From: Parvularcula sp. LCG005
GTDB taxonomy: Bacteria > Pseudomonadota > Alphaproteobacteria > Caulobacterales > Parvularculaceae
Assembly: GCF_032930845.1 (NCBI RefSeq)
Contig: NZ_CP136758.1
Coordinates: 914,501-978,500 of the forward strand
Length of the DNA: 64,000 nucleotides
Reading direction: 5' to 3'
Shown: piece after piece, positions 1 to 64,000 of the stretch
Layout: the number at the start of each line of letters is the position of its first letter
Numbering within the stretch: position 1 is the first letter of the stretch
Notes under the pieces: model-generated
What the model saw: only the letters and a program-made list of their open reading frames with translations
The model's database searches: none
Told to the model about the DNA's origin: nothing
Position numbers and translations under genes: made by a program

Positions 1-263
1 AAACCCTTGCGACGGTCGATCAGGCCCTGCAGGCATCACTTGGACCCCTGCCGGACATCGCCGTCGGGGCCGTCACCGCTACGGCGGTGGCCACGGGCAC
101 GAAAGAGATGATACAGCGCGCCGCCGATCGCGGCCTGCCGACCCGGTTCGAACATATTCCGAGGGCAGGTCATGCAGACCTTCTGGCGCCGCGCCATGCT
201 GAGCGGATCGCGGCGCTGATCCACGACCTGGCGGAACAGGAGCGCGCGACCAGTTCGCACTAG
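1..263 (+). CDS. alpha/beta hydrolase, C-terminal fragment (5' end outside window)
   Basis: This frame is open from the left edge (first full codon at base 3) to a TAG at 261-263, giving about 86 residues. Near the end a Gly-His-Ala-Asp segment is followed by an amphipathic helix (LLAPRHAERIAALIHDL). That is how alpha/beta-hydrolase-fold enzymes present the catalytic histidine before their last helix. The nucleophile and acid would lie upstream, so substrate and exact family cannot be given. It runs in the same direction as the chorismate mutase gene 60 bases downstream. Confidence 0.6.
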   Translation, partial: TLATVDQALQASLGPLPDIAVGAVTATAVATGTKEMIQRAADRGLPTRFEHIPRAGHADLLAPRHAERIAALIHDLAEQERATSSH

Positions 264-325
264 GGGGTGGCGCTCCGCCGCGTTCGGTTACAAATGACAC
301 CGAAAACCCGCCTGAGGATAAAGAG

Positions 326-646
326 ATGCAGACCGTGAAAGACCCCGAAGCGTGCAACACCATGGAAGAGGTGCGCGCCGGCGTCGATGATTTGGACCGA
401 GCCCTCGTGGCGCTCCTGACCCGCAGGCAGGGCTATATGGAGGCCGCGGCGCGGATCAAACCCACGGCCGAAGCGGTGCGCGTGCCCTGGCGGATCGAGG
501 AGGTGGTCGACAATGTCCTGCGCGAAGCCAGTAAAACCGGCCTTTCCGCTCGAATCGCAGAGCCGGTGTGGCGCGTTTTGATTGAGCAATCGATCCAGCA
601 TGAGCTTGAGCGGTGGCATGCGGTTCAGAAGAATGCGGTTTCATAA
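326..646 (+). CDS. chorismate mutase, AroQ type (possibly PchB-like)
   Basis: This 106-residue all-helical protein has the size and pattern of stand-alone AroQ-class chorismate mutases, cytoplasmic enzymes that turn chorismate into prephenate for Phe/Tyr synthesis. The first helix has the usual spacing (VRAGVDDLDRALVALL), followed by basic residues R33/R34 and K45. A late helix (VWRVLIEQSI) supplies the polar active-site residue. Short AroQ proteins also include isochorismate-pyruvate lyases (PchB), and sequence alone does not separate the two. No salicylate genes are nearby, so mutase is the safer call. A GGATAAAG ribosome site precedes the ATG. Confidence 0.8.
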   Translation: MQTVKDPEACNTMEEVRAGVDDLDRALVALLTRRQGYMEAAARIKPTAEAVRVPWRIEEVVDNVLREASKTGLSARIAEPVWRVLIEQSIQHELERWHAVQKNAVS

Positions 647-712
647 ACCAAGGCAAATCAATGGCTTGTACCATAAATGGCCAAAAAACACGATTTTGCC
701 CCAATTCGAGGT

Positions 713-740
713 TTGACGGGGCTCGCGGAGTGCTCTTAGC
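713..740 (+). promoter_or_regulatory. candidate housekeeping promoter of the HU gene
   Basis: TTGACG at 713-718 and CTTAGC at 735-740 are 16 bases apart, about 40 bases upstream of the HU start. This is a reasonable sigma70-type promoter for an alphaproteobacterium, where the -10 box is often poor. It is a visual match only. Confidence 0.4.
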
Positions 741-779
741 GTCCCCCGCAGTTAAAAACTTTGCCCCTGGAGAAACCCC

Positions 780-1052
780 ATGAACAAGAACGAATTCGTT
801 GATCGCGTCGCTGATCTGTCCGGCATGACCAAGGCCGATTCCGGCCGCGCCGTGGACGCTGTTTTCGACGCGATTACCGAAGCACTCAAGAAGGGCGACG
901 ACGTCCGTCTCGTTGGCTTTGGCACCTTCTCCGCGTCCAAGCGTGCTGCCCGTGAAGGCCGTAACCCACGCACCGGTGAGACGATCCAGATCAAAGCCTC
1001 CATGCAGCCAAAATTCTCGGCCGGTAAAGGTCTCAAAGACGCGCTCAATTGA
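780..1052 (+). CDS. hupB: DNA-binding protein HU
   Basis: HU is a small basic dimeric nucleoid protein that bends DNA without sequence specificity. The 90-residue length is standard. The family beta-arm signature is present (GRNPRTGETIQI) with the conserved proline that intercalates into DNA, after the N-terminal MNKNEFVDRVAD helix. Sequence alone does not distinguish HU from IHF completely, but the arm and the C-terminal KFSAGKGLKDALN favour HU. The ATG is preceded by GGAG at about eight bases. The gene is monocistronic, with its own promoter candidate and a strong terminator. Confidence 0.95.
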   Translation: MNKNEFVDRVADLSGMTKADSGRAVDAVFDAITEALKKGDDVRLVGFGTFSASKRAAREGRNPRTGETIQIKASMQPKFSAGKGLKDALN

Positions 1053-1090
1053 TCGCATCCGGGCCCGGGCAATCAGACCGGGGCCCACAA

Positions 1091-1129
1091 AAAAGCCTCC
1101 CTCTGCCTGATCGCGGAGGGAGGCTTTTT
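1091..1129. terminator. bidirectional intrinsic terminator between HU and the VPLPA-CTERM gene
   Basis: AAAAGCCTCCCTC at 1091-1103 pairs with GAGGGAGGCTTTTT at 1116-1129 around a 12-base loop. A T-run follows on both strands, so it can end HU transcripts and those of the convergent gene that stops at 1148. Confidence 0.9.
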
Positions 1130-1147
1130 CATGCGTGACGGGAAGGC

Positions 1148-1825
1148 CTAGCCGCGGGCTTTCTTGCGGGCCACGCCAACGGCACCAAGGCCTGACAGCA
1201 GGAACAGGGCCGCGCCGGGCAGGGGCACAGCGTCACCCTCACCGGGGACAAACTCCAGCCGGATATTGTCGACCACAGCGCCGAACAGGTCGGTGACGCC
1301 CAGCTCAGCGAACACCAGCGATGACAATCCTGTCTCCGAAACGGAGAAGCTCTCGACGATCCGTGTGAAGACCGGTCGCGTGGTGAGGTAGCTGCTCGTG
1401 ATCACGCTGTCGGGATTGGCGTAATAGATCTCGTCCACGTCATAGGTTTTGGACCAGTCGCCAAAGCTGACTTCAAGCTCGCTTTGAACCGTGCGCGCTG
1501 ATGGCGAATAGCCCGCATTCATGCCCAGATCGAAGCTGAGGGTGTAGGTGCCGGGCGCGAGCGCAAACTGGTCCTTGGTGACGATCGTCGCACTGCCGGC
1601 ACTGCCGTCCAGATCGACACTGCCGCCGGTGCCGGGATACAGGTCGAAATAGCCCGGGCCGAGCAAATCGATGAGCCCGCGTATGATGTCGAATTTGTCG
1701 AGCAGCTCATTGCCGCCTGTGGCCTCGGTGTCGAAGTCGTCTTCAAACAACAGGACAGGCGCAGCATTCGCCGCACCCATGCTGATTGCGGCAATGGCCG
1801 ACAGGGCCATCAAGGTCTTTTTCAT
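1148..1825 (-). CDS. VPLPA-CTERM sorting domain protein
   Basis: This secreted protein of 225 residues has an N-terminal signal peptide (MKKTLMALSAIAAIS, probable cleavage after ANA). The C-terminus is a tripartite sorting signal: VPLPG at about 201-205, a hydrophobic segment, then basic ARKKARG. This is the VPLPA-CTERM form of PEP-CTERM tails, normally processed by an exosortase in the inner membrane. The middle is beta-rich and acidic, like a carbohydrate-binding or matrix domain, but I cannot assign it. No exosortase is in the window. A second protein with the same tail lies at 26276-26914. Confidence 0.85.
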   Translation of the reverse strand: MKKTLMALSAIAAISMGAANAAPVLLFEDDFDTEATGGNELLDKFDIIRGLIDLLGPGYFDLYPGTGGSVDLDGSAGSATIVTKDQFALAPGTYTLSFDLGMNAGYSPSARTVQSELEVSFGDWSKTYDVDEIYYANPDSVITSSYLTTRPVFTRIVESFSVSETGLSSLVFAELGVTDLFGAVVDNIRLEFVPGEGDAVPLPGAALFLLSGLGAVGVARKKARG

Positions 1826-2013
1826 GGTATTTCCCCCAACAGGTACAGTCTGGTGTGATCAAGGACGCGTCCAACACGCTTCCATGATGCAAATTTCCTG
1901 CAGGCCACGGTGCGTCACAATCCCCTGAAAAGGGGAGAAATGCGGGCGAAAAGACTCGCGTGAGCACGGTCTTCGCGTCAGGATTGCAGGCGGCACTGCC
2001 CAGACCCTGTTGA

Positions 2014-3747
<1,734 letters not shown>

Positions 3748-4136
3748 CCAGCGTTCGGGCGCTGGTGCGCGACCTTCGATCGTCAAAACTAATCCTCGCC
3801 CCCACTGCTGCGCCTATAAACGGCGCACTCGCAGCTGGGTGGGGGACCGACAGGTACCGTCGCTTTTCGGTCCGGCTGCCTCGTGTCGGTAGCTGGTGGC
3901 CCGCGTTCAGAGCGGGGGTGCCAGTGGCTGGGCGCTCAATGGGCACTCAGGGACGATGCTCCCGCCGTGAGCTTTATAGGCCGGCGGTGTGAGACACGAG
4001 CCGCGCGCGGCCTTGGTGGGGTAGCAGCCACTTCATCCGTGCTCAAAAAATAACGCTTCTCGCATGGACAATGTCGCGCGCGGGCTTCCCCAACTTCATG
4101 ACCGACCCCGGGCGGGCATCTTGGCCTGCGCGCTAT
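3748..4136. other. 389-base gene-free region with several inverted repeats; possible structured RNA
   Basis: No convincing reading frame lies here. Complementary segments are unusually dense. CTCGTGTC (3880-3887) pairs with GACACGAG (3993-4000). Inside, CCCGC (3900-3904) pairs with GCGGG (3912-3916). Upstream, GGACCGA (3844-3850) pairs with TCGGTCC (3867-3873). GCCTATAAA (3812-3820) is the exact complement of TTTATAGGC (3973-3981). These suggest a folded RNA of roughly 150-200 bases, but I could not match it to 6S, SRP, RNase P or tmRNA from memory. The strand is undetermined. Confidence 0.35.
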
Positions 4137-5573
4137 TCAGTCTGGCTGGTTGATCCGGCGGCAGTATGGATAGGCGGCTTCCGTCGCACATTGGTCGGGT
4201 GGGCCCATTTGTTTCCAATAGGCTGTCATCCCCAGTCCACTGACAAAATCGGCGAAGCGCTCGGTCTGGCGGACGGCACTATCGTCCGTGTGGAACATGA
4301 CGACCTTGTTCTCGAACCGACCTGCCGCCTGGGCTTTCTCGGCGACATCCAGCGCAAGTCCGGGGGCGCCCATTGTTTCGAGAAGGTAGTACGTGAACCA
4401 TGGGGGAAGGGTGTCGCCCGCCGCCTGGGCAATCATTTCCGCGCTCTGTTGCAGATCGGTATTGCCGGTCCGTGCTGCGATATAGGCCCGTAAAACCGGC
4501 GCGGCCTCTTCAAACGGCGTCTGATTGATCCACGCGCCAAGGCTCTCCCAATCCTCATTGTGATCGAAGACAAACCATTTGCCGACCCAGGTCACGGGTG
4601 TCGACAGGCCCAGATCATCGATCACGTGATCCAGCATGTCGCTACCCGTCTGGACGTCGTTCCCCTGCAGATGGTTCATGGCCAGCTCGACCTGCGCGGG
4701 CGGCGAGCCTGGCTCGAGCGCCAGCGCTTGACGCGTCAGGGCATTGGCCCGCTTGAACTGGCCGACCTCACGGTAATGGCCTGCAAACCACAAATGGATC
4801 GATGAATTGTCCGGGTCGAGGGTCAGCGCCTCATCGAAAATGCGCTGGCTTTCGGCCCAGTCGCCATTGCGCTGGGCGATTTCGGCCATGAGCGTTCTCG
4901 GCTCGGCCAGCGTGGCGTCGAGCTGCAGTGCCCGTTGTGCCGCCATCAGGGCCTGGTCACGGGCGCGCTCCGGCGGGATGTCCGGGTGGTAGGTCGCATA
5001 GGTCGCCCACGCCGAGGCGAGGGCTGCCCAGCCGGCGGCAAACGTCTCATCCCGCTCCACCGCGGCGGTCAGCAATTTGATGGCCCGCTCATTGGGCTCC
5101 CGTCCGCGCTGCTGCCACAGGGCGATCCCGCGGGTGTACAGATCAGCGGTCTGCGGGTCCGTCGCCAGGGTCGCCTTGTCATTGGTCGGCGTCCTTTCCG
5201 CTGCGGGCCAGAAAAGCAGCAGCGCCAGGATCGCCACGGTCGCCCCGATGCCGCCAAACAGCAGCGACATGACCCGCCATGCGCGGGGACCGTCCGGCGC
5301 GGGCGGCATCATGGCTATGCTGTCCGGCGCTTCGGGCGCGGCGGTCGTGCGGGACGTCACCCACTGATCAAGTTCCGCGGGTAAGGCGAAGACTGTGCTC
5401 TTTGACGTGTGGACCTGACGATGGACGGGCAGCCCTTCCTCGCGCTCCCAGCGGCGGGCCGTCCGCTCACTGCAGTTCAGATGCGCGGCAATACGCTTCC
5501 AGCCAACAAGCCGGGGCGACGGTGCGGGGGCGATGTCATCATCCACGGGGGCAGGGTCCTCTCTCAGGCTCAT
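4137..5573 (-). CDS. membrane-anchored HTH regulator with TPR domain
   Basis: This 478-residue protein has three parts. Residues 22-75 form a helix-turn-helix of MerR/excisionase type (GWKRIAAHLNCSERTARRWE). Residues 101-123 form one transmembrane segment. The remainder is about 350 residues of tetratricopeptide-like helices (GWAALASAWATYATYHP and similar). DNA binding in the cytoplasm and a TPR sensor outside the inner membrane would give CadC-like one-component topology; that is inference. The ATG at 5573 is preferred over an upstream TTG at 5600. It is divergent from the secreted NTF2-like gene at 5712, a possible target. Confidence 0.7.
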   Translation of the reverse strand: MSLREDPAPVDDDIAPAPSPRLVGWKRIAAHLNCSERTARRWEREEGLPVHRQVHTSKSTVFALPAELDQWVTSRTTAAPEAPDSIAMMPPAPDGPRAWRVMSLLFGGIGATVAILALLLFWPAAERTPTNDKATLATDPQTADLYTRGIALWQQRGREPNERAIKLLTAAVERDETFAAGWAALASAWATYATYHPDIPPERARDQALMAAQRALQLDATLAEPRTLMAEIAQRNGDWAESQRIFDEALTLDPDNSSIHLWFAGHYREVGQFKRANALTRQALALEPGSPPAQVELAMNHLQGNDVQTGSDMLDHVIDDLGLSTPVTWVGKWFVFDHNEDWESLGAWINQTPFEEAAPVLRAYIAARTGNTDLQQSAEMIAQAAGDTLPPWFTYYLLETMGAPGLALDVAEKAQAAGRFENKVVMFHTDDSAVRQTERFADFVSGLGMTAYWKQMGPPDQCATEAAYPYCRRINQPD

Positions 5574-5711
5574 CCTACGCTGTTCGGCGCATGCGGCCAA
5601 ATGCGGTCAGATGAGGAAATACAGGGTCTTGGCCGGTCTGCCCTGTTGAGGGCGCAGCACCTCGCCGTCAGCGTGATCCGACAACGCACGAGATCAGCAC
5701 GGAGAAACACG

Positions 5712-6158
5712 ATGAAAATTCAGGTGATTGCGATGATGTGCCTGGCCCTTGTCGGGACGGCGAAGGCCCAGGATGTGGGCAGCCTCGCCGAGCAGATTAC
5801 GGACATGGAAAATCGGTGGGGCGCGGCATTGCTCGCCAACGATCTCGATGCCGTCGACGCGCTGATGCACACGAACTTCAGACTGGTCCGTGTCTACGGC
5901 GAACAGCCGCCCATCAGCAAAGAGATGTATCTTGGCATGCAGGGCATGAGCGCCACGTCGATTGAAATAACATCGGTTGCGATCACAGAGGTCGCAGGTC
6001 CCGTCGTGGTTGCTCGGACCAGCTGGAGTCTCGACTGGCAGCAGGAAGGCGTCGGCAAGCTGCCGCCTTATTTCGACCTGATCGATACGTGGATCCAGAC
6101 CGAAGACGGACGCTGGCAGATCCTGTCCAGGATCAGCCAGCTCGCCACCGACCGGTAG
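5712..6158 (+). CDS. secreted NTF2-like (SnoaL/DUF4440-type) protein
   Basis: This 148-residue protein has a signal peptide (MKIQVIAMMCLALVGTAKAQ, cleavage likely after AKA). One NTF2-like cone-shaped domain follows: MENRWGAALLANDLDAVDAL begins the first helix, and the closing strands contain DTWIQTEDGRWQILSR, a hallmark ending of DUF4440/SnoaL proteins. Such domains bind small molecules or act as isomerase-like enzymes, and no specific substrate can be read here. The ATG has GGAGA eight bases upstream. The frame is open upstream, but that part overlaps the divergent regulator. Confidence 0.7.
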   Translation: MKIQVIAMMCLALVGTAKAQDVGSLAEQITDMENRWGAALLANDLDAVDALMHTNFRLVRVYGEQPPISKEMYLGMQGMSATSIEITSVAITEVAGPVVVARTSWSLDWQQEGVGKLPPYFDLIDTWIQTEDGRWQILSRISQLATDR

Positions 6159-6223
6159 GCCTCGTCTGCGCCGCCCGGAACTGCCCTGACGCTTAACGAC
6201 ATCCGACTGTGAGGGAAGACCCA

Positions 6224-7060
6224 ATGCTCCCGTTTCCGCGTGCCCACTATTATGTGGCGGCGTTTCTGCTGCTCACTTTCGTTGCGTTTTCACAATCCTA
6301 TTTCCTGGTGCTGAACGAGGCGCCTTTCGCCCATCATTTCCATGGCATCACCGCGACCCTGTGGATCGTCCTTGTCATCACCCAGAGTGCAACGATCCAT
6401 CACGGTTGGTGGAAGATCCATAGCTGGTCGGGTCGGTTCAGCCTTCTGCTGATGCCGCTTTTCGTCTCTGCCGGTCTGCTCGCGACCCAGGCGACACTGC
6501 AGCGCCAGTCCCCCTTCACACCAATGTTCGGTGTACCGCTGGCCGTGGCCGACGTGGTGGCCTCGCTCATTGTGCCGCTGATGTATTTCCTCGCGCTGCG
6601 CTATCGGAAATCCCCGGACCATCATGCCCGGTATATGCTGGGCACGGTCTCCCTGCTGATCGGACCGTCCGTTTCGCGCCTGCTGGCTTTCTTTGTTCCG
6701 GGCTTCCGGATCAATGGACCGGACGAGCTCTACAACTTCGGCGCCTGTGTGGATGCGTCGTTCGCTTTTGCGCTGGTCTTCATGGGCGTTCTTCTGGTGC
6801 GTGACGCCATGGCGCGAAAACCGCTCATGCCGTTTGTTCTGGCCCTTATCGGCTCAGGGGGCATGTTCGTCGGCTACAAATATTTGGGGGAAACGGCCGT
6901 TTGGCGAGGAATGGCGCCGACACTGGCGACACTGCCATCGGCTCTCTTTGTCATCGCAGGGCTGCTGATCGGCGGCCTTGCCAGTTATGCGGGATGGACG
7001 TTGAAAGCGGGCCGCGACGCGGCCCGCCCGGCGGCAGCCCCTAGACCGAACCGCGCATGA
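6224..7060 (+). CDS. multi-pass inner membrane protein, function unknown
   Basis: This 278-residue protein has about seven hydrophobic helices. Conserved-looking histidines cluster at helix ends (FAHHFHG, IHHGWWKIHSWSG, SPDHHARYM). Their placement recalls haem- or quinone-linked membrane proteins such as the DUF2306 group, but this is weak resemblance. The start is the ATG at 6224, preceded by GAGGGA at six bases; a GTG at 6209 in frame is less likely. It follows the NTF2-like gene by 65 bases and may share its transcript. The 3' end overlaps the convergent small secreted protein by 20 bases. Confidence 0.65.
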   Translation: MLPFPRAHYYVAAFLLLTFVAFSQSYFLVLNEAPFAHHFHGITATLWIVLVITQSATIHHGWWKIHSWSGRFSLLLMPLFVSAGLLATQATLQRQSPFTPMFGVPLAVADVVASLIVPLMYFLALRYRKSPDHHARYMLGTVSLLIGPSVSRLLAFFVPGFRINGPDELYNFGACVDASFAFALVFMGVLLVRDAMARKPLMPFVLALIGSGGMFVGYKYLGETAVWRGMAPTLATLPSALFVIAGLLIGGLASYAGWTLKAGRDAARPAAAPRPNRA

Positions 7061-7382
7061 AATCCTCGGCCGTGTGGCCAAGCTGGCGGATGGCCGCCCC
7101 GCGATAGGGGGCCTTCTTCCACTCGGGCAGGCTTTCATACCGCCCATTGGCGGCACCGCTGATCCGACGTTTCTGGTCGGGCGTGGTGCCATTGACGTAA
7201 TAGTCCTTGGCCATGATCTCGACCAGCTTGCGCTGATCGCTGTTCATATAGGGCCAGGCTTTCTCAGCCAGCTCGTGGACCGGCGTGACGGGTTCGGCAT
7301 AGGCCGGCATGGCTGCACTCATGCCAAGACCGACAACAAAACCAATGACAAAGGGGAGACGGAGGACTGATTTTTTTTTCAC
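7041..7382 (-). CDS. small secreted protein of unknown function
   Basis: This 113-residue protein starts with a Lys-rich n-region (MKKKSVLRL), a hydrophobic core and an AYA|E cleavage site, so it should be exported. The mature part of about 85 residues is polar (WPYMNSDQRKLVEIMAKDYY, AANGRYESLPEWKKAPYRG) with no cysteine pair or lipobox. I recognise no family. It is convergent with, and overlaps, the membrane protein gene at its 3' end. Confidence 0.6.
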   Translation of the reverse strand: MKKKSVLRLPFVIGFVVGLGMSAAMPAYAEPVTPVHELAEKAWPYMNSDQRKLVEIMAKDYYVNGTTPDQKRRISGAANGRYESLPEWKKAPYRGAAIRQLGHTAEDFMRGSV

Positions 7383-7643
7383 GGATACCTACACAACACT
7401 TCCGATAGGCCCCAGCCGTAGCAGTCGGGTGTTATGACCCGTTCAACCGAAGTGGTCGGGTTTTATAAATCGGCATTAAGCATGGCGCGGTTCCGGTTTA
7501 CCCTGATGGACTGCCGCCGGACCTGATGATCAAAAGTTGGCACATTTCCGCGGTGACCGGGTTGATAGGGTCGCGCTTTGCGGGTATGGGCTGCGGCTTC
7601 CGGTGGCAAAGGTCACCCCACCCAATTATCCAAAGAGACGACC

Positions 7644-7826
7644 ATGGCTGTCCCTAAGAGTAAAATCACCCGCTCCAAACGTGGCATGCGCCGCGCACAC
7701 GACCGTCTTGAACTCGCAAGCTATGTCGAGGACAAGAAGTCGGGCAATTTGCGCCGCAATCACCACATCGACCTGAAATCAGGCACCTATAATGGTCGTC
7801 AGGTCCTTCCTCCACAGGAAGACTGA
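7644..7826 (+). CDS. rpmF: 50S ribosomal protein L32
   Basis: This 60-residue basic protein begins [20 protein letters not shown], diagnostic for L32, a component of the large ribosomal subunit. As in many alphaproteobacteria the zinc-binding cysteines are missing; H48/H49-type residues remain in [10 protein letters not shown]. An AAAGAGACG ribosome site precedes the ATG. It stands alone here: neither DUF177 (16 kb away) nor plsX adjoins it, unlike many other bacteria. Confidence 0.95.
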
Positions 7827-7904
7827 AGCGCGATAGATTAACGGCCCCGACAAGCTGTCCTTAACAGCTAAAATTTTGGGCCCGAAATCTTTTGAGAAAT
7901 TTTC

Positions 7905-7936
7905 GCCCGCGTGGAGATATCCGCGCGGGCTTTGCT
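7905..7936 (+). terminator. probable terminator of rpmF
   Basis: GCCCGCG (7905-7911) pairs with CGCGGGC (7924-7930) around a 12-base loop and is followed by TTTGCTT. The U-tract is short, so efficiency is uncertain. Confidence 0.45.
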
Positions 7937-8010
7937 TCGTTCGGACGTTGTAAACCACCTTGGCGAGTCGCCAACCCTTTGCCATAGTCGGGAAGAGGGA
8001 GGCGATGGGT

Positions 8011-8895
8011 ATGATTCGGATTTGGCTATGGAGTGGGCTGCTGCTCGCGGGGTTATCGGCCTGCACGACGGTGCCGGAGAGCCAGATCTGGGCCTATGAC
8101 AGCTGCGACCAGCGCGCTGCCGCCTGTCTTGCCAGCTGCGACTATGCCAGCGATGCACAGCAGAATGCCTGTTACTCCCAGTGTGAGCGGACAGCTGACA
8201 TCTGTTTCGTCAGTGTCACCCGGGACGGACAGTCCCGCTACGGCACGGTGCTGCCCCCGGGGTTCGTTTTCTTTGGTCGTGTGGGATACTGGACCGAACT
8301 CGATGGGCTGGTGATTGGCTATCATGGCCAGCCGCTGACGATCTATCAGTATCGTTATCCTTCTCGTCCGAACTACACCTATGATGACCCCTATGACTGC
8401 TATGGCATTCGTCAGGCGCCGCGCTGCTATGACCGGTACGATCGGGACCGCGACCGCCGCAATGGTGGCCGCAATCGTGACCGGGACCGGGACGACCGCG
8501 ATCGCGACAGAGATCGGCCCAAGCCAAAGCCGCCGGTATTCAAGCCATCAGACCCCGGTCCAACGAATCCGCCGCCTCGTCCGATACGGCCGCAAAAGCC
8601 AACGACGCCTGACAGCCCGGTGATTCGCCCCGGCGGTGGTCGCGGAAAGCCCATTCCGGTGCAGCCCCCAGCCGCGCCCAAGCCGACACCGGCAAAACCT
8701 CAACCCCGGCCCGCCCCAAAGCCGGCGCCCGTGAAACCCCAGCCGCGGCCGGAACCCAAGCCTGCGCCGGCCAAGCCACTGCCGGTTCCGAAAAAGCCGA
8801 CGCCTGCGCGACCGACAGAGCCCCCGCTGGATGATCGCGACCGGGGGGAGGAAGCCTCGGTCGAAGCGCAAGATGTGCTCAATTCCGGCGACTGA
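8011..8895 (+). CDS. lipoprotein with Asp-Arg and Pro-Lys low-complexity tail
   Basis: This 294-residue protein has a lipoprotein signal (LLLAGLSAC, lipidated Cys18). Residues about 25-65 are Cys-rich (SCDQRAAACLASCDYAS, NACYSQCERTADIC) with roughly eight cysteines, suggesting disulfides. A Tyr-rich stretch follows, then alternating Asp-Arg (DRDRDRRNGGRNRDRDRD). The last ~110 residues are a Pro/Lys/Ala tail with repeated PKPAP-type units. Such tails can span or bind peptidoglycan, which is inference. AGGGAGG lies eight bases before the ATG at 8011; an ATG at 8005 is also possible. No family recognised. Confidence 0.65.
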   Translation: MIRIWLWSGLLLAGLSACTTVPESQIWAYDSCDQRAAACLASCDYASDAQQNACYSQCERTADICFVSVTRDGQSRYGTVLPPGFVFFGRVGYWTELDGLVIGYHGQPLTIYQYRYPSRPNYTYDDPYDCYGIRQAPRCYDRYDRDRDRRNGGRNRDRDRDDRDRDRDRPKPKPPVFKPSDPGPTNPPPRPIRPQKPTTPDSPVIRPGGGRGKPIPVQPPAAPKPTPAKPQPRPAPKPAPVKPQPRPEPKPAPAKPLPVPKKPTPARPTEPPLDDRDRGEEASVEAQDVLNSGD

Positions 8896-8988
8896 ACCAC
8901 ATTTTCACCTCAACGAGCAGGCCGGGGCCTTCCCCCCGGTCACAGCTTCGGCCATACGCTCCGTCATAACCCGACAGAATTTGACTGA

Positions 8989-10272
<1,284 letters not shown>

Positions 10273-10303
10273 GATCGACTACGAATCATTTCGTCTTTAT
10301 CGC

Positions 10304-10339
10304 GCCCTCTGTTCCATAATGGAACAGGGGGCTTTTTGT
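10304..10339 (+). terminator. intrinsic terminator of eno
   Basis: GCCCTCTGTTCCA pairs with TGGAACAGGGGGC around a TAA loop (stem 10304-10332) and runs into TTTTTG. It separates eno from ftsB, which must then have its own promoter. Confidence 0.85.
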
Positions 10340-10451
10340 TAACCGAGGTAAACGGAGAAATATTCAAAAAGCGCAAATTCGGGGGGATTGATTCACGCCT
10401 CCGTAACCATCTCTGCTGCATCACGGCAGAGGTGAGATAACGGGCTTTGTG

Positions 10452-10859
10452 ATGACGGGTTTTCTGAAACAAGTGGCGGATGCAGTGCTGCCGGCCATCT
10501 GCGTGGTGGGTATCGGCTATAACGGCCTTCTCTATCTGAACGCTCCAGAGGGTGTACGGATGAACAACCTTCTGCAGGACCGTATCGCTGACAGCCGTGC
10601 AGAACTGGCCGCGCTGGAAGCGGAGCGCCAGCGTCTGTCCGATCACGCGGATCGCCTCCTGACTGCATCGCTTGACGAAGACCTGCTGGAAGAGCGTGTC
10701 CGCTCCGTCCTCGGTCTGGTGCGCCCTAACGAATACATGGTGCGGATGGAGGACCTCGACCGTCTGGCCGCTGCGCCAGCGGACATGCCAGCGCCGCTGC
10801 TGAACGAGGACGCCCCGGTCACACTGGCGGCGCTCGCCTCTTTGGATACCGCGCGATAG
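10452..10859 (+). CDS. ftsB: septum formation initiator FtsB/DivIC family protein
   Basis: This 135-residue bitopic protein has a short cytoplasmic start and one membrane helix (LPAICVVGIGYNGLLYL). A periplasmic coiled coil follows (RIADSRAELAALEAERQRLSD), then a short globular end (EDLLEERVRSVLGLVRPNEY) typical of the family. FtsB joins FtsL and FtsQ to activate septal wall synthesis. Its place next to eno supports the call. A GTG at 10449 abuts the ATG at 10452, and GAGGTGAG lies upstream. The tail of about 35 residues is Ala/Pro-rich and not conserved. Confidence 0.85.
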   Translation: MTGFLKQVADAVLPAICVVGIGYNGLLYLNAPEGVRMNNLLQDRIADSRAELAALEAERQRLSDHADRLLTASLDEDLLEERVRSVLGLVRPNEYMVRMEDLDRLAAAPADMPAPLLNEDAPVTLAALASLDTAR

Positions 10860-10904
10860 AACCCTTCCCAGCAGCGCAAATACCCAGCGCGACCGGGAGG
10901 GACC

Positions 10905-11453
10905 ATGACCATCGAAATTGAAACGTCGCGCCTGATACTTCGGCCCCTCGCGCCATCGGATGTCGAGGCGCATATGTCGATGATGGCCGAGCCCGAGGTG
11001 GCGGCTTTTCTCAGCTTCTCCAAAACCCCCGAAGACCGCATGTCGCGGTGGCGTCAGTTCGCGTCCTATCTGGGCCACTGGCAGATCCGCGGCTATGGAT
11101 TTTTCTCCGTGTTCGAAAAATCAACGGGCGACTGGGTCGGTCGCGCCGGGCCGTGGCAACCGGAAACCTGGCCGGGTCTTGAATGCGGCTGGGGCCTGTC
11201 GAGCCGGTATTGGGGCCGCGGTTACATGCCGGAGGCGGCGATCGCCGCGATCCACTGGACCTTCCTTCGGTTTCCCGACCTGCCACGCATCATCTCCATG
11301 ATCGATCCTGACAACAGGAACAGCCAGGCCGTCGCGGCGAAAGTGGGCGAGCGTCTGACCGATGAGCGCTTCCAGCTGTTCGACTACTCACTCCAGATCT
11401 GGGCGGCAGACCGGGAGGAGTGGATGGGACGGTTCGCGTCGACGGCAGGCTGA
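10905..11453 (+). CDS. GNAT family N-acetyltransferase (RimJ/RimL-like)
   Basis: This 182-residue cytoplasmic protein begins IETSRLILRPLAPSD, the standard opening of the RimJ/RimL-type GNAT family. The acetyl-CoA loop lies around WGLSSRYWGRGYMPEA, where the Q/RxxGxG/A signature appears as the YWGRGY variant. DPDNRNSQAVAAKVG is the conserved fourth motif. The acceptor (ribosomal protein, antibiotic or small amine) cannot be predicted. GGGAGG lies six bases before the ATG. It is the first of three unrelated-looking GNAT genes in a row. Confidence 0.85.
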   Translation: MTIEIETSRLILRPLAPSDVEAHMSMMAEPEVAAFLSFSKTPEDRMSRWRQFASYLGHWQIRGYGFFSVFEKSTGDWVGRAGPWQPETWPGLECGWGLSSRYWGRGYMPEAAIAAIHWTFLRFPDLPRIISMIDPDNRNSQAVAAKVGERLTDERFQLFDYSLQIWAADREEWMGRFASTAG

Positions 11454-11515
11454 CCTTGCGCCGGCGCTTGCACGCTCCATATCCCGGGAAAGCGAGATGC
11501 CGCGAGGATCAAAAT

Positions 11516-11818
11516 ATGTCCAAATACTCTGATATGGCGTTCGAGGTCGAGAAAAGCGGCAGTCGTGGCCGCATTGTCGGCCGGGACGCCGTGGGCAACG
11601 AGGCTGAACTGACGTTTTCCCTCAGCGGCGAGGACCGTATCGTCGCTGATCATACAGGCGTGCCCAAACAACTCTCTGGCAAAGGCGTAGGGTCCCAGCT
11701 GATCGAACATCTGGTCAGCTTTGCACGGGAGACCGACCGGAAGATCGTGCCCGTCTGCTCCTTTGTTCAGGCCAAGATGGTCCGCTCTGAGGAGTGGCGC
11801 CCCCTGATCGCCAGCTAG
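11516..11818 (+). CDS. small GNAT-like acetyltransferase (YjdJ/CG type)
   Basis: This 100-residue protein holds a minimal GNAT-like fold. ELTFSLSGEDRIVADHTGVP supplies the strands and LSGKGVGSQLIEHLVSFARE the acyl-CoA loop and helix. KIVPVCSFVQAKM matches the conserved C-terminal P-x-C-x-F/Y segment of the YjdJ / Acetyltransf_CG group. Substrates of this group are poorly known. The ATG at 11516 has GAGGA at seven bases; the longer frame upstream lacks one. The stop overlaps the convergent acetyltransferase by four bases. Confidence 0.8.
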   Translation: MSKYSDMAFEVEKSGSRGRIVGRDAVGNEAELTFSLSGEDRIVADHTGVPKQLSGKGVGSQLIEHLVSFARETDRKIVPVCSFVQAKMVRSEEWRPLIAS

Positions 11819-12474
11819 CGCGCCAGATAGGACGACAGCGGAGCCTGTTGCTGTCCGCCGTCGTCAATCTCATCAAGCCATCGCCGATAGCCTTCACCTA
11901 AGGCTGGCCAGTCTGAATCGATGATGGAGAACCAGTCGGTGTCCCTGTTGCGGCCCTTCAGCACCATGTCCTGCCGGAACGTGCCCTCGAACTGAAAACC
12001 GAAACGCAAGGCCGCCTGCCGTGAGGCGCTGTTGGTGCGGTCGCATTTCCATTCGAGCCGACGGTACCGATCGACCTCGAAGAGATGCCGGATCATCAGC
12101 ATGATGGCTTCGCTCGATGCCGCCGTCCGCTGCGCGGTCGGTGAAAAGACGATTGCGCCGATCTCCGCCGATCCAACCTCTGGCCGCAGGCGCATATAGC
12201 TGCTCATCCCGATCGGCGTCTGTCCGCCCAATGGAAAGATGACATGGGTGATCCAGTGAGTGAGGGACTGCCCCTGTTTCGCGTCGAGCAGATCCGCCAT
12301 CTCGGTCGTGCTGCCAAATGGACCCGAGGGCATATAATGCCAAAGACTGTCGATCCGGCCCACAGCGTCAAACAGCGCATCGGCATGTTTGTCCCGATCA
12401 TAGGGCTCAAGCCGGACGAAACGTCCCTCAGCCTTTGACAGGCTGGGCAGTGACCATGGCCCTGCAAACCTCAT
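11815..12474 (-). CDS. GNAT family N-acetyltransferase (RimJ/RimL-like)
   Basis: This protein of about 219 residues opens [19 protein letters not shown] and carries [20 protein letters not shown]. The cofactor region has [18 protein letters not shown], where the usual Q/R-x-x-G-x-A is replaced by the QRTAASSEA form common in this subfamily. A conserved late block, [20 protein letters not shown], follows. It resembles acetyltransferases annotated as ribosomal-protein-alanine or small-molecule enzymes. The start at 12474 has GGGAGG at five bases; the frame stays open to 12567 but that part overlaps the lipA leader. It is divergent from lipA. Confidence 0.85.
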
Positions 12475-12584
12475 ACGTGCCTCCCAATTCGCCGTCTTCC
12501 GATACGGATTGTCGCGGCCTGACGCGAGTCCGAAGCGCTCAATTGGTCGCAATCTGGGCCATGACAAACCCGTCGCGAGGGCTT

Positions 12585-13538
12585 ATGTGCGAGGGCATGG
12601 TCACTCTCATCGACAATAAAGCCCTGCGGCACCCCGAGAAACAGAAACGCCCGGATAGTCCGATACAGCGAAAGCCGGACTGGATTCGTGTGCGGGCGCC
12701 CAATACGGCTGGCTATGCAGAAACGCGCGAGATCGTGAAGTCCAAGGGGCTCGTGACCGTGTGCGAAGAAGCCGCCTGTCCGAATATCGGGGAATGCTGG
12801 GATCAGAAGCACGCCACGATGATGATCTTGGGCGATACGTGCACGCGCGCCTGCGCGTTCTGTAACGTCAAGACCGGCATGCCGGGTCCCGTCGATCCGC
12901 AGGAGGCCGAGAATGTCGGCCGGGCCGCGTTGGAGATGGGCCTGAAACATATCGTCATAACGTCGGTCGACCGCGATGACCTGGACGATGGCGGCGCGCA
13001 GCATTTCGTTGACGTGATCAACTCGATTCGCCGGCAGTCGCCCGGCACGACGGTGGAAATCCTCACGCCGGACTTTTTGAGAAAAACCGGCGCGGCAGAG
13101 ATCGTGATCGATGCCAAGCCCGACGTGTTCAACCACAATCTTGAAACCGTTCCGCGGCTTTATCTGTCGGTGCGTCCGGGTGCCCGATATTTCCACTCTC
13201 TGCGGCTCCTTGAGCGCGTGAAGGAGCGGGATCCGACAATGTTCACAAAGTCTGGCATCATGGTCGGTCTTGGTGAGACCCGTGAAGAAGTCATGCAGGT
13301 CATGGACGACATGCGGTCCGCCGGCATCGATTTCATCACCATCGGCCAGTATCTTCAGCCTACGAAGAAACACGCTGCGATTGATCGTTTTGTCACGCCC
13401 GATGAATTCAAGAGCTATGAATCGATTGCACGCGCCAAAGGCTTCCTCATGGTGTCGGCATCGCCGCTGACGCGCTCATCGCACCATGCCGGTGACGATT
13501 TTGCACGGCTCAAGGCCGCCCGCGAGGGCCGCCGCTAG
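12585..13538 (+). CDS. lipA: lipoyl synthase
   Basis: Radical-SAM enzyme that inserts two sulfurs into the octanoyl chain on lipoyl-domain proteins, the last step of lipoate synthesis. Both iron-sulfur motifs are complete: the auxiliary cluster [12 protein letters not shown] and the radical-SAM CTRACAFC. The family end [14 protein letters not shown] is present. Length is about 317 residues. The ATG at 12585 has GAGGG three bases upstream, while the ATG at 12597 (MVTLIDNKA) matches most homologues; either may be used. The PDH genes and coq10 that usually flank lipA are not beside it. Confidence 0.95.
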
Positions 13539-13543
13539 GGCCT

Positions 13544-14119
13544 TCAGGTTTCGGGCGGCGTCGACCACCCCATCGGGCGATGGCGCAGGTGCCAGACCCC
13601 GGCGGCGGAAATGATGGCCCATACCACGCTCATGCCCACGGCGGGATCATTGTGATGCGCCAGATAGATTGGCAGCAGCATGATCGGCGCAGCCGTGTTC
13701 ATGACCAGATAGAGCTTGCGCCTGATGACCTTGCTCGCGAATAGGGCGTATCCGGCGCAGTAGAGAAGCGCGCCGTCCCAGCCGAGGATCGAGCGGCCCC
13801 AGTCGGGTGATGTTGGCCAGATGGCGGCGGCGGCCAGCGCCATTAGGCCAACGATGGCGACGAGCGGCGTTCTCACCACGCGAAGCGGGCCGGTCGGTGT
13901 GATGCCCATCAGCATCAGCGCACTGACGATAAACCAGAAGACATTGATGCTGACCGACTGCCATGAATAGAGCAAGGCAGAACTGATCGTGTACCCCAAA
14001 GCCCCGAACAGGTTCATCGTGTAATAGATGGTTCGGTTCGCGTCACGGACCCACGTGATATAGGCCTGCGCAAGAATGTAGAGGGCAAAACCCGCCCAAC
14101 CCAATAGATCAGCAGTCAT
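13544..14119 (-). CDS. membrane protein with two CBU_0592-like modules
   Basis: This 191-residue protein has about seven hydrophobic helices. Residues 5-75 (LGWAGFALYILAQAYITWVR, then SINVFWFIVSALML) resemble the small CBU_0592-type membrane domain, and residues about 105-180 (LGWDGALLYCAGYALFASKV, then MSVVWAIISAAGV) repeat the same pattern. An internal duplication is therefore likely. Function is unknown. The ATG overlaps the stop of the upstream solute-binding-like gene as ATGA, so the two are probably translationally coupled. The family name is a recollection of pattern, not a search result. Confidence 0.6.
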   Translation of the reverse strand: MTADLLGWAGFALYILAQAYITWVRDANRTIYYTMNLFGALGYTISSALLYSWQSVSINVFWFIVSALMLMGITPTGPLRVVRTPLVAIVGLMALAAAAIWPTSPDWGRSILGWDGALLYCAGYALFASKVIRRKLYLVMNTAAPIMLLPIYLAHHNDPAVGMSVVWAIISAAGVWHLRHRPMGWSTPPET

Positions 14120-15153
14120 TCGGAAATTTCGATGTGGATGTTCTTGACAAGGAGCTCTTTGCCGACATGCGGCCCGTTGAGCACGAGAATTGACGATCGC
14201 TCGACCATGGCGGCATAGAGCCGGTCGGAGTTGGAGACAGAACGAATTCGCGGACTCCATTCCAGCACAATGACGCGCGTCCCGGCCGGGATGGCGTAGT
14301 ATGAACCGGGCTCACGCCGGTCTTCGCCAACGACGATCGGGAATCCTTCGGAGGTGACAACCCGCGCAATATCGACGCCATCACTGGCAAAGCGCGCCGT
14401 CACCGCGTCATGAGGCGTCAGGACCCCCGCATCAATCAGTTCCCGGTGACTGGTGTTGAAGGCTTTGATGAAGTCGCGTCCGCGGTCGTTGCGAGGCGCG
14501 ACAAGGTGCAGCGCAAAACGGTCGACCAGTCCGTCGACGGGCCGGATCAGGCGTTGCTGGTCGGGAAAATCGGCATCAAGGGTCGCAACCACCACCGTAT
14601 CGGGCAGGGGGAGGATGTCGATCTCGCCCTTCAGCAGGGCGGCGATACTCTCATCATCTGAGGCGTATTCCGTGACGTTCCCGGCGGTGCGGGCCTCGTC
14701 CAGAATGCCGTCAATCTGTTCGCCATAGCTGTAGCCTGACGTCCGGCCCAGCCGCAAATCGCTCAGCTCACTGACATCCACCTCAGCAGGGGCGAAACGC
14801 GCATTGTAATAAAAACGGGACTCGACGGTGAACAACGGGGCCGAGAATATGAAGTTCTTCTCGCGCTCTTCGGTTCGGCGCCAGGGGAAAGATACCGCCA
14901 GATCGCTTTTTCCCGTCTGGTAAAGCCCGTAATTGAAATCGAGATAGACGAAGGACGGTGACCGTTCCATGTTCAACAGGGTCAACCGCACAATCTCCAT
15001 TGCAGCGCCGTCAGGACTGCCGGATGGGAGAATATAGGGCCGGTAAACGTCCGTATAAACCGTCAGCGGATTGTCATCCTGTGCCATGGCGGGCGTACCG
15101 AACCCCATGGCAAGGATGATCAGGATCCTAGCGGCGCAATTTCCAATAGACAT
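14116..15153 (-). CDS. periplasmic solute-binding family 3-like protein
   Basis: This 345-residue exported protein starts MSIGNCAARILIILAMGFG and ends its signal with AMA|Q. It has the bilobal amino-acid-binding pattern of SBP_bac_3: LTVYTDVYRPYILPSGSPDG opens lobe 1, DLAVSFPWRRTEEREKNFIF is the characteristic middle block, and DLRLGRTSGYSYGEQID begins lobe 2. No ABC permease or ATPase is nearby, so it may serve a sensor rather than a transporter. The start lies 26 bases inside the upstream gene and has no clear Shine-Dalgarno, consistent with coupling. The C-terminal ~90 residues are not part of the usual fold. Confidence 0.7.
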   Translation of the reverse strand: MSIGNCAARILIILAMGFGTPAMAQDDNPLTVYTDVYRPYILPSGSPDGAAMEIVRLTLLNMERSPSFVYLDFNYGLYQTGKSDLAVSFPWRRTEEREKNFIFSAPLFTVESRFYYNARFAPAEVDVSELSDLRLGRTSGYSYGEQIDGILDEARTAGNVTEYASDDESIAALLKGEIDILPLPDTVVVATLDADFPDQQRLIRPVDGLVDRFALHLVAPRNDRGRDFIKAFNTSHRELIDAGVLTPHDAVTARFASDGVDIARVVTSEGFPIVVGEDRREPGSYYAIPAGTRVIVLEWSPRIRSVSNSDRLYAAMVERSSILVLNGPHVGKELLVKNIHIEISE

Positions 15154-16351
15154 AGAGAAGTACCAGGATGAAAACGGACGAGAAGCCCATGAGAAGAAGC
15201 ATATCCGTGTCGACGGACGCGATAAAGGCCATGACGGAAGAGGTGCTGGCATCGGTATATTCCAATGCCGGCCTCGACATCATCTCACGGCTGTACTCCG
15301 AGAAATAGAGCGACACCTCGACGACGGTGAGCATCGCGATGCCAACGAGAATAAGATCCGTGTAGAACGAGCTCTTTTCCGTCCGCCTGGTGTTGATCTC
15401 ATCGATGCGGCGTGAGGTCATGTCAACGATGCGGTTACCATTTTCGATCAGCTTGCTGAAATCCCATGCCTCCATCAGCCCGTCGAACCGCCGTCGATTG
15501 CTGCGACTGAGCAGCCCGAGCTGCCGGTCGTGGAGGATCTGCAGCATTTGCATGTGGGCGCGGGAGCGGATCAGCATGGCTTCTATGCCGCGTACGCCCT
15601 TTGTGACTGTCGCTTTGGAGAGAACCTTGAACGCTTCATCGCTCAGCCGGTCCTGGGCGGCGTAGAACATCTGCGCTGTGCGGGTCGTTGAGAAGAGAGG
15701 GCGCAATTTCTCCATATCATCGCCAATGACGATATAGTTCAGCCACGTCATGGAATGGTCGATATCGCCGCTTTTCAGCAGTTCTACGTCCTCCGGGCTG
15801 GATGTATTGGTCAGCCAGTCCGCATAGAATTGCTCATAATCAGGACGATTTCGGTCCGCCTCTGAAACAACGACGGCGCGTGCGACCCAGCGGATCGATT
15901 CAGCACTCACCGCGGGCGGGCTGGATAGCGGCTCCACAAAATCGGCTTTGATGGCCCGGTGAATTTTCTTCAGGATCGAATTCAACTCGGCAGAATGGCG
16001 GTCAAAAGCCTGTCGGGTCAGGGCCTGGGTGTCGGCCTCCAGCGCGTCCGCATCGAAATTGTCAGCGATCGTGAAATCGAGCCGAACGACGCTGGCGCCA
16101 TAGGGGTAGATATGAAATGCCGCCTGTGGCTCCCCCTCAACGGGCGTGGGGCGCCAGACAAACAGCCGCAGATCATAATCGTCGGCCTCAACGCTGTCGA
16201 AATCCCGTTTGACCCGGCGGTTCGGTACCTCGAACGTGCCACTGTCGGCGGGCAGGGACGCCAGAATTTGCGGGTATTCATCCGACCTTGGGTCAATGCC
16301 GGGCGCAAACTGCAGCAGCGACAGAAACGGTCCAATCGTCACAATGCGCAA
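15128..16351 (-). CDS. membrane protein of unknown function with large N-terminal domain
   Basis: This protein of about 407 residues was not recognised. Most of it is a soluble region, beginning FLSLLQFAPGID with a possible N-terminal membrane anchor. Long helices include SKLIENGNRIVDMTSRRIDE. It ends with two strong membrane segments (LILVGIAMLTVVEVSLYF and MLLLMGFSSVFILVLLYVY) and a short basic tail. There is no early ATG. TTG at 16351 is chosen because GGGAGGGG lies six bases before it; TTG at 16423 and GTG at 16342 are alternatives. It is first in an overlapping three-gene operon. Confidence 0.6.
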   Translation of the reverse strand: MRIVTIGPFLSLLQFAPGIDPRSDEYPQILASLPADSGTFEVPNRRVKRDFDSVEADDYDLRLFVWRPTPVEGEPQAAFHIYPYGASVVRLDFTIADNFDADALEADTQALTRQAFDRHSAELNSILKKIHRAIKADFVEPLSSPPAVSAESIRWVARAVVVSEADRNRPDYEQFYADWLTNTSSPEDVELLKSGDIDHSMTWLNYIVIGDDMEKLRPLFSTTRTAQMFYAAQDRLSDEAFKVLSKATVTKGVRGIEAMLIRSRAHMQMLQILHDRQLGLLSRSNRRRFDGLMEAWDFSKLIENGNRIVDMTSRRIDEINTRRTEKSSFYTDLILVGIAMLTVVEVSLYFSEYSREMMSRPALEYTDASTSSVMAFIASVDTDMLLLMGFSSVFILVLLYVYWKLRR

Positions 16352-16439
16352 AGGGGGCCCCTCCCGGTGTTCCTCAAGGGAACCTAACAAGATGCGCAAG
16401 GGGGAGGCCACCCCTGCGCCCAAAAAGATGAAACGCGTC

Positions 16440-17921
16440 CTAGCTGGTCGCGCGTTTAGGTGTCGCCATCTGGCGCACTTCTTCGGCCCAGTCGTCCGAA
16501 GTGTCCTCGGTTTCCGCGTCGTCCGGCACGGTCACCGGCATGCGATTCCAGGCATCGAGAGCGGCAATCTTGTAGGCCTCTGCAAGCGTCGGATAATTGA
16601 AGGTGTTCTCGACGAAATAGTCGAGCGTGCCGCCAAGATTGAGCACCGCCTGACCAATATGCACAAGCTCGGTCGCGCCTTCGCCCAGGATATGACAGCC
16701 AAGCAGCTTTCGGGTCTTAAGGCTGAACAGCAGTTTCAGCATCCCGTTGGACAGGCCCATAATATGCCCGCGCGAGGTTTCCCGGAAACGGGCGACGCCC
16801 ACCTCATAGGGAATTTTGCGGGTCCGCAATTCCTGCTCGGACAGGCCCACCGTCGAAATCTCAGGCACGGAATAAATGCCGTAGGGGAAGTATTTCGGCG
16901 GCTTGTGCGCTTTGGCGCCGAAGGCGTGGCAGGCGGCGATCCGGCCCTGTTCCATCGAGGTCGAGGCGAGGCTGGGGAAGCCGATGACATCGCCTGCGGC
17001 ATAGATATGCGGCTGTGATGTCTGGAACGTATCCGGATCAACGGTCAGCCGTCCACGGTGATCGAAGTCGAGACCCGCCTTGTCGAGGCCCATGGAGGAG
17101 GTGGCACCCATACGGCCTGCCGCGAACAGAATGACATTCGAGCGCACCTGACGGCCGCCTTCAAGTTCGATGATGCACTGGCCGGGCGCCGGGCGGGTGA
17201 TCCGCTCAACCTTCGTTCCGAAGCGTAAGGCAACGCCTCTGTCCCGCAAATCATGCATGAAGTCCGTCACCAGTTCGGTGTCGATAAAGTCGAGCATGGT
17301 GTCGCGCGGCTCAATCAGGGTGACGTGTACGTCGAGGGCGGAGAATATGGAGGCGTATTCGACGCCGATCACTCCGGCGCCAATCACGGCAATTGAACGG
17401 GGCAGGTCCTGAAGATCGAGGATCTCATTGCTGTCGAGCACGCAATGGCCATCAAACGGGACATAGTCGGGGCGAAACGGCACCGTGCCCACAGCAATCA
17501 GGAATTTGTCCGCACTGTGCTGATGGGATGCACCATCGTCGCCCTCGATCACGATCTCGGTCGGGGAGACAAAGTGGGCGGTCCCGTGGTCTGTCTGGAC
17601 CTGGTTGCGGGCAAACTGATGCTCCAGCACCTCAACTTCGTGGTCGAGCGTCTTGTGCAGCCGCGCGCGCAGATCGTCGGCGGTAATGTCTTTTTTCACC
17701 CGATAGGACTGGCCGTAGAAGCCGCGCTCGCGCCAGCCCGTGAGGTTGAGGGCGGTCTCCCGCAGAGTCTTGGAGGGGATGGTGCCGGTATGGACGGACA
17801 CGCCGCCAACCTTCCGTCCGCGTTCCACGACCAGCACGGTCTTGCCCAGTTTCGCGGCCTGCACGGCGGCTCGGCGGCCGGCAGGGCCACTGCCGATGAC
17901 GATCAGATTGAAATGAGTCAT
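16440..17921 (-). CDS. sthA: Si-specific NAD(P)+ transhydrogenase (soluble)
   Basis: Soluble FAD flavoprotein exchanging reducing equivalents between NADPH and NAD+. It has 493 residues: FAD-binding GSGPAG near residue 10, a second dinucleotide fold at IAVIGAGVIGVEYAS, and a C-terminal dimerisation domain. It belongs to the disulfide reductase family, but the redox pair is gone: where lipoamide dehydrogenase has GGTCLNVGCIPSK this protein reads GGVSVHTGTIPSK. That rules out lipoamide dehydrogenase. NYPTLAEAYKIAALDA is the typical end. A weak ribosome site precedes the ATG. Confidence 0.9.
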   Translation of the reverse strand: MTHFNLIVIGSGPAGRRAAVQAAKLGKTVLVVERGRKVGGVSVHTGTIPSKTLRETALNLTGWRERGFYGQSYRVKKDITADDLRARLHKTLDHEVEVLEHQFARNQVQTDHGTAHFVSPTEIVIEGDDGASHQHSADKFLIAVGTVPFRPDYVPFDGHCVLDSNEILDLQDLPRSIAVIGAGVIGVEYASIFSALDVHVTLIEPRDTMLDFIDTELVTDFMHDLRDRGVALRFGTKVERITRPAPGQCIIELEGGRQVRSNVILFAAGRMGATSSMGLDKAGLDFDHRGRLTVDPDTFQTSQPHIYAAGDVIGFPSLASTSMEQGRIAACHAFGAKAHKPPKYFPYGIYSVPEISTVGLSEQELRTRKIPYEVGVARFRETSRGHIMGLSNGMLKLLFSLKTRKLLGCHILGEGATELVHIGQAVLNLGGTLDYFVENTFNYPTLAEAYKIAALDAWNRMPVTVPDDAETEDTSDDWAEEVRQMATPKRATS

Positions 17922-18057
17922 TGCGGAACGCCCCGGTGGTACACATGTGCAGTTGCACTGAACTGTAGTGAATATTGGCTAATTTTGGATGAGCCCGTAC
18001 GGCGAACTTGATGGTTCCGGGTAATGATCCATTAGGGCCTGTGAGGAGGAAGCGCAG

Positions 18058-19068
18058 ATGCGACTGGCTGCACTGGGGATGAGTTTGCTTTTGGGGGCCT
18101 GCAGCAATGCAGCTGAGCCCGAGGTGGAACCGGCGCATGTGCCATCGGATAGCGCCTTCGTTGAGACTATTCGCGCCGCCGACGGGACGATGAGAACGAC
18201 CAAAGGCGGGGAGGGGCGCGCTGACGCCCTCTACCAGATCGGGTCGATCTCAAAATATGTCTGTACACTGGCAATCCTTGACCTGCAGGCGGAAGGCCGC
18301 GTCTCACTCGATGCGACGTTGGCCGAGGTGCTGCCCGCCTACGAGGGTGTGGCGGCAGACAGGATCACGGTGCGTGACGTGCTCGCCAACCGGTCGGGCC
18401 TTGTCGACGGCGTGATGATGGCCTTTCGCGCCGATCCGGCGACGGCAGACAAGCGGATGCCTGTCATGGACGCTGCCAACGTCTACGGCGCAGGGGACGT
18501 GACTTTCGAGCCGGGCGCTGAATTTGACTACATGATCACCAACTGGATCCTGGCTCAGGCGATCATAGAAACGGTGACCGGCCAGCCCGTGGAAGCGGTC
18601 TTGCAGGAGCGCGTCTTCGGCCCCGCGGGCACGCGGACCGCGCGCAGTTTTGTCGGCAAGATCGACGCCGCAGACACGGTAGAGCCAGCCACGCCTGTGC
18701 CCGGGATGCCGGATTTTCTGACCTGTGCGGGCGGTATTGCAGCAACGTCTGCCGACCTCCTGCGCCTTGTGCGCTATCCCTATCACACGGAGCGGCTGGG
18801 GGAGGCGGAGCTTGGCGCACTGACCACGATCCTGACCGAAGATGAGGGCTATACGCTGGGCGGCCGCGTTCTGAGCGTGCCCTACGGCGACAGCAAACAT
18901 CTGCTGGCCTGGCACACAGGCAGCAACGGCGCGTTCAAATCACGAACGGCTTATGATCCGGTGACTGATACGGGTATTGCGATCGTGACCAATGATGGTG
19001 ATCTCGATTTGCTCTATGACCGGACCCGGGCGTGGATCGAAGAGAGTGGGGGGCGACTGGACCCCTGA
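18058..19068 (+). CDS. beta-lactamase-family serine hydrolase, lipoprotein
   Basis: This 336-residue lipoprotein (LLLGACS, Cys15) has a class C / penicillin-binding-like fold. The nucleophile motif is S63-I-S-K66 (IGSISKYV) and the third motif is HTG in WHTGSNGAF. At the second motif the usual Tyr-Ser-Asn reads Tyr-Met-Ile (EFDYMITNW), so the Asn is lost. Such proteins are mostly esterases, peptidases or amidases, not resistance enzymes. AGGAGG lies close upstream of the ATG. It is 67 bases upstream of, and co-oriented with, the GH97 gene. Confidence 0.8.
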   Translation: MRLAALGMSLLLGACSNAAEPEVEPAHVPSDSAFVETIRAADGTMRTTKGGEGRADALYQIGSISKYVCTLAILDLQAEGRVSLDATLAEVLPAYEGVAADRITVRDVLANRSGLVDGVMMAFRADPATADKRMPVMDAANVYGAGDVTFEPGAEFDYMITNWILAQAIIETVTGQPVEAVLQERVFGPAGTRTARSFVGKIDAADTVEPATPVPGMPDFLTCAGGIAATSADLLRLVRYPYHTERLGEAELGALTTILTEDEGYTLGGRVLSVPYGDSKHLLAWHTGSNGAFKSRTAYDPVTDTGIAIVTNDGDLDLLYDRTRAWIEESGGRLDP

Positions 19069-19110
19069 TCGTTGTCAGAATCCCTGCGAAGCGTTATCGT
19101 CTTTGACAAA

Positions 19111-19124
19111 TAAAAACGTTTACA
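19111..19124. promoter_or_regulatory. candidate LacI-family operator in the GH97 leader
   Basis: TAAAAACGTTTACA matches the LacI/CcpA-type operator pattern (TGWAARCGYTWNCW) at all but the second base and is centred on the palindrome AAACGTTT (19114-19121). It ends just before the GGGAG ribosome site of the GH97 gene, where a bound repressor would block transcription. No LacI-family regulator is in the window. Confidence 0.5.
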
Positions 19125-19135
19125 GGGAGTTCCCC

Positions 19136-21082
19136 ATGAATCGCGTCCTCGCCACCATTCTGACCAGCACCATGCTATCCACGCCGGCCCTGGCCGCCGA
19201 TGTGGATCTGACGTCTCCCGATGGCTCGATCGCGGTCAGCCTCGGTGAAGGCAAGGAGCTTACCCTCGAAGTCTCCGTGGACGGAACGGTTGTCCTGTCC
19301 CCCAGTCCCATCGGCATGACAATTGATGGCTCGGTCTATGGTCGAGATGTCACCTTGGGCACCGCCAAGCGTGACAGCGTGGATGAGACCCTGACGCCGG
19401 TGGTGCGGGAGAAGGCGGCGTCGGTCCGCAACCACTATAACGCGGTCACAGTGGAGATTGGTGAGGGCGTCGATCTCGAAGTGCGCGCCTATGACAATGG
19501 CGTGGCTTGGCGCTGGACCACCGAACTCGGTGGTGAGGTGACCGTCGGTGCGGAGCAGGTCGACCTGAAATTTGCTGGCGATTTCCCGCTGCATTTCCCG
19601 CGCGAAGATGGCTTCCTGTCGCATAATGAGCGCCTTTATGAGAAAACGACCCTGTCGCCGTTGAAGAAAGCCGATCTCGCCAGCCTCCCATTGCTGGTCC
19701 AGGCACCTACGGCGAACCTGTTACTGACCGAGACCGATCTGCGCGACTATGCCGGGATGTGGGTCAATGGCGGCCGTGGCAATATGCTGTCCGGGACATT
19801 CCCCAAGGCGGTGGCGAAGGAGCACATGGCCGACGACCGCAACCCGGTCATTGATGCCCACCACGACTATATCGCAAAAACCGATGGGACACGGACGTTC
19901 CCTTGGCGCATCCTCGGCGTCGCTCGACAGGACAAGGATCTTCTGACCAATCAGCTGGCCTGGCAACTGGCGCCCGCTTCAGAGATTGGTGATGCCTCAT
20001 GGATCAAGCCCGGTCAGGTGGCCTGGGACTGGTGGAACATGAACAACATCTTCGGGGTGGATTTCCGCGCCGGGGTGAATACTGAAACGTACAAATACTT
20101 TATCGACTTCGCGTCCGAGAATGGCATTGAATATGTCATTCTGGATGAGGGTTGGTACGAACTGGGTGATATCATGAAGGTCAGCCCAGACGTCGATGTC
20201 CCGGCGCTGATGGCCTATGCCAAGGAAAAGGATGTGAAGATCGTCCTTTGGGCGATCTGGCACGCGCTGGACGAAAAGCTGGAAGAAGCGCTCGACCAGT
20301 TTGCAGAATGGGGTGCGGCGGGGATCAAGGTCGATTTCATGCAGCGTGATGACCAGTGGATGGTCGACTATTACTGGCGCGTCGCGAAGGCGGCGGCCGA
20401 CAGGGAATTGCTTGTCGACTATCACGGCGCACACAAGCCCGCCGGTCTGCGCGGCGCCTATCCGAACGTCATTTCCTATGAAGGCGTCAAAGGCCTTGAG
20501 AACATGAAGTGGGATGAAAAGCCGGATCCGGATCACAATACGACTTTACCATTCATCCGCATGGTGGCTGGTCCGATGGACTACACGCCAGGCGCCATGA
20601 CCAATGTGAAGGCCGAGGAATTCGCGCCCATGTTCTCGCGCCCGATGAGCATCGGCACGCGGGCGCATCAGGTGGCCCTCTATGTGATCTTTGAAAGCCC
20701 GCTGCAGATGCTGGCCGACAGCCCCTCCCACCTGCGGCAGGAACAGGAGACGGTCGATTTCATTACGGATATTCCCACGGTCTGGGATGAGACTGTCGCC
20801 TTGGACGGCAAGATCGGTGACTTTGTGACCATGGCACGGCGTTCCGGGGACGACTGGTTTGTCGGTGTGCTGACCGATGAGACCGCGCGCGAGATGGAGG
20901 TGACCTTCGACTTCATCGATCAGCCGATGCGAGCAACCGTGTTCAGGGACGGGATCAACGCGGATCGCTATGGTAACGACTATAAGGTTGAGACTGTGGA
21001 GGTGAGCCCGGGCGACACCCTGACCGTCTCATTGGCGCCGGGCGGCGGCTGGGCGGCGAAACTGTCGCCGATCGCCAATTGA
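19136..21082 (+). CDS. glycoside hydrolase family 97 (alpha-glucosidase or alpha-galactosidase)
   Basis: This 648-residue exported enzyme (signal peptide 1-20, ALA|AD) has three GH97 parts: an N-terminal beta-sandwich, a TIM barrel from about 290, and a C-terminal beta domain. Barrel landmarks are VAWDWWN (296-302), VILDEGWY with Glu338, GIKVDFMQRD with Asp400, and SYEGVKGLE with Glu449. Retaining GH97 members carry an Asp nucleophile at the IKVDF position, while inverting SusB-type enzymes lack it, so a retaining enzyme of alpha-galactosidase type is favoured; this is by recalled family knowledge. GGGAG lies seven bases before the ATG. A LacI-type operator sits in the leader. Confidence 0.88.
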   Translation: MNRVLATILTSTMLSTPALAADVDLTSPDGSIAVSLGEGKELTLEVSVDGTVVLSPSPIGMTIDGSVYGRDVTLGTAKRDSVDETLTPVVREKAASVRNHYNAVTVEIGEGVDLEVRAYDNGVAWRWTTELGGEVTVGAEQVDLKFAGDFPLHFPREDGFLSHNERLYEKTTLSPLKKADLASLPLLVQAPTANLLLTETDLRDYAGMWVNGGRGNMLSGTFPKAVAKEHMADDRNPVIDAHHDYIAKTDGTRTFPWRILGVARQDKDLLTNQLAWQLAPASEIGDASWIKPGQVAWDWWNMNNIFGVDFRAGVNTETYKYFIDFASENGIEYVILDEGWYELGDIMKVSPDVDVPALMAYAKEKDVKIVLWAIWHALDEKLEEALDQFAEWGAAGIKVDFMQRDDQWMVDYYWRVAKAAADRELLVDYHGAHKPAGLRGAYPNVISYEGVKGLENMKWDEKPDPDHNTTLPFIRMVAGPMDYTPGAMTNVKAEEFAPMFSRPMSIGTRAHQVALYVIFESPLQMLADSPSHLRQEQETVDFITDIPTVWDETVALDGKIGDFVTMARRSGDDWFVGVLTDETAREMEVTFDFIDQPMRATVFRDGINADRYGNDYKVETVEVSPGDTLTVSLAPGGGWAAKLSPIAN

Positions 21083-21158
21083 TGCCGAGGGCGGGGGCAG
21101 TGGCTAATTGGTCGCTGGCCCTTGCCAATGGCGCGCAATCCCTCAAATAACGCCCAAT

Positions 21159-21635
21159 ATGCGTAGTCATCACGAACGGACGATTGTCCCCTTTGAGCCC
21201 GGCGAGATGTTTGATCTCGTTGCGAATGTTGAAGACTATCCCCGGTTCATTCCGTGGGTGGAGGCCCTGCGCGTCCGCGAACGCGAAGGAACGCGGGAAG
21301 AGGGTGTGGTGACGGCCGATATGGTCGTCGGCTTCAAGATGTTCCGGGAATCCTTTCGGAGCCGGGTCACGCTCAACAAGCCAGACGGCACCATTGATGT
21401 CGACTATGTCCGCGGGCCGCTCAAGACCCTGATCAATCGTTGGCGATTTGAGCCCCATGCGGAAGGTTGCGTCATTGACTTCTGTATTGAGTTCGAATTT
21501 CGCAACATGCTGATGCAGACTCTAGCTAACCAGTTGATCGACAAGGCTTTTAAAAAGTTGTCTCAAGCTTTCGTTGAGGAGGCGCATCGGCAATATACGC
21601 CGAAACATATCGAAAAACGACAACATCCATCTTGA
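21159..21635 (+). CDS. Coq10/RatA family START-like protein
   Basis: This 158-residue protein has the Coq10/RatA helix-grip fold. Family blocks are MFDLVANVEDYPRFIPWVEA near the N-terminus, VDYVRGPLKTLINRWRF in the middle and the C-terminal helix around LANQLIDKAFKKLSQAFVEE. In alphaproteobacteria it is usually annotated as a ubiquinone-binding protein that helps respiratory electron transfer; the E. coli homologue is RatA. It normally follows lipA, but here lies 7.6 kb downstream of it. The start is the ATG at 21159; upstream in-frame codons have no homologue support. Confidence 0.88.
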   Translation: MRSHHERTIVPFEPGEMFDLVANVEDYPRFIPWVEALRVREREGTREEGVVTADMVVGFKMFRESFRSRVTLNKPDGTIDVDYVRGPLKTLINRWRFEPHAEGCVIDFCIEFEFRNMLMQTLANQLIDKAFKKLSQAFVEEAHRQYTPKHIEKRQHPS

Positions 21636-21715
21636 ACCCGCCTCATTCGTGCCCATTTCCTAATGGTAAGTGGCGGTGGTCTTCACCGCCTGGGTTCTGA
21701 AGGAGGCCTATTGAA

Positions 21716-22177
21716 GTGGATGACGCTAAAGTATTCAACGGGAAAGACTTTTCTCACCAGCTGCGCCCAGCATGGACGCCGGTCAACATGGCACTGATGA
21801 TCTTTTTCTTCGCCACGGGCCTTTGGGTTTTTGGCTTGGCCATGATCGCCTACATGCTCTACGGCCGCGAAATGGGCCTCGATTTCTCCAATTGGGGTAA
21901 GGCAAAACGGTCTGTGAACGGTGCGTTTGACAACGCCCGCAGCAGCGCGAAGAGCTGGGGAACCCAGTCGTCTTCGACCGGCAATGCTGCTTTTGACGAT
22001 TGGCGCGAGGAAGAGATGGCGCGTCTTGACGAAGAGCGTCGCAAGCTTGATGAAGCGCGCCGCGACTTCGAAGAATATGTCCGCGAGCTGCGCAGAGCTC
22101 GTGACCGGGAAGAGTTTGATGCGTTCCGCAACAACTGGAATTCCCGCCAGAATGACGGCGAAAGCCCCGCCGTCTAA
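21716..22177 (+). CDS. DUF2852 family membrane protein
   Basis: This 153-residue protein has two close hydrophobic segments (VNMALMIFFFATGLWVFGLA and the MIAYMLYGREMG exit), then a cytoplasmic charged coiled coil (EEEMARLDEERRKLDEARRD, EYVRELRRARDREEFD). This order, with the FDDWREEEMARLDEERRKL block, fits DUF2852, found almost only in alphaproteobacteria and without known function. The start codon is GTG with AAGGAGG about nine bases upstream; no in-frame ATG fits better. A strong terminator follows. Confidence 0.8.
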   Translation: MDDAKVFNGKDFSHQLRPAWTPVNMALMIFFFATGLWVFGLAMIAYMLYGREMGLDFSNWGKAKRSVNGAFDNARSSAKSWGTQSSSTGNAAFDDWREEEMARLDEERRKLDEARRDFEEYVRELRRARDREEFDAFRNNWNSRQNDGESPAV

Positions 22178-22211
22178 CCATCCGGTCCTGCCCACCACCG
22201 GATGCACCTAG

Positions 22212-22243
22212 AGCCGCTTCGGACCCCTCCGGAGCGGCTTTTT
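22212..22243 (+). terminator. intrinsic terminator after the DUF2852 gene
   Basis: AGCCGCTTCGGA (22212-22223) pairs with TCCGGAGCGGCT (22228-22239), one G-T wobble, CCCC loop, then a T-run to 22243. Confidence 0.88.
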
Positions 22244-22271
22244 CATGTCAGCAAGAAAGAGCAGAGAGGGC

Positions 22272-22724
22272 TCAAGGGCCCGAGCCAGCATCCGGGTCGA
22301 CGGCGCCCGGCATCTGGCCAACACCGCCGATCAGCTGTTCGAGGAAGGTAAGTTCCTTGCCCCGTGTGCGCGTGACACGGTCCACCATATTGATGTTCTG
22401 GCCGTCGGCGAGGGTGTAATTCTCGACATTGGTAACCGTACCATCATCGTCGAAGTGGAACGCCACCACCTGCCGCGACATGGTCTCGGTCTGATAGAAG
22501 GCGCGTGTGTTGGTCGCAGCGGACGCGTAGTACCAGACATCGTCATAGAGCGCCGGGCGGAACGAGGGCTCACCAAACCGCGCGAGGACCGATTCGCGCG
22601 TATCGACACCCGCCATCGCCTCGAGTTCCGTCTCGCCACGCTCAATGACGTAACCGTGACGATCCCGTGTGGAAACACAGGCTGTAGCGCTAAGCGCAGC
22701 GAGGAGTAAGAGAGGGGTACGCAT
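22272..22724 (-). CDS. bamE: BamE/OmlA-family outer membrane assembly lipoprotein
   Basis: This 150-residue lipoprotein (LLLLAALSATAC, Cys16) carries the SmpA/OmlA domain: GYVIERGETELEAMAGVDTRESVLARFGEP holds the family VLxxLGxP-type turn, then DDVWYYASA and VAFHFDDDGTVTNVE. BamE helps the Bam complex insert beta-barrel proteins. The ATG at 22724 has GGAGA upstream and starts a proper signal peptide; the frame open to 22832 is not needed. It is divergent from the cytochrome chaperone gene, the usual alphaproteobacterial arrangement. Confidence 0.88.
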   Translation of the reverse strand: MRTPLLLLAALSATACVSTRDRHGYVIERGETELEAMAGVDTRESVLARFGEPSFRPALYDDVWYYASAATNTRAFYQTETMSRQVVAFHFDDDGTVTNVENYTLADGQNINMVDRVTRTRGKELTFLEQLIGGVGQMPGAVDPDAGSGP

Positions 22725-22849
22725 CGGCGAAATCTCCGTCGTAATGGGCCAAACGGGGCGAATTGACCTTTTGCCCCAAGCCGCCCTATCGGCCAATACC
22801 GGTGACACGCAATCGCCTCTGAGGCAAGTCACCTGACCAAAGGAATGGG

Positions 22850-23416
22850 ATGGTTTTCAAGTTTTTAAGCGGGCTGCCCGGGCTGAAGGCCCTGACGGCG
22901 GATCCAGTTCGCACCAATACCACGCGCGCGTGGGAGCAGATTATCGATCATTCGCGCCTGCCGGAATTCTATAGCGAGCTGGGCGTTCCCGACACCGTTG
23001 AGGGGCGGTATGATCTGCTGACCCTGCATATGGTGCTCGTGCTTCGCCGTCTTGCCGATGAGCCCGATACCACCGGCAAGTTCGGTCAGACCCTCTTTAA
23101 CATCATGTTCCGCAACATGGATTTCGCCATGCGGGAGCTCGGCGTTGGCGATCTGAAGGTCGGCAAGAAGGTGCGGGAACTGGCCGAAATGTTCTATGGC
23201 CGGGCAAAGGCCTATGAAACGCCGCTCCACGAGCAGGACGTGCCGGCCCTGACCGCCAAGCTGTCGCGCAATGTCTGGGGCGTGGCGGAGGCACCGCAGG
23301 CGCACGCGCTGGCTGATTTTGCACTGCGGGCGCAAGCGCATCTGGCGAAGCAGACCGTCCAGTCATTAATGCTTGGTGAGGTCCGCTTTCCCGACCCGAT
23401 AGAAGAGCCTAAATGA
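22850..23416 (+). CDS. ubiquinol-cytochrome c chaperone family protein (CBP3-like)
   Basis: This 188-residue protein matches the CBP3/UQCC1-type family needed for cytochrome b / bc1 complex assembly. Conserved blocks are RYDLLTLHMVLVLRRL, FNIMFRNMDFAMRELGVGDL and VGKKVRELAEMFYGRAKAY. The order bamE (divergent), this gene, DUF177 is standard in alphaproteobacteria. AGGAATGGG immediately precedes the ATG. Only seven bases separate it from the next gene. Confidence 0.88.
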   Translation: MVFKFLSGLPGLKALTADPVRTNTTRAWEQIIDHSRLPEFYSELGVPDTVEGRYDLLTLHMVLVLRRLADEPDTTGKFGQTLFNIMFRNMDFAMRELGVGDLKVGKKVRELAEMFYGRAKAYETPLHEQDVPALTAKLSRNVWGVAEAPQAHALADFALRAQAHLAKQTVQSLMLGEVRFPDPIEEPK

Positions 23417-23423
23417 GACCCCT

Positions 23424-23951
23424 ATGAGTGAACCAACCGAAATGCCGTCTTTCTCACGCAGTCTGAAAGCCGACGATCTGGGGGCAGAGCCCTACAGTGT
23501 CGAACTGCACGCCGCAGAAGCTGACCTGGCTGGGATCGCCCAGTATCTGATGATCCCCGGTGTCGACGCGATGCGCGGCGAGGCTGACGTGACCCGGCGC
23601 GGTGACCTGATCACGGTTTCTGGGCGCGTTGAAGCCACGCTCGTCCGTGAATGTGTTGCGACCCTCGAGCCGATGGAGGAACTGATCGACGAGGATTTCG
23701 TCGCGACCTTCACGACCAGCGCACCGGACGCGGACGACCTGCGGGACGAGGTTGAGGCCGACCTTGACGCCCCTGAACCGCTCGAAAACGATCGCCTCGA
23801 CATGGGGGCTGTTTTCCTTGAGCATGTCGTTCTTTCAATGGCCCCCCATCCACGCCGACAGAATGCAGAGCCTATTCCGGACCCCGGGGCTGGGGTACGA
23901 ATTTCCGCGTTCGATGCCCTCAAGGCCCTCAAGACTGGCGACGACGACTGA
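23424..23951 (+). CDS. DUF177 (YceD family) protein
   Basis: This 175-residue acidic protein of the YceD/DUF177 family has VTVSGRVEATLVRECVATLEP-like strands in the middle and the conserved acidic C-terminal block (GAVFLEHVVLSMAPHPRRQN). Members are linked to 23S rRNA accumulation and usually sit upstream of rpmF or plsX. Here the next gene is an M3 peptidase instead, so the usual order is broken. It overlaps nothing and shares a transcript with the chaperone gene. Confidence 0.85.
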   Translation: MSEPTEMPSFSRSLKADDLGAEPYSVELHAAEADLAGIAQYLMIPGVDAMRGEADVTRRGDLITVSGRVEATLVRECVATLEPMEELIDEDFVATFTTSAPDADDLRDEVEADLDAPEPLENDRLDMGAVFLEHVVLSMAPHPRRQNAEPIPDPGAGVRISAFDALKALKTGDDD

Positions 23952-24000
23952 ACCCGTCCCGCCTCGATTTTCAAACGACTGGAGAGGAGTATTCTCCCTG

Positions 24001-26208
24001 ATGACCAATTCCATGAAATGGGGCGCGAGCCTCGCCATCCTTGGCTTCGCGCTGAGCGCCTGTGCTGAGACGGACGAGACGAGCGCTTCTGCCACAGCAC
24101 AGACTGCATCCGACACATCTGCCGCGCCATCGACTGCGGCGACCAATTCCTCAGAGGAGGACACCATGACACCAGCGATCCTAGCGCCTTACGATGGGCC
24201 CTATGGCGGCGTTCCCGCCTTTGACGAGGTGACGATCGACCAGTTCGAACCGGGCATCAAAAAGGCGATTGCCATGGCGCTCGAGGAGCTTGATGCCATT
24301 GCCAATAATGATGAGCCCGCCACCTTTGAAAACACCATTGTCGCCATGGAGCGGCAGGGCGCCGCACTGAACCGGGCCTCCACCTATTACGGCATCTGGT
24401 CCAGCAACCTGTCCTCGCCAGAATTTCAGGACATTGAAGAGCGCGTTGATCCTCTTTATGCGGAATACAGAAGCGCCCGCATCGAGAACGAGAAGCTGTT
24501 CGAGCGGATCGCCGCTGTCTGGAACGACAAGGCGACGCTTGAAACGCTGACCCCCGCGGAACAGCGGCTGACCTGGGACTATTACACCGATTTCGTCCGC
24601 TCAGGCGCAGCGCTCGACAAGGAAACGAAAGAGCGGATCGGCGATATCAATGAGGAGCTGTCCAAGCTCTACACCAAATTCAGCCAGAACCTTCTGCATG
24701 ATGAAGAAGCCTACGTGACCTGGCTGACCGAAGACCAGCTGGGCGGTTTGCCGGACAGCGTCGTCGATGCGGCAGCAGCAACCGCAGCAGACAGAGGCCG
24801 CGCAGGTGAATATGCGATCGCCAATACGCGTTCATCCATGGAGCCCTTCCTGACCTATTCGGAAGACCGGAAGCTGCGGGAGCAGGTCTGGCGCACGTAT
24901 TATGATCGCGGCGACAATGGCGACGCCTACGACAATAACGACATTATCCGGCAGATCCTCCGTCTGCGTCAGGAACGCTCCCGTCTGCAGGGGTATGAGA
25001 ATTTTGCCGAGCGGGCGCTTGAGAAAAACGTGGCCAAAACACCTGAAAACGCCATGAATCTGATGATGTCGGTGTGGCCGGCGGCCATTGCGCGCGTGGA
25101 CGAGGAAGTGGCCGACATGCAGGCCATTGCGGACACCAATGGTGACGACATCACGATCGAGCCATGGGACTATCGCTACTACTCCGAAAAAGTCCGCAAG
25201 GCGAAATACGACCTGGATGCCGACGAGGTCAAACAGTACCTGCAGCTTGAGAACCTCCGTGAGGGGATGTTCTGGATGGCGAAGGATCTGTACAATCTGG
25301 ACTTCGAACAGGTTGATGACGTTCCCGTGTTCCACCCCGACGTTCGCGTCTGGAAGGTCACGCGCAATGGTGCGCTGCAGGGTCTTTGGTATTTCGATCC
25401 CTATGCCCGCGCGGGCAAACGCTCCGGCGCGTGGATGAACGACTATCGGGCGCAGCAGAAGCTTGATGGGGACATCAAGACGCTGGTGTCGAACAACTCG
25501 AATTTCGTGAAGGGCAAGCCGGGTGAGCCTGTGCTGATCTCGTGGGACGATGCCACGACCCTGTTCCACGAATTTGGTCACGCGCTGCACGGCCTGATGT
25601 CCGATGTGAAGTACCCCTCGCAATCGGGCACTTCGGTCCCTCGCGACTATGTGGAGTTTCCAAGCCAGGTGCATGAAAATTGGCTGGCGACGGATGAAAT
25701 CCTCAGCCGCTTCGCCAAGCACGTGGATACAGGGGAGACAATTCCCGACGAACTGGTCGCCAAGATCAAGAATGCGGGGACGTTCAACCAGGGATTTGCG
25801 ACCACGGAATATCTCGCCAGCGCACTGATCGATATGCGCCTGCACACGCTGGCTGATGCCTCCGACGTGGATCCCGATGCGTTTGAGCGTGAGACCCTCG
25901 CCAGCCTTGGCATGCCGTCCGAGCTGCCCATGCGTCACCGTACGCCGCAATTCGCGCACGTGTTCTCTGGCGAAGGCTATGCCGCAGGCTACTATGCCTA
26001 TCTGTGGGCGGACACATTCGGTGCGGATGCCTGGGAAGCCTTCGAGGAAGCCGGCAGCCCGTTCGACGATGCGACGGCTCAACGCTTTATCGATCACGTC
26101 CTGTCGGTTGGCGACACCGTTGATCCCTCCGAAGGGTACAAGGCGTTCCGCGGCAAGGAACTCGATACCAAGGCGTTGATGCGCCAGCGCGGTTTCCCGA
26201 CCGAGTAA
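24001..26208 (+). CDS. M3 family metallopeptidase (oligopeptidase/Dcp-like), lipoprotein
   Basis: This 735-residue peptidase of the thimet oligopeptidase / dipeptidyl carboxypeptidase family has its zinc motif at HEFGH 523-527 (ATTLFHEFGHALHGLM), with the downstream Glu in EFPSQVHENW. LSAC at 18-21 makes a lipobox, and a Ser/Thr/Ala-rich linker follows (about residues 25-55), so it should be a periplasmic lipoprotein that trims peptides. The ATG at 24001 fits the signal peptide; GAGAGGAG lies 11 bases upstream. A strong terminator follows. Confidence 0.93.
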   Translation: MTNSMKWGASLAILGFALSACAETDETSASATAQTASDTSAAPSTAATNSSEEDTMTPAILAPYDGPYGGVPAFDEVTIDQFEPGIKKAIAMALEELDAIANNDEPATFENTIVAMERQGAALNRASTYYGIWSSNLSSPEFQDIEERVDPLYAEYRSARIENEKLFERIAAVWNDKATLETLTPAEQRLTWDYYTDFVRSGAALDKETKERIGDINEELSKLYTKFSQNLLHDEEAYVTWLTEDQLGGLPDSVVDAAAATAADRGRAGEYAIANTRSSMEPFLTYSEDRKLREQVWRTYYDRGDNGDAYDNNDIIRQILRLRQERSRLQGYENFAERALEKNVAKTPENAMNLMMSVWPAAIARVDEEVADMQAIADTNGDDITIEPWDYRYYSEKVRKAKYDLDADEVKQYLQLENLREGMFWMAKDLYNLDFEQVDDVPVFHPDVRVWKVTRNGALQGLWYFDPYARAGKRSGAWMNDYRAQQKLDGDIKTLVSNNSNFVKGKPGEPVLISWDDATTLFHEFGHALHGLMSDVKYPSQSGTSVPRDYVEFPSQVHENWLATDEILSRFAKHVDTGETIPDELVAKIKNAGTFNQGFATTEYLASALIDMRLHTLADASDVDPDAFERETLASLGMPSELPMRHRTPQFAHVFSGEGYAAGYYAYLWADTFGADAWEAFEEAGSPFDDATAQRFIDHVLSVGDTVDPSEGYKAFRGKELDTKALMRQRGFPTE

Positions 26209-26228
26209 GGGCAATCGTCTTTACAAAG

Positions 26229-26257
26229 AAAAAGGCGCCCCCCGGGGCGCCTTTTTT
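26229..26257. terminator. bidirectional terminator between M3 peptidase and VPLPA-CTERM gene
   Basis: GGCGCCC (26234-26240) pairs with GGGCGCC (26245-26251), flanked by AAAAA on the left and TTTTTT on the right. It therefore works for both convergent genes. Confidence 0.9.
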
Positions 26258-26275
26258 GTCGTCGAAAATGTGAGC

Positions 26276-26914
26276 TCAGGCAGTTTTAGCCCGACGGCGG
26301 CGGGCGAAGCCAGCTGCTGCAGCACCGGCCAGGAACAGAGGGGCGGCGGCTGGAAGAGGGACGGCACTCGCCTCACCAAAGTCGATATTGTCGAGGGTGA
26401 ATTCGTAATCATACAGACCCGTGCCGTTTGAGCCCGTGGCCGCAAATTCAACGGACATCAGCGCGGACCAGGCGGCGCCGAAAACGACATTCACATAATT
26501 CGGGTCTGCGGCGGGCAGGTCAATCAACAGGCTGATCGTTGACATGTCAGCGAGTGTGCCAGTGATCGTGATGCCATCTGCCCAGCGGGCGGGTGACCTA
26601 ACGAATGAACCGCCCAGATCTACGCTGTTCAAGGAAAACAAATCGCCGCTGGTCAGCGACATGATGACGTTCGCCCGATTGCCGGACCACATTTTCGTAG
26701 TACCCGCTTCGACGAATATGGCTTCATCTACAATGGCGAGGAAACCAAGAGAGTCTGATGTCCCTTGTGTGAAGGTTACATCGCCGACCATGAAACTGTC
26801 GCCCTCAGTGATGGCGACTTCGTCCTCGCCTTCAAAAGTAATCGTCGCGGCGTTCGCTACGCCAACTCCGATGAGTGCCGCCGAAGCCGCCGACAGGATT
26901 GTTTTAATAGCCAC
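26276..26914 (-). CDS. VPLPA-CTERM sorting domain protein
   Basis: This 212-residue exported protein has a signal peptide (ILSAASAALIGVGVANA|A) and a C-terminal VPLPAAAPLFLAGAAAAGF followed by ARRRRAKTA, the VPLPA-CTERM sorting signal. The body is beta-rich and Gly/Thr/Asp-rich (ITFEGEDEVAITEGDSF, EFTLDNIDFGEAS), of the matrix or cell-surface type; no catalytic motif is seen. The start is GTG at 26914; no in-frame ATG precedes the signal peptide. It shares no clear similarity with the other VPLPA protein outside the tail. Confidence 0.82.
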   Translation of the reverse strand: MAIKTILSAASAALIGVGVANAATITFEGEDEVAITEGDSFMVGDVTFTQGTSDSLGFLAIVDEAIFVEAGTTKMWSGNRANVIMSLTSGDLFSLNSVDLGGSFVRSPARWADGITITGTLADMSTISLLIDLPAADPNYVNVVFGAAWSALMSVEFAATGSNGTGLYDYEFTLDNIDFGEASAVPLPAAAPLFLAGAAAAGFARRRRAKTA

Positions 26915-27026
26915 CGGTATTTACCCCCCACTATAGCTATCTACACGTTGTTAGTTTTGTTTCGGGGCTGCAACACAACTTTACGGTTTGGTTACCAAGG
27001 GCGCAACCGCCATAGTTGCGGCGCAA

Positions 27027-27054
27027 AAAAAGGCGCCGCAGAGGACGCCTTTTT
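27027..27054 (-). terminator. terminator downstream of greA
   Basis: AAAAAGGCG (27027-27035) pairs with CGCCTTTTT (27046-27054). On the minus strand this gives a hairpin ending in U residues, 24 bases past the greA stop. Confidence 0.75.
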
Positions 27055-27077
27055 CCAATCAGTTGGATAAGGGCCAA

Positions 27078-27551
27078 TCAGATATATTCGACTTTTTCAA
27101 TTTCATAGGCACGGCTGCCGCCGGGGGCGGCAACTTCCACAGAATCGCCTTCTTCCTTGCCGATCAGGGCACGGGCGATGGGCGAAGAGATCGAAATCTT
27201 GCCCGTGGCAACATCGGCCTCCAGGTCGCCAACGATCTGGTAGGTCTTCACCTCTTCGGTGTCTTCATCGATCAGGGTCACGGTGGCACCAAATTTCACA
27301 TCTGATCCACTGAGTGTCGAAACGTCGATGACCTGCGCACGGCTGTACTTGTCTTCCAGTTCGAGGACCTGTCCCTCAATCATGGACTGACGTTCCTTGG
27401 CGGAGTGATACTCGGCATTCTCCGACAGGTCGCCGTGTTCACGGGCCTCGGAAATGGCCTGGATCACGGCAGGCCGCTCAACGGACTTCAGGTGTTTAAT
27501 GTCGGCTTCAAGCTTCTCAAAGCCGGCCCGAGTCATCGGGAACTTTTCCAT
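27078..27551 (-). CDS. greA: transcription elongation factor GreA
   Basis: GreA stimulates RNA polymerase to cleave the transcript in backtracked complexes. The 157-residue length is standard. The N-terminal coiled coil ends in the acidic tip region ([19 protein letters not shown]), which holds the conserved DxxE-type acids. The C-terminal FKBP-like domain contains [20 protein letters not shown]. The ATG at 27551 ([10 protein letters not shown]) is the family start. It lies downstream of carB on the same strand, the common alphaproteobacterial order. Confidence 0.97.
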
Positions 27552-27637
27552 ATCGTCTGGTCTTCCATTGCGGACAAACGTCAACGGGTCCCGAACCGGT
27601 CGAGACCGGAGGAACCACGCCACCCGTTTGTGAGGGA

Positions 27638-30600
27638 TTAGGGATAATAGGACTGAAGTGACCGCGCTTCAAGGCCACCGCGGCTCATCGCATCAATTGC
27701 GCGCACACACGCCTTCGCGCCGGACAGGGTCGTGATGCACATAATCCGGCGCTGCAGGGCGGTTGTCCGGATGGAACGGCTATCCTCAATCGACTGCGCG
27801 GTTTCGGTGGTGTTGAAGATCATTTGCACCTCGCCGTTGATCAGCGCGTCGACAATGTGGGGCTGACCCTCCAGCACCTTGTTGACCGGCTTCACTTCGA
27901 CACCGTGCTCGCGCAGCCAGCTGGCCGTGCCGCCTGTGGCGATCAACTTGAAGCCAAGCTCGATCAGCCGCCGTGCCGGGGCCAGTATCTCCTGCTTGTC
28001 GCTGTCCTTCACGGAGATGAAGACAGTCCCCTCCATGGGCAGGATCAGGTTCGCAGCGAGAAGGCTCTTCGCCCGGGCGCGGTCGAAATCCTCGTCGATG
28101 CCCATGACTTCGCCGGTCGAGCGCATTTCCGGTCCGAGGACCGTATCCACGCCGGGGAAGCGCGAGAATGGGAAGACGACTTCCTTCACCGCCACGTGGC
28201 GCGGCGGCTTGGTTGGCAGGTCGAACGACGCCAGCTTCTCACCCGCCATGACACGCGCTGCGATCTGGGCGACCGGCACGCCGATCGATTTTGCGACGAA
28301 GGGAACGGTGCGCGACGCGCGCGGGTTTACCTCGAGCAGGTAGATGACGTTGTCCTTGATCGCATACTGGACGTTCATCAGGCCGCGCACACCAAGGGCC
28401 TTGGCGAGCGCTACGGTCTGTTCTTTCAGGCGGGCAATCGTCTCGTCATCCAGTGTATAGGCGGGCAGGGAGCAGGCGCTGTCGCCCGAGTGAACACCCG
28501 CTTCCTCAATATGCTCCATGACGGCGGCGACATAGACGTCATCGCCATCACAGATGGCGTCCACATCACATTCCACCGCATTCTGAAGGTACTGGTCGAG
28601 CAGGAGCGGCTCACGCTCCGTGATTTTCATCAGGTCGGCATCGACATATTTTTCAAGATACCGGACCAGACTCGGCCGATCACGGATGATCTCCATGGCC
28701 CGGCCGCCAAGAACATAGGAGGGCCGTGTCACGAGGGGGAAACCGACCTCTTCGGCGGTGGCCAGAACAGTATCGCGATTTGACGCGGTGGCGTTCTTTG
28801 GCTGCACGAGGCCGAGCTTGCGCACGACGCCCTGAAATTTTTCCCGGTCCTCGGCTAGGGCGATGGCGTCGACTGACGTGCCGAGGATCGGCACGCCTTC
28901 CCTGGCCAGCGTATCGGCGAGGTTGAGGGGGGTCTGGCCACCATATTGGACAATGACGCCCAACAGTTCGCCGCTTTCCTGTTCCTTGGCCACCAGCTCA
29001 AGCACGTCTTCTGCCGTCAACGGCTCGAAATAAAGACGGTCCGAAGTGTCATAGTCCGTAGACACCGTTTCAGGGTTGCAGTTGACCATGATGGACTCGA
29101 TGTCCATTTTCTCCAGCGCAAAGGCAGCATGGCAGCAGCAATAGTCAAACTCGATCCCCTGGCCGATGCGGTTTGGCCCGCCGCCGAGGATGATCACTTT
29201 CTTGCGGCCCGAGGGCTCGGACTCATCAAAATTGCCGGCCTCGTAGGACGAATACATATAGGGTGTGACAGCCCGAAATTCGGCGGCACACGTATCAATC
29301 CGTTTGTAGACGGGCCGGACATTGAGCGACCGACGGTGCGCGCGCACTTCATCTTCCGTCCCGTCGCAGAGCTGGGCAAGGCGCTTGTCCGAGAAGCCCA
29401 TGGACTTGAGGCGGAAGAGCCCTGGCGCATCGGCGGGCAGGCCATTGCGCTGGATCTCTTCTTCAGTGTCAATAATGCCGCGGATCTGCTCGAGGAACCA
29501 CGGATCGAACGCCGTGATGGTGCGGATCTGTTCCACCGGCAATCCGGCACGCAGGGCTTCCGCGATCACGCGCAGGCGGTCTGGCGTCGGGGCGGCGAGG
29601 GCCCGGCGATAGGCGTTGATGTCATCATCGCCGCCCAGATCGTTGATCTTGATCGGGTCAAGGCCGCACAAGCCCGTTTCCAGTGACCGAAGCGCCTTCT
29701 GGAGGCTCTCCTGGAATGTCCGGCCAATGGCCATGGCCTCACCAACCGACTTCATCGCCGTTGTCAGGAGGGGCTGGGCACCGGGGAATTTCTCAAACGC
29801 AAAGCGCGGGATCTTGGTGACCACATAGTCGATGGTCGGCTCAAAGCTGGCAGGCATCGCGCCGCCGGTAATGTCGTTGCCGAGCTCATCAAGGGTGTAG
29901 CCAATGGCCAGTTTGGCCGCGACACGGGCGATGGGGAAGCCCGTGGCCTTGGAGGCCAGGGCAGAGGAGCGCGACACTCGCGGGTTCATCTCGATCACGA
30001 CAAGACGGCCGTTCTCCGGGTTCACAGCGAACTGGACGTTGGAGCCGCCGGTTTCCACGCCGATTTCCCGCAGGACAGCGATCGATGCGTTCCGCATGCG
30101 CTGATATTCACGGTCGGTGAGGGTAAGGGCAGGGGCCACGGTCATCGAATCACCCGTGTGAACACCCATGGGATCGATATTCTCGATTGAGCAGATGATG
30201 ATGCAGTTGTCTGCGCGGTCGCGGACGACCTCCATCTCATATTCTTTCCACCCCAACAGGCTCTCATCGATCAGGACCTGCCCGGTGGGCGAGGCGTCAA
30301 TGCCGGAGCGGACGATCTTTTCGTATTCATCGCGGTTATAGGCGACGCCGCCGCCGGTGCCGCCAAGGGTAAAGGCCGGGCGGATAATGGCCGGCAGGCC
30401 GATTTCGTCGACGGCACGCATGGCGTCTGCGACGCCGGCTGCCTTGTCATAGCCCTTAAGGCGACCATTGGTGTCCCGGATTTCAGGGCTGCTGGCGATC
30501 ACCGCGCGGGGGCTCTCAAGGCCGATCTTGGCCATGGCGGCACGGAATTTTTCGCGGTCTTCGGCCTTGTCGATGGCATCGGCCCGGGCGCCGATCATCT

Positions 30601-30940
30601 CGACCCCATATTTGTGCAGGACGCCGGAATTGGCCAGCTCCAGCGCACAGTTGAGGGCGGTCTGGCCCCCCATGGTGGGCAAAAGCGCGTCCGGGCGCTC
30701 AATCTCGATGATCTTTTCGACGAATTCAGCCGTGATGGGCTCGATATAGGTGGCGTCGGCCATCTCCGGATCGGTCATGATCGTGGCCGGGTTGGAGTTC
30801 ACCAGAATGACGCGGTAGCCCTCTTCTTTCAGGGCCTTCACCGCCTGTACGCCGGAATAGTCAAACTCACAGGCCTGACCAATGACGATGGGGCCGGCGC
30901 CGATGATGAGGATGGACTGAATATCGGTACGTTTCGGCAT
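27638..30940 (-). CDS. carB: carbamoyl-phosphate synthase large subunit
   Basis: Makes carbamoyl phosphate for pyrimidine and arginine synthesis, with ammonia supplied by the CarA subunit. The 1,100-residue length is normal. It has two ATP-grasp halves: the first begins [20 protein letters not shown] and the second repeats it at [21 protein letters not shown]-terminal MGS-like allosteric domain contains [19 protein letters not shown]. carA is not adjacent; separation of carA and carB is normal in this class. greA is 86 bases downstream. Confidence 0.98.
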
Positions 30941-31342
30941 GGTCGCTTTTCGATTCTGATCTGACGGAGGCGCAAATTGCCGGGGGTCTACAGAGGTCAG
31001 ACTTCCATATCAAGGATAATGAGGTCGTGAATTTCACGCAAATTGCACGCGCGCCTTCACTATTATGCCGTATGCGAATGAAAACGACATATTGGGCGAA
31101 GGATGACAGCGGGAGGGTAGCGCATGCCGCCCGCCATGGCGCAGCTTTTGGTTGCGGTTGAAACAGTCGCCTCAATCCGGCGGCTTTACCCACCGTGAGG
31201 CGGTATCCCTTGATTTGTCTGACTATTGCCGGTTGGTCCGGACGCAGTGTCAATTCGAAAATCATTCAAATTGTCGATGTTACCGCAAACGGCTGTTCAG
31301 GGCGTTCGGATAGGGTGTCCGAAAATAAAGGGAGATTTTGGG
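30941..31342. other. 402-base divergent intergenic region between carB and the hybrid kinase
   Basis: No plausible gene is seen. It must hold the carB promoter and the promoter of the hybrid kinase. One perfect 13-base inverted repeat, CGTGAATTTCACG, lies at 31026-31038, about 90 bases upstream of carB. The right third is AT-rich. The strong GGGAGA ribosome site of the kinase gene is at 31330-31335. Confidence 0.5.
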
Positions 31343-34300
31343 GTGGCGCACAGAGTGGTACTGGCTGATATCAGCCAATCGGTATGCCGACTAGCGTCCA
31401 TGGCGAGCCATGGCGATGATCGACCTGTGTTTTACGCCAGTCGTGAAATGCAACGCGGCGACTATGCCAATTTCTACGATATGCTTGAGGCCTATCTGTC
31501 CGAGGGGGACGATGATGCCTGGGTGAAGGCCGTCGCCATCTCGCTGCAGGGTCCTGTCTATGGCGACGTCGTGCGCCCGCTGCATACAGATTGGGTGATT
31601 GACCGGGCCGAGCTGACATCGCGCTTTGGAATCGATCACTTTGTGGCCATGAACAACATTGCGGCGATTGCCTCAGCGATTCCGTGGCTGGATGAACGTG
31701 ACGCCATTCACATGGGCGGGGCCTGCGCCGCGCAATCTCTCGACCTCGACAATGGCCGGTTCGGTGTCATCGGACTGACCGCCGGCATGGGTGTAGCTGC
31801 GCTGAAATGTGATAGCGGTAACGTCAGTATCATCGATACGGAGTCTGGACACACAGCGTTCGCGCCACAAGATGATCTTCAGTCACAGATCGTTGCCCGG
31901 CTGCGGTCTCGATTTGGTTTCATCTCCCGCGAAGACATTCTGTCCTTTTCCGGGATCGAACGGATCTATGAGGTCTTGAGCGAGCTTGAAGGCGACCGTC
32001 CGGCAACGCTGACCGCGCTTGAAATCCTGATGTACGGCAAGACAGATGCTGATCCGCTCTGCCGGAAGACGCTTGATGTCTTTTTTGACGCGCTCGCCAG
32101 CATTGCGGGCGACATCTGTCTTGAGCTTTGTGCCAAGGACGGTGTTTTTCTGTACGGCGAGATCGTCAGCCGCGCCCTGGATGCGCTGCCGCAGGACCGA
32201 TTCCGTACGTTGTTCGAGGACAAAGGCAAATTCGGTGTCTTTGTGGCGTCGACGCCGACACTCGTCATGCAGAACCCAAGCACCGGCCTGATTGGTCTTG
32301 CCCGTCAGGTTGCAGAATCCATCGCGACGCTGGAAGCCGGACGGTTGAACCAGAGCCAGCATATGCGTGCCGCGTCGCGTTATCTGGATCAGTCGCTAAC
32401 CGTCATCAATCAGGATTTGCAGCTCGTCGCGATGTCGCGAGAAAACTGGTATGATCTGCCCCAGGACAAATCGCTGGTTCTGCCTGGCACGCCTGCTCTT
32501 GACTACTTCACCGCCCTTGAAACGGCCGGGCAGTTTGATGGTCACATCACAGCCGACGACATCGTGGCGAAGCTGAAATCAACCGAGCCGTTCATGTTCA
32601 AACGTTTTGTGTTTGGCAGTCGCGTTCTGGAATGCAAAGCTTACCCGACCCCTGAGGGCGGTTTTGCCATTGTGGAAACAGACCGTACCGAGATGGAACG
32701 CCGGACGATCGAGCTTGAAGAACTGGCGATCCGCCTGCGGTCGGAGAAAGACCGGTCCGACTGCGCCAACCGCGCCAAGTCTGAATTTGTCGCGAATATG
32801 AGCCATGAAATCAGAACGCCGCTGAATGGCGTTCTCGGCATGGCAGACGTTCTGAGCCGGACACCGCTTGAATCCGGTCAGAAGGAAATGCTCGACGTCA
32901 TTTCCAATTCTGGCAACGCCCTCCTGACCGTCATCAATGACATTCTCGATTTCTCCAAGATCGAGGCAGGCAAGATGCGCCTGCAGGAACAGCCAATGCA
33001 TCTGCGCGTCTGTGTAGACGACGTGGCGGCGATGCTGGCGGCAGGCTGTGAAGCCAAAGGTGTTGAACTGATGACGCGCTTCCGGCCATCCACGCCGGAA
33101 TGGGTGATCGGTGACGCTGGCCGGATCCGCCAGGTGATGACCAACCTTCTGGGCAATGCCGTCAAGTTTACACAGTCCGGACACGTCCTTCTGGATATTT
33201 CCGGTACGGCGGAGGGCCCCCACGCGGAGTTGCAGATCGATGTCACCGACACCGGTTGCGGTATTCCGGAAGACAAGCTCGAGGCCATCTTTGGTTCATT
33301 CGAGCAGGTCGATGGCTCATCGACCAGAGTTCATCAGGGCACGGGCCTTGGCCTGTCGATCACGCGCCGGATCGTCCAGCTCATGGGCGGCAATGTCACG
33401 GTGACGAGCACGGTGGGCAAAGGTTCGACCTTCAGTGTCCATCTGCGCCTGCCGCTCGCCGAAGAAGCGGCGCAATCGGCCGAGCCTATTCCGCTCGGTG
33501 ACCTGAAGGGCAAGACGGTGCTCGTCGTTGACGACCAGCCGGTCAATCGCGCCATCCTGAAAGAGCAGCTTGGCGCATGGGGTGTGGACACATTGCTTGC
33601 GGAAAGCGCCAAGGCAGGGCTCGAAATCCTGCGCAAGGCTGCAAAATCTCATGAGGCGATCGACGCTGCTATTCTCGATTATCAAATGCCGGACACGGAC
33701 GGTATCGCCCTGGCGCGGGACATCAAGGCTGACCCGCGTATTTCCGGTCTGCCGTTAATCCTCCTGACCTCCGTTGGCAATGTGGTCGACAATCCTGAAT
33801 GCGACGATCTCGATTTCAAGTCCTGCCTCGTAAAACCGGCACGGTCAGAATCACTGCGTCAGGCGCTGCAATCCGCGGTGTCACCGCACTATGCCAAGGA
33901 AAATGCTCTGGCCAGCCAGGAGACACCCGCGACGGACGATGTCCCAGCCCCTGTGGCCGCCGAGAAGGCACCCCTCATGCTGACCGCCGAAATCGAGGAC
34001 AATGCGACCGCTGACGCTGAGCCGTCCACGGCGCCAGCTTCTGCCGATATGCCTGCGCCGGCGAAATTGAAAAGCGTGGCGGACGAGATGCGCCGCAAAG
34101 CGCCGGATGCTGTCCGTGCCGCGCTGCACCGGTCACAGAAGAAATCGGCGAAACCGGCCGCTGGCGAACCCCTCCGTGTCCTGATTGCTGAGGACAATGC
34201 CGTCAACCGTCTCGTCATCAAGGCGATGCTCGATCCTGCACAGTACGAACTCCGCCTGGCCGTCGATGGTGAGGATGCGGTGGCACAGTTTATCGATGAG

Positions 34301-34564
34301 ACGCCAGACGTCATTCTGATGGACGTATCCATGCCTGCGCTGGATGGTCTGTCTGCGACCCGGAAGATCCGCGGCATTGAGAAAGATCACGGAGCCGGGC
34401 GGACGCCGATCATCGGTCTGACAGCCCATGCGCTGCCCGAAGATCGCCAGAACTGCATCGATGCGGGGATGGACGGTTATCTGACCAAGCCGGTCACCAA
34501 GGAACGCCTCGAAGAAACGATCTCACAGGTGCTTCAGCGGGACGGCGCGCGCGCCAGCGCCTGA
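31343..34564 (+). CDS. hybrid histidine kinase with N-terminal degenerate glucokinase domain
   Basis: This 1,073-residue cytoplasmic protein has no signal or membrane segment. Residues 1-322 align along their length with bacterial Glk: GDYANFYDMLEAYLSE, GPVYGDVVRPLHTDW, GHTAFAP and RTLFEDKGKF all have counterparts. But the ATP motif DxGGTN reads DISQSV (9-14), the second phosphate loop reads GLTAGMG, and the catalytic Asp is Asn105 (MNNIAA). Sugar-binding Glu167, His170 and Glu197 appear kept. Then follow PAS_7-like (345-450), a helix, HisKA (His488, SHEIRTPLNG), HATPase (N605, DTGCGIP, GTGLGL), REC1 (Asp779, Lys831), a linker and REC2 (Asp994, Lys1049). The start is GTG with GGGAGA seven bases upstream. 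Confidence 0.9.
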   Translation: MAHRVVLADISQSVCRLASMASHGDDRPVFYASREMQRGDYANFYDMLEAYLSEGDDDAWVKAVAISLQGPVYGDVVRPLHTDWVIDRAELTSRFGIDHFVAMNNIAAIASAIPWLDERDAIHMGGACAAQSLDLDNGRFGVIGLTAGMGVAALKCDSGNVSIIDTESGHTAFAPQDDLQSQIVARLRSRFGFISREDILSFSGIERIYEVLSELEGDRPATLTALEILMYGKTDADPLCRKTLDVFFDALASIAGDICLELCAKDGVFLYGEIVSRALDALPQDRFRTLFEDKGKFGVFVASTPTLVMQNPSTGLIGLARQVAESIATLEAGRLNQSQHMRAASRYLDQSLTVINQDLQLVAMSRENWYDLPQDKSLVLPGTPALDYFTALETAGQFDGHITADDIVAKLKSTEPFMFKRFVFGSRVLECKAYPTPEGGFAIVETDRTEMERRTIELEELAIRLRSEKDRSDCANRAKSEFVANMSHEIRTPLNGVLGMADVLSRTPLESGQKEMLDVISNSGNALLTVINDILDFSKIEAGKMRLQEQPMHLRVCVDDVAAMLAAGCEAKGVELMTRFRPSTPEWVIGDAGRIRQVMTNLLGNAVKFTQSGHVLLDISGTAEGPHAELQIDVTDTGCGIPEDKLEAIFGSFEQVDGSSTRVHQGTGLGLSITRRIVQLMGGNVTVTSTVGKGSTFSVHLRLPLAEEAAQSAEPIPLGDLKGKTVLVVDDQPVNRAILKEQLGAWGVDTLLAESAKAGLEILRKAAKSHEAIDAAILDYQMPDTDGIALARDIKADPRISGLPLILLTSVGNVVDNPECDDLDFKSCLVKPARSESLRQALQSAVSPHYAKENALASQETPATDDVPAPVAAEKAPLMLTAEIEDNATADAEPSTAPASADMPAPAKLKSVADEMRRKAPDAVRAALHRSQKKSAKPAAGEPLRVLIAEDNAVNRLVIKAMLDPAQYELRLAVDGEDAVAQFIDETPDVILMDVSMPALDGLSATRKIRGIEKDHGAGRTPIIGLTAHALPEDRQNCIDAGMDGYLTKPVTKERLEETISQVLQRDGARASA

Positions 34565-35211
34565 TCACCGACAAAGGGGTTGGTCTGCCGTTCAGCCCCG
34601 AAGGTGCTCATCGGACCGTGGCCAGGCACGAACTGGACGTCGTTGCCCAAAGGCCAGAGCTTACCGGTGATGGAGTCGATCAGGGTCTGGTGATCGCCGC
34701 GCGGGAAATCTGTTCTGCCGATGGAGCCTTTGAACAGGACATCGCCGACAAAGGCGAGCTTCACGCCAGGGTGATAGAAGACCACGTGGCCGGGCGTATG
34801 GCCGGGAGTGAACAGGACGTCGAAGGTTTCGTCGCCCAGCGTCACCGTATCGCCATCCTGCAGCCATCGATCGGGGACGCAATTCTGTCCTTTTTCCGAG
34901 AAATTGTACTTCGCGCAGACCTCTTCGATCTGGTCGAGCCAGAAGGCTTCCTCCGGATGGGCGCCTTCAATGGGTGCGCCTGTACGCGCCTTGAGTTCGA
35001 CAGCGCCGGAGGCGTGGTCAAGGTGACCATGGGTCAGCCAGATTTTCCTGATCGTGCCGTCCATCGCCTCGGCCTCGGCCATAAGGCGGTCGACTTCTCC
35101 GCCCGGATCAACGACGGCAATATCGCCATTACGCGCTCGAATGATTGAGCAGTTCTGCTGGAAGGCGGTGACGGGGACGATTTTGACCTGGATCGGCGGA
35201 GCACTGTTCAT
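34534..35211 (-). CDS. MBL-fold metallohydrolase (glyoxalase II / YcbL-like)
   Basis: This 225-residue cytoplasmic protein has the full metallo-beta-lactamase-fold metal set: THGHLDHASG, TPGHTPGHVVFY, FVGDVLFKGSIGRTD and VPGHGPMSTF. The FKGSIGRTDFPRGD block places it with GloB2/YcbL-type type II glyoxalases, thought to hydrolyse glutathione or related thioesters. It is not a resistance-type lactamase. The 3' end overlaps the hybrid kinase gene by 31 bases, convergently. It is divergent from a glutathione transferase gene. Confidence 0.88.
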   Translation of the reverse strand: MNSAPPIQVKIVPVTAFQQNCSIIRARNGDIAVVDPGGEVDRLMAEAEAMDGTIRKIWLTHGHLDHASGAVELKARTGAPIEGAHPEEAFWLDQIEEVCAKYNFSEKGQNCVPDRWLQDGDTVTLGDETFDVLFTPGHTPGHVVFYHPGVKLAFVGDVLFKGSIGRTDFPRGDHQTLIDSITGKLWPLGNDVQFVPGHGPMSTFGAERQTNPFVGDQALARAPSR

Positions 35212-35273
35212 GGGCCAAACGATAGCGCCGATGGCAGGCCTTGGCCAGCCGCCCCCACGTGCTAAAGGGGGAC

Positions 35274-35954
35274 ATGATTATTGTGCATCACCTTGAAAAC
35301 TCCCGCTCCCAGCGGATCCTGTGGCTGCTCGAAGAGCTTGGCGTACCCTATGAAGTGCGCGCCTATGCGCGCAATGCCGAGACCATGCTTGGCCCTGACG
35401 GGCTGGAAAAGCTTCACCCTTTGGGGAAATGGCCGGTCATCGAGCATGAGGGCAGGGTGCTGGCCGAAAGCGGTGCCATCGTCGAGTATCTCATTGACCG
35501 GGTTGGCCCGGGTCGCCTGGCGCCACCGGGCGGCGACGCGAATCTCGATTATCTGTACTGGCTGCATTTTGCCGAGGCGACGATGCAGCCCAACCTCGTC
35601 ATGATGCTGGTCCTGTCCGAGATGCCCAAGCGGGCGCCAGCGCTCGTGCGTCCGGTGCTGAAAGCGGCGTGCGACAAGGCGATGGCGATGCTGACCGAGC
35701 CTCGTCTGAAACGCCAGATGACGGTCATCAATGAGCGCCTCAAGACCCATCGCTGGTTCGCCGGCGAGGACATTTCAGGCGCCGATATCATGATGAGCTT
35801 TGCGCTGGAGACCGGCCTGTCCCGCAGCCCGGACATGGTTGCCAAATATCCCCACGTTGCCGACTGGGTCCGCCGCATTCAGGCGCGCGAGGCCTATCGT
35901 GATGCGCTTAAGAAAGGCGGGGAATACAAGTACCTGCTGGCCCCGGCGAGATAG
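35274..35954 (+). CDS. glutathione S-transferase family protein
   Basis: This 226-residue cytoplasmic protein has an N-terminal thioredoxin-like domain (MIIVHHLENSRSQRILWLLE). The ENSRSQR loop carries the active-site Ser, and KWPVIEHEG with AESGAIVEYL binds glutathione. An all-helical C-terminal domain follows, with GEDISGADIMMSFALE. The pattern resembles the small bacterial GST group around yeast Gtt1. AAAGGGGG lies just upstream of the ATG; a TTG at 35241 is not needed. It may work with the divergent glyoxalase-type hydrolase in thiol detoxification; that is inference. Confidence 0.88.
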   Translation: MIIVHHLENSRSQRILWLLEELGVPYEVRAYARNAETMLGPDGLEKLHPLGKWPVIEHEGRVLAESGAIVEYLIDRVGPGRLAPPGGDANLDYLYWLHFAEATMQPNLVMMLVLSEMPKRAPALVRPVLKAACDKAMAMLTEPRLKRQMTVINERLKTHRWFAGEDISGADIMMSFALETGLSRSPDMVAKYPHVADWVRRIQAREAYRDALKKGGEYKYLLAPAR

Positions 35955-35955
35955 C

Positions 35956-37596
35956 CTAGCGGTGCAGCTCGATATGGCTGTCGACCAAGGCTTTGTTATA
36001 GGTTGTCAGGGCGCGGATCTGGGTGAGCGTGCCCACAATTTTCGGATCATCCCGGCTGGCTACGACTGGCATACCGTCGGCGCCGAGGTCGGTCATCACG
36101 GCAAGGGCCTCGCCCAGCGTCTGCATGGCGTAGAGCCGGTTGGCCCCTTCTTCTAGCGGGGCGGCATCGGCCGGCATGGCGCGCATGACGTCGCGCACAC
36201 GGATGGTTTGCAGGATTACACCCTGCGGGCCATCTGAGAGGTCATAGCCGCGCACGTTCAACTGGTAGTGGAACCAGGACGAGCCGAAGAAGACCTGGGC
36301 AATCGCGGTGGCAATGCCGACGGCAATCATCAGCGCCGCGGTCATGCCGTAATCGCCGGTCAGCTCGAACACGATCAGGGTCGTAGAAATCGGCGCACCG
36401 ATAATCGCCCCCGACACAGCGCCCATGCCGATCATCGCATAGAATGTGGGGCTCGTGACCGCATCGGGTGCAACGAGACCAAGGACGGCGCCAAACGCCG
36501 CCCCGGTGATGGCGCCCAGATAGACGCCGCCCGAGAACACCCCCGTGCCAAACCGGCAGGACAGGCACAATATGGTGGCGACCATCTTCGCCACGAGGAG
36601 CACGAGCAACAGCGACAGGGAGTAATTGCCGTTGATCGCTTCCATCGTGGCTTCGTATCCCACGCCCAGCACCTCGGGCAGGACAATGGCGAAACAGCCC
36701 ATCCCCAGCCCGGCAATGACCGGCAGGAGGGGCTCTGGTACACGGAACTTCGAAATCAGGTCCCGGGCGATCCGCCGTCCCTTGGCGGCGGATTGCAGAA
36801 ACGTCCACGCGACAAGCCCGCAGATGATCCCGAGCGCTGCACCGAGAGGGATGTCATAGGCACCGGCTGAGCCGTAATCGGGAATGATGAACCGGTGCAG
36901 ATCGCCCAGATGCGAGCGGGCGATCAGTACGGAAACAACGCTGGCCAGCGTGACCGGTCCGAACACCGAAAGCGCATAATTGCTCAGCACCACCTCAAGC
37001 GCGAACAGCACGCCCGCAATCGGCGCATTAAAGGCCGCGGCAACGGCCGCCGCCGCACTGCAGCCCAGAAGGGTGCGCGCATCCTTGCCGGACAGGTTGA
37101 ACTGCTCCGACAGAAAGGTGGAAATGGCGCCGCCCATCAGCACGAGCGGTCCCTCCCGACCTGCACTGGCACCAAAGCCAAGGGCCGTGCCTGTGGCGAT
37201 GGTGTTGGCGATGCCCCCCGCCAGAGACAGGTGACCGGGCGGGCTGGCACGGGCTTCGATGACCTCCGCAACACCCTGGCAGCGGATGTCGGGAAAGATT
37301 TTCAGTTTCTGTACGAGCCAGAGCAGAAAACCGACAATGACCCCGCCAATAACCGGCACCATGAAACAGCGCCAGGGTGACAGGCCACGGGCGCCCTGGG
37401 CCAGGCGCGTCGTGCCTTCGCCATAGGCAAAATGGGTGAGAGTCTCGATACCAACAGTGAATGCCAGCACGCCGTAAGAGGTCAGTACACCGACAGCTGC
37501 CGCGAGCAGCCACACTTTCGCACTGGCGACATTCGCTGCCCTTTCGGCAGAATGTTCGAGCCAGAGGCGAATGCGTTTCCAGGGGGAGTCGGTCAT
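35956..37596 (-). CDS. CLC family chloride channel/antiporter with C-terminal CBS domain
   Basis: This 546-residue inner membrane protein has the CLC core (about 10-12 membrane segments), then a CBS region (about 455-540, with VRDVMRAMPADAAPLEE). The gating glutamate motif is intact (SAGREGPLVLMGG). Two other chloride-coordinating motifs differ from the usual form: GxGxP appears as CQGVA and GxFxP as GVFSGG. Ion specificity or coupling may therefore be altered. The gene lies alone, convergent with the GST gene (one base apart). The ATG at 37596 is the natural start. Confidence 0.88.
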   Translation of the reverse strand: MTDSPWKRIRLWLEHSAERAANVASAKVWLLAAAVGVLTSYGVLAFTVGIETLTHFAYGEGTTRLAQGARGLSPWRCFMVPVIGGVIVGFLLWLVQKLKIFPDIRCQGVAEVIEARASPPGHLSLAGGIANTIATGTALGFGASAGREGPLVLMGGAISTFLSEQFNLSGKDARTLLGCSAAAAVAAAFNAPIAGVLFALEVVLSNYALSVFGPVTLASVVSVLIARSHLGDLHRFIIPDYGSAGAYDIPLGAALGIICGLVAWTFLQSAAKGRRIARDLISKFRVPEPLLPVIAGLGMGCFAIVLPEVLGVGYEATMEAINGNYSLSLLLVLLVAKMVATILCLSCRFGTGVFSGGVYLGAITGAAFGAVLGLVAPDAVTSPTFYAMIGMGAVSGAIIGAPISTTLIVFELTGDYGMTAALMIAVGIATAIAQVFFGSSWFHYQLNVRGYDLSDGPQGVILQTIRVRDVMRAMPADAAPLEEGANRLYAMQTLGEALAVMTDLGADGMPVVASRDDPKIVGTLTQIRALTTYNKALVDSHIELHR

Positions 37597-37764
37597 GGAA
37601 TTTCGGCGCTATCACGGTTCGCAGAGACTGTCAGCGGTTTGCCGAGCCAAACAGCGAGCGGGCGTGGGCTTTTTTACATGACGTTTTGGATGAAAACGCT
37701 CGCCTTCTCTTTGCCGCAGTTCCGACTAAGGTTAAGGTATCTCCGATAGTCAAAATCAGGCCCG

Positions 37765-38772
37765 ATGATGAGCAACCGAATGACCCCCTTGAAAGCTGCC
37801 GCCGCTGCGCTGGCGCTGACCGTTCCACTCGCCATGGCGGGACCCGCTGCCGCCCAGGTGCAGGGCCGGCCCGGCAGCCAGATGAGCCAGGAGCAGACCG
37901 CTGAACGTCTGTCCCGGATCGAAAATGCCCTGCGCGATCTGCAGGGGGTCGTCTACTCGGCTGAGGGCGAGATCAGACGTCCGCCCGTGACGGGGACTGG
38001 TATCGGGGGCATGCCCGCCGACATGGGACCGTCCGAGATGGTGCCGGGTGTCGAACAGGCCAGCCTTTCGGTCCGTCTGACCGCAATCGAAGAAAGCATG
38101 GCGCAGCTGACCGGCCAGGTCGAACAGCTGAGCTATCGTCTGCGGCAGCAGGAGCAGAAGCTGAACCAGCTGTCAGCGCGCTCCGATCAGCCGCTCATGG
38201 ATGACGGGATGTCGGGCGGCTATGACGATGGCGGCATGATGCCGGTTGAGCCGGATTATCCGATCGGCGGTCCTGTCGGTGATCAGCCGCGCCCCACGGG
38301 TCCCACTCCGTTGTCTGAGCCCACGGGCGGGCCCGTTGATCTGACCCGCGATGAACCGGCTGAGGAGGCGATGGTCGAACTGCCTGACGACCCGGACGCG
38401 GCTTACAATATCGCCTATAATGCGGTTCTGGCAGCCGATTATGACACCGCCGAGCGGACCCTCGAAGCGTTTGTTGTGCGTTTCCCTGATGAACCGCAGA
38501 CGGCTGAAGCCAAATTCCTGCTGGGTGAAGTCTATCTCGCCACCGGCGCGAATGGCGATGCCGCGCGCGTCTTCCTCGACCATGTCGGGACGTACAAGGA
38601 TGATCCGCGCTCGCCTGAGGCTTATCTGAAACTTGGCATTTCGTTTGCGCGGCTGGGTCGGACCGAGGAAGCCTGCAAGGTCTTCCGCGCTGGCAAGTCC
38701 AAATTCCCCAATATGCCCGAGCGGATGAGCCGGCGTTATGACAACGAAAAAGCGGCGGCCGGTTGCCAGTAG
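37765..38772 (+). CDS. cpoB: cell division coordinator CpoB (YbgF)
   Basis: This 335-residue periplasmic protein of the Tol-Pal system has a signal peptide (LALTVPLAMAGPAAAQ), an N-terminal coiled coil (LSRIENALRDLQGVVYS; LTAIEESMAQLTGQVEQLSY), a Pro/Gly linker and C-terminal TPR repeats (YNIAYNAVLAADYDTAERTL, FLLGEVYLATGANGDAARVF). CpoB links peptidoglycan synthesis to outer-membrane constriction. Two ATGs in tandem start it. tolQRAB and pal are not in the window, but tilS and ftsH follow, as usual. Its stop overlaps the tilS start by 10 bases. Confidence 0.9.
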   Translation: MMSNRMTPLKAAAAALALTVPLAMAGPAAAQVQGRPGSQMSQEQTAERLSRIENALRDLQGVVYSAEGEIRRPPVTGTGIGGMPADMGPSEMVPGVEQASLSVRLTAIEESMAQLTGQVEQLSYRLRQQEQKLNQLSARSDQPLMDDGMSGGYDDGGMMPVEPDYPIGGPVGDQPRPTGPTPLSEPTGGPVDLTRDEPAEEAMVELPDDPDAAYNIAYNAVLAADYDTAERTLEAFVVRFPDEPQTAEAKFLLGEVYLATGANGDAARVFLDHVGTYKDDPRSPEAYLKLGISFARLGRTEEACKVFRAGKSKFPNMPERMSRRYDNEKAAAGCQ

Positions 38773-40091
38773 ACCCAGCCAGTCCCTTTACGTTGGACCC
38801 GGCGGGGCTTCCCGCTGAGCCCGATGCTTTGATCGGCGTCGCCATTTCCGGCGGCGCCGATTCTTTTGCGCTGCTTGACCAGTTGCATCGCGCGGGCCGG
38901 AAAATCCTGGCGCTGACGGTTGATCATGGTCTGCGCAGCGAAAGCACCGCAGAAGCCGCCGTCGTTGCGGCTTTCTGTGCTTCGCGGTCCATTGATCATC
39001 GGACCCTCGTCTGGGAGGCGGAAAAGCCCAAGACTGGCGTTCTCTCCGCAGCGCGCGAGGCGCGTTATCGGCTTCTCATCAAGGCGTGCAGCGATGCCGG
39101 CATCGACTGGCTTGTGACGGCCCACACACGGGATGATCAGGCAGAGACGGTGATGATGCGACTGCGGCGCGGCAGTGGTGCGGGTCTCGCCGGGATGCGC
39201 GTGACCGAGCGCGTGGCGGCTGGAGCGGGCCGTCCCATCACGCTGGGGCGTCCGTTGTTGACGACGGCGCGACGGAGCGACACTCAACTTTACGCCCAAG
39301 CGCGATCTCTACCGGTGCAGTCTGATCCCTCCAATCTTGATGAGAAATACGAGCGCATCGGTATTCGCGGCCTGCTGGCCGGGCTTGACGTGCAGGGTAT
39401 CCTGCACGTGGAAGCGCTGGAGCGGTCCGCCCAGGCCATCGCTGCGCTTGCTGGTGCCGATGATCGCCTGACACAGCGGGATGGGGAGGCTGCCGGATGG
39501 ATGATCGGCCCCGATGCTGTGCTCAGGATTGCGCATCCAGAACGGGCTGAGGACCTGCCACGCCTGATCGCGCGCGCGATGGAAATCGTGGTCGGCCGGG
39601 GGCCGGTGCCTGCCGATTTTGTGACCGAGGACCGCCTGTCCGCCGGTCGGTTTACGGGGCAGGGCGCGGAGGTGATTCTCAACGATGATGGCTGCACCGT
39701 TCTGCGGGAACCTGCTGCACTGCTGGGGCGCGCCGATCTGGAGCGCACCGTGTGGACCCGGCCCGTCACGCCAGAGCCATTTGTCTTCGATAATCGGTTC
39801 CGACTCGTCGGCGAGGCCAATGTGCCGGACGGTTCACGCTGGGCCATTATAGGCCAGTGCTTTCCTGTCGAATTTGTCAAAGATCATGTCGAGCGCCGCG
39901 TTATATCGACAATGCCTTGTATTATAAGCGAAAAAGGCGTTTTGACTCACGTGCCGACAGGGTGTGACACGATTGTGTTATCGGCGCTGCAATCTTGGCG
40001 TGGGGCAGCCGAGACCTTAAGTGAATTAGAACTATGTGACGCGGACATCTTATTGTCCGAGCGTTTCAAACCGCGTGTCATTCGGTATTAG
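38763..40091 (+). CDS. tilS: tRNA(Ile)-lysidine synthase
   Basis: Modifies the C34 wobble base of an Ile tRNA to lysidine so that it reads AUA. The N-type ATP pyrophosphatase PP-loop is at residues 29-34 (SGGADS), and TAHTRDDQAETVMMRLRRGSG is the TilS signature. The 442 residues include the C-terminal domains. No ATG exists near the start: TTG at 38763, inside the cpoB stop region, is most upstream, and TTG at 38793 is the alternative. The last 200 bases are visibly more AT-rich than the rest. Confidence 0.92.
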   Translation: MPVDPASPFTLDPAGLPAEPDALIGVAISGGADSFALLDQLHRAGRKILALTVDHGLRSESTAEAAVVAAFCASRSIDHRTLVWEAEKPKTGVLSAAREARYRLLIKACSDAGIDWLVTAHTRDDQAETVMMRLRRGSGAGLAGMRVTERVAAGAGRPITLGRPLLTTARRSDTQLYAQARSLPVQSDPSNLDEKYERIGIRGLLAGLDVQGILHVEALERSAQAIAALAGADDRLTQRDGEAAGWMIGPDAVLRIAHPERAEDLPRLIARAMEIVVGRGPVPADFVTEDRLSAGRFTGQGAEVILNDDGCTVLREPAALLGRADLERTVWTRPVTPEPFVFDNRFRLVGEANVPDGSRWAIIGQCFPVEFVKDHVERRVISTMPCIISEKGVLTHVPTGCDTIVLSALQSWRGAAETLSELELCDADILLSERFKPRVIRY

Positions 40092-40140
40092 GGTTTATTG
40101 TGCAAAGTCGGGCTCTTTCCGGCGCTAGAAGGATAGTTTC

Positions 40141-42048
40141 ATGAACGGACGTCATTGGGTGATCTGGGGTCTCATGCTCGCGGTCGCGATGATGCTTTTG
40201 TATGTCTTCTCGAACGCGGCGCCGACGTCAGCTGTCGATTCCCTGACATACACGGAGTTTCGCCAACAGCTGGACAATGGCGGGATCAATTCTGCCGAGA
40301 TCGACGACAATGTGGTGACGGGGATTCTGTCCAATGGCCGCGAATTTGCAACCACGGTGCCGCAGAACACGGACGTGTCCGAGCGTCTCATCGCCGCGAA
40401 TGTTCCGGTGAAGGTGGTGGCTGAAGAGGAAGTTCCGTTCCTCGTCTCCGTTCTCGTCCAGCTTCTGCCGTTCCTGCTGCTCGTCGCGCTCCTGTATTTT
40501 GTCGGCCGGCAGATGCAGGCCGGTTCGGGCCGCGCCATGGGCTTTGGCAAGTCCAAGGCCAAGCTGCTGACCGAACGCCATGGCCGGGTGATGTTTGACG
40601 ACGTCGCCGGGATCGATGAGGCGAAGGAAGAGCTTGAAGAGATCGTGGAGTATCTGCGCGATCCCATGAAATTCCAGCGCCTTGGCGGCAAGATTCCAAA
40701 AGGGGCGCTGCTCATTGGTCCTCCGGGGACGGGTAAGACGCTTCTGGCGCGTGCCATTGCCGGTGAGGCCAATGTGCCATTCTTCACGATTTCCGGGTCG
40801 GACTTCGTTGAAATGTTCGTCGGTGTCGGGGCCTCACGCGTCCGTGACATGTTCGAACAGGCAAAGAAGAATGCGCCCTGCATCATCTTCATTGACGAGA
40901 TCGACGCAGTCGGTCGCTCGCGGGGCGCAGGCCTTGGCGGCGGTAATGATGAGCGCGAGCAGACACTCAACCAGCTCCTCGTCGAGATGGACGGTTTTGA
41001 GTCCAATGAAGGGATCATTCTGATTGCGGCGACCAACCGTCCCGACGTTCTTGATCCTGCGCTTCTTCGCCCGGGCCGTTTCGACCGTCAGGTCGTCGTG
41101 CCGAACCCTGACCTTGTCGGCCGCGAGAAGATCCTCGGCGTCCACATCAAGAAGGTGCCGCTCGGACCGGACGTCAACGTTCGGACGATCGCTCGCGGGA
41201 CGCCCGGCTTCTCCGGTGCGGACCTCGCCAACCTTGTGAATGAATCAGCTTTGCTTGCGGCACGCCGCGGCAAACGCATGGTAACGAACAAGGAATTTGA
41301 GGACGCGAAGGACAAGATCATGATGGGCGCGGAACGTCGCTCCACGGTCATGACGGAGAAAGAGAAGACGCTGACTGCGTATCACGAGGCTGGCCACGCC
41401 ATTGTCGCACTGAACGTCCCGTCGACAGACCCTGTTCACAAAGCGACCATCATCCCGCGGGGCCGTGCCCTGGGTATGGTGATGCAGCTGCCTGAGCGGG
41501 ACCGTTTCTCCATGTCAAAACAGGAGATGACGTCGCGCCTCGCCATTCTGATGGGGGGCCGTGTTGCCGAGGAACTGAAGTTCGGAAAGGAGCACGTCAC
41601 CTCCGGCGCCTCCTCGGATATTGAGCAGGCCACCAAACTCGCCCGCGCCATGGTCACGCAGTACGGTCTGTCCGATTCGCTCGGTCCGATCGCCTATGCA
41701 GAGGACGAAGGCGAAGTGTTCCTCGGTCAGTCCATCGCAAAGTCTAAGACCTTGAGCCCGGAAACGGCGCGCAAGATTGAGGACGAAGTGCGCGATATTA
41801 TCGAGACCGCCAACCGGACGGCCCGCCGCATTCTTGAGGCGGACAATAATGACGACTGGATCAAGCTGGCTGAAGGTCTGCTTGAGTACGAGACTCTCTC
41901 CGGCGAGGAGATCAATCGGCTGCTGAAAGGGGAGCGCGTCATCCGCGATGATCCTGACATGCCGCCGACACCGCCGCCATCATCGGTGCCGACTGCTGGT
42001 CCTCATACCGGCGGCGCGGTGGGCGGACCGGAACCCCAAGGCGCATAA
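40141..42048 (+). CDS. ftsH: ATP-dependent zinc metalloprotease FtsH
   Basis: Membrane-anchored AAA+ protease that degrades misfolded membrane proteins and short-lived regulators. It has 635 residues: TM1 about 5-23, a small periplasmic domain, TM2 about 98-120, Walker A GPPGTGKT at 193-200, FIDEIDAVG Walker B, the SRH region [19 protein letters not shown], and the protease site HEAGH at 415-419. The C-terminal Pro/Gly tail is variable. It directly follows tilS. Confidence 0.98.
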
Positions 42049-42071
42049 ATCGAGCGCTACTATCGATACAA

Positions 42072-42097
42072 AGGGCGTCCTGCGGGGCGCCCTATTT
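42072..42097 (+). terminator. probable terminator of ftsH
   Basis: AGGGCGTCC (42072-42080) pairs with GGGCGCCCT (42085-42093) around TGCG, followed by a short ATTT. The U-tract is weak. Confidence 0.6.
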
Positions 42098-42187
42098 CGT
42101 GGGTTGCGCCTAGTCAATGTCCGCAAAGCCTCTTGTCAGAATCGTCAGGCTGAACCTAGGCTGCGATCGGAAAATGGAGGAGGGGAC

Positions 42188-43120
42188 ATGATGTCGTTTT
42201 TGCGCCGCAAGGCACCGATGGTGAGTTTGCTCGCGCTCTGTGCTGCCTGTGCTACCGAACCGCTTCCGCCAAAGCCGGCGCCGCCACTGCCCTTTCCCAT
42301 GGGCGTGCCGTCGGCGTTTGCAACGGAAAACCCCTCCTGGGTAACCCCGACCGCGCCCTTCAAGATCGCGGACAACATCTATTATGTCGGGACGGAGGGC
42401 CTGGCCGTCTATCTCATCTCCACGCTCGACGGGCTCATCCTTCTGGACGGGGGCATGCCGGGCTATGAACAGCTCATCGTGGACAGCATTGAATCCTTGG
42501 GTTTCGATATTGATGACGTCCGGGTTCTGCTGAACAGTCACGCGCATTTCGATCATTCAGGCGGACTGGCCATGCTGCAGGCGGCCAGCGGCGCGGAATT
42601 GATTGCCAGCGAAGGGGACCGCTCAGCGCTCGAGAATGGTTTCTATCTGGGCGATGAGGACGATCCGAACCTTGCGGCCCCGCCCATTAAGGTCTCGCGT
42701 ACCATCGCCGACGGGCAGTCGATCGATTTGGGCGGCACACGGATGACCGCTCACATAACGCCGGGTCATACGCGCGGCTGTACATCCTGGACGATGACGG
42801 TGCGGCTGCAGCGAATGCCAACGGACGTTCTGTTCTTCTGCAGCGCCACGGTGGCCGGCAATTCGCTTGTGCCGCCGCAATATGATGGCATTGTCGATGA
42901 TTATCGCGAGACCTTTGACAAGACGCGGAACTGGAAACCCGACATTTTCCTCTCAAACCATCCGCAATTTTTCGGCATGACGGAAAAGCGGGCCCGGCTC
43001 GCCGCAGGGGACGAAGCCGCCTTCATTGACCGCGAAACATTCCCGGCCATGATGACGCGTCTGGAGGCGGCCTTTGAATCGAGGCTTGCAGAAGAACAGT
43101 CCGTAGGCGACCAGGACTGA
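42188..43120 (+). CDS. metallo-beta-lactamase, subclass B3-like
   Basis: This 310-residue exported protein has the full zinc set: NSHAHFDHSGG (H-x-H-x-D-H), TPGHTRGCTSW and SNHPQFF for the third-site histidine. The sequence after TPGH (GCTSWT) and the HPQ histidine are characteristic of subclass B3 enzymes such as L1 or CAU-1, which hydrolyse penicillins, cephalosporins and carbapenems. Activity here is inference. The signal region ends LCAACAT and could be a poor lipobox (Cys21) or an ordinary signal peptide. GGAGG lies seven bases before the ATG. It sits between ftsH and folP, an unusual place. Confidence 0.82.
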   Translation: MMSFLRRKAPMVSLLALCAACATEPLPPKPAPPLPFPMGVPSAFATENPSWVTPTAPFKIADNIYYVGTEGLAVYLISTLDGLILLDGGMPGYEQLIVDSIESLGFDIDDVRVLLNSHAHFDHSGGLAMLQAASGAELIASEGDRSALENGFYLGDEDDPNLAAPPIKVSRTIADGQSIDLGGTRMTAHITPGHTRGCTSWTMTVRLQRMPTDVLFFCSATVAGNSLVPPQYDGIVDDYRETFDKTRNWKPDIFLSNHPQFFGMTEKRARLAAGDEAAFIDRETFPAMMTRLEAAFESRLAEEQSVGDQD

Positions 43121-43199
43121 AAACCGCTTACGCCCGGCCCGGCTGAACCCATTCTTGTGCAGACGGGCTATCGGTCAGCACGCGCGGAGTAGTGTATCG

Positions 43200-44153
43200 A
43201 TGACGTTGACTGCCGAGAAGCGCGAGCCAGCGCCTGCGACGGAGCGCCTGGACGGCGTGGTCCTGGAAACCCTTGAATGGTCGGTGCAGTCCATGGGCTG
43301 GGCGCTCAGGCTAGGGTGGTTTCCCGCCATTCTGTCGACCATCATCCTGATCGTCCTGTATTCGCTCGTGGTCGGAAGCCCGCTGCAGTCGATCTGGAGC
43401 TATAACACAGCCCTGCAGGTCCAGCAGGCCATGACCTTTGGGATCGACACCAACATCGTCGATCCGATGCGGGTCTCAATGCGGTGGGGCGCCTTCGGTC
43501 CGTTGATCTATCAGTTAATTGTCACCATCTCGAGCCTCGCTTTCATACCCGTCATTGTCGTCGGCATGCTGTCTGCAGCAGCCGTCGAACGGCCGCCGGA
43601 GGGGGTCTTTCTTTTTCGCTGGGGTGGCCGGGAAAACAAGGCTGTCATCTACCAGTTCGCCCTCTGGATATTCGGTACAGTGATCGGTTTTATCTCTGCG
43701 CTGCTCGGGTTCGGTGGGGCCTTTATCTTCGGCGCCATGCAATGGTCCGTGCCGACATGGGCACTTATTTTCATCGTCCCGCTGCTGATCGTCGCAGCAT
43801 TCTATTTCTACGCGCGGACCATTCTGATCTATCCCTATTTCGTCGTGAAAAATGACCTCGACATTCTTGAGCCTCTGCGCATGACAAGAGGACAGGTTGG
43901 TCGCATCGTCCTGTCGGCGATTGGTCTGTCGTTGGCCATGGCCTTCATCATGCTCGGTGCGGGTGTCGTTGGATTTGTCGCAGTGTTGCTGCTCAATGGC
44001 GGAAAATGGATCCTCAATCCCGAAACACCAGGTCATATTCTGTTGATTTGGAAGCTCTTTCTGATCGCGATCACCATTTTCCAGACATTGGTCGCGATCG
44101 GCTTCCAGGGAAAAATCTATGCACGTCTGGCAGGAACGGCCGATGACGCCTGA
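43200..44153 (+). CDS. multi-pass inner membrane protein of unknown function
   Basis: This 317-residue protein has a charged N-terminus and about six membrane helices (LGWFPAILSTIILIVLYSLV, LIYQLIVTISSLAFIPVIVV, WIFGTVIGFISALLGF, LIFIVPLLIVAAFYFYARTI, and two near the end). The YARTILIYPYFVVKN block, with LEPLRMTRG after it, resembles loosely the cytoplasmic loop of glycerophosphoryl-diester or DUF975-like membrane families. No enzyme motif is visible. Its 3' end overlaps folP by 11 bases, so the two are probably co-transcribed. Confidence 0.65.
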   Translation: MTLTAEKREPAPATERLDGVVLETLEWSVQSMGWALRLGWFPAILSTIILIVLYSLVVGSPLQSIWSYNTALQVQQAMTFGIDTNIVDPMRVSMRWGAFGPLIYQLIVTISSLAFIPVIVVGMLSAAAVERPPEGVFLFRWGGRENKAVIYQFALWIFGTVIGFISALLGFGGAFIFGAMQWSVPTWALIFIVPLLIVAAFYFYARTILIYPYFVVKNDLDILEPLRMTRGQVGRIVLSAIGLSLAMAFIMLGAGVVGFVAVLLLNGGKWILNPETPGHILLIWKLFLIAITIFQTLVAIGFQGKIYARLAGTADDA

Positions 44154-44952
44154 CGCCGTCACCCTCATGGGCATCGTCAATGTCACGCCGGACAGCTTCT
44201 CCGATGGCGGACGATTTCATCATGCCGATCGGGCCATCGCCCATGGCCTGACGCTGGCGGAAGAGGGTGCTCATGTCCTCGACATCGGCGGCGAGTCCAC
44301 CCGGCCCGGTGCTGCGACGGTCGATATCAATGAGGAACTCTCGCGTGTCATCCCTGTCATCGAAGGGCTTGCTTCGCGAACAGAATGTCTCATCTCCATT
44401 GATACGCGCAAACCCGAGGTGGCAAGGGCGGCCGTCGCGGCGGGGGCCGGGCTGTGGAATGATGTGACGGCCCTGACCTATTCGCCGGACAGCCTTGGCG
44501 TCGCCGCCGAATTGGGGGTCCAGGTCTGTCTGATGCATGCTCAGGGCACGCCCGAAACGATGCAAGACAAGCCGGTCTACGCCGATGTGGTCGCGGAAGT
44601 GGTCGACTATCTGTCCGATCGCATTGTGGCGTGCGCAGGGGCGGGCATCTCGCGTGAGCGCCTGATTGTCGATCCGGGTATCGGCTTTGGTAAAACGCTG
44701 GCGCACAATCTGGCCCTGCTTGCCCATCTGGACCGTCTGTCATCGCTCAATTGTCCTGTGCTGCTGGGCGCCTCGCGCAAACGATTCATCGCCGCCCTTG
44801 ATCGGGAGGGGGACGCGATTGAGCGCCTCGGCGGATCGATCGCCGCGGTTCTCGCCGGACGACAAAAGGGGGCAAGCTGGTTCCGCGTTCATGATGTCGC
44901 CGCGACCCGGCAGGCGCTGGCCGTCGCGGGAGCGATTGCTGCCGCGGATTAA
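44143..44952 (+). CDS. folP: dihydropteroate synthase
   Basis: Condenses p-aminobenzoate with hydroxymethyl-dihydropterin diphosphate in folate synthesis; target of sulfonamides. This 269-residue TIM-barrel protein has GIVNVTPDSFSDGG (pterin/diphosphate loop), DIGGESTRPGA, DTRKPEVA and DPGIGFGKTLAHN. The ATG at 44143 has AGGA eight bases upstream; an ATG at 44119 is possible. The sulfonamide-contact loops look ordinary. folK is 3.7 kb downstream in another unit. Confidence 0.95.
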   Translation: MTPDAVTLMGIVNVTPDSFSDGGRFHHADRAIAHGLTLAEEGAHVLDIGGESTRPGAATVDINEELSRVIPVIEGLASRTECLISIDTRKPEVARAAVAAGAGLWNDVTALTYSPDSLGVAAELGVQVCLMHAQGTPETMQDKPVYADVVAEVVDYLSDRIVACAGAGISRERLIVDPGIGFGKTLAHNLALLAHLDRLSSLNCPVLLGASRKRFIAALDREGDAIERLGGSIAAVLAGRQKGASWFRVHDVAATRQALAVAGAIAAAD

Positions 44953-45027
44953 CCATATTGCCATGGTTCATGACTTTGTAGGCCCTGCCGGGCTATGATA
45001 AACGGCGGGAAACAAGGATATTTTCTC

Positions 45028-46392
45028 ATGCGCGGCGACGAACATCCTCGGGAACGCAAGATTTTCGGCACAGACGGTGTGCGCGGCCTTGCCAATGCAG
45101 GGGCGATGACGCCCGGCGGGATACTCAGCCTCGGAATGGCTGCGGGGCGGGCGTTTCGTCGCGGCACTCACCGTCACCGCGTGGTCATCGGCAAGGATAC
45201 GCGGCTGTCGGGTTACATGATCGAACCGGCGCTGACCGCAGGCTTTATCGGCGCCGGAATGGACGTCATCCTGCTTGGGCCATTGCCTACTCCAGCCGTG
45301 GCGCAGCTGACCCGGTCAATGCGCGCCGATCTGGGCGTCATGATCTCCGCTTCCCACAACCCGTTCGAGGACAATGGCATCAAGTTCTTTGGTCCTGACG
45401 GGTATAAATTGTCGGACGAGACCGAGCTTGAGATTGAACGCCTGATGGAAGACGGCCCTGACACCGGGCTGGCTGACGCCAAGGAACTGGGCCGGGCCAA
45501 GCGGATTGACGATGCCGGTGCGCGCTATATCGAATTTGCCAAGGCGACCCTGCCGCGCCGTCTGTCGCTCGACGGGATCCGCGTGGTCCTCGATTGCGCG
45601 AATGGTGCTGGGTACAAGGTCGCGCCGACCGTCCTTTACGAGTTGGGCGCCGATGTCATCACCATGGGTGACAAGCCCGATGGCTATAACATCAACCGCA
45701 ATTGCGGCTCGACCGCTCCGCGCCGCCTGCAGGACACGGTGCTGGAATACCGCGCCGATATCGGCATTGCGCTGGACGGTGATGCAGATCGCGTCATCAT
45801 CGCCGATGAAAAAGGGCAATTGGTTGACGGCGACCAGATCCTGGCCGCGATCACTGAAGCCATGATGCGCAAGGAAGAGTTGTATGGCGGCGGCATCGTC
45901 TCCACCGTCATGGCCAATATGGGCCTTGAAAAGCATCTCGGCGGCATGGGGCTGGAACTCGTCCGCACCAAGGTGGGCGACCGCTATGTGGTTGAGGCCA
46001 TGCGCGAGCGGGAAATGAATGTGGGCGGTGAACCCTCCGGCCACGTCGTTCTCAGCGATTATTCAACCACCGGTGACGGTCTTGTGACGGCGCTGCAGGT
46101 GCTCAGCCTGATCGTGGGTGAGGACAAGCCGACCTCTGAGGTCTGCCAGCAGTTCACGCCCTATCCAAACATTCTCAAAAATATCCGCTACAAGACTGGC
46201 GATCCGCTGGACAACAACCATGTCCGCCAGGCCATTGCCGATGCCGACCATGCGCTTGGCGTGAATGGGCGCACGGTCATTCGTAAATCAGGCACGGAGC
46301 CACTGATCCGCGTGATGGCGGAGGGCGAGGACGCTGCGCTCGTCAAACGGGTGGTCAACGATATCTGCAAAGCTGTCGAGGCTGCGATCTGA
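45028..46392 (+). CDS. glmM: phosphoglucosamine mutase
   Basis: Converts glucosamine-6-phosphate to glucosamine-1-phosphate, on the way to UDP-GlcNAc for peptidoglycan and LPS. This 454-residue member of the alpha-D-phosphohexomutase family opens [10 protein letters not shown]. The catalytic phosphoserine is Ser109 in [12 protein letters not shown]. The metal loop DGDADR and the sugar loop GGEPSGH are present. The ATG at 45028 has AAGGA nine bases upstream; the frame starts at 44995. folP-glmM order is as in many bacteria. Confidence 0.96.
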
Positions 46393-47216
46393 TGAAGGGT
46401 CGTGTGCTGATCATTGCTGGATCCGATTCCGGCGGCGGGGCCGGTATTCAGGCGGACATCAAGACGGTTGCGGCGCTGGGCGGATATGCCATGACGGCCG
46501 TCACCGCGATCACGGTGCAGAATACCTATGGTGTCAGCGGCATTCATGCGGTGCCGGATGAGATCATCGGCCAGCAGATCCGTACGGTTCTCGACGACAT
46601 CGGTGCCGACTGCATCAAGATCGGTATGATCGGCAGCGCGGCGGCCGGCAACGCCATTCTGGATGCCCTTTATGATTATGCCGGCATCCCGATGGTGGTG
46701 GACCCGGTCATGGTTGCGACCTCGGGCGACCGGCTGGGCGATGATGAAACCGGCCATATTATCCGTAACCGGTTTGTACCGCGGGCGACGGTGGTCACAC
46801 CCAACGCGCCCGAGGCTGCGATGCTGGCAGATATGAATATCTCAACCAAGGCTGATTTGATTGAGGCGGCGCAAGTCATCCAGAATCTGGGGGCGGCGGC
46901 GGTGCTCGCCAAGGGCGGACATCTTGACGGCGACGAAGTCATCAATGTGTTTCTTGAAGGCACGAGTGAGGCCATCTTCGCCCATGGCCGGATCGAAAGC
47001 CGCCACACTCATGGCACGGGCTGCACGCTGGCATCGGCCATTGCGGCCTTCATTGCGCAAGGGGATGCGCCCCTGGAGGCGTGCCGCAAGGCGACGCTGT
47101 ATGTCCGCGAAGCGATCCGTCACGCGCCCGGATTTGGCGGTGGCCATGGTCCGGTCAACCATGCGCTCAGACCGCTTGTCGAAGCCGGACGCGTTGTTTC
47201 CTTCGAGCCCTACTGA
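46392..47216 (+). CDS. thiD: hydroxymethylpyrimidine/phosphomethylpyrimidine kinase
   Basis: Phosphorylates HMP and HMP-P in thiamine synthesis. This 274-residue ribokinase-fold protein has IAGSDSGGGAGIQADIKT at its start, TAVTAITVQNTYGV, DPVMVATSGDRLG and the anion-hole/catalytic HGTGCTLASAIAA. Its ATG shares one base with the glmM stop (TGATG), indicating translational coupling. No other thi genes are in the window. The 3' end overlaps the convergent UDG gene by seven bases. Confidence 0.95.
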   Translation: MKGRVLIIAGSDSGGGAGIQADIKTVAALGGYAMTAVTAITVQNTYGVSGIHAVPDEIIGQQIRTVLDDIGADCIKIGMIGSAAAGNAILDALYDYAGIPMVVDPVMVATSGDRLGDDETGHIIRNRFVPRATVVTPNAPEAAMLADMNISTKADLIEAAQVIQNLGAAAVLAKGGHLDGDEVINVFLEGTSEAIFAHGRIESRHTHGTGCTLASAIAAFIAQGDAPLEACRKATLYVREAIRHAPGFGGGHGPVNHALRPLVEAGRVVSFEPY

Positions 47217-47887
47217 TCACATAGCGCCGCGGCTCGGCCAAACACATCGTGGAACATGCTTTCGGTCAGCCGGCCTGTATTCGTGTTGTAGCGTGAGCAG
47301 TGGTAGCTCGACAGCAGGGTCACCGGGCCGTGGCCGGTCTCTATCTGATAATCCGCGTTGTGACCAAATGGATGCGCTGACAGCCTGCCGCCCAGCGCCC
47401 GGACCGTGTTGTCGTGACTGATCTTCCCCAAGCTGATGATGACCTTCAGGCGGGGCAGGCTTTCCATCCGTGAAACGAGAAAGGGGCGGCAGGCATTGGC
47501 CTCGGCGCCCACAGGTTTGTTCTCCGGCGGGACGCAGCGCACGGCATTGGTCACCATCGCGCGCTTGAGCCTGAACCCGTCATCGGGGCGGGCGTCAAAG
47601 GTTCCTGCCGTAAAGCCGAACGTCGTCAGGGTACTGTAGAGAAGATCGCCGGCATAATCGCCGGTGAAGGGGCGGCCAGTGCGGTTCGCCCCCTGGATAC
47701 CGGGGGCGAGACCCACCACCAGGAGTTCCGTCGACTCCTCGCCGCCCTCGGGCACGAAGGAGGGCACGGCCCCGTTGAAATAGTCCGGGTATTTCTCCTG
47801 ATTGGCCCGCCGAAACGCGACGAGGCGCGGGCAGAGCGGACAATCCTTGGGCGCTTCAGGCGGGTAGGCAGGGGCGTCTTTTGTCAT
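47210..47887 (-). CDS. uracil-DNA glycosylase, family 5 (UDGb-like)
   Basis: Removes uracil and some other deaminated bases from DNA. This 225-residue protein has motif 1 GLAPGIQGANRTGRPFTG, typical of family 5 enzymes, and the late motif SSYHCSRYNTNTGRLT with the active-site His. Four cysteines fit an iron-sulfur cluster: C17 and C20 in DCPLCPRL, and two in AVRCVPPENKPVGAEANACR. Family 4 would show GEAPG instead. It is convergent with thiD. Confidence 0.9.
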   Translation of the reverse strand: MTKDAPAYPPEAPKDCPLCPRLVAFRRANQEKYPDYFNGAVPSFVPEGGEESTELLVVGLAPGIQGANRTGRPFTGDYAGDLLYSTLTTFGFTAGTFDARPDDGFRLKRAMVTNAVRCVPPENKPVGAEANACRPFLVSRMESLPRLKVIISLGKISHDNTVRALGGRLSAHPFGHNADYQIETGHGPVTLLSSYHCSRYNTNTGRLTESMFHDVFGRAAALCDQ

Positions 47888-47938
47888 AGGCCAGTCGGCT
47901 AGACCTGTTCGACGACCGGGGCCAGTATTGCCCTCGGG

Positions 47939-48562
47939 TCAGGCCTCCGCCCCATCATAGCTGTCCTCGAACTCATCCTCCTCGTCGGATGCCGCGGTTT
48001 CCTTGCGGGGCGCGGATGATTTGCGCCCGATGACGCCTTCGAGGCTGGTGAGGTCGATGAACTGGTCGGCCTGGCGGCGAATGTCGTCGGAGGCCATGGG
48101 CGGCTGGGTGCTCATGGTCGAGACGCAGATGACGCGACAGCCGCGTTGCTGCACTTTCTCAATGGCGTGCCGGAAGTCACCATTGCCGGTAAACAGCACG
48201 ATGCAGTCAAGTTTCTCCGCCATCAGAACCATATCGACGGCCAGTTCAATGTCGACGGAGCCGCGATAGCGTTTGCGCCCTTGGGCATCCGTGTATTCGC
48301 GGGCAACCTTCGTCACCATCTGGAAGCCGTTATAGTCGAGCCAGTCGACGAGCGGCCGCAAGGGGGAATAGTCCTGATCGCGGTCTTCCTGCATCGCCGT
48401 GTAGTAATAGGCCCGGACGAGGCGCGTTTCTTCGCGCGTCCGTTGCAGCAGCCGTTTGTAGTCGATATCAAAGCCGAGATTGCGAGCTGTTTTATAGAGA
48501 TTGGCGCCGTCAATAAAAATTGCGGTCCGATCATCGGGGTCCAGACCCATCCAGTCCTGCAT
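47939..48562 (-). CDS. NYN domain protein (LabA/DUF88 family)
   Basis: This 207-residue cytoplasmic protein has a PIN-like NYN domain with the acidic triad typical of nucleases: AIFIDGANLYKTAR, GSVDIELAVDMVLMAEK and VLFTGNGDFRHAIEKV. A Ser/Glu-rich tail follows. RNA cleavage is likely by family but unproved. The ATG at 48562 has GGAGG eight bases upstream; a TTG at 48577 is in frame. It is divergent from folK, and the NYN/folK/rpoZ neighbourhood is common in alphaproteobacteria. Confidence 0.88.
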   Translation of the reverse strand: MQDWMGLDPDDRTAIFIDGANLYKTARNLGFDIDYKRLLQRTREETRLVRAYYYTAMQEDRDQDYSPLRPLVDWLDYNGFQMVTKVAREYTDAQGRKRYRGSVDIELAVDMVLMAEKLDCIVLFTGNGDFRHAIEKVQQRGCRVICVSTMSTQPPMASDDIRRQADQFIDLTSLEGVIGRKSSAPRKETAASDEEDEFEDSYDGAEA

Positions 48563-48657
48563 GAAAATATCCTCCAACCTTATTTATTTATTGTGCCGAT
48601 GCTTGGCGCCCGGTCATGATGAAGCGGCGAAACTAGCTCAATTAAGTTCGGAAGCAA

Positions 48658-49164
48658 ATGCCCCAAATCCATGTAGGCGTCGGATCGAACAAGACTTTTT
48701 GGCAGGCACCTTCCGCCGAACTGGTACATGGTGCGTATGCTGCCTTGCAGTGTCTGGGCACCGATGCGGTAATGTCACCGCTCTATCGCAGCGCAGCATG
48801 GCCTGACGCGACCCAGCCTCCCTATGTGAACGCGGTCGTTCGCCTCTCAACGTCCCTGCCGCCACAGGCGGTGCTGGTGGCGCTGCAGGCCATTGAGGCC
48901 GCATTCGGCCGTGTACGGTTCGATGATCCTGCCCGCCGATATGCGCCGCGCACGATGGATCTGGACCTTTTGGATTATGAAGGCGTGGTGCAGGCCGACA
49001 CGGCCCTGACCCTGCCGCACCCGGCGATAGCGCAGCGGGATTTTGTGCTGCTGCCGCTGCGGGATGTTACGCCCAAATGGCAACATCCCGTCACGGGGCA
49101 GGGGATTGGCGCGATGATCGAGGCCCTGCCTCTGGGGACGGCCAAGCGCCTCGGCGGGGGCTAG
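48658..49164 (+). CDS. folK: HPPK: hydroxymethyl-dihydropterin pyrophosphokinase
   Basis: Transfers diphosphate from ATP to 6-hydroxymethyl-dihydropterin, the step before FolP. The 168-residue length is normal. Core motifs are VGVGSNKT at the start, YVNAVVRLSTSL, RYAPRTMDLDLL (family R-x-x-x-R-T-x-D-x-D) and LPHPAIAQRDFVLLPL, the most diagnostic block. The ribosome site is poor. rpoZ follows after 64 bases. Confidence 0.93.
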   Translation: MPQIHVGVGSNKTFWQAPSAELVHGAYAALQCLGTDAVMSPLYRSAAWPDATQPPYVNAVVRLSTSLPPQAVLVALQAIEAAFGRVRFDDPARRYAPRTMDLDLLDYEGVVQADTALTLPHPAIAQRDFVLLPLRDVTPKWQHPVTGQGIGAMIEALPLGTAKRLGGG

Positions 49165-49228
49165 GCCCTTGCCACAGCGGCCAATCCCCGTTATACGGCC
49201 CGTTTCCAAGTGAATAGCGAGATTTTGC

Positions 49229-49594
49229 ATGGCGCGCGTTACCGTCGAAGACTGTATCGATAAAGTCGACAACCGGTTTGATCTGGTCCTGCTGGCCGCC
49301 CACCGGGCACGCCTGATTGCTGCAGGTTCACCGATCCTGGTTGAGCGCGAGCGTGACAAGAACCCCGTCGTCGCTTTGCGTGAGCTGGCGGATGACAAGG
49401 TCAAATCCGCAGAAATCATCGAAGATCTGGTCACATCGCTGCAGACGCAGCTGGATATGGACGAGCCTGATGAGGCCGAAGGTCTGGCGGCTGAAAAAGC
49501 GGACCTTCCAGAGCACGACACGGTTTCTGAAGAAGATCTGCTCAAGCACCTTCAACAGACCGGCATGGCGCCACTTTCGCCGTCGAACAAATAG
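49229..49594 (+). CDS. rpoZ: RNA polymerase omega subunit
   Basis: Assembles with and stabilises the beta-prime subunit. This 121-residue protein opens [19 protein letters not shown], the family N-terminus, with [11 protein letters not shown] and [14 protein letters not shown] following. The tail from about residue 75 is acidic and variable. Together with RSH downstream it forms the usual rpoZ-rsh pair, fitting because omega takes part in the ppGpp response. 32 bases separate the two genes. Confidence 0.96.
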
Positions 49595-49626
49595 CAATCG
49601 GCTGGGGGTCATGCCATATATGACCC

Positions 49627-52008
49627 ATGGCGACCGAAGGCACACCTCCTCATGAGACGGAAATCCCGTCGGATCCATCGACGCGTCCAGTTGCGACGCG
49701 CGGTGGCGAGATCCGCACGCAAGATCAGCTTTCTCAGAGTTCAGCATTTGAAGACCGTGGAGCGGATGTTCCGCGTCCTGCGGCGACGGCAGAATCGCAC
49801 GCGATAGGCACGTCGGGCCCACCGCCGGGCTTTATCCGGCAGTATGAGCTCGTCGATCTCGTCAAATCCTACGACCCCCACGCCGATGAAGACCTGCTCA
49901 ACAAGGCCTATGTCTTTGCCATGCGCGCCCATGGCGAGCAGAAGCGTTCAAGCGGCGATCCGTATTTTACGCATCCCTTGGCGGTGGCGGCGATCCTGAC
50001 GGATCTAAGGCTCGATCCGGCGACGATCGCTACGGCCCTGTTGCATGACGTCGTCGAAGACACCGATGTCTCAATCAAGGATATAGAGAATGCCTTTGGC
50101 CCAGAGGTCGCGCGCCTGGTCGACGGAGTCACGAAAATCTCCAAGCGCGAGCTCGCCCCGGACACAGATGGCAAGGCGGAGAATTTTGCCAAGTTCATCC
50201 TGGCGACCGCCAAGGACGTCCGTGTACTGCTGGTCAAGCTGGCGGACCGCCTGCATAACATGCGGACACTGAATTATATTTCCAAGGTCGAGAAGCGTGA
50301 GCGCATCGCCCGTGAGACGATGGAAATCTACGCCCCCATGGCGGGACGGATCGGCGTGCAGCAGGTCAAAGAAGAGCTCGAGGATCTCAGCTTCCGCTAT
50401 CTCAATCCCGGTGCCTTTGATGCCATTCAGGAATCGCTGACAAAGCTGGCCGAGGACAAGGTCCGGGACGTGGTGGCGTTGGCTCAGACCCTGCGCGTCC
50501 AGCTGGCCGATGCCGGGCTGTCGGCCGAGATCTATTCACGGGAAAAACGGGCATTCTCCATCTGGCGGAAGATGCAGCGCAAGCGGTCGACCTTCGAAGA
50601 GCTGGCGGACATCTACGCGTTCCGTGTCCTCGTGGACAGCGTCGAGGACTGCTACCGCGCGCTGGGCATTATTCACCGGGCCTTCCCGATGATCCCCGGC
50701 GAATTCGACGACTATATCTCGACGCCCAAACCCAATGGCTATCAGTCCATCCACACGGCGGTCATCGCTTCACGGGCCGATGTGCAGGGGCAGCGTGTCG
50801 AGGTGCAGATCCGGTCAAAGGACATGCATGACACGGCCGAACGCGGTGTTGCGGCGCATTGGCGGTACAAGGACCAGACGAGCCGCCAGGGCGGTGGGGA
50901 CAGTGTCGAGCTGGGTCGCGATGGCCGCTATTCAGCCTATGACTGGTTGCGGGGCGTCATTGAAACGCTGAATACGGACGAATCTGGCACGGCGTTTCTC
51001 GAGCAGGCCCGGATCGACCTCTACCACGATCAGGTTTTCCCTTTTACGCCCAAGGGTCGCGTTATTCCGCTACCTATCGGGGCGACGGCGCTGGATTTTG
51101 CCTATGCGCTGCATACGGAAATCGGTGACCGGTTCTCTGGCGCCAAGATCAACGGTGTGCGGCGTCCGAACAGGACACCGCTGCGAAATGGGGACGTCGT
51201 CACGGTTCTCAAAAGCGACCATGCTGCCATCCCCACGGGTTGGGAGAGCTTCGTCGTCACGGGCGCGGCCAAATCCGGTATCCGCCGGCGGATCCGCCAG
51301 CTGCAGCGGCAGGAGCAGTACGAGCTTGGGGAGCGAATCATCGCCTCGACATTTGGTGCGCGCGACCTGCCGTTTTCAGCCAAGGCGCTTGAAGATGCCG
51401 GGCAGCGGCTTGGCTTTGCCACGACCAAGGAATTCTACGAGGCTGTGGGCCGCATGGATGTCAGCGGCCGTACGGTTCTGCAGACGGTGTTCCCGAACCT
51501 CGACATGGCGCCCACGGACGCCGTCGAACGCTCCCTTCATCGCGGTGACAACGTCCCGCGGGGGATCGTCTCTCTCGCGGGCGTCACGCCGGGGGCGGCG
51601 GTTCGCCTGGGGACGTGCTGCGGCCCTCTGCCGGGCGAGCGCATTGTCGGGGTGAAGGGCGAGAATGGCGCCATCATGGCGCACCGGATCGACTGCGAAC
51701 GGCTGGCGCATGCGGATGACGAGGAATGGCTCAACCTGTCCTGGACGTTCCGGGACAATACCCAGTTCGCGGTGCCGATCGTCATCACGGTGAACAACCG
51801 GACCGGCGCTTTAGGCCATATCGGGTCGATGCTGGCGCGCTACGGGGTCGATATCGTCGACCTGCGCCTTGAACATCGGGAGGTTGATTTTTCGGACCTG
51901 TGCGTCGACATCGCGGTTCGTGATGCCAAGCATCTGAACAATGTGCTGACCGGTCTGCGCGCATCCAACTATGTGGTGGCGGCGGACCGTGTCGAGGAAA
52001 CAGGATAA
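49627..52008 (+). CDS. rsh: bifunctional (p)ppGpp synthetase/hydrolase (RelA/SpoT homologue)
   Basis: Single Rsh of the alphaproteobacterial type, making and degrading (p)ppGpp. It has 793 residues. The HD hydrolase has the pair H140-D141 (LLHDVVEDTD) and KLADRLHNMRTL. The synthetase contains FDDYISTPKPNGYQSIHT. TGS follows (FPFTPKGRVIPLPIGATALD), then the C-terminal zinc-finger/RIS region (GTCCGPLPGERIVG) and an ACT domain. The first ~68 residues are a Pro/Ser/Thr-rich stretch before RQYELVDLVKSYDP, longer than in most relatives; there is no later ATG before the domain. Confidence 0.96.
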   Translation: MATEGTPPHETEIPSDPSTRPVATRGGEIRTQDQLSQSSAFEDRGADVPRPAATAESHAIGTSGPPPGFIRQYELVDLVKSYDPHADEDLLNKAYVFAMRAHGEQKRSSGDPYFTHPLAVAAILTDLRLDPATIATALLHDVVEDTDVSIKDIENAFGPEVARLVDGVTKISKRELAPDTDGKAENFAKFILATAKDVRVLLVKLADRLHNMRTLNYISKVEKRERIARETMEIYAPMAGRIGVQQVKEELEDLSFRYLNPGAFDAIQESLTKLAEDKVRDVVALAQTLRVQLADAGLSAEIYSREKRAFSIWRKMQRKRSTFEELADIYAFRVLVDSVEDCYRALGIIHRAFPMIPGEFDDYISTPKPNGYQSIHTAVIASRADVQGQRVEVQIRSKDMHDTAERGVAAHWRYKDQTSRQGGGDSVELGRDGRYSAYDWLRGVIETLNTDESGTAFLEQARIDLYHDQVFPFTPKGRVIPLPIGATALDFAYALHTEIGDRFSGAKINGVRRPNRTPLRNGDVVTVLKSDHAAIPTGWESFVVTGAAKSGIRRRIRQLQRQEQYELGERIIASTFGARDLPFSAKALEDAGQRLGFATTKEFYEAVGRMDVSGRTVLQTVFPNLDMAPTDAVERSLHRGDNVPRGIVSLAGVTPGAAVRLGTCCGPLPGERIVGVKGENGAIMAHRIDCERLAHADDEEWLNLSWTFRDNTQFAVPIVITVNNRTGALGHIGSMLARYGVDIVDLRLEHREVDFSDLCVDIAVRDAKHLNNVLTGLRASNYVVAADRVEETG

Positions 52009-52012
52009 AGAC

Positions 52013-52597
52013 ATGACGCAGGACGAGGTTTTGGCGGTATTTGAGGAATGTGGTGCGCTCCTGAAAGGGCATTTCGTTCTGTCATCCGGACGCCACGCCG
52101 ACACCTATCTCAACAAATCAATCGTCTCCATGTATCCTCAGCCAACGGAGAAACTTTGCCGCGCGCTGGCGACACTCATCAAGTCGCGGTTTGGAGAGCA
52201 GCCAACGGCCGTCATCGCCCCTGCGATGGGCGCGATCATCTTCGGCTATGAAACGGCGCGGCATCTTGGCCTCCCATCCATGTTCATGGAGCGGGTCGAT
52301 GGCGAGTTTCAGCTCCGCCGCGGTTTCGGCGTGACGGCTGGTCAGAAAGTGATCGTTGTCGAGGACATCGTGTCTACCGGCCTGTCGAGCCGTGAGACCC
52401 TGGATGCTGTGCGCAAGGCGGGCGGCGTCCCCTTGGGGTTGGCGTGCCTCATCGACCGCTCTGGCGGCACGGTCGACCTTGGCGTGCCGATGTTGCCTCT
52501 CGTGACCATGAATGTGGAAAGTTGGCCTGCGGATGATCTGCCGCCGCATCTGAAGAATGTTCCGGCCGTCAAACCCGGCAGCCGGGGCCTGAAATGA
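52013..52597 (+). CDS. pyrE: orotate phosphoribosyltransferase
   Basis: Joins orotate to PRPP to give OMP in pyrimidine synthesis. This 194-residue protein has the PRPP motif [17 protein letters not shown], an N-terminal [17 protein letters not shown] and [10 protein letters not shown]. It is of the short alphaproteobacterial type. The ATG at 52013 has AGGA eight bases upstream and starts just five bases after the rsh stop. Its stop overlaps the pdxJ start (ATGA). Confidence 0.95.
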
Positions 52598-53394
52598 TCT
52601 GGGGTGAGAACAGCCCAAAGGGCCCGAATCCCGCGGCTGAGCGGCCCGCCTGTCGCCTTGGCGTCAATATTGACCACGTCGCGACACTGCGAAATGCGCG
52701 CGGCGGTGTGGACCCCGACCCGGTGCGCGCGGCCCAGCTGGCCATCATGGCCGGCGCTGACGGCATCACCGCTCACTTGCGTGAAGACCGGCGTCACATT
52801 CGCGATGAGGACATGGCTCGTCTGAAAAATGAGGTGGATGCCCCCCTCAATTTCGAAATGGCGGCTACGGACGAAATGGTGGAGATATGCCTCCGAACGG
52901 CGCCCCATGCGGCGTGCCTCGTACCAGAAAAACGTGAAGAGCGCACAACAGAAGGTGGCCTCGACGTGGCGGGACAGGCGGACAGTCTCCGTCCTAAGAT
53001 CGAGCGACTGCGGGATGCTGGTATCCGCGTTTCATTGTTCATCGATCCCGATCCACGGCAGATCGAGGCGGCCGTGGCGCTGGGCGCGCCGGTCGTTGAG
53101 CTCCACACTGGAGAATACCAGCAGGCAGCGCTTTCCACGACCCCCGCGCTAATTCAAAAGACATTCGATGCGATCGAACAGGCAGCGCGGCTGGGTGACG
53201 AAATGGGGTTGGAAATCCACGCCGGTCACGGCCTGAATTTCCAGAATGTGTCGAATATTGCCGCGATCCCGGCCATGCGCGAGCTGAATATCGGTCATTT
53301 CCTGATTGGCGAGGCCGTTTTCATGGGCCTCGACAAGGCGGTCCGCGAAATGGGACGGCTGATCGCCGATGCCCGAAGCGGGCGCCTCGTATGA
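52594..53394 (+). CDS. pdxJ: pyridoxine 5'-phosphate synthase
   Basis: Condenses 1-deoxyxylulose-5-phosphate with aminoacetone phosphate to pyridoxine phosphate (DXP-dependent B6 route). This 266-residue TIM barrel has [39 protein letters not shown] and [15 protein letters not shown], which carry the catalytic His and Glu residues. About 20 extra residues precede the usual start; the ATGA overlap with pyrE supports this codon. Confidence 0.96.
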
Positions 53395-53822
53395 TCATCG
53401 GCCTGGGCAGTGACCTGATCGACATCCGGCGCGTGGAAAAAAGCCTCGAGCGCTATGGCGAGAGGTTCACGCACCGCGTCTTTACGGAGGTCGAACGGGC
53501 CAAATCAGACCGGCGCCATCAACGCGCCGCCTCTTACGCCAAGAGGTTTGCTGCAAAAGAGGCCCTGTCCAAGGCATTGGGGACGGGGATCAATCAGGGC
53601 GTGTATTGGCGCGACATGGGGGTGGTGAACCTTCCCGGTGGCAAACCAACGATGAAACTGACAGGCGGTGCGGCGGAAAAACTGCGCCAATTGACGCCGC
53701 CGGGCCACCAGATGGAGGTCCATTTAACGATTACCGATGATTATCCACTGGCCCAGGCCTTTGTGATCCTTTACGCTACCCCGACGCCGACAGACGGCCA
53801 GAGTGAATCAGGACGTGACTGA
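53391..53822 (+). CDS. acpS: holo-[acyl-carrier-protein] synthase
   Basis: Attaches phosphopantetheine from CoA to ACP. This 143-residue protein has the family signatures [13 protein letters not shown] (Mg-binding Asp8) and [18 protein letters not shown], with [10 protein letters not shown] later. It is translationally coupled to pdxJ by ATGA. The end overlaps the lepB start by 20 bases. Confidence 0.95.
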
Positions 53823-54624
53823 AAACATCAACTCCCCAGAATCTGCTGACGAGATGCCCGATGAGGCTGATGAGCAGTCAATGACCGCCGCTGAAGAGGC
53901 GTGGGACATTGCCAAAACCGTATTGATCGCCGTCGCTGTGACCCTGTTTGTGCGGTTTTTCTTCTTTCAGCCGTTCAATATCCCTTCGGCGTCCATGCAG
54001 CCGACCTTGATGGTTGGGGACTTTGTGGTCGTCAACAAGATGTCCCACGGCTACTCAAAGGCGTCGCTGATCTATCCGCTGACCCGGATGCCAAGCGAAG
54101 GACGCCTGTTCGGCAGTGCGCCGGACGCGGGCGAAGTCATCGTCTTCAAGAACCCCTATGACCGCAACCGCGACTACATCAAGCGCGTCATCGGCACGGC
54201 CGGTGACCGGATCCAGGTGATTGGCGGGGTGCTGCATATCAATGGCCAGCCGGTTGAGCGGGAATACCTGGCTGATCGCCGCCCCGAATGCTCCGATCCC
54301 GATCCGCGCGCGAAGGTCTATCGCGAAACCATGCCAGATGGCGGCCCGAGCTATATCGTGCAGGAATGCCATGGCGACAATTACAACCTCGACAACACCA
54401 AGGTCTTTACCGTGGGTGAGGGACAATTGTTCATGATGGGCGACAATCGGGACAATTCTTCCGACAGCCGTACCCCGATCGTCCAGATGGTCGAAATGCA
54501 CCAGGTCGTTGGCCGGGCCACAAATATCGCTTTCTCCGTAGACGGCAGCAAGGCGCATCTGTGGGAGCCATGGAAATGGCCGATGGCCATTCGCTACAGC
54601 CGGATGTTTGATCACGTTGAGTAA
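53803..54624 (+). CDS. lepB: signal peptidase I
   Basis: Cleaves signal peptides of exported proteins, active site in the periplasm. This 273-residue protein has an acidic N-terminal stretch, one membrane helix ([17 protein letters not shown]), the nucleophile Ser64 in PSASMQPT, the general base Lys127 in [12 protein letters not shown] and the family motif [11 protein letters not shown]. The start is uncertain: GTG at 53803 or GTG at 53815, both inside acpS, or ATG at 53854. It is followed without gap by rnc. Confidence 0.95.
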
Positions 54625-55336
54625 GCCGTCTGCTGCCGACACCCGTGAGGCACGGGCTGTCGAAGAGGCCCTTGGTCACGAGTTCAAGGACCGTTCTCTT
54701 CTGGCCCGGGCCCTGACTCATGCAAGCCTGGCTGGCAGCGGCGTGCGCGACCTCGAACGTCTTGAATTCCTTGGCGATCGCGTACTGGGTCTGATGACAG
54801 CCGAGGCCTTGTGGCGTCGCTATCCCAACATGTCCGAGGGCGAACTGGCGCCGCGCCTGAACGCATTGGTGCGTAAGGAAACCTGCGCCGAGGCTGCGCG
54901 GTTCTGGAATGTCGGCCAGGCCCTTCACCTGTCCACGGGTGAAGAACGGGCCGGCGGCCGGGAAAAGGACGCCATTCTGGGTGATGCCTGCGAGGCGTTG
55001 CTCGGGGCGCTCTATATCGATGGCGGGCTGGCCGCGGCAGAGCGCGCCTACGAGCCGTTCTGGGGCGAGCGCTTTGATGATCTGTCTGCTGACCATCGCG
55101 ACGCCAAAACGGCGCTGCAGGAATGGGCGCAGGAGTTCGGTCATGGTACGCCGATTTACAAGGATATTGCGCGGGACGGCCCCGACCACGCGCCAGTGTT
55201 CACCGTTTCTGTCAGCGTCCATGACCTTGAACCGGAGCGGGCCAAGGGGACGAACAAGCGCGATGCGCAAATGAAAGCGGCCGAGGCTATGCTCCGCCGC
55301 GAAGGAGTCTGGAATAAAAATGGCCGCCGAAAATAA
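54608..55336 (+). CDS. rnc: ribonuclease III
   Basis: Cuts double-stranded RNA, including rRNA precursors. It has about 242 residues. The RNase III signature is LERLEFLGDRVLGL and the second acidic block is KDAILGDACEALLGALYIDGG. A double-stranded RNA-binding domain is C-terminal (TALQEWAQEFGHGTPIYKDI; GTNKRDAQMKAAEAML). There is no ATG near the start; TTG at 54608 or 54617, both within the lepB end, is used. It overlaps era by 17 bases. Confidence 0.95.
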   Translation: MITLSKPSAADTREARAVEEALGHEFKDRSLLARALTHASLAGSGVRDLERLEFLGDRVLGLMTAEALWRRYPNMSEGELAPRLNALVRKETCAEAARFWNVGQALHLSTGEERAGGREKDAILGDACEALLGALYIDGGLAAAERAYEPFWGERFDDLSADHRDAKTALQEWAQEFGHGTPIYKDIARDGPDHAPVFTVSVSVHDLEPERAKGTNKRDAQMKAAEAMLRREGVWNKNGRRK

Positions 55337-56291
55337 TCAGGACGGCGCCCCCCATTGCGGCATCGTGGCCGTACTGGGCGCGCCGAATGCCGGTAAATCG
55401 ACATTCGTCAATCGCATGGTTGGCGCCAAAGTGTCGATCGTCACGCAGAAGGTGCAGACGACGCGCGCCCGTATTCGCGGCATCGCGATGGAGGGGGCCG
55501 CCCAGATCATCTATATCGACACGCCGGGCATCTTTGCGCCCAAGCGCAAGCTGGATGAAGCAATGGTGTCTGCCGCCTGGGAAGGCATGGACGGTGCGGA
55601 TGTCACGCTGTTGATGGTCGACGCGCCGGCCTATATTGGCCGGGAGACCGGTGAGGGCGGGGCGGCATCGCGCCGTTCTGCTGAAGATACCGACCGCATC
55701 ATCGAGGGGCTGATCAGGGAGGAGCGCAAGGCCATCCTTGTCCTGAACAAGATCGACGGTATGCAGCGTGACCGCCTGCTTGGCCTCGCCCAGTCGCTGA
55801 ACGAAAAGGACATCTTCACTGATACGTTCATGATCTCAGCCGCCAAGGGGCTAGGTACGGACGATCTACGCGCTTATCTGGCGGGCCAGATGCCCAAGGG
55901 CCCTTATCTCTATCCTGAAGATCAGCTCTCGGACATTTCCGACAGATTGATGGCGGCCGAAGTGACCCGCGAGAAGCTGTTCCTGCGACTGCACCAGGAA
56001 CTGCCTTATGCCCTCACGGTGGAAACTGAGACCTGGAAACGGACCGCGAAAGGCGAGCTGAGGATTGAGCAGGTCATCTTTGTTGAACGAGAAGGTCAGC
56101 GGGCCCTCGTTCTTGGACAAAAAGGAAAGACCATCTCCACCATTGGCAAGATGGCGCGCGAAGAACTGACCGAAATGCTGGGTGAGCCCGTGCATCTGTT
56201 CCTGTTCGTGAAGGTTCGCGAAGACTGGACACAGGATGCAGAGCGGTTCCGTTCCATGGGCCTTGAGGGGCTGCCGACCAAGGCGCGTTGA
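55320..56291 (+). CDS. era: GTPase Era
   Basis: Binds 16S rRNA and couples 30S maturation to GTP. This 323-residue protein has G1 GAPNAGKS at 20-27, G3 DTPG, G4 NKID, and a C-terminal KH domain (GQRALVLGQKGKTISTIGKM). About 20 residues (around YIGRETGEGGAASRRSAEDT) form an insertion between G3 and G4 relative to E. coli Era. It overlaps rnc at the start, and the stop shares one base with the recO ATG. Confidence 0.96.
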   Translation: MAAENNQDGAPHCGIVAVLGAPNAGKSTFVNRMVGAKVSIVTQKVQTTRARIRGIAMEGAAQIIYIDTPGIFAPKRKLDEAMVSAAWEGMDGADVTLLMVDAPAYIGRETGEGGAASRRSAEDTDRIIEGLIREERKAILVLNKIDGMQRDRLLGLAQSLNEKDIFTDTFMISAAKGLGTDDLRAYLAGQMPKGPYLYPEDQLSDISDRLMAAEVTREKLFLRLHQELPYALTVETETWKRTAKGELRIEQVIFVEREGQRALVLGQKGKTISTIGKMAREELTEMLGEPVHLFLFVKVREDWTQDAERFRSMGLEGLPTKAR

Positions 56292-57028
56292 TGGTGGAGT
56301 GGACCGACAACGCCATCGTACTGGCCAATCGTCCGCAAGGGGAAAACCATTCGGTCGGTATTCTTTTTACTGAAGAGCACGGCGCGACCGGCGGTCTTGT
56401 CTATGGCGGGCAGGGGCGCGGGAAATCCCCCCTGATGCAGGCGGGCAATGGGGTGCGCGCCGTCTGGAAGGCCAAGGGGGAGAACGCCCTTGGTCATTTT
56501 GACCTCGAACTTGTCGAGGCGCGCGCAGCGCACGCCATGCAGGACCGAATGGCCCTCATGGCCCTGCACCTCGTGACAGACATTCTCTATGCGGTGCTTC
56601 CCGAGGGGGCGGCCTATCCACCGCTGTATAAGGCGACCTGTGCCCTTCTCGATCATCTGGATGAGCAGACGATCTGGCCAATCCTCTTGGTTCAGTGGGA
56701 GCTTGGCGTTCTGGAGGCGCTTGGCTACGGGCTCACGCTCGATCGCTGTGTCGCCACCGGACGTCTTCTTGAAGACGGTGCGTCATTGGCCTTCGTTTCA
56801 CCCAAATCCGGCGGGGCCGTCAGTGTTGAGGCGGGCATGCCGTATAAGGATAAATTGCTGCCGCTACCTGCTTTCATGACGGGCCTGGGGGATCCCACCC
56901 TGCCGGACGTCAAGGCTGCGTTGCGGACAACGGGCTATTTTCTCGGAGAGAAACTGCTTGGCGCCGCGGGCAAGGAGCTGCCCGAAAGCCGTGAGCGTTA
57001 CATCAACCGGCTGCGCGCCGACGTCTGA
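56291..57028 (+). CDS. recO: DNA repair protein RecO
   Basis: Mediator that loads RecA on SSB-coated DNA in the RecFOR path. This 245-residue protein has the OB-fold N-terminus (WTDNAIVLANRPQGENHSVG, GLVYGGQGRGKSPLMQ) and a helical C-terminal part (LGVLEALGYGLTLDRCVATG). The zinc cysteines of many RecO proteins are reduced. The ATG is coupled to era by TGATG. It ends two bases before the convergent uvrC stop. Confidence 0.93.
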   Translation: MVEWTDNAIVLANRPQGENHSVGILFTEEHGATGGLVYGGQGRGKSPLMQAGNGVRAVWKAKGENALGHFDLELVEARAAHAMQDRMALMALHLVTDILYAVLPEGAAYPPLYKATCALLDHLDEQTIWPILLVQWELGVLEALGYGLTLDRCVATGRLLEDGASLAFVSPKSGGAVSVEAGMPYKDKLLPLPAFMTGLGDPTLPDVKAALRTTGYFLGEKLLGAAGKELPESRERYINRLRADV

Positions 57029-57030
57029 TA

Positions 57031-58965
57031 TTATCCCGTCGGATGGAAGAAGTCGTAGATCCGCTGGGCTAGCTCTTCCGATATCCCCTCGACCTGTGAC
57101 AGGTCATAGGCGTTCGCCCGCGAGACAGCCTTGGCTGAGCCGTAATGGTGCAGCAACGCCTTCTTCCGCTTGGCACCGATGCCGTCGATCCCGTCAAGCG
57201 GATTGGCAACCATCGCCTTGGACCGCTTGGCCCGGTGGGAGCCGATCGCGAAGCGGTGCGCTTCGTCGCGCAAGCGCTGGAGGTAATAGAGGACAGGACT
57301 GCGCGGCGGCAGCATGAATGGCGCGCGGCCAGGGATGAAGAACTGCTCGCCGGTCGCGGCAGCAGTCCGGTCTGCACGTCGCTGGCCACGCTCATCCTCC
57401 CGCCGTCCCTTCGCAACGGAAAGCAGCATGATCTCGCCATTCTCCGTGTCCGGCCCGATCGTGATGCCCGCATCCTCCATCGCCTGCTTGGCGACGGACA
57501 ATTGTCCTGCGCCACCGTCGATAACAATAAGGCTGGGCCAATTGTCAGAGGACGGCGTTTCTTCTTTCATGAGCCTCGCGAACCGGCGGTCCAGGACCTC
57601 GCGCATCATGCCGAAATCGTCACCGGGGGTGAGGCTTGTGTCCTTGATATTGAACTTCCGATACTGATTTTTGCGGAACCCTTCTTCGGTCGCCACGATC
57701 ATGCCGCCGAGAGCATTCGTGCCGCCCGTATGCGAGTTGTCATAGACTTCGATGCGCCGTGGCGGAGCGGTCAGGCCCAGCTGATCACCCAGTGCACGTA
57801 GAAGTTGCATCTGCGATGCCGTGTCGGACAGACGCCGTCCCAACGCTTCCCGCGCATTCATCAGCGCGTGTTCGGCCAGCTCCCGCTTCTCGCCCCGCTG
57901 CGGTGCCAGGATGGTGACCTTTCGGCCCGCCTTGATGCCCAGCGCTTCTGCCAGCAGCTCTTCATCTTCAAGCCCCTCAGACAGGAGGATCTGCCGCGGC
58001 GGCATACGGTTGTCATAGAACTGCGCAATGAACGACGACAGGATCTGCGCCGTCGGCAACTCGCGATCATGCTTGGGGAAGAACGCATGGGCGCCCAAAT
58101 TCTGGCCCGCGCGGAAGAAGAAGACCTGGATGCAGGCCTGCCCCCCATCGGCGTGGACGGCGAACAGGTCCGCCTCATCGACGGAGCCGGGATTGATCCC
58201 TTGGCTCTCCTGAATATAGGTCAGTGCACGGATACGGTCGCGCAAGGACGCTGCGCGTTCAAAGTCGAGCGCGATCGATGCCTCTTCCATCTGCTTGGAC
58301 AGAAGTGTCTGTATGTCGCGGTTCCGGCCGTTCAGGAACGCCATGGCTTCGGCGACCAGCTCGCCATAGCCAGCTTCACTGACTTCTCCCGTACAGGGGG
58401 CGGAGCATCGCTTGATCTGATGCAGAAGACAGGGGCGCGTCCGGCTTTCATAAACCGAGTCCGTGCAGCTGCGCAGCAGAAACGCTTTTTGGAGCGTGTT
58501 CAGCGTACGGTTGACTGCACCCGCCGAGGCAAAGGGGCCGAAATAGTGGCCCGGCCGCTTCTGCGCACCCCGGTGCTTGGTGATTTGCGGTACGGGATGA
58601 TCGGTCGCCAGCAGGATATTCGCGAAGGACTTATCATCCCGCATCAGCACATTGTATCGCGGCTTCAGGCTCTTGATGAGGTTCGCCTCAAGCAACAGGC
58701 TTTCCGTCTCGGTCTCTGTCACGACGAATTCCATGCTCCGCGTCTCGGAAATCATCCGTGCAATGCGGTTGGAGTGGCCGTTAAGCGTCGTATAGTTCGA
58801 GACCCGGGATTTCAGGCTCCGCGCCTTGCCGACATAGAGAAGCTCTCCATCGTCCGCCATCATGCGATAAACACCGGGCCGCGGCGGAAGGTGTTTGACG
58901 TAGTCGGCAATCAGCGCCGCGCCGATGAGCGGTTTGGAGGAGGGGGGCATCGTATCCGAGGGCAT
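57031..58965 (-). CDS. uvrC: excinuclease ABC subunit C
   Basis: Makes both incisions in nucleotide excision repair. This 644-residue protein has an N-terminal GIY-YIG nuclease ([20 protein letters not shown]), a Cys-rich block ([17 protein letters not shown]), the UvrB-binding UVR motif ([17 protein letters not shown]), an RNase H-like core ([26 protein letters not shown]) and C-terminal helix-hairpin-helix ([20 protein letters not shown]). The frame starts with ATG at 58965. Confidence 0.97.
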
Positions 58966-59110
58966 TCTGGCTATTTAGGCTGATCGGCGCCGCTATTCGA
59001 TGGCTGTGCGGCTCCCATAGGCAATTTTCTTTCCCCGTGTCATAATTCGTCAAAACATGGCGCCAGAACGCCATGATATGACCGTCTGTTGGGCATGGGG
59101 GCCCTAGACT

Positions 59111-60073
59111 ATGGGTGGAATCCGTTTTTCGGTACTCAAACAGTGTGCTGTTTTTACAGGGTTATTTGTACTCGCGGCCTGCGCGGGGCAGCAGCGCAAT
59201 CCGCAGTTCAACTCAAAGACCGAACCCCTGCAGTTTGAAGCCGAGCGCACCGGTGAGATTGACCTTGTGGCGCTGATCGATCCTGAAAACCGCCGTTTGC
59301 GCCTCTCAAGCCCTGTCTGTGTTGCGGCGGAAAACGATATCAAGGCTCGTGACGATGACAAGCGTGCCGCCGCCACCATGCAGCGGCTCGAATGTGCTTT
59401 CCGTGCCTTCAAGACCTACACCGTGTCCTATGACGATTTCACCGCCTGGGAGGGGACGGATGCCGACGTATTCTATCGCCGCGCAGCCGCGTCCGTCGCG
59501 CTGGCGGTACGCCGCAATGAGGTGCAGGACCGGCTGATGATGCGGTCCGATGCCCTCTGCCGTGATTTTGAACACCGGCTGAATATCGACCTCAGCATCG
59601 ACAATGATACCAATCTGTCCAACATGCTGCTGAACTCAAAACGCCGGATCATTGGCGGCGTGGGCTCGCTGCTTTTGGGCGGGGATATCGTCTGGGCCCT
59701 GACAACAGCGAGCCGGATCACCGACCTGCCAAGCTATGTGCATGATGAGGGGCAGATCGAGAAGACGACCCTGCGCATTGCCAGCGATGGATTGAAATTG
59801 CGGCGGCAACAGCTGTTTGCGGAGATCGATCGCCGCCGCCGCGCCCCCGTGCGCCACGGTGGGTTGAGCCTCAACGAAGGCAGCGTTGCAGATGGCGTGA
59901 CCCCGGTGACGATCTATACGCTGGAACGCGCCATCGCCGATGCGCTTGTCTATCACAATGCCTGCAGTCTGAATGAAGGCCTGCAGCAGGCTGCGCGGAT
60001 CGTCGAACAGAGCCGTTCCGCGCCGGGGCCGGTGGATTACCCGGACCTCATTCCATCCACTATCAATCCGTAG
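59111..60073 (+). CDS. lipoprotein of unknown function
   Basis: This 320-residue protein has a lipobox at LFVLAACAG (Cys24). The mature part is helical and charged (ALIDPENRRLRLSSPVCVAA, AAASVALAVRRNEVQDRL) with a Gly-rich helix in the middle (IIGGVGSLLLGGDIVWALTT), long enough to dip into a membrane. It contains only a few cysteines and no enzyme motif, and matches no family I know. It is convergent with a pentapeptide-repeat gene, eight bases apart. Confidence 0.65.
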   Translation: MGGIRFSVLKQCAVFTGLFVLAACAGQQRNPQFNSKTEPLQFEAERTGEIDLVALIDPENRRLRLSSPVCVAAENDIKARDDDKRAAATMQRLECAFRAFKTYTVSYDDFTAWEGTDADVFYRRAAASVALAVRRNEVQDRLMMRSDALCRDFEHRLNIDLSIDNDTNLSNMLLNSKRRIIGGVGSLLLGGDIVWALTTASRITDLPSYVHDEGQIEKTTLRIASDGLKLRRQQLFAEIDRRRRAPVRHGGLSLNEGSVADGVTPVTIYTLERAIADALVYHNACSLNEGLQQAARIVEQSRSAPGPVDYPDLIPSTINP

Positions 60074-60081
60074 ACAAAGGG

Positions 60082-61026
60082 TCAGGGGGTGATGGCGGCG
60101 ACACGCGGTGGGCTGGTGCCGATAGGCCCGCTGAGATGCGGCTGTTGCAGTTGAAGACTGCCGCAATCGACGACCGTCAATCCCGTCGGCAACAATGTCT
60201 GTGCATCGCCGCAAGCGGTGTCGAGCTGATATTGGGTCAGGCCGTCCGCAAGCGCGAGATTGGCGCCCGACAGGTCCGCGCCTTTCAGGCTCGCGCCGTG
60301 CAGCGCCGTATTGGTCATGGTCGCCCCACGAAGGACCGCACCATCCAGCACGGCGCGGCGCATGTCGACATGATCAAAGCGCGCCTCGTTCAGCTTTGCG
60401 TTGATGAAGCGAGCGTCGATGGCCTTGCCGTCGCGGAAAACCGTCTGGATGAAGCTGGCGCCCGTGAATTGGCTGCGGCCCAGATTGCTGCCGCTGAAGA
60501 TCGCCTGGTCGAAGACCGAGCCCTGCATGGACGCGGCGCTCAGATCGGTCTGGTGGAACACGGCGGCCGTGAAGTTGGCGACCCGCGCAGAACTTTCCGC
60601 CAGGATAGCGTCACCGAACACGGTCTTCTGTGCCGACGCGCCATCGAGCAGCGTGCCTTTCAGATAGGCTTTGGAGAAATTGGCGTTGTCAAGCGTGGCC
60701 CGCAGAAAAAGATGCTTGTCGAACCGTCCGGCCGTGAGGTCGGCGCCGGTCAGGTCTTCATAGACCGTGACGATGCCGCCCTGTTCGGCGATCACCGCCA
60801 GGCGGGTGCTCTCCCGGCCGGCCAGCTCGTCGGCGGCTTCACTGACGCGCGGTCCGATGCGCTCGGTCACCAGGGCCATGCCACTGGCGAGGGCAGAATC
60901 GGCGTTGACGATCATGACACGCAGAGGCGTCGGCACACGCTGGCGCTGATCAATCGGCGCGTAATTGTACCAAACCATGGAAAGGCTGAAGAATAGCGTC
61001 GATACAAAGGTCAAGAGCTTGATCAT
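60082..61026 (-). CDS. pentapeptide-repeat protein with N-terminal membrane anchor
   Basis: This 314-residue protein starts with a hydrophobic segment (LLTFVSTLFFSLSMVWYNYA), probably an uncleaved anchor. From about residue 90 it has A(D/N)LxX-type repeats (LTGADLTAGRFD, LDNANFSKAYLKGTLLD, LHGASLKGADLSGANLALAD), which fold as a right-handed quadrilateral beta-helix. The final region has two cysteines that could bond. Unlike Qnr proteins it is anchored, so DNA-gyrase protection is unlikely. The ATG at 61026 has GGGAG six bases upstream. Confidence 0.82.
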   Translation of the reverse strand: MIKLLTFVSTLFFSLSMVWYNYAPIDQRQRVPTPLRVMIVNADSALASGMALVTERIGPRVSEAADELAGRESTRLAVIAEQGGIVTVYEDLTGADLTAGRFDKHLFLRATLDNANFSKAYLKGTLLDGASAQKTVFGDAILAESSARVANFTAAVFHQTDLSAASMQGSVFDQAIFSGSNLGRSQFTGASFIQTVFRDGKAIDARFINAKLNEARFDHVDMRRAVLDGAVLRGATMTNTALHGASLKGADLSGANLALADGLTQYQLDTACGDAQTLLPTGLTVVDCGSLQLQQPHLSGPIGTSPPRVAAITP

Positions 61027-61150
61027 CGTAGGCTCCCAGTTACACCACGCCCCACGTGTCAATCTTGCCAGAGCCCGCTTACTTCATCCTTATCCGTATC
61101 CCTTCAATTTTTCGGGATAGTGTCCCTTTATTGAACAGTGTGCGCACTGA

Positions 61151-64000
61151 TCACGAACAGCCGGTGGTCTGGCCACAGCTGTCACACCGAAGGCAGGTAC
61201 CGCTGCGCACGAGGGTGAACTGTCCGCAATTGGAGCAGGCATCCCCTTCATAGCCTTTCAGCTTCGCTTCCTCTCGCGCGGCAGCGGGATCGGCGAGGCG
61301 ACCCTTGGGCGGGGTTGGCGGCTTGGGGCCCTTTGGCAGTTCCTGCCGCATCGGCTCTTCGTCACGCTCTTCTTCAGCCGGTGCGGTTTTGGCCCGCTCC
61401 TGCTCGCGTTTCTCGCGCAGCCTGTCGAACTCACCGCCGCGCAGCACGACGAGGTTGTCCATTGTTGATGACCGGGAAAAGCCTTTAGAGATCAGGCGTC
61501 CTGCGTCCTGCGTCACGCCCTCGGCATCAACACCCTTGCCCATATCGAAGGACGTTCCGCCCTCTGGCACATGGCCCAGATCGTTCCGGCTCAGATAGCT
61601 GATCGCCAGCTCGCGGAAGATATAGTCGAGGATCGAAGTCGCATTCTTGATGCGGTCATTGCCCTGGACGGGTCCTGCGGGTTCAAAGCGTGTGAAGAGA
61701 TAGGCGTCGATGAACTCCTCAAGCGGCACGCCATATTGCAGGCCAAGCGACACAGCGATGGCAAAATTGTTCATCAGTGAGCGGAAAGCAGCGCCTTCCT
61801 TGTGCATGTCGACGAAGATCTCGCCAAGCTCGCCATTCTCGAACTCGCCGGTATGCAGATAGACCTTGTGGCCGCCCACAATGGCTTTCTGGATATAGCC
61901 CTTGCGGCGGTCGGGCAGGCGACGCCGCCCCGGCGCGCGTTCAACAACCCGTTCGACTACGCGTTCAGCAAAGATCCGCGCCTTTTCGGCATCTGGCTGA
62001 TCAACCAGATCATCCGTGTCAAAATCATCCTGCGCCAGAAGGCCGGAAGACAGCGGCTGGGACAGTTTGGACCCGTCGCGATAGAGCGCGATGGCCTTCA
62101 GTCCCTTCGCATAGGCGGCGTGATAGGTGGCGAGGCAATCGGCCACGGAGGCACGACCGGGCAGGTTGACGGTCTTGGAGATGGCCCCTGAAATGAACGG
62201 CTGGCAGGCCGCCATCATGTTGATATGAGCTGCAACGGACAGGCTGCGCGTGCCGATGCGGCCGCAGCGGTTGGCGCAGTCGAACACGGCATAATGTTCG
62301 AGCGCGAGATGCGGCGCGCCCTCCAGTGTCATGGTCCCGCAGCAGTAGAGATTGGCCCTGTGAATGTCCTCGTCGGAAAACCCAAGATCCCTGAGAAGCA
62401 CGTACCCCGACTGCCCCATCTGCTGTTCAGTCAGGTGCAGGACACCGCGCATGAATCCTTCGCCAAGGACGTCAGCGGTGAACACATAGGTGATGTCAAA
62501 GGCGGTCTTCAGCGCTTCGCGTAGCGCTGTGATCTGGGTGTCACCGAAGCCTTCTTCACGCAAGGCATCGAAATTGACGCCCGGCGCATGCTCCAGCGTC
62601 CCATGCCCGATGGCGTACTGCTCGATCTCGGCAATTTCGTCTTCCGTATACCCCAATGTTTCAAGGGCGCGCGGCACCGACCGGTTGATGATGCGGAACG
62701 ATCCGCCACCCGCCAGTGACTTGAACTTCACGAGGGCGAAGTCAGGCTCAATACCCGTCGTATCGCAGTCCATCACGAGGCCGATGGTGCCGGTTGGGGC
62801 AATCACCGTCACCTGCGCGTTTCGCAGGCCGTGCTTTTCGGCGGCCTTCAACGTTCGCTGCCATGCCTCATTCGCTGCCTCGAACAGCCCAGGATACGGC
62901 ACCTGGTCAGGCGCTATGCGGTCCGGCCGGATCGACAGGCCTTCGAAATCACCGACACCGGCCGCGGCCGCATGATTTCTCAGGACGCGGAGCATCGGTT
63001 TCCGGTTCGCATCGAAACGGTCAAAGGTGCCAAGCCTTGCGGCCATCTCGGCCGACGTCTCATAGGCCGTGGCGGTCATCAGGGCGGAAATGGCGCCGGC
63101 CGCGGCTCGTCCCTCATCGCTGTCATAGGCAATGCCCGACGACATGAGGAGCCCGCCGAGATTGGCAAAACCAAGCCCCAACGTGCGATAAAGGTAGGAC
63201 CGCTGGGCAATGGCCCGTGACGGATAGGATGCCATGCCCACGGAAATTTCGAGCACCATCGTCCACAGGCGACAGGCGTGACGGAAGCCCGCGCTGTCAA
63301 ATTCGCCGTCTGGGCCCAAGAATTTGAGCAGATTGATCGAGGCCAGATTGCAGGCCGTGTCGTCAAGGAACATATATTCCGAGCACGGATTGGAGCCATT
63401 GATCCGACCATCGGCAGGGCAGGTGTGCCACTCATTGATGGTATCATCAAACTGCAGGCCGGGATCAGCGCTTGACCAGGCTGCATCACCAATGCGTGCC
63501 CACAGGTCCTGGGCCGGCACGGTCTTGTGCGGCTGGCCGTCGACCCGGCGGGTGAGGGTCCAGTCGCCGCCGTCTTCTACAGCCTGCAAAAATTCGCCGT
63601 TCAGCCGCACGGAGTTGTTTGCGTTCTGGCCACTGACGGTCCGATAGCCTTCGCCGTCCCAGTCGGTCGAATAGGTCTCGACCATCATCGCCGTGCGGCC
63701 CTCGCGCGCCAGTGCGAGGGCGCGAGCCATGACGTTCTCGGCAACGCCGTCGCGGCGGGCCGCCTTCAGCACCCGCTTCAGCGTCTCGTTCCGCTTGGGA
63801 TCAAACCGGTAATCATCCTTCCCGGACAGGGCGGCGAACAGGGCTTCGACGTGCCGTCGAATGACGATCGACCCGCAAACGATTGCGGCGACCTTCCGCT
63901 CCTCTACTGATTTCCAGTCGATAAAGGCTTCGATATCCGGATGATCAATATCGACGATGACCATCTTCGCAGCGCGGCGGGTCACGCCACCGGATTTGAT
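61151..64000 (-). CDS. nrdJ: adenosylcobalamin-dependent ribonucleotide reductase (class II), C-terminal part
   Basis: Reduces ribonucleotides to deoxyribonucleotides with coenzyme B12 and no oxygen requirement. The gene continues past the right edge; about 949 residues are inside. Seen motifs: ITNP-like [20 protein letters not shown] with the thiyl-radical cysteine, [33 protein letters not shown], and a C-terminal zinc-ribbon-like tail [21 protein letters not shown] with redox cysteines. These fit the long NrdJ of alphaproteobacteria. No start codon is visible here; an internal GTG at 63985 is not one. Confidence 0.95.

Follow-up and report, generated by a model that had tools for sequence, protein, structure and literature searches.

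The stretch of Parvularcula sp. LCG005 DNA analysed here (64,000 nt; the window) belongs to a 3.08-Mb genome in a single contig. Between carB, which encodes CPSase domains, and a gene with a metallo-beta-lactamase fold (Lactamase_B), it carries a gene whose product joins a degenerate glucokinase to a hybrid histidine kinase (Table 1). No response regulator gene is a neighbour. The frame is open from 31226 to 34564 and gives, from a GTG at 31343, a single intact gene of 1073 codons. This GTG had been proposed as the start in the first-pass annotation, which was made from the sequence alone. It is supported by a GGGAG 8 nt upstream, and a matching start is possible in all four fused relatives of the gene. 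A scan of 30900-31360 found neither a promoter nor a terminator.

Table 1. Features of the fusion gene in the window and positions of the stand-alone degenerate glucokinases
Feature	Position	Strand	Basis
Whole gene: degenerate glucokinase - PAS_7 - HisKA - HATPase_c - REC - REC, 1073 aa	31343..34564	+	ORF and Pfam
GGGAG, probable Shine-Dalgarno sequence of the GTG at 31343	31330..31334	+	sequence; 8 nt upstream of start
Sensor domain (degenerate glucokinase), residues 1-333; Pfam match 7-323	31343..32341	+	Pfam, predicted structure
DISQSV replacing the ATP-phosphate motif DxGGTN, residues 9-14	31367..31384	+	alignment
Asn104, retained counterpart of the sugar-contacting E. coli Asn99; Asn105 in place of E. 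coli Asp100	31652..31657	+	alignment; PMC13133996 (excerpt)
Glu167-Ser-Gly-His170 (Glu and His are E. coli Glu157 and His160), kept in 9/9 degenerate domains	31841..31852	+	alignment
Glu197, counterpart of E. coli Glu187; retained here and in 6/9 degenerate domains	31931..31933	+	alignment
PAS_7 domain, residues 348-453	32384..32701	+	Pfam, 28.7 bits vs. cut-off 27
HisKA, residues 478-543; phospho-accepting His488 (codon 32804-32806)	32774..32971	+	Pfam
HATPase_c, residues 590-704	33110..33454	+	Pfam
First receiver domain, ~721-845, Asp779; extent from a weak PF24896 match	33503..33877	+	Pfam
Second receiver domain, residues 946-1060, Asp994	34178..34522	+	Pfam
Stand-alone degenerate glucokinases of G010, G011, and G017	L037:8705-9724, L009:1498-2565, L039:6168-8275		

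The kinase part was evaluated using Pfam, which matched HisKA with His488, HATPase_c, and two Response_reg stretches with Asp779 and Asp994 in one chain. This is the complete hybrid kinase that had been described from the sequence, with the same three phosphorelay residues. No Hpt domain was matched by Pfam in the window protein. In addition, the most hydrophobic 19-residue segment (1.62) lies inside a glucokinase helix, and values stay below 1.8 throughout the five fused proteins, in agreement with the earlier statement that a membrane segment is absent. As far as the sequence indicates, the window protein combines a glucokinase-fold domain devoid of the ATP-phosphate motifs with a complete and probably cytosolic hybrid histidine kinase.

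The first ~320 residues had been likened to E. coli Glk, and the Pfam Glucokinase profile (PF02685) bore this out by matching residues 7-323 (1.4e-60, 205.4 bits vs. a cut-off of 22.1, profile positions 2-311 of 314). The gathering cut-off is passed along the whole domain, which places it in the glucokinase-fold family. The window protein falls below both NCBIfam glucokinase equivalog cut-offs (150.9 of 225.45 for TIGR00749 and 183.3 of 383 for NF001416), and three sequence marks of a functional glucokinase, DxGGTN, the GTG-loop Thr, and the catalytic Asp, are missing from it. An AlphaFold model of the sensor domain, a check that had been suggested with the original observation, had a pLDDT of 81 and a pTM of 0.80, and its best VIA structure match was glucose-bound 1sz2. 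The other four AlphaFold models scored only 55.6-71.9. The last helix of the window model spans residues 314-332.

Nine degenerate domains (five fused and four stand-alone) were aligned with 61, later 68, ordinary glucokinases. GGTN as a whole is lost from all nine: the first Gly is kept in one, the Thr and the Asn in none, compared with 61, 60, and 52 of the 61 ordinary enzymes. The GTG-loop Thr, present in 56 of the 61, is likewise kept in 0/9; the position is Ala in the window protein and Ser in one stand-alone copy, as it is in four ordinary glucokinases. The alignment thus agreed with the reported DISQSV, the altered second phosphate loop, and Asn105 at the catalytic position, but not with the weight that had been put on the Asp-to-Asn change. 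The equivalent of Asp100 is replaced in only two of the five fused domains and three of all nine, being kept in the other six, and therefore its replacement does not define the degenerate group. In this alignment, the mark of the family is the loss of GGTN and of the GTG-loop Thr. Among the 68 ordinary glucokinases, 39 alignment columns reach a conservation of 93% or more; of these, 13 are kept in at least eight degenerate domains and seven in at most one. Three of these seven (positions 11, 13, and 144 of the window protein) belong to the phosphate motifs, and the other four (81, 106, 202, and 315) lie elsewhere. Moreover, Arg139 (9/9), Tyr231 (8/9), and Asp165 (7/9) are common in degenerate domains and rare in ordinary glucokinases, which hints at a new constraint besides decay.

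The sugar pocket presents a mixed picture. We take Glu157 to be a glucose contact in E. coli Glk, and the TN loop is presumably placed beside the sugar, by likeness to other hexokinases. Excerpts of two reports list Asn99, Asp100, His160, and Glu187 as glucose contacts in E. coli Glk (PMC13133996) and residues 157-160 among those shifting near the site (PMC12312565). The equivalents of Asn99, Glu157, and His160 are retained in all nine degenerate domains. Glu167, His170, and Glu197 had been noted as retained in the window protein; the alignment agreed and extended this to Asn104, although Glu197 is kept in only 6/9 degenerate domains. The TN-loop Asn, present in 67 of the 68 ordinary glucokinases, is lost in 9/9 and replaced by His in five, including His81 of the window protein, and the invariant Gly at position 202 of the window protein is kept in none. 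The changes of the TN-loop Asn and of this Gly speak against a plain glucose site. Sugar sensing as such has against it the loss of the TN-loop Asn, the losses of Glu187 and of Asp100, each in 3/9, and the four lost columns outside the phosphate motifs. As a separate observation, the ordinary glucokinase of one host genome (L106, G058:C51) carries Gln where Glu157 is conserved in the others.

Degenerate glucokinases without an attached kinase occur once in G010, once in G011, and twice in tandem in G017. One stand-alone pair (L008/L009) gave a dN of 0.087 and a dS of 0.62. An ordinary Glk is co-present in 8/8 genomes hosting a degenerate domain; that of the window genome lies at C1:1906135-1907058. 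An SRP54 (ffh) gene adjoins the stand-alone copy in G010, and an SRP54-like gene, identified by reading, lies near the G017 copies.

The fusion architecture was found in five of the 62 family genomes: the window genome (G000), G053, an uncultured Parvularcula (G058), and Parvularcula dongshanensis (G051), which share one genus code, and Amphiplicatus metriothermophilus (G001), which has another. Both Amphiplicatus and P. dongshanensis belong to Parvularculaceae. Glucokinase, HisKA, HATPase_c, and two receivers stand in the same order in 5/5 fused proteins; PAS_7 was matched by Pfam in four, over the cut-off in two. Identity among the five is 30-44% in the sensor and 58-70% in the kinase core, and the faster divergence of the sensor could reflect different ligands or weak constraint. 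In overlapping wider samples, the fusion was found only in four of the same five genomes (order, 249 genomes, E up to 1e-25) and only in the window genome itself (class, 385 genomes, E up to 1e-45; phylum, 398 genomes, E up to 1e-57). One further glucokinase search covered matches scoring better than the fusion, and its frames longer than ~521 residues were opened. Furthermore, a scan of an 84,980-species collection with one peptide pattern, with records near the window left out, returned 23 stretches and three relatives, all from Parvularculaceae or labelled Parvularcula. The fusion is likely absent outside these relatives.

Among 70 glucokinase-like domains from 97 loci, a non-random set derived from searches, only the five fused ones run into a kinase (truncated by the locus boundaries at 492-662 residues), whereas no more than 16 residues follow in the remaining 65. 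Three long frames considered as fusions (G079, G206, and G313) were rejected: each stops right after the glucokinase and owes its length to upstream read-through. Thirteen of 20 further long frames, taken from the order, class, phylum, and additional glucokinase searches, stop within 13 residues of the glucokinase, and seven have 285-320 extra residues that are RpiR-like by reading; none of the 20 has a histidine kinase tail. In a plasmid collection, 61 records matched, all at less than 60% identity, and the annotated features of the 20 matches listed were glucokinase or none.

The origin of the fusion was assessed with two trees. In the sensor tree (nine degenerate and 61 ordinary domains), the degenerate domains form one set apart (100/99). 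Inside it, G051 splits first on a long branch, and the remaining fused domains cluster with the four stand-alone copies (98/81); the branch with 97/87 support marks off the stand-alone set rather than the fused one. Since the stand-alone copies fall inside the fused set, the free tree needs two changes for the fusion. Forcing the five fused domains into one clade was 1.18 log units worse and not rejected (p-AU 0.401), and a single origin is therefore neither shown nor rejected by the sensor tree. In the kinase-core tree, the five fused proteins form one group (98/95), and in both trees G051 branches off first and G001 second, leaving the other three. Nine further genomes of the 62 hold the closest kinases without the fusion (E up to 1e-88), which are hybrids of ~1030-1280 residues. 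The five read out have two to four hydrophobic N-terminal segments, compared with none in the five fused proteins. The three examined with Pfam carry several PAS domains, followed by the same PAS_7-HisKA-HATPase_c end. The fusion probably arose once in Parvularculaceae, when a degenerate glucokinase was joined to the PAS_7-HisKA-HATPase-REC-REC part of a multi-PAS kinase; this donor would have had hydrophobic N-terminal segments, as do kinases in several genomes of the family. The simplest account is a single fusion event after which both halves diverged together, whether or not the stand-alone copies later lost their kinase.

Gene neighbourhoods were also compared. carB also adjoins the fusion in G058, and seven of the nine other places fetched have recognisable carB and Lactamase_B genes flanking differing contents; the pieces fetched from G056 and G057 showed carB only. 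The interval (window 30940-34534; L112-L120) holds an AsnC-type regulator and a LysE-type gene in G050, Polysacc_synt and Wzy_C genes in G052, and the fusion in the window and G058. It is thus a variable slot and tells little about the function of the fusion. In A. metriothermophilus, the fusion adjoins a LacI-type gene within a sugar-use cluster (L035, L090, and L091) that encodes xylose isomerase, xylulokinase, a TRAP permease, mannonate dehydratase, glucuronate isomerase, aldose epimerase, a mannitol-dehydrogenase-family protein, a TonB-dependent receptor, a sugar porter nearest XylE, and glycoside hydrolases of GH3, GH9, GH10, GH43, and GH115. This cluster is one for glucuronoxylan use. 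It also contains tryptophan-halogenase genes. The fusion neighbours in G053 and G051 did not resemble sugar-use genes by reading. Of the four neighbourhoods compared outside the window, only that of A. metriothermophilus clearly concerns sugars, which weighs against sugar sensing. GH10 xylanase was considered as a correlate of the fusion and set aside: it occurs in 10 of 14 genomes tested, including four of the five with the fusion (three matches in the window genome), and also in some relatives without it, which gives no clean link.

The protein is likely, as the best explanation of these results, a soluble hybrid histidine kinase with a pseudo-glucokinase input that senses an intracellular sugar or sugar derivative. 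That pocket residues are selectively retained argues for ligand sensing rather than decay, and the window kinase probably reports the sugar level inside the cell. The sugar-controlled phosphorelay put forward in the first-pass annotation is supported in part: the joining of a pseudo-glucokinase to a kinase is real and the retained pocket residues favour a ligand, but the pocket is altered, with the TN-loop Asn lost in 9/9 and Asn105 in the window protein. The underlying observation was right and stronger than it had been stated, and among the available interpretations sugar sensing is the best. The likeliest ligands are monosaccharides or uronates (glucose, xylose, or glucuronate, for example), with no proven order among them, and naming glucose would be a guess. 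Because the pocket is altered and the one informative neighbourhood, that of Amphiplicatus, concerns xylan and uronic acids, xylose, glucuronate, and a phosphorylated sugar are serious alternatives.

The sugar or derivative would bind in the cleft without being phosphorylated, and the cleft would close as in E. coli Glk, in which glucose brings the small and large domains together (PMC12312565 and PMC13133996, in excerpts). PMC12312565 lists the last helix of E. coli Glk with the small domain and describes a dimer interface of large-domain elements. As the last helix of the window sensor leads straight into the PAS region and kinase, ligand-driven closure could strain the linker in a dimer that the large domains hold together, and the movement would reach the HisKA dimer by way of the PAS domain. 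This movement may set the kinase/phosphatase balance at His488 and the relay to Asp779, with onward transfer through an unlinked phosphotransfer protein and Asp994 as the second receiver. The phosphotransfer partner and the response regulator must be encoded elsewhere.

In a more specific form of this proposal, which we regard as possible but doubtful, specificity has changed: the TN loop and the catalytic Asp are remodelled while Asn99, Glu157, and His160 stay fixed, and a non-glucose sugar (xylose or glucuronate from xylan) is bound. The proteins would then form a cytosolic family of polysaccharide-use sensors that run a phosphorelay, with the first sugar-kinase-derived input domain of a histidine kinase to our knowledge, and the stand-alone copies would be related sensors acting without a fused kinase.

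Two other roles of the domain are each unlikely. It could be a dimerisation or protein-docking module without a small-molecule ligand, the signal entering through PAS. Histidine kinases need dimers, some pocket residues are lost, and the PAS_7 region is common to non-fused sister kinases, though Pfam sees it in only four of the five fused proteins. E. coli Glk itself dimerises through large-domain elements (PMC12312565, in part). A pure scaffold, however, gives no reason why Asn99, Glu157, and His160 are kept in 9/9 domains and the phosphate motifs are not, and degenerate copies without an attached kinase exist. Alternatively, the domain could bind a phosphorylated sugar or phosphate instead of free sugar and report glycolytic flux. 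In E. coli Glk, an anion site adjoining the glucose uses His160 (excerpts of PMC12312565 and PMC13133996), which is kept in 9/9, and the His replacing the TN-loop Asn in 5/9 could meet an anion; the loss of phosphate-loop residues argues against this role.

A working sugar kinase that needs no DxGGTN and couples phosphorylation to signalling is very unlikely. The catalytic Asp is indeed kept in 6/9 degenerate domains, including three of the five fused, but it is Asn in the window protein, GGTN and the GTG-loop Thr are kept in none, the TIGR00749 and NF001416 cut-offs are missed, and every host genome has an ordinary Glk. Long chance frames do arise in GC-rich DNA, and many of those opened elsewhere were such, but an assembly error or read-through joining two genes, which had been named as a possible refutation, is ruled out by the same fusion with the same domain order in five genomes, at 30-44% sensor identity and with kinase cores that group together.

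Most known sugar-responsive two-component kinases detect sugars outside the cytoplasm; within the cytosol, sugars are usually sensed by repressors. If the preferred reading, a pseudo-glucokinase that feeds sugar sensing into a kinase, is true, a pseudo-enzyme as phosphorelay input would be another route from a metabolic enzyme fold to a sensor. It would also offer a kinase module for sugar sensing in which Asn104, Glu167, and His170 are evident targets for point mutation, and the ordinary Glk in the same genomes makes the divergence from enzyme to sensor directly testable.

The first-pass annotation knew of no described system of this kind, and no description of a glucokinase-histidine kinase fusion was found among the matches listed in titles and abstract openings of the open PMC literature. 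E. coli-type glucokinase (Glk, PF02685; 1q18 and 1sz2) differs in having the ATP-phosphate motifs and Asp100 and in not being fused to a histidine kinase. The ROK regulators (Mlc and Lmo0178) answer to sugars, but their output is DNA binding; ROK is not among the seven Pfam families matched at E up to 1 in the window protein, and the likeness is one of fold alone. TorS/BarA-type hybrid kinases share HisKA-HATPase_c-REC-REC, present here with His488, Asp779, and Asp994. The window protein misses both equivalog cut-offs (TorS, 441.8 of 676.5; BarA, 427.8 of 890) and differs in that no membrane segment and no Pfam Hpt match were found. The bifunctional glucokinase/RpiR-type regulator (NF010701) also joins PF02685 to a regulatory protein and matches the sensor half of the window protein (149.8 of 920 bits). 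Its partner, however, is a transcription factor (HTH_6-SIS) instead of PAS_7-HisKA-HATPase_c-REC-REC, and the copies read largely have the phosphate motifs, unlike the window domain. Pfam identified Glucokinase-HTH_6-SIS in one sampled genome (G860, L103:2234-4066), and seven further long frames have similar tails by reading. The G860 fusion has Asn at the catalytic Asp (Asp100) position and DxGATY in place of DxGGTN.
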